A stretch of DNA of 35,539 bases from Candidatus Nitrosocosmicus sp. (lineage in GTDB: Archaea; Thermoproteota; Nitrososphaeria; Nitrososphaerales; Nitrososphaeraceae): assembly GCA_025934495.1 (NCBI GenBank), contig JAICXY010000027.1, positions 1-35,539 of the forward strand, in the 5' to 3' direction. Of the stretch, positions 1 to 35,539 are shown one piece after another. The notes beneath the pieces were generated by a model that made no database searches, had not been told where the DNA came from, and saw only the letters and a program-made list of their open reading frames with translations. The position numbers and the translations under genes are program-made. Each line of letters opens with the position of its first letter. Position 1 is the first letter of the stretch.

Positions 1-255
1 CCGTAAATGGTTTCCAATTATCATGTCGTCATGATCAGCTTTAAAGGTGGTAAATTTATTGTAAGTTCTTTTCCGTAAAAGCTCTTCTCCAAACAATCTT
101 AATCGCCTACAGGTTTCTCTATCATATTTGTCATTATCTCCGCCTATTAATCTATAATATCCATTAATTATTATATCAAGTTCATCGGATTTATTATCAC
201 AATAACTAGGTTCTATTTTTCTTTTATCATGTGTATGTTTATCTGTATCAACCAT
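1..255 (-). CDS. Hypothetical protein, N-terminal 85 residues only (3' end outside window)
   Basis: An open frame on the minus strand begins with ATG at 255 and runs without a stop to base 1, so the C-terminus is beyond the window. The 85 residues seen start MVDTDKHTHDKRKIEPSY and are charged and hydrophilic, with a helical-looking segment (DRETCRRLRLFGEELLRKR) around residues 47-65 and no signal peptide or membrane segment. I do not recognise a family. Codon use (A/T-ending codons, Lys/Asp/Ile rich) matches neighbouring genes, so it is probably real. It is divergent from the Sua5-like gene, with about 250 AT-rich bases between them that must hold both promoters. Confidence 0.55.
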   Translation of the reverse strand, partial: MVDTDKHTHDKRKIEPSYCDNKSDELDIIINGYYRLIGGDNDKYDRETCRRLRLFGEELLRKRTYNKFTTFKADHDDMIIGNHLR

Positions 256-506
256 TTTTATTCTATTTTCTTTTTATGAAAATTATTATAAATGAATCAA
301 TTATAATACTTATTGTTAAATTGTTTCTTTATTCTTTATTCTTTATTCTATTGCCTATTTAGATTCGTTGAATAGATGTAAATATGTAAATATGTACTCC
401 AGCGTATATTTTGAATTGAAATTTCTAATTATCGGAATTACTGCTTTGAATTATATAGGTATATAGATATATAACAAATAAATTAAAATAACTATAAATT
501 TTTCAT

Positions 507-1229
507 ATGATTTTTCATTTCTATTGTAATAAAGGTAAAGATTTAAAAAAATGCGCATCTCTCATAGATGATGGAGCTATTGTAATTTTCCCAACCGATA
601 CTGTTTATGGTATAGGATGTGATCCATTAAATGATGATTCTGTTTTAAAACTTTTCAAAATCAAAAGACGTCCATTAGATAAATACTTGCCCATATTGAC
701 AAATGACGTCACTAATTTATCGCAATTAGTGGAAGTAACAGAGGAAGCCAAAATACTAATAGATCATTTTTGGCCAGGTCAAATAACATTGATACTTAAA
801 CTACTAAATAATTCTTTGGCTTCGAGATATGCTTTTGATAAAACTATCGCCATTAGAATTCCTAATAATACATGTACTACAAATTTAATAAAAATGACTA
901 AAAATAAATTATTGGTGGGAACTAGTGCCAATTTATCTGAACATCCTCCTTTTACAAATATTAATGACCTTAAAAACAGTCATTTGCAGGGTTATGATGC
1001 GATAGTTTATGAGGATAAAGAAAGAATAAGGGATGGAGAAAAAGTAAGAATAGGTGGAGGAAGAGCAGTAGGTGGAGGGGTAACAGAAAAAGCAAGAGGG
1101 ACATCAAATAGCTCAATACCTGTTTCTACTATTGTTGATCTTGTAGAAATTAATAACCCCAAAATAAAAAGAGAGGGTATAATTTCGAAGGAAAAGATTT
1201 TTGCAACGTTAAAAGAAAATCTATTATGA
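507..1229 (+). CDS. Sua5/YrdC-family L-threonylcarbamoyladenylate synthase with Gly-rich insertion
   Basis: Makes threonylcarbamoyl-AMP from Thr, bicarbonate and ATP, the activated intermediate for the t6A37 modification of ANN-decoding tRNAs. Seen: the N-terminal YrdC fold with IVIFPTDTVYGIGCDP (26-40), the KxR motif KIKRRP (51-56), FWPGQITLIL (88-97), the GTSANLS nucleotide-binding motif (138-144) and the closing STIVDL (207-212). At 240 residues it is YrdC-domain size; the extra Sua5 domain of longer homologues is absent. Odd: residues about 171-203, between the SAN motif and STIVDL, are a Gly/Arg/Lys-rich low-complexity stretch (RIGGGRAVGGG) encoded by purine-rich DNA, replacing what is normally a short loop. 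The Cgi121-like KEOPS subunit lies 0.6 kb away, fitting a shared t6A role. The start is the ATG at 507; an AT-rich TATA-like tract precedes it. Confidence 0.88.
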   Translation: MIFHFYCNKGKDLKKCASLIDDGAIVIFPTDTVYGIGCDPLNDDSVLKLFKIKRRPLDKYLPILTNDVTNLSQLVEVTEEAKILIDHFWPGQITLILKLLNNSLASRYAFDKTIAIRIPNNTCTTNLIKMTKNKLLVGTSANLSEHPPFTNINDLKNSHLQGYDAIVYEDKERIRDGEKVRIGGGRAVGGGVTEKARGTSNSSIPVSTIVDLVEINNPKIKREGIISKEKIFATLKENLL

Positions 1230-1248
1230 AAAGAAAGAATAGGAAAAG

Positions 1249-1782
1249 GTGATAGTTGTGGAATTTAATTTTATTGCAACAACCTTTAGATATAAAGAAG
1301 ATGATCTGATAGATGAATTAAAAGAGATCTTTTATGAAGCTGGGGAATTATCTGTACCCATACATGCTACAAACATCGATGGCATTGTTATAGGATACTC
1401 TATGATGGATCCCATAAAATTTATATTTTTTTTAAGAGAAAAGTTAAAAGATGTTCCTTGGGAAATTAGATATTTATTAAGATTTCTCCCAATTGAGAAA
1501 GCGGTATTAACCGAGATCTCAGAAATTAAAGAAATTTCCATCGAATTAGCAAAAAAAATACCAATTGATGATTCTTTTAAAATTATGATCGAAAAAAGAC
1601 ATACAAATTTAAAAAAAATAAATATTATAAATGAAATAGCCCCTTTTATATTAAGAAAGGTCAATTTAACAAATCCCTGTTGGATTCTTTTAATAGAAAT
1701 AATAGGAAAATATACAGGAATTACGGTCATAAAAAGCGACCTTTTATTTAGCTCAATGATTGAAAAGCGATCTATCGAGTAA
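1249..1782 (+). CDS. THUMP-domain protein (Tan1-like), probable tRNA-binding
   Basis: The C-terminal half (about 70-165) has the THUMP pattern: basic KRHTNLKKINIINEI (116-130), then KVNLTNPCWILLIEIIG (137-153), equivalent to the family's conserved VDL-P followed by a beta strand. THUMP domains bind the acceptor end of tRNA; stand-alone archaeal versions related to Tan1 act with acetyltransferases in ac4C12 formation, but no catalytic domain is present here. It starts 19 bases after the Sua5-like gene on the same strand, so co-transcription is likely. Start: GTG at 1249 opens the frame, but GTG at 1258 is a good alternative because AGGTGAT at 1247-1253, complementary to the 16S 3' end, lies just before it. 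Convergent with the next gene, 30 bases apart. Confidence 0.72.
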   Translation: MIVVEFNFIATTFRYKEDDLIDELKEIFYEAGELSVPIHATNIDGIVIGYSMMDPIKFIFFLREKLKDVPWEIRYLLRFLPIEKAVLTEISEIKEISIELAKKIPIDDSFKIMIEKRHTNLKKINIINEIAPFILRKVNLTNPCWILLIEIIGKYTGITVIKSDLLFSSMIEKRSIE

Positions 1783-1812
1783 TTAAATTAACAAATAAAA
1801 AGTGAATCTCAA

Positions 1813-2406
1813 TTATTTTAATGCTATTGCAGATCTCTCGATAAGAAATTTTTGAAATTCGCAATCATCTTTCAAAAGGTGTAAATCATCCAAATCTTTT
1901 AAATTTTTATCAAAGAAAAGTTTAAGGATATAAAATCTTTTAGCCTTTGAAACTTGAACGAGGGTATCAACGTAATCTCCCTTTCCATAGTTTTTTAAAT
2001 CGATATATGCATTTTCAATACTTGTTAAACATTTAGAAAATATGATACATATAAAATTATTATTGTCTTTATTGTCATTTACCATTTGAAATGCATATGA
2101 AATTTGATCAGTATAACAAATTCTTAATAAAAATTCAATATCAAAATTCTTGATGTCCTTTTTATCCTCTCTCTTTATTTCTTCGCTAATAATTTTCATA
2201 ATACCAAATATATGATCCAACCCAAAGACAATGTTTGCATTTACAATTACAAGATAAACATCTTTATGCAGAGATCTAATTTTATCATACAATTTTTTTA
2301 TATCATTATCAAAAAGAAAAAATCCTTTAACTAATACTTTTAATTCTTCAAATTGATATATATCTTTAAAATCTTTCTCTATCTTGATTTCGTCATTTTT
2401 GTTCAA
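1813..2406 (-). CDS. KEOPS complex Cgi121-like subunit
   Basis: Cgi121 is the KEOPS subunit that binds the Bud32 kinase and helps capture the tRNA 3' end during t6A synthesis. The family signature NANIVFGLDHI (56-66, consensus N-A-x-x-V-x-G-x-D-H) and EFLLRICYTDQISYAF (91-106, consensus E-x-L-x-Y-x-S-x-x-R-Q-I-x-x-A) are both present in the correct order and spacing. The second motif is altered: the usual RQI reads DQI, and a Lys/Asp-rich insertion (78-88) separates the motifs. The protein is 197 residues, longer than most archaeal Cgi121 (about 150), with an extra charged C-terminal tail. It is divergent from the methyltransferase gene (54 bases) and close to a Sua5-type enzyme of the same pathway. 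The function call rests on motifs only. Confidence 0.7.
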   Translation of the reverse strand: MNKNDEIKIEKDFKDIYQFEELKVLVKGFFLFDNDIKKLYDKIRSLHKDVYLVIVNANIVFGLDHIFGIMKIISEEIKREDKKDIKNFDIEFLLRICYTDQISYAFQMVNDNKDNNNFICIIFSKCLTSIENAYIDLKNYGKGDYVDTLVQVSKAKRFYILKLFFDKNLKDLDDLHLLKDDCEFQKFLIERSAIALK

Positions 2407-2460
2407 ATATAGAATAAGCTATATCTCCAATTATTATTTTTAACGCAAATATTCATTATC

Positions 2461-3201
2461 TTGTCTCTCTACAAATTATTTGTCTTGAAAAGTAATGGAT
2501 TAGGAAATTCATATTGGAATGAAGTTATTGATATATTGAGAAATATTATACCTGTATATGATAAAGTAAATAGCGTTATTTCATTAGGTAAAGATAATGA
2601 TTTTAGAAAGGAGGGTATAATGAAAAGCATTCGGCAGGGAAATATTATTCTTGATGCTGGATCTGGTTTTGGTAATATGTCTAAAACAGTATTAGAAAAC
2701 GTTTCTAAAGATGTTACCATATTTTTTTATGATCCTATTTTTGAAATGCTAAATAAAGTAAAATATAACATAAATATCCATATACCGACATTTGAATATT
2801 TTTTGTGCAGTGGAATTTTTGAAAAAATTCCTTTTAAAAGTAATACTTTTGACGCAGTTTTATGCGGATATTCTCTCAGAGATGCAATAGTGCTTGATAT
2901 CGCAATTGAAGAAATTCATCGAGTTTTAAAAAAAGATGGTAGGTTAGTAATTGTTGATTTGGGAAAACCCGATAATTTTATATCCCGAATTTTAGTATCT
3001 GCATATTTAAAATATTTCTTGGCAATTTTGGCTTTTTCTGTTGCAGGAAAAAAAGGGATTCCTTTTAAAACACTTTATGGTACTTTTTTAAGGTGGCCCA
3101 AAAATAAGGATTTAAACAACATGTTATCAAAAAGTTTTTCTAAAGTAGAATTTAAGACAAAGTTATTAGGAGGATCGATTGTTGTTGTTGCATACAAATG
3201 A
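2461..3201 (+). CDS. UbiE/MenG-like class I SAM-dependent methyltransferase
   Basis: Rossmann-fold methyltransferase with motif I NIILDAGSGFGN (61-72), an acidic residue after strand 2 (FFYDP, about 90), and a motif IV/post-motif region FDAVLCGYSLRDA (133-145) followed by EIHRVLKKDGRLVIVDLGKP. The LRDA and VLKKDGRL signatures are typical of the UbiE/COQ5/MenG group, which C-methylates the ring of respiratory quinones; a menaquinone methyltransferase role is an inference. A hydrophobic stretch (about 176-196) suggests membrane contact with a lipid substrate. The start is TTG at 2461; no Shine-Dalgarno is visible, consistent with leaderless transcription. It is transcribed divergently from the Cgi121-like gene. 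Confidence 0.75.
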   Translation: MSLYKLFVLKSNGLGNSYWNEVIDILRNIIPVYDKVNSVISLGKDNDFRKEGIMKSIRQGNIILDAGSGFGNMSKTVLENVSKDVTIFFYDPIFEMLNKVKYNINIHIPTFEYFLCSGIFEKIPFKSNTFDAVLCGYSLRDAIVLDIAIEEIHRVLKKDGRLVIVDLGKPDNFISRILVSAYLKYFLAILAFSVAGKKGIPFKTLYGTFLRWPKNKDLNNMLSKSFSKVEFKTKLLGGSIVVVAYK

Positions 3202-3303
3202 GTAATTTAATTATTTCAATTAAATCAACATAAATATCTATAATATTGTAATAAAAAATTTATCCGCATTAAAGTACATTTATTATCTATATTGAAGGAA
3301 ACT

Positions 3304-3320
3304 AAGGAAAATTTTTAAAT
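3304..3320 (+). promoter_or_regulatory. BRE/TATA promoter of the acyl-CoA synthetase gene
   Basis: AAGGAAAA (BRE-like) is followed by TTTTTAAAT at 3312-3320, centred about 27 bases before the TTG at 3343. This places the transcription start at or beside the start codon, supporting a leaderless mRNA and the TTG start. Confidence 0.6.
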
Positions 3321-3342
3321 CGTCTGCATTAAACAGTTTTTA

Positions 3343-5463
3343 TTGACATATCAAAATAATGTAAAATCCATATTTGAAAACGCTTTTAAAAATCAAACCA
3401 AGGTAATTACAGAAGAAATTTCCAAAGATATTCTTACAGATTATGATATCAAAGTACCACATTATGCTCTGGTTAAAGATATTGAAAATGCTGTAAAAGA
3501 AGCCAAGTCCATTGGATACCCAATTGTTGCCAAAATTGTATCTCCACAAATTCTTCATAAAACAGATGTAGGTGGCGTGAAAATCGACCTTAAAAATGAA
3601 GAGGATGTAAAATCTGCATTTAATGATATGTATAAACGACTTTCAACAGAATACAATGTAAAAGGTGTATTACTTGAAAAAATGGTTCCAAAAGGAGTTG
3701 AAATGATTGTAGGTTTACAAAATGACTCTCAATTCGGACCTGTTATAATGGTTGGACTAGGTGGCATCTTTACCGAACTTTTTAAAGATGTATCATTTAG
3801 AGTTCTGCCAATTACAAAGGAGGATGCCATGGAAATGATAGAAGAACTCCAGGGTAAAATGTTACTCAAAGGTTACAGGGGTTCTCAACCTATTAATTTG
3901 GATATGCTTAGTAATGCCCTTGTTAATATCGGGAAATTGGGATTTGATATTTCTTCTTATTATGATAGCATTGATTTTAATCCTATTATTGTGTATCCTG
4001 ATAGTTATTATGTAGCAGATGCAAAGATTTTACTAAGCGATAACCCTAGATATGACATTATTTCTACAGCACAACCAAATTCGGCCCATATGGATTTATT
4101 CTTTAATGCAAAGTCTATTGCCTTAATCGGTGCTTCCCCCGAAGTCGGCAAAGTTGGTAATTCAGTTTTGGAATCATTAGTTAAGCATGATTATAAAGGA
4201 AAAGTTTTTCCTGTAAATGCAAAAGGCTATCCTGAAATAATGGGTTTAAAGGCATATAAAAGTCTGGATGATATTTTCGAACCAATTGATGTAGTAGTTG
4301 TTACTGTTGATCTCAAATTTGTTCCTGATCTATTGAAAATATGCGGACAAAAGAAAATTCACAATGTAGTTATAATTTCAGGTGGAGGTAAAGAATTAGG
4401 CGGCGAAAGGGCAGAAATAGAACAACGAATCAAAGATCTGTCTGCCCAATTGGATATACGCATAATTGGACCTAATTGTATTGGAATGTTCAACGGAGAA
4501 AATAGGCTTGATTGTGCATTCCAAGGCCATGAGAGAATGCTAAGGCCTAAAAATGGAAATGTTGGGTTTCTTTCACAGAGCGGTACTATTGGTATTGCAT
4601 TTATGGAGCACTCTGCACCATTTGGTATGAGCAAAATGATCTCTTATGGTAATAGATCGGATGTTGATGAAGCCGATATGATATGGTATTTATCTGAAGA
4701 TCCTCAAACAAAAGTTATTGGCCTTTATGTTGAAGGACTTGGGGATGGAAGAAAATTCGTTAATACTGCAAAAAAAGTAATTTCAGAGAGAAAAAAACCA
4801 ATTGTTGTCTTTAAAAATGGACGGACTACTAGAGGTGCAAAACAAGCTGCCTCTCACACTGGTTCATTAGGTGGGACATATACAGTTGTTAAAGGAACTT
4901 TTTCTCAAAGCGGCATTATATCTGTAGATAGTTATGATGAGTTAACTGCATCAGTAAAAGCTCTTTCATGGCAGCCAGTCCCTAATGGTGGTAGAGTAGC
5001 AATGGTAACGAATGGTGCTGGACCGATCATAGCTGCTATCGATCAATTTGAAAGGCTTGGCTTAGAAGTAGCAAATCTTGCCGATCAAAGTATATCCGCA
5101 TTCAAATCTCATTATCCTCCTACATATGTTATCGGGAACCCTTGTGACATTACTGGGTCAGCAAATGCTGCTGATTATAAGTTTGCAATCCAAACTTTTA
5201 TGGATGATCCTAATGTAGATATTGTGATGCCTTGGTTTGTATTTCAGGACGACCCTCTTGAAGAAAACATTGTGGAAATTCTCTCAGAATTTAATAAACA
5301 AAGAAAAAAACCCATATTAATAGGTGCATTAGGCGGACCATTTACCCAAAAAATGGCAAATAGATTAGAAGAGAATCAAATTCCTGTATATTTATCTGTA
5401 AATACGTGGGTAACAGCAGCTGGCTCTTTAGCCAAATGGTCTCTTTTATCCAAACCGAAATAA
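3343..5463 (+). CDS. ADP-forming acyl-CoA synthetase (3-hydroxypropionyl- or 4-hydroxybutyryl-CoA synthetase type)
   Basis: A 706-residue fused NDP-forming acyl-CoA ligase. The N-terminal ATP-grasp (beta-like) half spans about 12-235 ([39 protein letters not shown]). It is followed by a CoA-binding Rossmann domain from about 255 ([20 protein letters not shown]) and the succinyl-CoA-ligase-like domains ([20 protein letters not shown]). The phosphohistidine is H505 in [10 protein letters not shown]. In thaumarchaea, enzymes of this architecture activate 3-hydroxypropionate and 4-hydroxybutyrate in the carbon-fixation cycle, forming ADP rather than AMP and so saving energy; which substrate this one uses cannot be told here, and acetate is also possible. 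Its own TATA box and monocistronic position suggest strong independent expression. The TTG start is supported by promoter spacing. Confidence 0.85.
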
Positions 5464-5538
5464 CAATTTTTTTTATTCAATTTTTATATTTGTTATTTGG
5501 AAAAACTTAATAGAGTTGATAACCTATTATATTATATC

Positions 5539-5889
5539 ATGGAAAGTGCTCAACAAACTAAAGTAGTCGATGTGACTTTAAAAGCTGCCGAAAAAGTTAT
5601 AGAATTTATGAAACAGGAAGGCAAAGATAATCTCTATTTACGAGTTTATGTTACAGGAGGAGGATGCTCTGGACTTTCATATGGGATGGGATTCGAAGAA
5701 AATCCTGATGAAGATGATATGGTTTTGGAACAAAATGGTGTCAAAATTTTAGTTGATAACTATAGTCAAAAATATCTAAAAGGAGCTAATGTAGATTATA
5801 TTGAAAGTTTGATGGGTTCGGGATTTAAAATATCTAACCCTAATGTAACAAAAAGCTGTTCATGTGGACATTCATTTTCCACGGAATAA
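5539..5889 (+). CDS. HesB/IscA/ErpA A-type iron-sulfur carrier protein
   Basis: Carries and delivers Fe-S clusters to apoproteins. With the ATG at 5539 the product is 116 residues, typical for the family, with the three conserved cysteines C43 (GGGCSGLSYG), C107 and C109 (CSCG near the C-terminus). A longer frame from TTG at 5497 would add 14 residues (MEKLNRVDNLLYYI) unlike the family N-terminus; TTTTTATATT at 5481-5490 is a plausible TATA box placing transcription start after that TTG, which favours 5539. It follows the acyl-CoA synthetase by 75 bases but appears to have its own promoter. The Fe-S donors SufS and SufU are encoded 5 kb away on the other strand. Confidence 0.88.
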   Translation: MESAQQTKVVDVTLKAAEKVIEFMKQEGKDNLYLRVYVTGGGCSGLSYGMGFEENPDEDDMVLEQNGVKILVDNYSQKYLKGANVDYIESLMGSGFKISNPNVTKSCSCGHSFSTE

Positions 5890-5929
5890 CTTTTAAATAA
5901 ATAGCCTTTATTTTTAATTTTTAGAAAAC

Positions 5930-5938
5930 TTTTTTTTT
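5930..5938 (+). terminator. Poly-T terminator after the IscA-like gene
   Basis: A run of nine T on the plus strand, 41 bases past the stop and within the convergent gap to glutamate dehydrogenase. Archaeal RNA polymerase terminates at such T-runs without needing a hairpin; several shorter T-runs (5909-5922) come just before. Confidence 0.45.
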
Positions 5939-5987
5939 ATCAATTCTAATAAAAAGAAATAATTATCGTTTTATATCTTGTTATTAT

Positions 5988-7262
5988 TTAAGGCCATATA
6001 CCTCTAAGTTTTATAGCTTCTGCTACTCGTTGTACTGCTGATGCAATACTTGCCGTACGCATGTTCGTATTATATTGTAAATGGGCATTATAAACATCCA
6101 CAAATGCTTTTGTCAATATCCCATCGAGTCTTTCATTAACATAGTTTTCTGTCCAATATTCTCTTCTCAAATTCTGTAACCATTCAAAATACGATACTGT
6201 AACACCTCCACTATTTGCAAGCACATCAGGAATTACTAAAACCTTATTTTGATAAAGGATATCATCTGCTTCTGGAGTTGTTGGGCCATTTGCGGCTTCA
6301 GCGATTATCTTGGTATTAATTTTTGAAGCATTGTCTTTTGTAATTTGATTTTCCAAGGCTGCTGGAATTAAGACAGTACATTCGGTTGTTAAAAGATCTT
6401 CATTTGTTATATCTGTTGAACCTTTAAATCCTTTCACTGATTTGTTTTCATTTTTATACTTGATTAATTCGTTTGTTTTAAAACCATTTTTGTTTATTAT
6501 GGCACCTTTTGTATCTGAAACCGCAATAATCTTTGCACCTTGTTCTTCAACTAGTTTCGCTGCAAATTGACCCGCATTACCAAAACCTTGAACTACAACT
6601 GTAGCATCATTCATGGGGATATTTAATTTTTTAGCTGCTTCTCTTACTGTAATCGATACACCCCTGCCTGTTGCTTCGGTTCTACCTAATGATCCGCCTA
6701 TAGATATTGGCTTCCCCGTAATAACTTCAGGTTGGGCATAATTTCCTTTCAGCATAGAATAAGTATCCATAATCCAAGACATCTCTTCACCACCAGTATA
6801 AACATCTGGCGCTGGTATATCTGTATGTGGACCTATAATATCTGCTATTGAATACGCATATCTTCTTGTCAATCTTTCACGCTCCATCTTAGACAATTCC
6901 TTTGGATTGCAAATTATACCCCCTTTTCCACCGCCAAGAGGAATATCTACAATAGCACATTTCCATGTCATCCACATAGAAAGGGCCATAACTTCTTCGA
7001 GGGTTACTTGAGGGTGATATCTTATTCCACCTTTGAATGGTCCTCTTGCATCATTATGTTGGGATCTATAACCTGTAAATACTTCTATAGATCCATCATC
7101 CATTTTAACAGGTAGTGAAACAGTAAGTATTCTCTTGGGTTTTGATAAAATCTTGTGAATGCCCGGATCTAAATTAATTAATTTTGCAGTTTCTTCTAAT
7201 TGTTTTAGCGCCATTTGATAAGGATTATCAACGGAATTATTGCCTAATACGGAATTCGTCAT
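5988..7262 (-). CDS. gdhA: Glutamate dehydrogenase (NAD(P)-dependent)
   Basis: Reversible amination of 2-oxoglutarate with ammonium to glutamate; in an ammonia oxidiser the main route for ammonia assimilation. Domains: N-terminal dimerisation/substrate domain with RGPFKGGIRYHP (73-84), the substrate Lys in WMTWKCA (97-103) and the catalytic-site PLGGGKGG (108-115); then APDVYTGGEEM and a Rossmann domain with VVVQGFGNAGQFAA. Start: the ATG at 7262 gives 424 residues, normal for the family; an upstream TTG at 7277 would add five residues but lies inside the expected promoter spacing. An AATATAT box at about 27 bases before 7262 supports a leaderless ATG start. Cofactor preference cannot be decided by eye. 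Confidence 0.93.
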   Translation of the reverse strand: MTNSVLGNNSVDNPYQMALKQLEETAKLINLDPGIHKILSKPKRILTVSLPVKMDDGSIEVFTGYRSQHNDARGPFKGGIRYHPQVTLEEVMALSMWMTWKCAIVDIPLGGGKGGIICNPKELSKMERERLTRRYAYSIADIIGPHTDIPAPDVYTGGEEMSWIMDTYSMLKGNYAQPEVITGKPISIGGSLGRTEATGRGVSITVREAAKKLNIPMNDATVVVQGFGNAGQFAAKLVEEQGAKIIAVSDTKGAIINKNGFKTNELIKYKNENKSVKGFKGSTDITNEDLLTTECTVLIPAALENQITKDNASKINTKIIAEAANGPTTPEADDILYQNKVLVIPDVLANSGGVTVSYFEWLQNLRREYWTENYVNERLDGILTKAFVDVYNAHLQYNTNMRTASIASAVQRVAEAIKLRGIWP

Positions 7263-7284
7263 TATTATAACACACAAAAATGGG

Positions 7285-7294
7285 ATATATTTTA
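7285..7294 (-). promoter_or_regulatory. TATA box of gdhA
   Basis: On the minus strand this reads TAAAATATAT, centred about 27 bases before the ATG at 7262, giving a leaderless transcript. A second TATATATAAAC lies further upstream (about 7306-7316) and could be an alternative promoter. Confidence 0.55.
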
Positions 7295-7729
7295 AGTTTT
7301 AGTCTAATGTTTATATATATCCTGGTTTTTTTAACATTTAACTACAGGTATCCATTTCAATGATCAATTACTACTAATTTAAATTTACATTATAATAAAA
7401 TGTAAATCAAATTCATTTATCAATTGCGAAAATAATATTATACAAATAGTATAAAAATATAATAAAATAAAATGCTTTTTTTGGATGATTAGCAAAAACT
7501 GTTAGTTAAAACTATACTTCATTAAGGACAATGATAAGCAATTTCACTGTTTCTGTTATAATTCTGTCAAAAAAAACGTTAACAAATAATGATTAAATAC
7601 TCACAAAAAAAGAAGCATTTGCTAACTACTTTTCCTTGAGCAATCATTTATAACATAAATAATGAAGTAGCGTTTGTATAATTTTGTGATACTTTTAGAT
7701 AACAAGACCATTTGGTATTAATTAATATG

Positions 7730-7759
7730 CTGAAACAACTCATTTGTTGGTTGTTTCAG
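7730..7759. repeat. Perfect 10-bp stem-loop followed by T-rich tract
   Basis: CTGAAACAAC (7730-7739) and GTTGTTTCAG (7750-7759) are exact reverse complements separated by a 10-base loop. T-rich sequence with TTTTTGTCTTTT follows within 35 bases, so on the plus strand it would act like a hairpin plus T-run terminator or the 3' end of a small RNA. No gene ends nearby. Confidence 0.5.
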
Positions 7760-7867
7760 TTCAAAACGTTTTTGTCTTTTCTTTTTATTTTGATAGATTA
7801 TGTTTTTGAGATCATATTTTTAAAAAATTGTAAATGGTTTTTGTACCCATCAATTCATACTTTCTCT

Positions 7868-7920
7868 TTAATCTGAACCTTTTCTTATCGAACCAAATCT
7901 ATTGTTTAGTGTCAGATTAA
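7868..7920. repeat. Inverted repeat TTAATCTGA / TCAGATTAA
   Basis: TTAATCTGA at 7868-7876 pairs exactly with TCAGATTAA at 7912-7920 across a 35-base loop. Together with the hairpin 110 bases upstream this gives structured potential to an otherwise gene-poor region. Function unknown; chance occurrence in AT-rich DNA is possible. Confidence 0.3.
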
Positions 7921-8325
7921 GAATATTCTTTTCCAATTCTTTGGTTAAATTTATTTATATTCTTAATATTATGTGGCCTTTTTAATAGGTTTTTTCCATG
8001 TGCTGAAGTAATACAATTAATGAATAGTTGTTTAATTGGGTATTCGTCAAAAGTTATTTCAATTGTAAACCTTATTATTAACCGAAATATCTTTAAAGGA
8101 GATTTATGGTATTATGTTGTAAAATTTGAAAATTAATTTATATAGCAAATTAATTTAAATCAAATATAGTTATATAATAAAGCAGCGCAATTATTTTAAT
8201 TTAAAATTTTATTATCATTGAATTAATTGCAATATTATTCAAAAATTTTAATGTATTTCACAATGATAGTCTTTTCTTATAGTAAGAAACATATTCTATT
8301 TAATGGTTATTATAAATTACCTTTC

Positions 8326-8493
8326 ATGAGTTCAAAGAAATCTGAAAAATCTGACAAACCAGAAGATAAAAAAGAGAAATCCGCAATGTCCGAAATAAAT
8401 AATATGCAGAAGATGATAAAGGATTTAACCGCCAACCTGAATAAATTAAAAACAAGATTTAAAGTTAAAGACGAATCCGCCAAAAAGGAATAA
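8326..8493 (+). CDS. Small charged hypothetical protein (55 aa)
   Basis: Starting at ATG 8326, the product MSSKKSEKSDKPEDKKEKSA... is lysine/glutamate-rich, with a disordered N-terminus and a predicted amphipathic helix, possibly a coiled coil (INNMQKMIKDLTANLNKLK, about 23-41). The frame remains open upstream to 8227, but the added residues are Tyr/Phe/Ile-rich and unlike a real N-terminus. CTATTTAAT at 8296-8304 lies about 27 bases before 8326, the spacing for a leaderless start. I recognise no family; the charge and coiled coil suggest a partner-binding or nucleic-acid-associated role, but that is speculation. Confidence 0.5.
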   Translation: MSSKKSEKSDKPEDKKEKSAMSEINNMQKMIKDLTANLNKLKTRFKVKDESAKKE

Positions 8494-8684
8494 AATCATT
8501 AATGGTTAGAAGGAATTTAATCAATCAATATTATTTATTAATTATAAAATTCTTTTACACTTTTTTAAAAAAGTAAACAACGTTCTCCAGAATCTTTTTT
8601 TATATAATATAGATAAGGAAATTATTATGCAAGATATTTTTAATAGTTTATCTATAAGAATAAATTTATATTAATTAATAATGA

Positions 8685-9038
8685 ATGTTACTTTTGAACT
8701 CTATAAATCTTAAATCTATTATTTCGTATAAAGCTTCAAATACTGAAGAGATTGTTTCTTTTAAAGAAATCCCAAAATTAATTGAAAAAATGGTTAAGTC
8801 TTACTCAAAATCTTATACAGATCATAATTTTAGTTTTAGAATTTTATTGCCTAGATCAAAAGATTCTGAAAGGATTAACAGCCAGACTAAAAAACTGGGA
8901 TTACAGATTCAAAATGAATTTTTACTTGCCATAAGAAAATTAAAATTAAAACCTAATATTCGAGAATTAAGATACATTCATGATGAAGATCATTTTGGAT
9001 GGTTATTGGTTGACCCCTCGATTTATGAAACACTATAA
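8685..9038 (+). CDS. Hypothetical protein (117 aa), cytosolic
   Basis: An open frame from ATG 8685 with neighbour-like codon use. The product is basic, mixed alpha/beta by composition, with no signal peptide, membrane segment or cysteines. Recognisable blocks are ISYKASNTEEIVSFKEIPKL (13-32), FRILLPRSKDSERINSQ (about 51-67) and LRYIHDEDHFGWLLVDPSIY (near the C-terminus), whose HDEDHFGWLLVDP looks like a conserved functional tail. I do not recognise the family. A stand-alone transcription unit with AT-rich flanks; the next feature downstream is a dead insertion sequence. Confidence 0.5.
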   Translation: MLLLNSINLKSIISYKASNTEEIVSFKEIPKLIEKMVKSYSKSYTDHNFSFRILLPRSKDSERINSQTKKLGLQIQNEFLLAIRKLKLKPNIRELRYIHDEDHFGWLLVDPSIYETL

Positions 9039-9132
9039 TTAGATACTATTATGCATTCGATAGAAATAAAGCTAAAAATTATTTTAACTAAAATATGCCA
9101 TGCTGCAATCACTACGACCATAAAAACAACTC

Positions 9133-9998
9133 TACCTTACCAAGATTTCTGACAAATTATGGGATATGATTGTTCTGCCTATCTTTCCTAGGGAAAAACC
9201 CCATACTACAATAGGTCGCCCTGTAATTCCATTTAGAAAATTATTGGATGGTATTGTTTGTATTCTTCAAACAGGATATCTATGGAAGATGCTTCCCGGA
9301 GATTTGGTTCTGGTTCAACCTGTCGTAGATGATTTCTTAAGATGGGGTTCAGATAGACATTTTCAAAAATAAGTGGATAAGATTGTTAAAAGAATATAGC
9401 CATAGTTAAGGTATCAAATTGGTATGGCAATCACTATTTGATAGTATATCAATAAATCGACATCAGGGGGCATGATTTGAAATAATACCACCACTGACAG
9501 AAGAAGCAGACTAGGCTAAACAAAAAAGTAATTTAACAGATAAAATTGGTATACCGCTTTCTGCGGTTATAACAAAAGCCGCAATTACTCGTAACTTAAA
9601 GCAGTAAAGGATATTATCAATAAGACAGTTATCAAAGATCTTATTTATAATCTTATGTAAAAGAAAGAAAGTAATATCTATTATTAGCATCTATGTCTTG
9701 ATAGATCTTAATTCTAAATCCATTAGATAGGGGATATTCAAATGGGGTCATGTTCCTCTTATACTATATAAGGGAAAAGAGAACAACAGGGGAAATAAAC
9801 AATATTCCAAAAGCAATATCCTTATGCGAAAGATAAACGGCGGGTTGTTGTATGGAAAAGGGTCGACTCATTATGGCATAACATGTTTAGAAAACCTGTT
9901 TGCCCGATACGAAAAGAAAGCAAAAAATTATCTTGGACTGGTACAAATATCATGTAATATCATTATCTATAGAAAAATAATTTTGGGATATGCTCTTA
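9133..9998 (+). mobile_element. Decayed IS5-type insertion sequence (transposase pseudogene)
   Basis: Fragments of an IS5-group transposase appear in order but in several frames with many stops. The N-terminal DUF4096-like block includes IGRPVIPFRKLLDGIV and LQTGYLWKMLP (9166-9372). A WQSLFDSISINRHQGA-like piece (about 9424) is followed by DKIGIPLSAVITKAAITRN (about 9540-9600), a HLCLD piece (about 9690), and a C-terminal block FARYEKKAKNYLGLVQISC through IIIYRKIILGYA (about 9899-9998). The consensus being matched is GRPRIPxRxxLDGIxYxLRTGxxWRMLP and RYEKKAxNYLxLxxLxCxxIxxRK. No frame spans the DDE residues, so the element is inactive. Exact ends and terminal repeats were not identified. Confidence 0.8.
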
Positions 9999-10007
9999 AA
10001 TTCTCTC

Positions 10008-10718
10008 CTATGTTTTATCTTCTTTTATTTTTACTTCTGATTCTATTTTTGTTATTTTAATTATTAAACTTGAAATTATTAACCCTAAAATACAACCACC
10101 GATTAGATCAGAGAAATATTGTTGTAAAAGATATAGTTTTGTGATTCCTATGATTGCAGGAAAAAATAAAATAAAACCTTTGGCAAAATAGGGTGCTCTA
10201 TTATAGACTAGCCCTGCAATAATAAAACAAAATGCGGTTGTAGATGCTAAATGATTTGAAGGATAGGAATAATTTTGAGCAAAGGGCATAAAACTATCTT
10301 TTTCTAAAGTAAATTTATCTGGAAGGTTAAAAAGTGGTTTAAAAACTATCGTTGCAGGTATTTGATTTACTGCAAATAATGGTTTTGCATATGTGACTAT
10401 TATGGTAATCACAACTATTGAAATTAATATAATCAGTCCAAAACGTCTTGTTTTTTTGATTATTGTTAAAATAAATCCTATTATTATTAGGTTGATTGTA
10501 TCAGAAAAGGTTGTAACAATAATGACTATTAAATCGCTTTGTGGACTTTTAGGTACATTCTTAAAATAATCCAAAAGTAAATTATCAAGGTTTTTTATTA
10601 CTCCGGTAATGGTCAATACTGTAATTATTGCAAAACATGATAGAAATAATAGAATATGGGAATATTTTACATTCCAAAAAGGATTGTAATGTATCTTTAT
10701 ATTGTTCTTTTGATTCAT
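10008..10718 (-). CDS. PAP2-superfamily membrane protein with substituted catalytic residues
   Basis: A multi-pass membrane protein (hydrophobic segments near 20-40, 62-86, 92-110, 160-172, 181-196, 203-218) with the PAP2 phosphatase layout. The consensus motifs K-x6-RP, PSGH and SR-x5-H-x3-D align as KPLFAVNQIP (112-121), YPSNHLAST (152-160) and ITKLYLLQQYFSD (192-204). H156 and D204 remain, but motif 1 Arg is Q119, motif 3 Arg is K194, and the nucleophilic His of motif 3 is Q200. Typical members dephosphorylate polyprenyl or lipid phosphates. This one may be non-catalytic, bind a phospholipid, or use altered chemistry. It follows sufU by 67 bases on the same strand, so may share its transcript. 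Length (236 aa) is normal. Confidence 0.75.
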   Translation of the reverse strand: MNQKNNIKIHYNPFWNVKYSHILLFLSCFAIITVLTITGVIKNLDNLLLDYFKNVPKSPQSDLIVIIVTTFSDTINLIIIGFILTIIKKTRRFGLIILISIVVITIIVTYAKPLFAVNQIPATIVFKPLFNLPDKFTLEKDSFMPFAQNYSYPSNHLASTTAFCFIIAGLVYNRAPYFAKGFILFFPAIIGITKLYLLQQYFSDLIGGCILGLIISSLIIKITKIESEVKIKEDKT

Positions 10719-10785
10719 ATAGAACTTTGTTTGTACAATTTCATTTTTTAATGATTAAATTCTGATTGAATCGGGTTTAATTTTA

Positions 10786-11214
10786 TTAAAAAACTTTTGA
10801 CTCTTCTTTTAATTTTTCAGCAGAATGCGGATCTTTATCTGCATAGTATTTGACCATTCCAATCTTTAATACCTTTAAAGATAATAATGCACATTTTATT
10901 CTTGCAGGCCCCAGAGTAGTTAAACCGATATTCTCAAGGATATCATTTTTTGTAATATCTTTGATTGTTGTCAACGGTTTATTTGATACCATCTCCGTAA
11001 GCATCGAAGCACTGGCTTGACTTATTGCACAACCCCTTCCATCAAACTTGATATCTTTAATAGTATCATTTTCAACCTTTAAATCAATCGAAATCTCATC
11101 GCCACACAATGGATTGCTATCATGTATTCTAACATCAGGTTCTTCTATTTTTCCTTTATTTCTTGGATTTCTATAATGATCTAATATCATTTCTCTATAA
11201 ATGTCTTCACTCAT
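10786..11214 (-). CDS. sufU: SufU/IscU-type Fe-S scaffold or sulfur acceptor protein
   Basis: Receives sulfur from the cysteine desulfurase SufS for Fe-S cluster building. It has the three conserved cysteines C37 (PLCGDE, with D39), C62 (GRGCAISQAS) and C108 (RIKCALLSL), and the SufU-like N-terminus YREMILDHYRNPRNKG. 142 residues, standard length. The ATG (11212-11214) overlaps the sufS stop codon (ATGA, 4 bases), so the two genes are translationally coupled. SufU of the Bacillus type carries an insertion of about 19 residues before the third cysteine; here the C62-C108 interval (46 residues, including LTTIKDITKNDIL) fits the SufU group better than IscU. No SufBCD genes are in the window. Confidence 0.9.
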   Translation of the reverse strand: MSEDIYREMILDHYRNPRNKGKIEEPDVRIHDSNPLCGDEISIDLKVENDTIKDIKFDGRGCAISQASASMLTEMVSNKPLTTIKDITKNDILENIGLTTLGPARIKCALLSLKVLKIGMVKYYADKDPHSAEKLKEESKVF

Positions 11215-12464
11215 ACCTTGAATATTCTCCTAACATGATTTAAAGCATCTACAAATATATCAATTTCTTCCTTTGTATTATAGATATATACACTTGCTCT
11301 TGACGATGCAATAATGTCTAATTTTTCCATTAAAACTTGAGCACAATGATGGCCAGATCGTATTGCCACTCCAAAATCATTTAAAATTGTAGCACAATCA
11401 TGCGGGTGAATTCCATCGAGATTAAATGATACTAATCCGCCCCTATTATTGATATCTGGAGGGCCATAGATTTTGATATCTTTTATATCTTTAATACTAT
11501 TATAAAGGTATTTTACAAGTTCTTTTTCATGTTTCCTTACGTTTCCCATTCCTATATCCTTTAGATATTCTATTGCAGTATTGAATCCAATTACATCTGC
11601 AATATTGGGCGTTCCACCTTCAAATCTGTAAGGCAAATCATTAAAAACAGTATATTCTTTGTGAACCTCTTTTATCATATCTCCGCCTGTAATGAACGGA
11701 GGCATACATTCTAGTATCTCTTTTTTTACATAAAGTATTCCTACTCCAGTTGGACCCAACATCTTGTGTGCAGAAAATGCCAAAAAGTCACAATCTATAT
11801 CTTGTACATCCGTATCCAAATGGGGAACTGATTGAGCCCCATCTAAAACAACTGGAATATCTTTTTCATGCGCGATTTTAATAATATCTTTAACCGGATA
11901 TATGGTTCCCAAGACATTTGACATATGGCTTAACGAAACAAGCTTGGTTTCTCCATATTCGCCTTTATCTTTTAAAAAATTTAAAAATGATTCTATATTT
12001 AAATACCCATTGTAATCAGTATCTATATAATTTATTTTTGCTCCCTGATGGTTGCACAACATTTGCCATGGTACTATGTTGCTATGGTGTTCGTATTCTG
12101 TTAAAATGATTTTATCTCCCTTCTTAATGTTATTTCTTCCCCAGCTATGTGCAATTAAGTTAAGAGATTCTGTAGCATTGCGCGTAAAAATAATTTCTTC
12201 AGAATATTTTGCATTAATAAATTTGCGAAGATTTTCTCTAGTTTTTTCATATTCTTCTGTAGCTTCATCTGCTATCTGATAGACAGCTCTATGTATATTT
12301 GAATTGTATTCTGAATAATATTTACAAATCGCATCGATAACTTGTTTTGGTTTTTGTGTGGTTGCAGCGTTATCCAGGTATACCAATTTTTTTCCATTTG
12401 TTAAACATCTATTTAGTATGGGAAAATCTTGCCTTATTTTATAAACATCCAGCAGCGCTTGCAT
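11211..12464 (-). CDS. sufS: Cysteine desulfurase SufS (PLP-dependent)
   Basis: Converts cysteine to alanine and a persulfide, supplying sulfur for Fe-S clusters through SufU. Class V aminotransferase fold: YLDNAATTQKP (29-39), EYEHHSNIVPWQ (123-134), VLDGAQS (206-212, PLP-binding D208 and Q211), the Schiff-base lysine K234 in FSAHKMLGPTG, FEGGTPN (281-287) and the active-site Cys C374 in IRSGHHCAQVLM. The RSGHHCAQP-type loop marks the SufS (group II) class. 417 residues, normal. The ATG at 12464 has TATA-like sequence about 24-31 bases upstream, so it leads the sufS-sufU unit. The downstream PAP2-like gene may be co-transcribed. Confidence 0.93.
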   Translation of the reverse strand: MQALLDVYKIRQDFPILNRCLTNGKKLVYLDNAATTQKPKQVIDAICKYYSEYNSNIHRAVYQIADEATEEYEKTRENLRKFINAKYSEEIIFTRNATESLNLIAHSWGRNNIKKGDKIILTEYEHHSNIVPWQMLCNHQGAKINYIDTDYNGYLNIESFLNFLKDKGEYGETKLVSLSHMSNVLGTIYPVKDIIKIAHEKDIPVVLDGAQSVPHLDTDVQDIDCDFLAFSAHKMLGPTGVGILYVKKEILECMPPFITGGDMIKEVHKEYTVFNDLPYRFEGGTPNIADVIGFNTAIEYLKDIGMGNVRKHEKELVKYLYNSIKDIKDIKIYGPPDINNRGGLVSFNLDGIHPHDCATILNDFGVAIRSGHHCAQVLMEKLDIIASSRASVYIYNTKEEIDIFVDALNHVRRIFKV

Positions 12465-12484
12465 TATTACTATCTATTTCAGCA

Positions 12485-12498
12485 TTTTAAGATATAAA
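12485..12498 (-). promoter_or_regulatory. TATA region of the sufS-sufU operon
   Basis: The minus strand reads TTTATATCTTAAAA here, 21-34 bases before the sufS ATG. This is where a TATA box for a leaderless or nearly leaderless transcript should be. Confidence 0.5.
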
Positions 12499-12522
12499 CC
12501 TAGTATGCTTGAATCTTTGTAT

Positions 12523-12550
12523 GTTAGTTTGTTAGTTTGTTAGTTTGTTG
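12523..12550. repeat. Short tandem repeat of GTTAGTTT
   Basis: Three and a half head-to-tail copies of the octamer GTTAGTTT lie between the ABC ATPase stop and the sufS promoter. Such microsatellites change copy number by slippage and could alter sufS promoter spacing or upstream termination; no direct sign of that is visible. Confidence 0.7.
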
Positions 12551-12565
12551 ACTATGATGGATCAA

Positions 12566-13551
12566 TTAATATTTCTTTGTTATTTTTATTTTAGGGTCGT
12601 AAAGCCAACATTTGACTTGATTGCCTTCTATATTTATATTCTGAGGGGTATTTTCACAAATATCCATTGCTTGTGGGCATCTATCTCTAAATCTACATCC
12701 TTGTTTTATATTTGATAAATTAGGTGATTCTCCTGCAATATACTGTATTGTATTTTTGATAGTTGACGTGATATTTGGAATAGATTTTATCAGGGCTTGA
12801 GTATAGGGATGTAACGGTTTGTTGATTATTGTATTTATATCCGAAATCTCTACTGCTTGTCCAGCATACATAATAATGACCTTATCGACTACATTTGGAA
12901 TCAAGGATAAATCGTGAGTGATCAGAATTATTTTCAATTTCTTGGTATTTTTCATATTTTTAAGAAGGGTTATGATCTGTGATTGTGTTATTACATCTAG
13001 GGCGGTGGTTGGTTCATCTGCAATTAGTATTGAAGGTTCAAGCAATAAAGAATTTGCAATTACGATTCTTTGTTTCATTCCTCCACTTAACTCGTGTTGA
13101 AATCTTTTGGTTATTGATACTGGGTCAAGTCCAACTGCAATTAAAGATTCCTTTATTATGGCATTATAATTTCTATCCCTATCCCTTATTTTGTGAACTT
13201 TTAAAATTTCCTTCATTTGCTTTTCAATAGAAAAAACTGGATCCAAGCTATTCATGGAACCTTGAAATATCATGGAGATTTCTTTCCATCTAAAAATTTC
13301 ATCAAACACTTTTTGAGGTATATTTAATATATCTTGACCCTTAATTATGGCATTTCCTGATAGGACATATCCATTATCGGGCAATGATCTTATTAGGGCA
13401 AGTGCCAATGTACTTTTACCAGATCCTGATTCTCCAACAATTCCAATTGATTGTCCATCGGCAACCTCAAATGAAACATCTTCTACAGCTGTAAATATTC
13501 CTAACTTAGTTTTATAATTTATTGTTAGATTTTTTATGGTGATTTTTTCAT
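12566..13551 (-). pseudogene. Orphan oligopeptide/dipeptide-type ABC transporter ATPase (DppD/OppD-like), start broken by one-base frameshift
   Basis: The ATP-hydrolysing subunit of a peptide importer. Walker A GESGSGKST (about 13403-13429), Q-loop SMIFQGSMNSLDP, signature LSGGMKQR, Walker B ILIADEPTTALD and the H-loop ITHD are all intact, as is the oligopeptide-family Cys-rich C-terminus (CRFRDRCPQAMDICE). The frame with Walker A has no ATG, GTG or TTG between an in-frame TAA (about 13580) and the Walker A region. An ATG at 13551 preceded by AGAAAGG gives MKKITIKNLTINY only if one A is added to the A6 run at 13543-13548. With that base the gene is 329 codons, normal for DppD. It may be a real mutation, a sequencing error, slippage, or use of a rare start such as ATT. 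No permease, second ATPase or binding protein is adjacent. Confidence 0.8.
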
Positions 13552-13810
13552 CCTTTCTATTCGTAATATTTCCCGTTCCTTATTTTTTATATTTTTTTAC
13601 CCATTATTTGTCGATACACTTTGATATTTCCTTTCAATGTATTTTATTTAGAAAGTTCAATTAAAACCTATTTAAGTACGATTAAAATATTTCATAGTTG
13701 GATTGACCTAAAGTGCTAGTACCATATTATTTCTATTACCAATACAAATAGCAATATCTGTATTACTATTAATATTCTAAATATGATTGTAAAAAACCAT
13801 TGTTTTATTA

Positions 13811-13817
13811 ATTTAAA
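13811..13817 (+). promoter_or_regulatory. TATA box of the DUF3892 gene
   Basis: ATTTAAA is centred 26 bases before the ATG at 13840, as expected for a leaderless transcript. A second TTATAAAT at 13822-13829 is too close to the ATG to serve the same start. Confidence 0.45.
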
Positions 13818-13839
13818 CAACTTATAAATACATAACAAT

Positions 13840-14100
13840 ATGGCCGAATTTCTAATAACATGTGTCAAAAAAGATGAACATGGTGTAGTAGTACAAGTTG
13901 GAATAGATAATAATATATATGAGGTTGAAAAAATTGCAGATGAAATTTGGAATAACAAGAACAGCTATTTTATTAATGCAATGGGTATTAGAGTAAAAGT
14001 TTTTGCATTCAGACATCCTCAAACGAACAAGCCCTATTTAAGTACCAGCAGCAATGTTAAATTTCCAAATAGTTTAAACTTTATACCAAAATGTATATGA
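13840..14100 (+). CDS. DUF3892-type small protein
   Basis: An 86-residue protein that fits the DUF3892 pattern: a short beta-rich start (FLITCVKKDEHGVVVQVGID), a helix (EVEKIADEIWNN), a YFINAMGIRVKVFAF segment, and the diagnostic ending PYLSTSSNVKFPNSLNFIPKC, matching the family's YLxTxxDxxxxNNLxxLPxC. No biochemical role is known to me for this family. No signal peptide or membrane segment. It stands alone, divergent from the ABC ATPase. Confidence 0.75.
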   Translation: MAEFLITCVKKDEHGVVVQVGIDNNIYEVEKIADEIWNNKNSYFINAMGIRVKVFAFRHPQTNKPYLSTSSNVKFPNSLNFIPKCI

Positions 14101-14651
14101 TAATTTATTCCTTACTTTTTTAATTTTCTTTAATTGCATTACATTGTAAATTTCCTAAATTAACACACAATGCACAAAAGATCTGCATACTAAGATCATT
14201 TCTTGCCATATCATACAAAAAGGTCATTCAATATATTATATGTTATGGTGGTTTGAGCTCTAAAACCAAAATTAATCGTCAAAGTCTTTACGTATATCAT
14301 TGCTATATGACAATCCACTGTTATAATTTTCCCATGGATAAAAGAAAAGATACCTTTGCTCCAAAACTAGAAACCATGGATGGCATATTCCATCAACCCA
14401 CTTTCTTTAAAGCACATGGAATTTAAAGGATATTTATTTAATACAATCATCATTACTTGATATATATTATTTTAGGAATCCATGACAGAAAAAAGTGATT
14501 GACCATACTTCTACTATTAACATATCAAGTAAATATTTAACATAACCTAAATGAGAAGTTGAATTGAATATCATTAAAAATGGATGATCAAGTTTTTTTG
14601 ATGAAGGTCAAGATATTTAACTGTTAAGTATGATTAAATTTAAAGTGGAAA
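14101..14651. other. Intergenic region without recognisable gene
   Basis: About 550 AT-rich bases. The best frame is a 30-codon stretch from ATG 14334 (MDKRKDTFAPKLETMD...), too short to support alone. ATATTTAACTG near 14612-14622 may be the TATA element of the NusA-like gene. I see no IS fragments or repeats. Confidence 0.4.
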
Positions 14652-15161
14652 GTGATATTGAAAACTCCTATTTGTACTTTTGATGCTAAAACTGGTATTT
14701 TATGCAACATGTGTGAAAATAAACTCGCTGCCGGACAAATAACAAACTCTGATGTAGAGGGATCTATTGTTCTTACAAAATTATCTCTAAAAAATCCAGA
14801 AATAGATAAAATGACTCTTATCGCTTCAAAAGAAATAGACAATGAAGTAATTTTATTTTTTAAAAGTTCGGATTTCAGAACAATTCGTTCAAATACGAAA
14901 TTGATTGATTTAATTCGCCAGGGTTTTAAAAAAAATATTTGGTTAGTTGAATCAGATTCCAATGATAGAAGATTTTTAGAAAATTTATTTTATCCTATCA
15001 GGATTGATAATTTCAATTTCATATGGCTACCTGACGGGCACAAGCTAACAAGAGTAGTGATCGATAAAAAAATAAATAGCATTGAAAAAATAACTCTGGA
15101 ACGAATAAAAAAAATATCTCTATCGCTTAAAAAAATCGAGTTAGTTGTAGATACAGAGTAA
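14652..15161 (+). CDS. NusA-like KH-domain protein (archaeal NusA-related)
   Basis: The N-terminus TPICTFDAKTGILCNMCENK carries a C-x9-C-x2-C cysteine set like a zinc knuckle, followed by the helical/beta region and a KH-like RNA-binding section with IWLVESDSNDRRFLENLFYP and NFIWLPDGHKLTRVVI. Proteins with this layout occur in archaea beside transcription and aminoacylation genes and are annotated as NusA-related; their job in elongation or termination is not firmly known. The AspRS gene follows 64 bases downstream on the same strand. Start: GTG 14652 opens the frame, but TTG 14658 (giving MKTPIC) fits family N-termini as I recall them and may be the true start. Confidence 0.68.
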   Translation: MILKTPICTFDAKTGILCNMCENKLAAGQITNSDVEGSIVLTKLSLKNPEIDKMTLIASKEIDNEVILFFKSSDFRTIRSNTKLIDLIRQGFKKNIWLVESDSNDRRFLENLFYPIRIDNFNFIWLPDGHKLTRVVIDKKINSIEKITLERIKKISLSLKKIELVVDTE

Positions 15162-15196
15162 TAGGGTATATTTAGACTAAATGTAAAGATAAATGA

Positions 15197-15206
15197 ATTT
15201 AAAAAT
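15197..15206 (+). promoter_or_regulatory. TATA box of aspS
   Basis: ATTTAAAAAT is centred about 25 bases before the GTG at 15226. This gives AspRS its own leaderless transcript in addition to any read-through from the NusA-like gene. Confidence 0.5.
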
Positions 15207-15225
15207 AACGAATAATTAAATATTT

Positions 15226-16542
15226 GTGACTTTGGATAAATTAAATAAATCATCAACAAGAACACATTTTTCAAAAGAGTTAAAAAATTTAAAAATTGGT
15301 TCTGAAATTAGAGTTGCTGGATGGATTGAAGATTTTCGTAATATAGGAAAACTGGGATTTCTAACCCTAAGAGATGTGACTGGTGCTACGCAATCTGTTC
15401 TATTGGGAGACAATTTGGTAAAAGCAAAAACTATACCAAGGCAAAGTAGTATTCTTATATCAGGAACAATCCAACCAACCAAATCAAAAAATTTTGAAAT
15501 TGAAGTTTTAGTCAAAGAAATATTTGTTTATTCAGAGGCAACTCAAACTCTACCCATCGATCCAACAGGAAGAATAGAATCCGATTTGGATAATCGGTTG
15601 GATTCACGAGCACTAGATTTGCGAAATCCAAAAATCTCGAAAATTTTCTTGATACGATCCAAAGTATTAAAAATTATAAGAGATTATTTTACTTTAAATA
15701 ACTTTATTGAGGTAAACACACCAAAAATTATTGGAAGTGCTAGTGAGGGTGGTTCAAATCTTTTTTCATTTGATTATTTTAAAAAAAAAGGATATTTGGC
15801 TCAAAGCCCCCAGTTGTATAAAGAACAACTTGTACTTTCACTTGACAAAGTATTTGAAATTGCACCCTATTTCAGGGCAGAAAATTCCCATACAGTAAGA
15901 CATATTAGTGAATTTCTTAGTGTAGATATTGAAGCTGCCTATCTTGATTATTTTGATATTATGGATATAATTGAAGAACTTATAAAATTAATATTAAAAT
16001 CTCTAAAAGAATCAGATTGCCAGATGGACTTTTCTTTTATACAAAACAAATCCTTTGCCGATTTTATCAATTCTCCTTTTCCTCGTATAAGTTATGAGCA
16101 ATGTATAAAAGATCTTGAAAAGATGGGTGAAAAGATAAACTTTGGAGATGATCTACTTGATTCCTCTTTGAGAAAACTTGGTGAAAAATATAATAATTTT
16201 TTCTTTATTATAGATTGGCCTATAAATCTAAAACCATTCTATATACATGAACATGATGAAAATCCGTTATTATCAAAATCTTTTGACCTACAATTTGGAT
16301 ACTTGGAGTTAGTGTCAGGTGGAACCCGACAGCATGATATAAACAAACTCAAATCTAGATTGCAAAACCAGGGGTTATCTATAGACAGTTTTACAAATCA
16401 TTTACGATCATTTGAATGGGGCATGCCACCTCACTCCGGAGGAGGTTTGGGTTTTGATAGACTTATGATGGTATTATGTAATTTATCTAATATAAGAGAG
16501 GTGGTTTTATATCCTCGAGATACATCTAGGATCAATCCATAA
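15226..16542 (+). CDS. aspS: Aspartyl-tRNA synthetase, archaeal type
   Basis: Class IIb synthetase charging tRNA-Asp (or also tRNA-Asn if non-discriminating). N-terminal OB-fold anticodon-binding domain (about 25-120, VAGWIEDFRNIGKLGFLTLR), hinge, then the catalytic core: motif 1 region FIEVNTPKIIGSASEGGSNL, motif 2 FEIAPYFRAENSHTVRHISE, and motif 3 GGGLGFDRLMMVL near the C-terminus. 438 residues and no bacterial GAD insertion, so the archaeal/eukaryal form. The residue after GWI in the anticodon domain is Glu rather than the Trp or His I associate with discriminating and relaxed archaeal enzymes, so tRNA specificity is open. The GTG start has a TATA box at the right distance. The 3' end overlaps the convergent JAMM gene by 11 bases. 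Confidence 0.92.
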   Translation: MTLDKLNKSSTRTHFSKELKNLKIGSEIRVAGWIEDFRNIGKLGFLTLRDVTGATQSVLLGDNLVKAKTIPRQSSILISGTIQPTKSKNFEIEVLVKEIFVYSEATQTLPIDPTGRIESDLDNRLDSRALDLRNPKISKIFLIRSKVLKIIRDYFTLNNFIEVNTPKIIGSASEGGSNLFSFDYFKKKGYLAQSPQLYKEQLVLSLDKVFEIAPYFRAENSHTVRHISEFLSVDIEAAYLDYFDIMDIIEELIKLILKSLKESDCQMDFSFIQNKSFADFINSPFPRISYEQCIKDLEKMGEKINFGDDLLDSSLRKLGEKYNNFFFIIDWPINLKPFYIHEHDENPLLSKSFDLQFGYLELVSGGTRQHDINKLKSRLQNQGLSIDSFTNHLRSFEWGMPPHSGGGLGFDRLMMVLCNLSNIREVVLYPRDTSRINP

Positions 16543-16975
16543 CTTTTAACTCCATTTCTTCTATACCGCTACTATCAATGTATATAAAACATTTTGACTT
16601 GCCTGTTATTGTTGAATTGATTATCCAAGGAACAGGATTTATTTCCATATATTTTAAATCTGTTTTTGATGGTATAGGGTTTGAAGGATGAGTATGATAT
16701 ATTCCTACTACAGATAAATTCAAAGATTCTATTTTTTTATAAGCTTTAAAAAGTTTTTCTTCATTTATTGTAAACTTTATATTTGACTTTTCATCATTTT
16801 CCATCGGAATTATTTTTGTAACTATAAAATGATTATTATTTCTTTTACCCGCAAGAATTGCACATGATTCTAATGGTTTATTTTTTTGTGCAAGATTATT
16901 TAAAAGGATATAATTATTTTTGTTTATTAGGATTTCAAGAGATTCTGTGTTACCTGGTTCTATTTCTGGCATCAC
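16532..16975 (-). CDS. JAMM/MPN+ metalloprotease
   Basis: A zinc isopeptidase-type fold with the complete JAMM motif: E36 (PLESCAILAG), H94 and H96 (GIYHTHPSNP), S103 and D106 (PSKTD). In archaea such enzymes remove ubiquitin-like modifiers (SAMP/urmylation) or process sulfur-carrier proteins; the substrate cannot be deduced here. 147 residues, a single compact domain with no signal peptide. The start is ambiguous between the two first Met codons. Its 3' end overlaps that of aspS by 11 bases in convergent orientation, so transcription of the two could interfere. Confidence 0.87.
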   Translation of the reverse strand: MMPEIEPGNTESLEILINKNNYILLNNLAQKNKPLESCAILAGKRNNNHFIVTKIIPMENDEKSNIKFTINEEKLFKAYKKIESLNLSVVGIYHTHPSNPIPSKTDLKYMEINPVPWIINSTITGKSKCFIYIDSSGIEEMELKVMD

Positions 16976-17029
16976 TTAGAATTAGCATAGATGGTTTTCT
17001 TAACCTTTTTAATTTTAAAAGCAAAGCCG

Positions 17030-17725
17030 TATAAAGTTAAGGAAAATATTATCTCTTTGCTGTTCTAGCAGCCAATCCGATTCACCAAATCTTTGCATAT
17101 TGTATTTTGTTTTACATTTTTTTATTTTGTATGAAAGATGATCATCAAAGTATTCGGTCTCATCTTTATGAAATGCATAGTTCTCCCAATAATGCTTTTT
17201 CTCTTTTTTATATCAAAAGAATAAGTATAATGATCCAGTTTTAAGAATCTGCAGCCTTGAGGTGGACACCATGAGCCATTCCAGTCTGTAGAAACAGATG
17301 CTTTCCATACTCACTTATAACATTTGAAATAAATCGTTCTGCTACTATAAACATATTTTTAGTTTTTTTGATGTGTTGAGTAAGAGAATTTCTCTATATT
17401 GTTGGTTTGATGCTGGCAACGCCTTAAAGCCATAATAATTCAGAACCTACTCTAATATCAGTTTCGTCTTTTGTATGCCATGATATTCTTCTTAATTTCT
17501 TTGGTTTGCACTTTTGTATCCAGTTCCAATAGATAAAAGATAATTAATTTAATAAGGTGTAAAAAAAGAAAGATAATGCTTTTGCAGCGTTTCCAAATGA
17601 TAAATCTAAAAAGTACAAATGCAACCCATAACAGATAATTTTTAAAGGTGTTTTAATTCTAAGTCATAAAGGAAATTAGGAATTATCAGAACCTTTAGTT
17701 TTTCCCTAGTTAACTGGGCCGATCT
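17030..17725 (-). mobile_element. Decayed DDE insertion sequence (archaeal IS6-like transposase pseudogene)
   Basis: Reading the minus strand, pieces of a DDE transposase occur in order across frames with stops: LDLSFGNAAKALSFF (about 17580-17620), WHTKDETDIRVGSELLWL (about 17430-17485), NMFIVAERFISNVISEYGKH (about 17300-17360), VSTDWNGSWCPPQGCRFLKL (about 17240-17300), then a shift into DETEYFDDHLSYKIKKCK (about 17120-17175). These match the consensus W-x-DET-x-x-KxGSE, VAERFIxxLxxxYGKHPVSTDGGTWYP-QACRFLKL and RTESFDDYFPCRKxKCK. End-like sequences are AGTTAACTAGGGAAAAAC (minus strand, about 17700-17720) and AAAGTTAAGGAAAATA (about 17034). Two more copies of the family lie at 26066 and 35400. 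Confidence 0.75.
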
Positions 17726-17991
17726 TTGCTACAATTAGCAACATTAAATAATATCTAAAGAGTTGGTATATTTTAATCGAAATTCGTATAGTAAAATAAG
17801 AACATTACAATATAATACCGAATCTGTAAAATTTTGATAGGTATCTAATTAAGAAGCCTGACTCCTATTGTTGAAAATATATGCGATAAACTTACTATTA
17901 ATTAGTCTGGAATAAATATGGAATAAGCAAATCAAATTAAATGATATCTTTTGACGATATATATATGGCTGATATTGATTGACAGGTTAAT

Positions 17992-18555
17992 TTACATTTT
18001 TTGTCTGAGTACTTTTGATAGAATTTTGATTTTCACGTTATAAATGGGATCACCATTTTGTAACACTATATTTGATTTTTGAATTTGTGTAACAGTACTC
18101 CTTAATTTTAACTTTAATTTTGTCTTATTATCATTAATTGTGTACTCGTTCCACTTTTCTGAAATTGTATTAAATGCAACTTCTATTGTATAGGATGAAT
18201 CGAGTTCTTGTTTTGTATATAGTTTTATATGTGGATTACCTTTAGATTTTTTGGAAAAAATAAAAGATTGTATAGATTGAAAATCAAATTCATATTCATT
18301 TAATTTATTATCGTTAATGGCATTATTTTTGTATGGTTTTTTAACTCCTGTTAAGATTACTCTATTTTTTAATTTTGTTCCATCAGTTAAATCATATGAA
18401 TCCCAAAATTCTTTAATAACTTTAAAATCCAAAACCGTTGAAATATCATCCGTCATTTCCTGCACCTTTTTAATGCCTTTTGATATATTAATTGATGATT
18501 GATCTAGCATTTTTTTGAAATCTATTTTAATCAAATCTTCATAAATAATTTTCAA
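17992..18555 (-). CDS. Hypothetical protein (187 aa)
   Basis: An intact open frame from ATG 18555 with neighbour-like codon usage. Predicted soluble, no signal peptide, cysteine or membrane segment; an N-terminal helical part (IDFKKMLDQSSINISKGIKK) is followed by a beta-rich body (NRVILTGVKKPY, HIKLYTKQELDSSYTIEVAF, KLKLKLRSTVTQIQKSNIVL). I do not recognise the family. It sits in an island between two dead insertion sequences, which raises the chance that it is accessory. No partner gene is adjacent. Confidence 0.5.
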   Translation of the reverse strand: MKIIYEDLIKIDFKKMLDQSSINISKGIKKVQEMTDDISTVLDFKVIKEFWDSYDLTDGTKLKNRVILTGVKKPYKNNAINDNKLNEYEFDFQSIQSFIFSKKSKGNPHIKLYTKQELDSSYTIEVAFNTISEKWNEYTINDNKTKLKLKLRSTVTQIQKSNIVLQNGDPIYNVKIKILSKVLRQKM

Positions 18556-19174
18556 TTAAAATCAGCATGTATTTATTAAATTTGAGGTATCGATATAAAA
18601 TCAAAAATTATAATTGTTTCTATTTTATACCTTTTGATTTGTTATTAGATTTTGTAATTGTTTTTTTATTCGATTAGCCTGTACTTTGATGGTTGTATTG
18701 GTAATTCGAGAATTATATTTGAGATAAGTTATTTCGGTTACCACATAATAACGAAATTAGTAGTAATTTTGAAAGTTTTGTGAATAGTTTCCGAATTTGA
18801 ATGCATGCCTGGACTTTATTAGTTTTTATTCTATTAATGATCTTTTTCTATCGACATTTTCTTCACAATTTGTCTCACTCATCAAATTCTACTTAAGATG
18901 GCAATGAATAAATTTTTAAATTTTATCGATGCATAGTCGATACTTTTTATTTTGTTATTCATATTACTATTTTTATTTTTATCCATGTCTGTGCTGCTAT
19001 TAGTTATTATCATATATAATTTGAAAAGTATAATAATTGCATCAATTTAAAAAGATTGTATAAAATGCTTTTTTTCTAGATAGATCTAATACAAAGTTAT
19101 CAATTATTATTATTATTTCATAAAATAACAATGACTATTTAAAATTTAAATACATTTTCTACCTTCTATACTAA
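18556..19174. other. AT-rich intergenic region, nothing recognised
   Basis: About 620 bases with frequent stops in all frames. A 19-codon frame on the minus strand near 18830-18885 (MSETNCEENVDRKRS) is too short to call. AT-rich stretches near 19130-19150 could be the promoter of the next gene. No repeats or IS pieces recognised. Confidence 0.35.
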
Positions 19175-19588
19175 ATGTATAAAATTTTATTAATGTCTCT
19201 TATTGTTGTTATTGGATCTTTAGAAATAACAATACAAAACTTTCATTCATTATCTGCACAAAAAACTACAGTTCCACCTATCTTAAATAATACTACTTCA
19301 TCTCCTTTCACAAAATTCTTTTCAGAGAGCAAAGATTATCAACATTGTATAGAACACACCAATAGCTGTCATTCAACTGTAGATGTAATATACGAAAGTC
19401 CAACTACACTACTATTAAAATCACATTCAATGAATCCTCTTTGGAAAGCAGTTGATACTGTTAAAAAATTGGGTTATAGTATAGATGCTGTTACGTATTT
19501 GCCAAATGCAAATACTTCCAATCCAAATACTCCTTTTGATATATTGGTGGTAATGTCACAAAATCCCATTATTTCTCATCCAAAGTAA
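19175..19588 (+). CDS. Small exported hypothetical protein
   Basis: 137 residues with a Sec-type signal peptide: MYK, a hydrophobic core ILLMSLIVVIGSLEI, and a likely cleavage near SLSAQKTT (about 29-33). The mature part has a Thr/Ser/Asn-rich linker with N-glycosylation sequons (NNTTSS), a cysteine pair C57/C64 in HCIEHTNSCHS, and a C-terminal domain with WKAVDTVKKLGYSIDAVTYL and DILVVMSQNP. The last block looks like a small alpha/beta fold. I do not know the family; thaumarchaea encode many such exported proteins. A degraded IS follows about 200 bases downstream. Confidence 0.6.
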   Translation: MYKILLMSLIVVIGSLEITIQNFHSLSAQKTTVPPILNNTTSSPFTKFFSESKDYQHCIEHTNSCHSTVDVIYESPTTLLLKSHSMNPLWKAVDTVKKLGYSIDAVTYLPNANTSNPNTPFDILVVMSQNPIISHPK

Positions 19589-19789
19589 TTTTTTTGCTAT
19601 TTTTATTTCATCATTTTGATCGAGAGCGAATAGATCGGAAATTATTACTTGCAAACATCTCTATAACCGCAGTTTTTTCATTACCTCGTCCTATCTTTAC
19701 TTTCATACTATTGTTATCCAAAAAAACCACTAACTTAAGTTATTTGCTGCTGATCTTACAGTTCAAGAATTTAATGATATGTATGATAA

Positions 19790-20600
19790 ATAGATAATAA
19801 AAAAATATCCCAAGCTTGAAAAGCGCTTATCCAAAAGAAAAGGTAAAAAAGAGAAAGAAAAGCGGATGGACTCAAGATATTTCAAACTAGATGTTGAAGA
19901 AACACCTCTAATCCTTTTGGTTTACTATCGTCTTTACATAATTTATTATTTGAATTTCTATCTGATCTTAATCAAAGCAATGTCTACAAAGTATTCAAAA
20001 GATTAAGCGATCGCTAAGGCAATATGTACCAATACCTAGGAAGTAAACAACATTCTAATAGGCTTCAAACCCAAGAGGAACTCGAACAATATTTTCAGGT
20101 CCTGTTGCTTTTATAGATGGATAGAACAACAGATACTACAATCTGTCTATAAAGAAAGAAGAAAAATGTAATACTCTGGTAAGAAGAAAAGACAAACTAT
20201 TGTAAAGAACCATCTAATGGTTAATAATCGGTTTATATTTTTCATAAAGCAGATAATAGCAAAGGAAATGCATGATTATATATTCACATTAGAGGGACCG
20301 TCCTGTTGCTATCTCAAAATAAGTTATAAGGGTTTTTGATCTTGGATATCTTGGATATCTTGGTGTACAAACGGGCTTTCAGAACAACTATCAGCACTGT
20401 CGCATAAGAAGAAGAGAAACCGACAAGATCTGTTCCAAGAAGAAAAAGACGATAACAAAATTCATACTAAAAAGAGGATAATGATGGAGCATACTATATG
20501 TTAATTGAAAAAGTATGGGATAATGGATGATATATTTAGAAATGAGAAGTGCAATAAATTGTCAGACATAGTATCATGATTAAATGATTATACTAATGAA
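19790..20600 (+). mobile_element. Decayed insertion sequence with DDE_Tnp_4-like (IS5-group) transposase
   Basis: Transposase pieces occur in order on the plus strand, in several frames: YPKLEKRLSKRKGKKEKEKR and YFKLDVEETPLILLVYYRLY (about 19800-19940), LSDLNQSNVYKVFKRL-like (about 19960-20010), DGxEQ remnant and YSGKKKRQTIVKNHLMVNNR (about 20160-20230), ISWISWCTNGLSEQLSALSH (about 20340-20405), and KKRIMMEHTIC with LKKYGIMDDIFRN (about 20470-20550). The pattern is the EQ-I-R...YSGKKKRHT-KxQ...FDLGYLGV...PxKKxRxxxLxxEEKxxN...ER-I.-EHxIxRLK series of DDE_Tnp_4 transposases. Many stops and shifts make it inactive. The frame at 19594-19797 upstream has no recognisable content and I did not call it. 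Confidence 0.72.
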
Positions 20601-20755
20601 TCATATGAGTATATTATCAAGATAAGATATTCTAGTATAAAAGTAGAAATGGTTCATAATTATTAAGATCGAGTAATAGAAAATTATCTTTTTTTAAATT
20701 AACGAGTTTTTACAATCAAATGTCAGTAATCTGATTTATCAATGTAAAATTACTG

Positions 20756-21190
20756 TTAATATATGATATTGTCTCCTGTGTTCATCTGGCTTTGAAAGTT
20801 CGAATTACTACAAGAACTTAATATGTTTCCATCATGCTCACATTTGAGGTTTTGATTTGATGATTGATCCTGTCCTATTCCTTGTATTATTGAATTGCTG
20901 TCATGCCTGCTCCAGTTTTGATTAATGGTATTGTCTCCTGTGTTCATCTGGCTTTGAAAGTTCGAATTACTACAAGAACTTAATATGTTTCCATCATGCT
21001 CACATTTGAGGTTTTGATTTGATGATTGATCCTGTCCTATCGATTGAGAAAATTTATTATGATGATATGTTTTATGTTTTTTAGCTAAAACATATTCTGA
21101 TCCATTGAACAAACTTGATAATAATGATAAAGCGATTATTATGATTAACGCTCTAATTAAGAGATTTTTCTTATTGATTTTTGAGTTCAA
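20756..21190 (-). CDS. Exported Asn/Gln/Ser-rich repeat protein
   Basis: 144 residues: a signal peptide (KKNLLIRALIIIIALSLLSS..., cleavage probably near VLAKKH, about residue 36) followed by two copies of a 37-residue unit beginning IGQDQSSNQNLKCEHDGNIL and ending SQMNTGDN, set 54 residues apart, joined by TINQNWSRHDSNSIIQG. Each unit has two cysteines, perhaps one disulfide per unit. The N-x-x-Q-x-Q-x-N-x-G-D-N spacing recalls beta-solenoid or curlin-like repeats, so a fibre or surface role is possible; this is inference. The second unit stops abruptly (DNIIY), just where the first continues with TINQNW, which suggests a truncated array. A dead IS lies 160 bases beyond the stop. Confidence 0.65.
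   Translation of the reverse strand: MNSKINKKNLLIRALIIIIALSLLSSLFNGSEYVLAKKHKTYHHNKFSQSIGQDQSSNQNLKCEHDGNILSSCSNSNFQSQMNTGDNTINQNWSRHDSNSIIQGIGQDQSSNQNLKCEHDGNILSSCSNSNFQSQMNTGDNIIY
20768..21040. repeat. Two perfect 111-bp direct repeats inside the exported repeat gene
   Basis: Bases 20768-20878 and 20930-21040 are identical over 111 bp (period 162 bp = 54 codons) by direct comparison, including third codon positions. That points to a recent duplication or gene conversion rather than old protein-level constraint. Confidence 0.9.
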
Positions 21191-21413
21191 TCTATAATTT
21201 TGTAACCACTAGAAAAGATATTTAACATTCTTTGGATTGCCCTGTTACAATTGTATGTAACAAATATAGAACTTATGATTACAAAAGTTTTTAATTATAC
21301 ACACTGTTATTTATTCTCGAGTTTGCGATAGGTAAACCATCTTTTAAAAGCAATAATAGAATATACATTTTATAACATTAAATAAATCCATTGTAGAAAT
21401 TTCTATTATATAT

Positions 21414-21720
21414 ATGTCTTTTATGTTTGCAAATGATAACAGCTATATCATCTTTGCAATATCCAATGATACAATTTCCATTCATCTATCCAAAGGATAT
21501 GTCGATGGAGGATTAGTATTTTTTATTGCAAGTGATTCATCAGATAATCAAACAGCTGCTTTGATAAACGAGAATTTTAGATTATAAAATAAACATTGCA
21601 TACCTGTCATATTCGATTCCAAAATTGTACATCCAACAAAAGGATATGACTTAATGAAATAAAGGGAAAAGGATCTTTTGGATTTCAATTTCCTCTTGTT
21701 CTCAACAACATTAGTTCGTA
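21414..21720 (+). pseudogene. Remnant of an exported thaumarchaeal protein gene
   Basis: From ATG 21414 a 57-codon frame gives FAISNDTISIHLSKGYVDGG and LVFFIASDSSDNQTAALINE, ending at TAA 21585. Further on, in another frame, GKGSFGFQFPLV appears (about 21664-21700). This order (GYVxG-x-VFFIAxDxSDxxTA then GxGPFGFQ-P) matches a family of exported thaumarchaeal proteins I recall without a firm function (DUF7482-like, name from memory). The signal peptide and the rest are missing and stops interrupt the frame, so it is a gene relic. Confidence 0.45.
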
Positions 21721-22347
21721 GACCTAAACCGATATTTTTTGATATCCAGATTGAATCATCTTGTTCTATAATTGTGGGATATTATTTGCTTAATACGTAA
21801 GAAATTAGAATAATAATTTGATAGTATTTATACCCCATGATCATGCTCGATGTAGTTCTTGAGATACTTATTCGACGGGCTGTTTATCAGATGATATCCT
21901 AATTATAAGCAACAATCTATCCTGTATGTACATCGCGTTCACTCTTGTATGCTTTGGATAATGAGGTAGAGATCAACTAGTATAATATTTCATAGTAAAA
22001 GGTCAGCTAAAAAGTTATCCTTGAAATTTGATGGTTAAGTATGCATCTGTTCTACCTAGAGATAAACACTATTGTTTATTGATTCTTCTCAATTTTATGA
22101 AGTGATATAAAGAGCGAAGGTTATACTAATGTCATCAGAGAAAATAAGGTAATCTCCTAGAAATGGCGAACTTGATAAAAAAACAAATATTATTACAAAA
22201 AGTCATAAAGTTGTCCAAAAGTAATTTTTACAATGAGTAAACATAAAGATTCGCAATAAAAAGATTATTTGATTTCTGGGTCTATTTGTATTTTATTATA
22301 TTATAACAAAACAATTCCCAAATATCTTGATGATGTGAATTGTAGTG
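21721..22347. other. Intergenic region upstream of the TRIC gene, nothing recognised
   Basis: About 630 bases with stops in all frames. TTATATTATAAC near 22296-22307 is a probable TATA element for the TRIC gene. The stretch probably continues the decay zone of the preceding gene relic. Confidence 0.35.
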
Positions 22348-22986
22348 ATGTCTGATACATCTCCTGTCATAATAGTTTATCCGTTGGTTATTCATTTGCT
22401 TGATTTTTTTGGTACAATGGCATTTGCAGTTACAGGTTCCTTCAAAGCAATCGAGCAAAAATTGGATTTTGTTGGAGTTATAATCCTTTCAATAATTACA
22501 GGTCTAGCTGGAGGAATAATTCGTGATATTATATTTGGAAGGTTTCCACCAAACGCATTAGTTGATCCCGTTTACCTTTTGATAACTATTTCGACTGGTA
22601 TTGTAGTATTTTTCCTATATCCAAGATTAAAGAAACATTGGAATCTTTTTATAAAATTTGATGCTATAGGGCTTGGAGATTTTACAATAATAGGTGCAAC
22701 AGCTGCCTATACATTGTTTGGCCATAATTTTTTAATCATGGCATTTGCAGGGGTATTAACTGCTATAGGTGGAGGGATATTGCGGGATGTTTTTGTCAAT
22801 GAAATTCCCATTGTTTTTATCAAAGAACTATATGTTACTGCAAGTTTTATGGGCATTGTAATATTCTATTTGCTTTTGATATTTCTTAATGTCGACATAG
22901 CGGCTATTATTGCAGTAGTTTCTGTAATTTCTATTCGGTTTCTTGCAATTAAATATAATTGGAACCTGCCACGGTCTAAAAGTTAA
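22348..22986 (+). CDS. TRIC-family monovalent cation channel (YadS/UPF0126)
   Basis: Prokaryotic TRIC channels conduct K+ and similar ions across the membrane. The protein shows the family's internal duplication: DFFGTMAFAVTGSFKAIEQK with GLAGGIIRDIIFGRFPP in the first half, and DAIGLGDFTIIGATAA with TAIGGGILRDVFVNEIP in the second. About seven membrane segments are visible. The paired GG-x-x-RD motifs are the lipid/ion-path signature. 212 residues, standard length. The frame can begin at GTG 22345, but ATG 22348 immediately follows and is preferred. It stands as a single gene; the physiological substrate is not deducible from context. Confidence 0.87.
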   Translation: MSDTSPVIIVYPLVIHLLDFFGTMAFAVTGSFKAIEQKLDFVGVIILSIITGLAGGIIRDIIFGRFPPNALVDPVYLLITISTGIVVFFLYPRLKKHWNLFIKFDAIGLGDFTIIGATAAYTLFGHNFLIMAFAGVLTAIGGGILRDVFVNEIPIVFIKELYVTASFMGIVIFYLLLIFLNVDIAAIIAVVSVISIRFLAIKYNWNLPRSKS

Positions 22987-23259
22987 TCTGATGAGTTCCA
23001 ATTCAATTGTATTGTAATAATTCAATTATTTATTAATAATAATAAATTGCTTTGTTGCATTTTTGGGATAGTCTCTTATTATTTTAAGCATAATTTTATC
23101 AATTATGTTACAGCGAAATCAATAAATCTTTGATGGGCAATTACTCTTTATTAAAAAATTCATAATTTTATTTTATTTTTTATCCTTTTAAAAGAAATAA
23201 AAAAAGAAAACATGAAATTTATTTTGTTTATTTAAATTAAATTGAAAATAACTGCAAAA

Positions 23260-23268
23260 TATAAATAA
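23260..23268 (+). promoter_or_regulatory. TATA box of the cyclase-like gene
   Basis: ATATAAATA is centred 26 bases before the GTG at 23290, supporting that start and a leaderless transcript. The preceding 22987-23259 is AT-rich with no gene. Confidence 0.5.
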
Positions 23269-23289
23269 ATATAATTTATTTAACGATTT

Positions 23290-24672
23290 GTGAAAGAAAA
23301 CACTATTGGTTTGAATTCAAGCTTTTTTCTTTATACAGATGTTGTTAATTCCTCTGATATTAGAATTCCTGAAGAAATCCAAGTTTGTAAAATCATGAAT
23401 CTACAAAGGTGGACATTGCAATTCTTGATGAACCATGAAGGTGTAGATGAAGTTACCAAATTAAGGAAATATTTTAATTCAACTGGTGATGGAATGTTTG
23501 TGGTTTTTAATGATCGAGAAATATTTGAACCAATTAATTTAGCGATTTATTTGCATAAAACTATATATAAATATAATAAAGATAAATCAAGAGAAAACAA
23601 TATATCTTTAAGAATTGGTATAAGTTCTGGATCGCATCCTACTTTTTTTGATATGACTCATGGTAAAATCGCACCATGGGGATATAATTCTATTTTAGCT
23701 AGGCGAATAATGGATTTATGCAATCCAGATCAAATTCTTTTATCTAAAAGTGTAAGAGATACGTTATTAGAAAAGGTTCTTCCATCAGAGAATATTCGAT
23801 TATATGATTACATCTATAAAAAAGATATATTTCCAATAAAACACGATAGACAAGGTGAATTGGTTTATTCTTTTTTTGGTACCATTAATAATATTCGAAT
23901 AGGGAATAATGATAAACCATTATCAAGCAATAATGATGTTGTTGAATTCGATTTAGATGAAGATGCAAAAAAGCCTATAAAAGATTTTTTCTTATCCAAG
24001 GTGCAAGATTACAAAGAAAGCTTTTCAAAAATTTTTGAACCATTGGGAATAGATTTGAGCGAAGAAGATGAAATACTTTTTTTCAAATATTTGTTTGAAT
24101 ATTCTGGGAATTATTATAGCGGGTCTAGTCTCTTTCTTCCTAGCTCATTTGAAAAGAGAAGAAAAGCCTTTTTGGATTCTCAGTGGGAAATGTTTATAAA
24201 GTTTAAAAAAGAATTTGAAAGAAGAAATCTGGAAATCCCGAAGTTAGGAACTCGATATTTAATTCTGACTAAAGAATTATTGATATCTGATGTTGGTAGA
24301 AGTAGAGATCATTATGATCTTGTAAGGAGTTTTATATTAAGGCATCAACAAATGAAAGTCGATTTATATAGGATAGAACCTGTTGATGCTGAAAGTGCAA
24401 AAAAACAGACATTTCCGCCGCATTTATTAAATTCTAGGGATGGAGGACTATGGCATGATAAATATGCAATTCAATTTGAGGAAATGAATAAATCCTTTTA
24501 TCTACCTGATCATAATGTTAATGATAACCGCAGAATAGTTTTCTGTCCAAAGGATTCTGATATGTTTAAAGTAATTAAACAATTTATGGATAATCTAAAT
24601 AAATTAAAGGAAGATGGCAAGGCAGAGAAAATTGATTTGGAGTTTCTAGAAAAATATAAATTCTCCAATTAA
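23290..24672 (+). CDS. Class III nucleotidyl-cyclase-like protein with unassigned C-terminal domain
   Basis: Residues 9-200 follow the cyclase homology domain: SSFFLYTDVVNSS (10-22, first metal Asp D17), STGDGMFVVF (64-73, second metal Asp D67), LRIGISSGSHPTF (107-119), WGYNSILARRIMD (130-142) and NPDQILLSKSVRDTL (145-159). The purine-selecting Lys expected three residues before GD is N63, and the transition-state Asn expected four residues before Arg is out of register (N133 versus R138/R139), so substrate or activity may differ from adenylate cyclase. Residues 220-460 are a separate soluble domain: a helical part, then RYLILTKELLISDVGRSRDH (about 331-350), VDLYRIEPVDAES and GGLWHDKYAIQFEE, resembling sensor or regulator domains in outline but not assigned. 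No membrane segment. A single gene, convergent with the next. Confidence 0.72.
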   Translation: MKENTIGLNSSFFLYTDVVNSSDIRIPEEIQVCKIMNLQRWTLQFLMNHEGVDEVTKLRKYFNSTGDGMFVVFNDREIFEPINLAIYLHKTIYKYNKDKSRENNISLRIGISSGSHPTFFDMTHGKIAPWGYNSILARRIMDLCNPDQILLSKSVRDTLLEKVLPSENIRLYDYIYKKDIFPIKHDRQGELVYSFFGTINNIRIGNNDKPLSSNNDVVEFDLDEDAKKPIKDFFLSKVQDYKESFSKIFEPLGIDLSEEDEILFFKYLFEYSGNYYSGSSLFLPSSFEKRRKAFLDSQWEMFIKFKKEFERRNLEIPKLGTRYLILTKELLISDVGRSRDHYDLVRSFILRHQQMKVDLYRIEPVDAESAKKQTFPPHLLNSRDGGLWHDKYAIQFEEMNKSFYLPDHNVNDNRRIVFCPKDSDMFKVIKQFMDNLNKLKEDGKAEKIDLEFLEKYKFSN

Positions 24673-24715
24673 AAATAAGATCAGATTGTTATTTAGATTA
24701 TTGATAAAGTATAGA

Positions 24716-25426
24716 TTATGTATTGGGGTTTTTGCTTGTAATGTTATTTGTTTTGATCGTATTAGAACTATCTAATCCTATTCCTTTGATTAGCGTTCCA
24801 AACATTTCATTGGGACTTGCAAAATGCCAATTAGTTTTGCCTACATCGATCATCAGTCTCATTACCTTGTCCACAAGAATAACAGTTAGAGGTACATGCT
24901 TAAATTCCATCCCGATATTCGAATGGATATCTGCGACTCCTGTAACAATTACATCTTTACCTGTGAAAATTATATTATTTGTTGAAAAATTATTTATACT
25001 ATGAGTATGAGCGAAACTTCCATTAGGTTTTATCATTGTAAAATTTGCATTAAAAACAGCTGTCATATTTGGTTTAACTGTTATATTAGAAGTCTTATTG
25101 TAGTCAGTATTGTTATCATGTAAACCTTTGATTTTTAAATCCCATAATCCCCCTTGAATCCACGTTACTATACCATTGTTGATTTGATTATTTGCAAAGT
25201 ATCCTGACGCTTCTGCTATATTGTTATTATCTTTTTGCTGTTTTTCGTTGTTATTATTTATATTAATACTAGATTGTTGCGCTAAAGCCTGTTGATATGG
25301 TAATGGAGATGTAAACCCTTTAGATATCTCTAATAACAATGGCGATTGAGAAATTATTATATACACAAATACAATAAGAATTATTTTTGACAAGTTTTTA
25401 TGGTATCTAGAAAATAATCTACTCAT
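24716..25426 (-). CDS. Exported hypothetical glycoprotein-like protein
   Basis: 236 residues with a signal peptide: basic start MSRLFSRYHKNLSK, hydrophobic IILIVFVYIIISQSPLLL, and likely cleavage after QQALAQ (about 49). The mature part has an Asn/Gln-rich spacer, then a beta-rich domain: ASGYFANNQINNGIVTWIQG, NITVKPNMTAVFNANFTMIK, GSFAHTHSINNFSTNNIIFT, VIVTGVADIHSN and MIDVGKTNWHFASPNEMFG. Many N-x-S/T sequons suggest glycosylation. Conserved-looking His (HTH, H in NWHFAS) might bind metal, but that is speculation. I recall similar exported proteins in Nitrosocosmicus-like genomes, without a known function. Convergent with the cyclase-like gene, 43 bases apart. Confidence 0.62.
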   Translation of the reverse strand: MSRLFSRYHKNLSKIILIVFVYIIISQSPLLLEISKGFTSPLPYQQALAQQSSININNNNEKQQKDNNNIAEASGYFANNQINNGIVTWIQGGLWDLKIKGLHDNNTDYNKTSNITVKPNMTAVFNANFTMIKPNGSFAHTHSINNFSTNNIIFTGKDVIVTGVADIHSNIGMEFKHVPLTVILVDKVMRLMIDVGKTNWHFASPNEMFGTLIKGIGLDSSNTIKTNNITSKNPNT

Positions 25427-26065
25427 AGAGAATATATATATTCACAATAATAAATCTATTACTTGTTTAAATATTTTTTTTTATATTGGATTTCTAAATA
25501 TGGTAAAATAAATACCAAATCAATTCAATTACGTTCTTTTTATTCCACTTTCCTTATATTTGATAATAAAAAAGGGGAATTAAATCTGTAAAAACAGTTT
25601 TAACTATTTTTTAACTATTAATAATAGAGAATATATTACTTTTATAATTAAATTGGTTAATAAATTTATTTATTTTTTTTACTTGAGTATTAAAAGAAAT
25701 TGCTTTGCTAGTAAATCTATATATCAAGTTTACAATATATCAAAATTTTTGAAATCTATTACTTTAAAATTTACCTATATCTGATTTACCTTTACTATAG
25801 ACAATAATTAGTTTGAAATTGATAAATCAATTATATATACTATTTTTTAAAAAAGACCAAATATATCCCTCGAAAGGATTTGTTATTAACTTTATAATCT
25901 TGGTAAAATATATGTATCTATTCCTATTCAATTGTCTTTGATGATGGTAACAACAATTGGGTTATCTCTGATATCCTCTCTTTATTTTTAGTTCTTTTTT
26001 AAACTCGAAATTTTTACTTCTTTTGCCTCGGGGATAAATTTAATAGATTATAAATCAAATCCGTC
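25427..26065. other. AT-rich intergenic region, nothing recognised
   Basis: About 640 bases, extremely AT-rich (poly-A and poly-T tracts at 25471-25482, 25668-25680, 25842-25853), no usable frames. It contains the promoter of the exported protein at its left end and runs into a dead insertion sequence on the right. Confidence 0.35.
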
Positions 26066-26745
26066 TCTGCTAACCTAAGAAAAAGCTATCTAGAATTACC
26101 CTATAAACAATATTGGTATGTAAAAGACAAAGAACCAAACCAAAAGAAATTGCTTTTTCTTTATATCTCTAATTTCTTGGCCTCCATTTTAGAAATACTG
26201 CAAAAGAGCATTAAAGATTTATCCACCAAAGTCAAAGTCATGTCAACATATGAAAATGGATACAGAAATACAAACCACAAAAAAATCAAGCAAAAGAAAA
26301 AAGATTGATTAATTTGTTATTGATGGAGCCGTCAGCTTATCGGCTCTCAATACATATAGCTATAGGTACCTATTGAACTAAAACTCGGATAAATCCTCCA
26401 TGTTGATACAACTTTTGAAAGAACAATGTCTATAGCTGAGCGTTTTAATGCATCTTTGATATATACATATGGCAAGCACCCTGTTTCAATGGAGATGGTG
26501 CTAGCATTTGACATCCTCTTCAAGCCTGTTATTTTTTGAAACTAAAACATAATTTGTATTCCTCTTTAGAGAATAGTTTTATAGAGCTAGAACAATCCAA
26601 TATATCCATGATAACACAGCAGAAGAAATCCTGACAACTATTTTCCATGCAAAAGAAAGAACTGCAGAAACTACAACATATAAAACAATGGTTTAAGCTA
26701 TCCATTGACCAACATAATAAAATGTCTTAAGTTACCCTAGTCCTC
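26066..26745 (+). mobile_element. Decayed insertion sequence, same DDE family as 17030 and 35400
   Basis: The left end TAACCTAAGAAAAAGCTAT closely matches the copy at 35407 (TAACTTAAGAAAAAGCTAT). The plus-strand frame begins KRQRTKPKEIAFSLYL, then a stop, FLGLHFRNTAKE, a broken KWIQKYKPQK piece (about 26260), FERTMSIAERFNASLIYTYG with KHPVSM (about 26416-26495), and a PCKRKNC-like piece near 26645. The right end has TTAAGTTA (about 26727), a reverse complement of the left-end TAACTTAA. Numerous stops and frameshifts: non-functional. Confidence 0.75.
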
Positions 26746-26757
26746 TATAGGGTTGGA

Positions 26758-26880
26758 AAACTTTTTTTAATTATTAATTTTAATTTATATCCATAAGATT
26801 TTGAAACTTGTCTTTGACCATCGAGAAACTATATTTTGGATTTAGAACGGAGTGGCATTTTTAAAAAATCTACAAAGAAC
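26758..26880. repeat. Dispersed intergenic repeat, copy A
   Basis: Contains TATCCATAAGATTTTGAAAC, then TATATTTTGGATTTAGAA and GGCATTTTTAAAAAATC at the same spacing as copy B at 31358-31480, roughly 70 percent identical by eye over about 115 bases. It lies between a dead IS and the 3' end of the NRAMP gene. Confidence 0.5.
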
Positions 26881-26931
26881 TATTGAGTTTTTGATATATA
26901 TTTTATAAATAAAAATTGAGTGAAATATTGT

Positions 26932-28211
26932 CTATTTTCCAAATGTAATAAACATAATGATTGTGGCAACAGCCATGATAATAAAGGTAAGCCAACCAAT
27001 AACGTTTGTAAGACGTCCATTTGCATTCTCTTTGAGAATCTCCTTGTCATTAGCTATTTTCATTATTACATAAAGAATGGGTACAGATACAACCCCATTA
27101 ATAACTGAAGCATACACCAGTGCTTTAATCGGGTTGATGCCAAGGAAATTCATACCTAATCCTATTATTGCACTTATTGTAATAATTAGATAAAATGCCT
27201 TTGCTTGACCGAACTTTTTGCTTAATCCTTCTTTCCATTTAAAGGAATCAGATAAAGCATATGCATTAGAAGCAGCTAGTACTGGTATTGATAAAAGACC
27301 AGTTCCGATTATTCCCAAGGCAAAAATTGACTTTGAAATCTCGCCTGAATTTGGAAATGATTTAACGAGTGGCTCCAGAGATTTTGCTGCCTGTTCTGCA
27401 GTTTGAATATCTGTAACGCCATGGTATGCAGACTTCCGGCTGTTGTAATAATTATTGCCCATGTGATAAAGTGTGCAAAACCTATTCCGATAGCAGTATC
27501 TTTTATCATCGATTTTATCTCTTTTTTTGAAACTGCAGGTTTTCCTTTATCAATATCTTTTATTTTGTGCTGTTCAACCTCTTCTTCCACTTCTTCAGAG
27601 GCTTGCCAGAAAAATAGATATGGTGAAATTGTTGTTCCAAGAACGGCTACGAACATTGTAGCAAAATCGGTAGTAAATTCAATATGAGGGACTATAGTAG
27701 CAATTAAAATTTGATACCAATTATCACCTACAATAATTGCAGTTACTAAATATGTTAAAAGAGATAAAGTCAGATATTTTAAAATTTTTACATATTTTTT
27801 GTAAGGTATTAAAACAATGGCAAACAGAATAAAAATTGTAAAAATTATACTAAAAATGTATAAAGGCACTTGTGGAATCAAAAGACTAGTCGATGCAGCC
27901 ATTGCACCTATATCATCTCCAATATTTATTGTATTTGCAATTAGTAGAAGAGAAACAAGTGGCAGAACAACTTTTCTTGAATATTTTTTTTCAATTATCT
28001 TTGCAAGGCCTCTGCCAGTTAAAAGGCCTATTCTAGCACATATCTCTTGAACTACCAATATGGAAGGATAAAAAAATACTATTGTCCATAACAGCCCCAG
28101 CTCCAATTTTGCTCCTACTTGGGCAAAGGTTGCAATACTTGATGGATCGTCATCTGATGCACCTGTAATTAAACCCGGACCTAGAGACTTGAGAAAAGAT
28201 ATGATTGACAT
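26932..28211 (-). pseudogene. NRAMP-family metal transporter interrupted by a one-base frameshift
   Basis: Two overlapping minus-strand frames make one transporter. 28211 to about 27425 encodes the N-terminal part (GPGLITGASDDDPSSIATFA, then six or seven membrane segments and FWQASEEVEEE); about 27422 to 26932 encodes the C-terminal part (HGVTDIQTAEQAAKSLEPLV, then the last membrane segments). The break lies at CATACCATGGC (about 27418-27430), where SLH should run into HGVTDIQTAEQ; adding one base restores a 426-residue protein, normal for the family. The first metal motif reads DDDPSS rather than the DPGN of Mn/Fe NRAMPs and the helix-6 region reads GTTISPYLFFWQ without MPH, so the parent is of the NRAMP-related group whose cation may be Mg or unknown. 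Mutation or sequencing error cannot be separated here. Confidence 0.82.
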
Positions 28212-28371
28212 TTTATCTTTAATATTTATCTTTTTTTAAGTATAATATATCGAATATCAGTTGCAGGTAGAAAGGAGAATTGTGATATAGGGTTGAAAGG
28301 ATATTGATTTCATTTTAGTTATTTGTATAATTTAAAAACATCTCTCTTGCTTCTTGTTGTGGGAACATCTT

Positions 28372-28610
28372 TTAATCTCTGATTTTTTTATCTTCAAAAA
28401 CAATTTTTGAATACCATTTAAAGCTAACGACATAATGCATAGATGAGATGGGAAGAATATTGTTGCTCTTTTCAGTAAGAATCCATTGTACCTTCATTGA
28501 TTGATTTTCTTCTTCTTCTTCTTTCTTTTCTTCTATTAATCCTTTCTGTACAATCTCCTTTATACACATAGACAAAACTAGGCAATTCTGGTATGTTCTA
28601 AGATGAGGTT
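28372..28610 (-). pseudogene. Fragment of an HxlR-like winged-helix regulator
   Basis: The minus-strand frame MSMCIKEIVQKGLIEEKKEE...VQWILTEKSNNILPI fits the second half of an HxlR/MarR-like winged helix (L-x-EL-x-x-x-GLI-x-R, then V-x-Y-x-LTxxGxxL). The recognition-helix region (RFxELxRxLxGIS) that should precede it is not found in frame. At 67 residues, with a Glu-rich wing (EEKKEEEEEN), it is a relic or a heavily altered small protein. It lies just outside the left end of the tRNA-Glu element. Confidence 0.4.
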
Positions 28611-28815
28611 AAAACAATCAAAATGATTTAAGTCTATCCAAAAATCCTGCCTTTCTTTCCTTCTTTTACTGAATTAGGTATGATGCTGCTGTTGTTATTT
28701 TTATAATATATTGCCTGCTCTTCTTGTGGCAATGATGATGATGGTGGTTTGGATAATATGATATTAACTATTTTTTTATTCTGAATTTTTATTGCTATTA
28801 TTGTCAAAACGTGGA

Positions 28816-28896
28816 TGCTTCGGCCGGGATTTGAACTTTGGATATGCGACTAGAAAGGCCGTAATGCTTGATCAGATTATGCAGTTTTTTGGCTTC
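28816..28896 (-). pseudogene. Truncated tRNA-Glu copy (probable distal attachment site)
   Basis: Aligns to bases 33036-33116 of the intact tRNA-Glu with roughly 84 percent identity by eye: the 3' acceptor strand (one change), T-arm (stem broken by three changes), the whole anticodon arm with TTC, the 3' side of the D-arm, and the intron. The 5' acceptor strand and 5' D-stem are absent. It cannot fold into a tRNA. Confidence 0.8.
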
Positions 28897-28969
28897 TTTG
28901 CTGAATTTGTTATTGCCTTTACTAAATTCAGTAAGATTGAAGTTAGGAATTAAAGAGGATATTAGTGGA

Positions 28970-29100
28970 ATTTTTATCTCTATTAGATTTGCAATCTTTT
29001 TTTGAAATTGATTTTAATTTGTAATTTTCGGTTTTGAGATTTTTTTGACCATGCAGGAATTGTATTTCGGATTTGGAAAGAAGCGGTATGCTCTAAAAGT
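28970..29100. repeat. Dispersed intergenic repeat, copy C (degenerate)
   Basis: TTTTGAGATTTTTTTGACCATG, then TGTATTTCGGATTTGGAAAG and GCGGTATGCTC follow the order of copy A (TTTTGAAACTTGTCTTTGACCATC, TATATTTTGGATTTAGAACG, GAGTGGCAT). It is the weakest of the three copies. Confidence 0.35.
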
Positions 29101-29283
29101 TAAACAAGAATTATTAAAGTTTTAAACCTAATAATAAATTAGATTTACTATGGGATTTATCTTTTGTACTGTTATCTAATTTAACTATGCTTTTGCTCCC
29201 TTGCTTATTTTTATACTTTAAAATACATACTATTAAAAATGAATGGTAACTGTCAACTGATTAAAAAGGAGTTTATATAAATT

Positions 29284-29658
29284 ATGCCAACTGTACAGCA
29301 CTTTGAAATTGCAGCAGATGATGTACAAAGAGCCCAAGAATTCTATAAAAAAGTATTTGGTTGGACTATGCAAAGGATGAGTAATCCTGTTAGACCTGAA
29401 GAAGATTACTGGACTTTTGAAACAAAGGATGATGATGGAAATCAAGGATTATCAGGCGGCATGATGAAACGTCAGTCCCCGCAACAAACTATTACAAACT
29501 ATGTATCTGTATTATCTATTGATGAGTATTCACTGAAGATAAACCAATCGGGTGGTAAAATAATTATTCCAAAAACCAAATTACCTGATATGGGCTTTAT
29601 TGCTGTATGTCTAGATAGTGAAAATAATATGTTTGGATTATTTGAACCAAACAAATAA
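29284..29658 (+). CDS. VOC-family (glyoxalase/bleomycin-resistance fold) protein
   Basis: 124 residues with the paired beta-alpha-beta-beta-beta units of the vicinal oxygen chelate fold: TVQHFEIAADDVQRAQEFYK with KVFGWTMQ in the first half (H6 a probable metal ligand), and VLSIDEYSLKINQSGGKIII, GFIAVCLDSENNMFGLFEP in the second, ending in the typical E(117)-P (FGLFEPNK). Members bind a metal and catalyse isomerisation or ring opening, or sequester drugs; the substrate is unknown. AAAGGAG at 29265-29271, 12 bases before the ATG, resembles a ribosome binding site, unlike the leaderless genes elsewhere here. It lies inside the tRNA-Glu element and is the clearest intact cargo gene. A T-run (29660-29667) follows the stop. 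Confidence 0.85.
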   Translation: MPTVQHFEIAADDVQRAQEFYKKVFGWTMQRMSNPVRPEEDYWTFETKDDDGNQGLSGGMMKRQSPQQTITNYVSVLSIDEYSLKINQSGGKIIIPKTKLPDMGFIAVCLDSENNMFGLFEPNK

Positions 29659-29740
29659 CTTTTTTTTATTTCTTTTGGTTTTTTAATACTTGATGATTTG
29701 AGTATTAAAAAAATTACTGGATTTCTATATTTTTCTTTGT

Positions 29741-31010
29741 TTATACTTTATAGTTATTGGTATGATAATGCAGCAAAAAAGGCACTGCAAAATTTATCAT
29801 TTCAGATGCCGGCACATCTTTAGTATCGCATCTACATAATATTACTATACCAATTTGCTTTTCCGGATTAAATGCTATTATACTAGAATAGCCATCTATA
29901 GCACCTGTATGCCGTATTACTTCTTTACCAAAATTTGTTGTAATTACCCAGCTAATCCAATGTATGTATCTGAAAGAGTAGTATGGTATGAAGATTCTGC
30001 AAACAAATGTCTAGTCAGATGAGTTTTCTCCATTGGATCATTGATTTCAGTATGTATCAACCCCATATTGGCTGAAAGATATTTCAGTAAATCATTTGAT
30101 GTAGAATACATAGCTCCGGCTGCCTGTATGGTTTGGGGAATGAACTCGTGATTTACCTCCTACCCCATATGTGGCCTTTTGCAAACCTATCTTTAATCGC
30201 ATTAGGCGGAGATATACCAGTAGCATTCATGCCTGTGCCCGTATCATCCATTGCAGGAACATTCAGGATTTTGTCTTTTACTAATTGTTCGAAAGGAACC
30301 CCTGCTTTCAACGAAAGGATGTGGCCCAGTATCACCATCCCTATATCCGAATAATTGGCTTTGGTTCCAGGTTTATAGGAAAGCGTAATATTGGAAAGAA
30401 AATCATACTTGTTGATTAGTATAACTCTGATTTCTAATCCCGCCTGCCGGAAAATCAGGTAGTCCAAAAGTATGTGTTGCCAAATTCTCTAGTGATATTT
30501 TTTGTCCATGATAGGGTGGCACATTAACAATAGGAGGAAGATATTGTTGTACGGTGTCATTTAATTTAACTAACCATTGGTTTACCATGTCCATTAAAAT
30601 GGTTGTTGCAAATGTTTTTGTAAGCCAGGCAATATCAAATAGAGTGTTTCCATCCACTTTTGTATGATTTGATTTGGATAAATTACCATATGCTGCAACA
30701 GAGGTCCCATTTGGAGATACAATGCCCAAAACCATTGATGCTGGAAGTACAGTGGAATTAGAAGGAATGTTTCCTGAAGTATTTGATAACAGATGTTTGA
30801 ACACTATTTGTTTTAGTTGGTTCAATATGATATTTGATAATTCATTTGCAGATGATTGATTGAATTATGGAGTTTTTTGAGCCTATATTATTCTCTGCAG
30901 CTGTAGTTGTTGATGCTGTTTTGGAAAAAAAGTATCAGAACTATAAAAGAAAGACAAAACTACGATTGCTGATAAGGACGTTGCTAATGATTTGATAATG
31001 TTTTTGAGTA
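29741..31010 (-). pseudogene. Dead exported serine beta-lactamase-family hydrolase
   Basis: The pieces follow in order on the minus strand. A signal-peptide-like stretch LKNIIKSLATSLSAIVVLSF lies at about 30945-31005. The body runs from 30825 (VLGIVSPNGTSVAAYG, DIAWLTKTFATTILMD, LPPIVNVPPYHG, LENLATHTFGLPDFPAG). A one-base loss near 30405 shifts into YDFLSNITLSYKPGTKANYS. A further shift occurs before MYSTSNDLLKYLSANMG (about 30120-30070) and another near 29950 before RHTGAIDGYSSIIAFNPEKQ and the final stop at 29741. The nucleophile motif S-x-x-K reads W-L-T-K (Ser codon changed to TGG, 30625-30627) and Y-x-N reads YSD; HTG is kept. Both frames and catalytic residues are lost. Parent enzymes are class C/esterase-like peptidases or esterases. 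Confidence 0.85.
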
Positions 31011-31042
31011 ATCAATGCAAGGTGTTATTTAGTTTAACTTGT

Positions 31043-31065
31043 ATACATACACAATTTGTATGTAT
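31043..31065. promoter_or_regulatory. Near-perfect 23-bp palindrome upstream of the dead hydrolase
   Basis: ATACATACA (31043-31051) and TGTATGTAT (31057-31065) are exact reverse complements around CAATT. The site lies 30-55 bases upstream of the hydrolase N-terminus on the minus strand, where an archaeal promoter or operator would be. It looks like a binding site for a dimeric repressor. Confidence 0.45.
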
Positions 31066-31357
31066 TCTTTTTCTAATTGAATATTAAATTTTTGAAGATA
31101 GGTTACATATTCTTACTTTTTTTTATATCTATTTTATTGAATTGTTATTTTATTATGTCTATTAATTGTTAACATTACTGTTTGCAAGATGTCTTGATTT
31201 AGGATATAAGAAGTAGAAATATTTTTTACAAACCTAAAAAGATTTTTTTTCATCTGTAAATTACAGATAATTCATAATATTTATATAAAAAAATGCATTC
31301 AGATTCTTCCTATAATGAAAATCTTAATATCAAAAATATCTCTATCCAAAAGTTTAG

Positions 31358-31480
31358 TAACTTTTTTTTCAATGATTGATTTTGACCTATATCCGTAAGA
31401 TTTTGAAACTTTTTTATTATCTTAAATTATATTTTGGATTAGAAAAGATGGAACACGTTTTTAAAAAATTGCGTAGTACA
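31358..31480. repeat. Dispersed intergenic repeat, copy B
   Basis: Contains TATCCGTAAGATTTTGAAAC, TATATTTTGGATTAGAAAAG and CGTTTTTAAAAAATTG at the same spacing as copy A (26758-26880). It lies beyond the 3' end of the CopD-like gene. The rest of 31066-31586 is AT-rich without a gene. Confidence 0.5.
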
Positions 31481-31586
31481 GTTTTAAATGTCTGTCAGAA
31501 TTACAATGAGTTAAATTATTGATTGTTATGGATTTAACAATTAGTAATAAATCAATTATTTTATTTTGGGTTAGTTATATTAAAGT

Positions 31587-32180
31587 TCAAAGATGAAATG
31601 AAAATCCGGTTGCAAATTCTGCCATTATAAAGATTATGGTAAACTGCAATACAGCCTGAATGGCAACTACTTTAACATATTTTTTCATCAACCTTTGAAT
31701 CTTTGACATATCCGGTTTGTCCTTTCTTATTTCAAAGTAGACACGAAGATTGGTTGGTAAAAGAATGCCTAATCCCTGGACCATCATTACAGTGACAATA
31801 GAAAGTACAGCAAAAATCCAGTAAGATGTAGGCGGTTGCAAAGTAATTAAACCCATTTTTGAAGCAAGAAAATATCCTGCAGTTGTAGTGACTGCAGAAA
31901 CAGTTGGCATAAAAAAAACCATCTTTGGCATAAGCCATGTAATGATTTCTTTGCGAGTTGACAGACTGACATTTCGAAGTACAGGGCCAAGAAGAAAAGC
32001 CATAAAGATATCAGTACCGGTCCATAGAATAGAACTAAATACATGAACGTAATTTAATAAAAGGAAATTGGCTGTTAGTATTGCTGCAATTAAAGCACCT
32101 ATTGGTACAATAATCCAGATATTGTCACGAAAAGATATTGTTGGTGGTGCTGAAGCTGATGGAGGACCTGTTTGTTGCAT
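31587..32180 (-). CDS. CopD-like/DUF2269-like integral membrane protein
   Basis: 197 residues with five predicted membrane segments: about 22-45 (IWIIVPIGALIAAILTANFL), 47-68 (LLNYVHVFSSILWTGTDIFM to AFLLGPVLR), 88-107, 118-140 (YWIFAVLSIVTVMMVQGLGI) and 170-192. The H-V-F-S-x-I-L-W-T-G motif followed by GPVLR is the pattern of CopD and related small membrane proteins (HxxxxxxWxGG...P.LR). Members are linked to copper import or haem binding; no direct evidence for either here. The Pro/Ser/Ala/Gln-rich N-terminus (QQTGPPSASAPPTIS) is cytosolic or exposed. It is intact inside the tRNA-Glu element, though similar proteins may be chromosomal in relatives. Confidence 0.65.
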   Translation of the reverse strand: MQQTGPPSASAPPTISFRDNIWIIVPIGALIAAILTANFLLLNYVHVFSSILWTGTDIFMAFLLGPVLRNVSLSTRKEIITWLMPKMVFFMPTVSAVTTTAGYFLASKMGLITLQPPTSYWIFAVLSIVTVMMVQGLGILLPTNLRVYFEIRKDKPDMSKIQRLMKKYVKVVAIQAVLQFTIIFIMAEFATGFSFHL

Positions 32181-32416
32181 GCATTAATTAGGATAGTCGC
32201 CTTTATGTTTTCTTTTATTCAAACCTCAAATAAAATAATTTTTGGCTAGAGCAATATCCAATATAATTAGTTTACTTAAGTGGTTTGGGTAAGATAGGTA
32301 ATAAGGTTTGAATGATTTCATTAATAAGTAAATTTTATTTGAAATTTTAGAACAGTTATGGATGGATAAAGAAATTTTATTAAAATTAACAAGAATAAAT
32401 ATAATAATGTTTTAAA

Positions 32417-33032
32417 CTATTTGTCTTTGTATACGTATTCGTTTTCTCTTGTCTTTATCAAATAAATTGCATTTTGTGCCTCATCAGGCCTCAGGCCAGT
32501 TAATGTATTGAAAAGTAAAACACTTGTATTCTTGCGGCAATATTTTACGGACATCTTTTATCCTACCAATCGTTTTATCAAGGCTTTACCCATTGATTTC
32601 ACTATCGAAAGTCGATTTGAATATCTTGACTAATTTATTAGATTCGACCCACTTTAACTGATATTTTTTAAGGATATCGAGCCAATGGTCATACCTTCCC
32701 AAATACTTTGATAATGAAACCAAAGCCTTCATTGTATGTGCTTTGGAGCCATGTGATATTTTCGAGGTCATGAGCATCCTTTTGCTATAAAATGTAACAA
32801 AATCTTAGCATAGCTAACCTTGTTTCTGATACTGCTTTTGCTTTGCTTTTGTGCTATTAAAGACTTTAAATTCCAACCAAAAGCTTTGCTGTTGCTTTCT
32901 TTCTGAATTTGGTAAGACACTATTATTAACAGTGTGTTTTGTATTTTCTTCTTTAATTTTATCTGAAATAAGTGATTTAAATGCTTGCAAGTCTACGTTA
33001 TTCGACATTTTATTGATAATGTTATCAAACAT
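32417..33032 (-). pseudogene. Dead tyrosine recombinase (integrase) adjacent to tRNA-Glu
   Basis: Starting at ATG 33032 (MFDNIINKMSNNVDLQAFKS), the minus strand continues in changing frames through SFWLEFKVFNSTKAKQKQYQ, then KAHTMKALVSLSKYLGRYDH with WLDILKKYQLKW (about 32640-32730), and SVLLFNTLTGLRPDEAQNAI with YLIKTRENEYVYKDK (about 32420-32530). TGLRPDEAQ is the box I region with the first catalytic Arg (consensus TGLRxxE). Box II (HxxR) and the Tyr nucleophile are missing, since a TAG follows. Placement against a tRNA 3' end in this orientation is typical of integrases of archaeal integrative elements. Non-functional by truncation and frameshifts. Confidence 0.7.
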
Positions 33033-33035
33033 GAA

Positions 33036-33131
33036 TGCTCCGGCCGGGATTTGAACCCGGGATCTGCGACTCGAAAGGCCGCAATGCTTGACCGGACTAT
33101 GCAGCTTTTGATGCTTCTACACCACCGGAGC
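33036..33131 (-). tRNA. tRNA-Glu (anticodon TTC) with 20-base D-loop intron
   Basis: Acceptor stem GCTCCGG/CCGGAGC with discriminator A and no encoded CCA; T-arm CCCGG-GTTCAAAT-CCCGG-type; anticodon stem GCGGC/GTCGC closing the loop CTTTCGA, anticodon TTC. Removing 20 bases (33097-33116) leaves a 76-base tRNA with a normal D-arm (GTGT...G18 G19...GCAT). The intron therefore sits at about position 15/16 in the D-loop rather than at the usual 37/38; its exact edges are ambiguous because TAG occurs at both junctions. Confidence 0.92.
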
Positions 33132-33153
33132 TTCAATCTGTGTATTTTGGGAA

Positions 33154-33164
33154 TATTATAAAAT
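33154..33164 (-). promoter_or_regulatory. TATA box of tRNA-Glu
   Basis: On the minus strand ATTTTATAATA lies centred about 28 bases before the tRNA 5' end at 33131, the normal archaeal promoter spacing. Confidence 0.55.
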
Positions 33165-33232
33165 CCTTTCTTATTTTTATTATCCCTCTTTATTCAAAAT
33201 GTTTTTTTATCTGAAAAAACTTAAATAGTTAT

Positions 33233-33898
33233 ATGGTTGACGTACTAGACCAAATAAATTTTGAAATAGAAAAATATAGCTTACTAAAACATGATTTTTA
33301 TAAATTATGGCAAGAAGGTAAATTAACTTTAGATCATTTGGCAGGTTATTCTAGAGAGTATTTTCAATTAGTGAAAACTGTTCCTTTATTAGTGGAAAAT
33401 ACAATAAAAGGTAATAAAGAAGAAAAATATCTGAATGCCATTCACAATACATTAGAAGATGAACGCAAGCACATAGAGCCTTGGACAAAATTTTCTTCCT
33501 CTTTGGAAGTTGAGAATGATGAATTATGGGCTTATAATGGCGAGAATTTAACAAGACATGCCATTGATGATTTAATCAAAATATCCGAATCATCTTTCGA
33601 AGAGGCTGTTGCTTCGTTATATGCAATTGAAAAAGAGCTCCCAAAAATTAGTGAAACCAAATTAGATGGACTTAGAAAATTTTATGGTCTTGTAGATGAG
33701 AGATCTAACGAATATTTTAATATTCATAAAGAAATAGATATTTATCATTCTAAAATATGGGAAAATATTATTAAAGAATCTGCTGATGATAAAAAGGAAA
33801 AGATGTTAAATGCTTCAATAATGTCTCTAAAAGCTCAAAATAGAATATTGGATTCTGTAAAAAGTAAATATGTGGATAGAAATATTATAGCTGTATGA
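33233..33898 (+). CDS. CADD/PqqC/TenA-like diiron oxidase (possible p-aminobenzoate synthase)
   Basis: An all-helical haem-oxygenase-like protein of 221 residues. The start LLKHDFYKLWQEGKLTLDHL with YSREYFQLVKTVP matches the TenA/PqqC/CADD N-terminus. Candidate metal ligands are E75 and H80 (LEDERKH), E133 (YAIEKEL) and the H-x3-D-x2-H motif H165/D169/H172 (NIHKEIDIYHS), which resembles the haem-oxygenase-like diiron oxidases such as Chlamydia CADD rather than thiaminase TenA. CADD self-sacrificially makes p-aminobenzoate; archaea need this group for their C1-carrier cofactors, so that role is an inference. No thiamine genes are adjacent. GTTTTTTTATC about 27 bases before the ATG could be the TATA box. 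A single gene between two tRNAs. Confidence 0.72.
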   Translation: MVDVLDQINFEIEKYSLLKHDFYKLWQEGKLTLDHLAGYSREYFQLVKTVPLLVENTIKGNKEEKYLNAIHNTLEDERKHIEPWTKFSSSLEVENDELWAYNGENLTRHAIDDLIKISESSFEEAVASLYAIEKELPKISETKLDGLRKFYGLVDERSNEYFNIHKEIDIYHSKIWENIIKESADDKKEKMLNASIMSLKAQNRILDSVKSKYVDRNIIAV

Positions 33899-33958
33899 TT
33901 TTTTCATTCTACTAATCAAAACCTTTATACAGTCATTTATTCGATAAAGTAAAATGAC

Positions 33959-34032
33959 GGGCCCATAGCTTAGCCTGGTAGAGCGACCGGCTCATAACCG
34001 GTAGGCCAGGGGTTCAAACCCCCTTGGGCCCA
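33959..34032 (+). tRNA. tRNA with anticodon CAT (elongator Met, or Ile2)
   Basis: A 74-base intron-less cloverleaf: acceptor GGGCCCA/TGGGCCC with discriminator A, D-arm TAGCTTAGCCTGGTAGAGCG, anticodon stem ACCGG/CCGGT with loop CTCATAA (CAT), T-arm AGGGG-TTCAAAC-CCCCT. No CCA is encoded. It lacks initiator-type features (AGC-start acceptor). A GGGCCC acceptor is also seen in archaeal tRNA-Ile2 with agmatidine at C34, so Met versus Ile2 is not settled. TTTATAC at 33924-33930 is a plausible promoter. Confidence 0.93.
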
Positions 34033-34082
34033 TAAGATCTCATTTTAAGACCCTTGTTCATATGACAAATGAAAGTATATCT

Positions 34083-34262
34083 TTACATATCCAAGTAAAG
34101 AAGAAAGGATTCAGTATAAAGAAATGGCTCGCCAACATTGTCTTTGTTCATCTCTTTTAACTCAGCATCCAAGTTATCAATAATATCAAAGCCTATCGCC
34201 AGTATTTCATCACTGCGTCTAATTGGAGATTGATTGTAACAGAACCATTTCCATGTTTTTGT
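34083..34262 (-). pseudogene. N-terminal transposase fragment (IS5-group, archaeal)
   Basis: The minus strand encodes WKWFCYNQSPIRRSDEILAI, GFDIIDNLDAELKEMNKDNV and GEPFLYTESFLLYLDM, then TAA. This matches the N-terminus of archaeal DDE transposases with the pattern DWxxYNxxLVRRGExLLDFDxIDNWDxELxxMNxGKxGxPxxYPxSF. Nothing further of the catalytic domain follows, so it is a relic. The rest of 34033-34591 has no recognisable gene; short A/T tracts before 34592 probably hold the next promoter. Confidence 0.6.
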
Positions 34263-34591
34263 ATGCGATGTAAGCTAAATGTGAAAGTGAGAATCATGAA
34301 ACAAAGCAGTCCCCTGTAAAATAAATGAAATACTATTATCTGTAATATAGTCTAACATTATTTTAATATCTATTAAATATCTATAATATTACAACAAACA
34401 CTATATTATCATCATATTATTACAGAAGCAATGAAAGGATAGTTATCCCAAATAATACATATTCTCCAATTAAAAAAGAATTTGGTCATGAATTTTATCA
34501 AAGCATTTATTTTGAATTTTCAATCAGTATACTATAATTATTTTCAATATAACATTAATTTTATATAATAATATTAATCAAAAATAATAAT

Positions 34592-34924
34592 ATGAGTGAA
34601 TCTCAAAATACAGATATTAACGTTGATAATGATAGTAGTAGTTCAGAAAAAGAACAACAACAACAACATAAAGTATCAGCATGTTCTGAAGCAATTACAA
34701 AGCTTGTTGATAAGATAATAAACAAAAATGTGTCGGTAACATACACCTTTGATAAATTGGATATTGAGGTTCCAACTGCTCATGGTCCAGGCGGAAGAGA
34801 ATTAGGTGGAGCAAAATGGGTTATAGATGGTACAATAAACATTTCTACAACATCAACAACAACTTCTCCTAATGGTTCATCAAACAATTCTTCTTCTTCT
34901 TCTTCAAAATATACGGCAGCGTAA
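34592..34924 (+). CDS. Hypothetical protein with conserved core and low-complexity tails
   Basis: 110 residues. The N-terminus (2-30) is Ser/Asp/Glu/Gln-rich with a Gln run (QQQQ), and the C-terminus (86-107) is a Ser/Thr/Asn run; both look disordered. Between them is a compact core: ACSEAITKLVDKIINKNVSV (30-49), TYTFDKLDIEVPTAHGPGGR (50-69) and ELGGAKWVIDGTINIS (70-85). No signal peptide. I do not recognise the core. The simple-sequence ends are encoded by CAA and TCT repeats prone to slippage. A decayed gene follows 55 bases downstream and may once have been its operon partner. Confidence 0.55.
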   Translation: MSESQNTDINVDNDSSSSEKEQQQQHKVSACSEAITKLVDKIINKNVSVTYTFDKLDIEVPTAHGPGGRELGGAKWVIDGTINISTTSTTTSPNGSSNNSSSSSSKYTAA

Positions 34925-34979
34925 TATGCTATTGTAGAGATATATACCTGCACGGACGGAGTGTATTTTCTTATTAAAT

Positions 34980-35364
34980 ATGAGGGGTAATATTTTAATA
35001 GATTTTAATAAAGCACCTCTTTTATCAACAGAATTTAAAGAAGATACAATAATTATTGTATGAACGATATATCTATTTTTGATTTTATTGACCTTGATAT
35101 TGTTAATATAGATGATAACAATAAAGATGGATAAGATAATAGTAGTAGTAAATCAAGCTTTTGGAATATGATTCATAATGCACGAAACTTTGCTGAAGAA
35201 TTACATATAAAAGACTAACAATTATTTTATGTGTAAAAGGAAAAGAAACAGCAATCATAGGTGAAAAAGCAATTTCAATCTCGAATATTAAACAAAAACA
35301 AAAGCATTCAAATAAAAGTATTATAGAAAAAGCTAAACTTTTAAGAGATTTTAGATTAAAATAG
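34980..35364 (+). pseudogene. Decayed small gene(s) downstream of the low-complexity protein
   Basis: Short plus-strand frames abut: ATG 34980 (MRGNILIDFNKAPLLSTEFK..., 27 residues), ATG 35060 (MNDISIFDFIDLDIVNIDDN...), a TAA at about 35132 in frame with SKSSFWNMIHNARNFAEELH, then a shift into LTIILCVKGKETAIIGEKAI and KSIIEKAKLLRDFRLK ending at TAG 35364. The pieces read like one soluble protein of about 110 residues broken by a stop and a frameshift. The parent family is not recognised. Confidence 0.35.
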
Positions 35365-35399
35365 ATATCTATTCTATATAAAATGTATCTCTATTACAT

Positions 35400-35539
35400 G
35401 GCTCTGTTAACTTAAGAAAAAGCTATAGCTAAAAACTTGTTATAACATATATTGAAATATCAAAGACAAAGAACCAAGCCAAAAGATATAGCTTATTCTC
35501 TATATCTTTACTTTCTAGGTCTCTCTTATAGAAGCACCG
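35400..35539 (+). mobile_element. Left end of an insertion sequence (DDE family of 17030 and 26066), cut by window end
   Basis: GTTAACTTAAGAAAAAGC at 35406-35423 matches the left end of the decayed copy at 26066 over about 18 of 20 bases, and the coding sequence that follows matches that copy's N-terminus. The element runs out of the window, so its right end and activity are unseen. Confidence 0.65.
35452..35539 (+). CDS. Transposase N-terminus (partial, continues beyond window)
   Basis: From TTG 35452 the frame is open to the window end: KYQRQRTKPKDIAYSLYLYF then LGLSYRST. It corresponds to the broken copy at 26130 (KRQRTKPKEIAFSLYL, FLGLHFRNT) but without its stop codon, so this copy may be intact. 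The start is uncertain because a TAA lies three codons upstream and no ATG is available. The family uses a DDE catalytic triad further downstream, outside the window. Confidence 0.55.
   Translation, partial: MKYQRQRTKPKDIAYSLYLYFLGLSYRST

Follow-up and report, generated by a model that had tools for sequence, protein, structure and literature searches.

SSV-type integrative elements of archaea, such as SSV1, pTN3, and pT26-2, carry so-called suicidal integrases and have been reviewed in PMC8371274. In the SSV-type model, the attachment site (att) lies inside the integrase gene, and integration separates an N-terminal part, int(N), from a C-terminal part, int(C) (PMC8371274). Suicidal integrases have been described from hyperthermophiles, and their persistence has been called a paradox (PMC8371274). 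Tandem integration has been noted in general, and inversion between elements has been proposed as a source of hybrid integrases (PMC8371274). A survey of 20 thaumarchaeal genomes recorded 74 integrated elements. Of these, 39 lay in tRNA genes, 10 in intron-containing ones, and an SSV1-like split integrase was noted for a single element, NitEve-E3 (PMC6563490).

Here we describe a 35,539-nucleotide stretch of Candidatus Nitrosocosmicus DNA (hereafter the window), which forms contig C116 of a genome of 3.56 Mb (200 contigs), and compare it with 14 further genomes of the host's genus (G numbers below). The aspartyl-tRNA synthetase of the host is closest to those of Nitrososphaeraceae MAGs (81%), followed by Candidatus Nitrosocosmicus (65–72%), which places the host, an ammonia-oxidising soil archaeon, in or near that genus. 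The original prediction described an old insertion at tRNA-Glu as one element with both attachment ends and a dead integrase. The age, the target, and the dead integrase hold, and an int(N) piece adjoins the far tRNA copy. However, the start of another integrase follows that copy, so the copy is an internal junction of a stacked array and not an outer end. The locus is very probably a decayed array of at least two, and probably three, SSV-type split-integrase elements at the 3′ half of tRNA-Glu(UUC) (Table 1).

Table 1. Features of the tRNA-Glu(UUC) locus in the order in which they lie, outward from the intact tRNA gene.
Feature	Coordinates	Strand	Remarks
Intact tRNA-Glu(UUC)	33036..33131	-	20-nt D-loop insert at 33097-33116; restored target, bounding the array on its inner side
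int(C)-1, decayed C-terminal part of a split tyrosine recombinase	32417..33035	-	Frame open back through the tRNA; cut off after box I
CopD-like / DUF2269-like membrane protein	31587..32180	-	Intact frame; likely cargo
int(N)-x, int(N) relic, 25 aa	31341..31418	-	Probably marks the outer limit of the innermost element
Class C beta-lactamase / AmpH-like pseudogene	30153..30825	-	Frameshifted
VOC (glyoxalase-fold) protein	29284..29658	+	Intact frame
int(N)-2, degraded N-terminal split-integrase piece	28915..29089	-	Abuts the tRNA copy; in frame through the copy with int(C)-1
Truncated tRNA-Glu copy	28816..28897	-	tRNA positions 15-96, without 1-14; displaced att separating two elements
int(C)-3, beginning of another and older integrase (...SSIIPNSVKEGKK...)	28627..28815	-	First 190 bp past the tRNA copy
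Nramp metal transporter pseudogene	26932..28211	-	Two overlapping frames, frameshifted; patchy in the genus
int(N)-3, int(N) relic, 37 aa	26748..26858	-	Probably marks the outer limit of the oldest element

The intact tRNA at 33131-33036 (-) reads GCTCCGGTGGTGTAG-[AAGCATCAAAAGCTGCATAG]-TCCGG..., and its anticodon loop, CTTTCGA, was assigned by hand to Glu(UUC), in agreement with the predicted tRNA-Glu. Because of the insert, ARAGORN miscalls the gene as Arg(CCG), and the Rfam score is 25 bits; the insert is intron-like, and an insert occupies the matching place in all nine relatives listed. The truncated, 3′-only copy, predicted in the same orientation 4.2 kb away with about 16 percent changes, was recovered as described: it matches the intact gene by BLASTN with E = 1e-24 (82% over 114 nt), or with 84% identity over 83 ungapped nt at a spacing of 4220, and differs by 15–16% over tRNA positions 15–96. 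It is the best other match to this tRNA in the 3.56-Mb genome. The likeness between copy and intact gene continues past the tRNA 3′ end (GCATTCATG-TTTGATAACATTATCAATAAAA vs GCATCCACGTTTTGACAATAATAGCAATAAAA) and, more weakly, for about 150 bp further. Since G001 keeps an exact 45-bp copy at this gene, the att core of the window would by analogy be the 45 bp at 33036-33080, that is, tRNA positions 52–96. The window copy extends 37 nt further 5′ than this core, perhaps reflecting an element with a longer attP; archaeal att sites extending to the D-loop have been recorded (PMC8371274). A 33-bp match on contig C9 was rejected as an att because it is another tRNA, and no integrase lies beside the tRNA-Glu(CUC) on C187 of the same genome.

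The broken tyrosine recombinase predicted beside the tRNA is present, with an ATG at 33032 in int(C)-1. Its remains comprise the frames 33032-32814 and 32777-32586 and the sequence TLTGLRPDEAQ near 32490, and they match an intact relative with E = 1e-31. The similarity ends near 32420, before the remaining catalytic domain, and the catalytic C-terminal half of this integrase was not found elsewhere in the genome. Int(C)-1 is the C-terminal piece of the dead integrase, and the original prediction had missed the N-terminal piece at 29089-28915. This piece, int(N)-2, was detected in two frames by a search within the window (E = 7e-8 and 4e-6), and none of 300 shuffled queries gave E < 1e-3. No int(N) lies beside the intact tRNA-Glu; int(N) adjoins the truncated copy instead. 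On the other side of the copy, the int(C)-3 sequence SSIIPNSVKEGKK compares with SHLPNSVR and HILPNSVRYEK in relatives. The two int(N) relics farther from the copy were found by tblastn, int(N)-x with E = 3e-5 to 1e-5 in the window and 4.5e-4 per genome, and int(N)-3 (repeat D3) with E = 9e-8 in the window and 1.2e-5 per genome. They also form a DNA repeat, in which the 31341-31418 region matches 26762-26809 over 48 nt with 85% identity. The host genome holds four int(N) sites, three of them within 5 kb at the tRNA-Glu locus and on one strand.

The window thereby shows the layout of an SSV-type element: direct att copies at a tRNA gene enclose an element, one att adjoins int(C) and the other int(N), and both integrase pieces are in one frame through the att. 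The single displaced copy has integrase parts on both sides, as in tandem (accretion) arrays; the outer att copies were not found. Since integrase parts flank the tRNA copy on both sides, at least two elements must be assumed. The three int(N) relics point to a third element, in which case one int(C) and two att copies have been lost; BLASTN and a repeat search revealed no more tRNA-Glu fragments near int(N)-x and int(N)-3, where these att copies are expected.

The array probably formed as follows. A circular element would carry the att, corresponding to the tRNA segment that spans anticodon to 3′ end, inside its integrase gene, where it would be translated as part of the integrase. Recombination with the chromosomal tRNA would yield two junctions, one with a restored tRNA followed by a C-terminal integrase piece, and one in which an N-terminal piece continues into the displaced tRNA 3′ end. 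With its integrase gene cut by the insertion, the element would stay trapped in the absence of a different integrase. Later, a related element would have entered the same tRNA and pushed the earlier element outward, which would place the truncated copy between the N-terminal relic of the newer element and the C-terminal relic of the older one. All pieces would have decayed after stacking.

Relatives of the integrase support this layout. A six-frame search with the broken frames of the window detected the family in all 15 genomes of the genus. The best intact relatives are a 361-aa frame in G010 (contig C47) and a 350-aa frame in G005, both of which start at the 3′ end of tRNA-Glu(CUC) and stay open when traced back into the tRNA (AFRPLKATIPGSNPGRSI...). 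Each of these elements has at its far end a tRNA copy spanning anticodon to 3′ end, directly preceded, in the same frame, by a 60-residue sequence (MSLLSKSEILYLQGQKNASKSYEYKLRSIINKKVANLLDKEIPLLSSLFSNLNLTDFGKD). The int(N) and int(C) frames share codon phase across the att in six of the six better-preserved elements, which come from five genomes and share 26–96 bp of DNA; the chance of such agreement is 1 in 729 if the elements are independent. The frame through tRNA-Glu differs between two groups, being GLSSRRSRVQIPAGA for the window and G001 and PLKATIPGSNPGRSI for G010 and G005, but is consistent within each element. The G010 relative scores 26.5 bits against the Pfam family Phage_integr_3 (PF16795), just below the cut-off of 27 (E = 6.7e-6); the window lacks this catalytic part. 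No circular or undivided form of the integrase was detected in genomes of the genus and family or in viral contigs, no relatives of the joined 420-aa integrase were found among viral contigs, and solved structures gave no sequence match.

Other split integrases in the genus, at loci L138 (G001:C33), L118/L052 (G004), and L116/L043 (G003), also contain an in-frame tRNA-derived segment, from different tRNA genes. Some of these segments are read antisense, and the peptides include RPGFEPG, WAGIEPATFALP, and SPAQIRTG. At three further loci, L134 (G009:C158), G002:C3:211502, and G007:C117, the int(N) frames continue into a tRNA-Glu that is complete and keeps its 5′ flank, which suggests a second element group entering tRNA-Glu from the 5′ side. 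At G006:C173, a locus of another group, a stop codon closes int(N) ahead of the tRNA. This locus suggested that int(N) might be a small gene of its own, an idea that was rejected for the Glu group since the frames agree in all six better-preserved elements.

The tRNA-Glu(UUC) gene is a hotspot, and G001, G005, and G010/G011 hold other decayed elements of 2–4 kb there. In G001, the tRNA is followed by int(C), 3.8 kb of sequence, int(N), and the exact 45-bp copy. G010 and G011 share one common 2.4-kb element with the same layout and other genes inside (85% identity over 3.1 kb including the outer flank). Integrase fragments accompany a 30-bp copy 2.1 kb away in G005 and occur without a copy in G002. 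Neither an integrase nor a tRNA copy is present in G003, G004, G007, and G014, where 3.6 to 15 kb of flank was read, and the flanks in G006, G008, and G013 are too short to judge occupation. Since the att frame differs between the window and G010/G011, and the att of G001 is still exact, the insertions in the window, G001, and G010/G011 are best read as separate events. In line with the predicted integration, the gene order between the copies is not the same across relatives: the contents differ in each insert-bearing lineage, and four relatives lack an insert. Two stacked layers are also present at tRNA-Glu(CUC) in G005 and G010.

The original prediction also named genes stranded by the element, a VOC protein and a CopD-like protein. 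The latter is an intact membrane-protein frame, its only Pfam match being a weak one to DUF2269 (E = 0.02). Since no homologue occurs in the 14 relatives, this gene is plausible cargo. The VOC gene is uninformative in this respect because most relatives have VOC genes (about 49–66%) at other places. The Nramp pseudogene has close relatives (75%) only in G005 and G012 and is possibly cargo of the outer element. A proposed HxlR fragment at 28372-28575 found no Pfam or NCBIfam match. Elsewhere in the window, a near-perfect direct repeat at 20756-21040 (123 nt, 97%, spacing 162) lies inside a gene for a small secreted-like protein.

The flanks of the array differ in their conservation. The CADD / tRNA-Met side is conserved. 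The distance from tRNA-Glu to the CADD gene (window 33132-33232) is only about 100 bp here and in G011; most relatives have about 2 kb there, which holds one or two small genes; the CADD protein has no relatives in genome contigs. On the other side, the window follows the gene order of relatives only as far as the JAMM gene at 16,975 and departs from it beyond that point (16975-28000). The usual 3′ neighbours of tRNA-Glu, a polyprenyl synthetase and a tRNA methyltransferase in G010, lie on contig C9 of the window genome, 1 kb from its start. Because the flank below 26.7 kb is rearranged in the window genome, no empty site with the window's own flanks was found among the relatives. A motif like GGCTCTGTTAACTTAAG recurs at about 35398-35418 in the window and at about 184-206 and 1264-1446 in L004. 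On contig C9, two copies of this kind in opposite orientation bound a stretch of about 180 bp near the contig end, perhaps a small insertion-sequence relative.

Three other explanations of the locus were weighed. A single integration with ends at 33036 and 28816, carrying an ordinary integrase that starts after the tRNA, would account for two directly oriented copies with an integrase beside the intact one, and int(N)-2 and int(C)-1, being in frame, may indeed belong to one element. However, the outer flank of the copy is the start of another integrase, which largely refutes this explanation, and there are two additional int(N) relics, at 31.4 and 26.8 kb. The integrase is also not an ordinary one, since int(N) exists. 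We therefore regard a single element as improbable.

Even less probable is a segmental duplication of tRNA-Glu with the adjoining integrase start, or an independent tRNA pseudogene, in either case without site-specific integration. Within the tRNA, the copy does extend 5′ of the usual att core, which a plain duplication would explain, but int(N) abuts it exactly where the integration model predicts and is absent beside the intact tRNA. The same layout, with an exact 45-bp core, occurs at the same gene in G001 and also at other tRNA genes. A misassembly of the draft genome that joined the array or its flanks into a chimeric contig seems least credible of all. It would explain why the flank below 26.7 kb matches no relative and why the core genes for a Gly_transporter protein (22345) and a tRNA synthetase (15226), more than 100 kb apart in three complete genomes of the genus, are 6 kb apart here. 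Against it, int(C), int(N), att, int(C), and int(N) follow one another coherently on a single strand, relatives also carry insertions at this tRNA, and the CADD / tRNA-Met side is conserved. The stacked array of split-integrase elements is thus the preferred explanation.

Stacking could conceivably offer self-cutting integrases a route of recovery, in which the int(N) of a newcomer, the att, and the int(C) of a resident form a new full-length hybrid integrase gene, a proposal that we consider rather doubtful. Junctions of this composition occur in the window (29089-28627) and in G010:C47, both decayed, and no intact hybrid junction gene was found. If the proposal is true, a hybrid integrase at the junction could release elements and alter specificity with no need for the inversion route put forward in published work.

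The locus is a decayed member of the known suicidal-integrase kind. It resembles SSV1, pTN3, and pT26-2 in its att inside the integrase gene, its int(N)/int(C) split, its tRNA target, and an att of 40–50 bp (PMC8371274). Unlike those elements of hyperthermophiles, it belongs to a mesophilic soil lineage, the PF16795 match is marginal, and two groups read the tRNA in different frames. With NitEve-E3 and the cryptic thaumarchaeal elements it shares the phylum and family, the SSV1-like split integrase, sizes from 2.6 kb, and intron-containing tRNA targets (PMC6563490). That survey included no Nitrosocosmicus genome and named one split case, whereas the split form is genus-wide here, with stacked and fossil copies. 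The suicidal-integrase gene organisation is thus common in a mesophilic soil lineage, and its copies, which are fresh, stacked, or fossil and share a small set of tRNA genes, provide a natural series for studying how elements persist, how a whole integrase may re-form, and which genes are left behind. As in tandem (accretion) arrays at one tRNA, successive insertions at one att would leave displaced tRNA 3′ ends between the layers. Unlike in plain accretion arrays, split integrases join the int(N) of the newcomer to the int(C) of the resident at each internal junction. What is new here is the commonness of the split form in the genus and the stacking that sets the int(N) of one element beside the int(C) of another.
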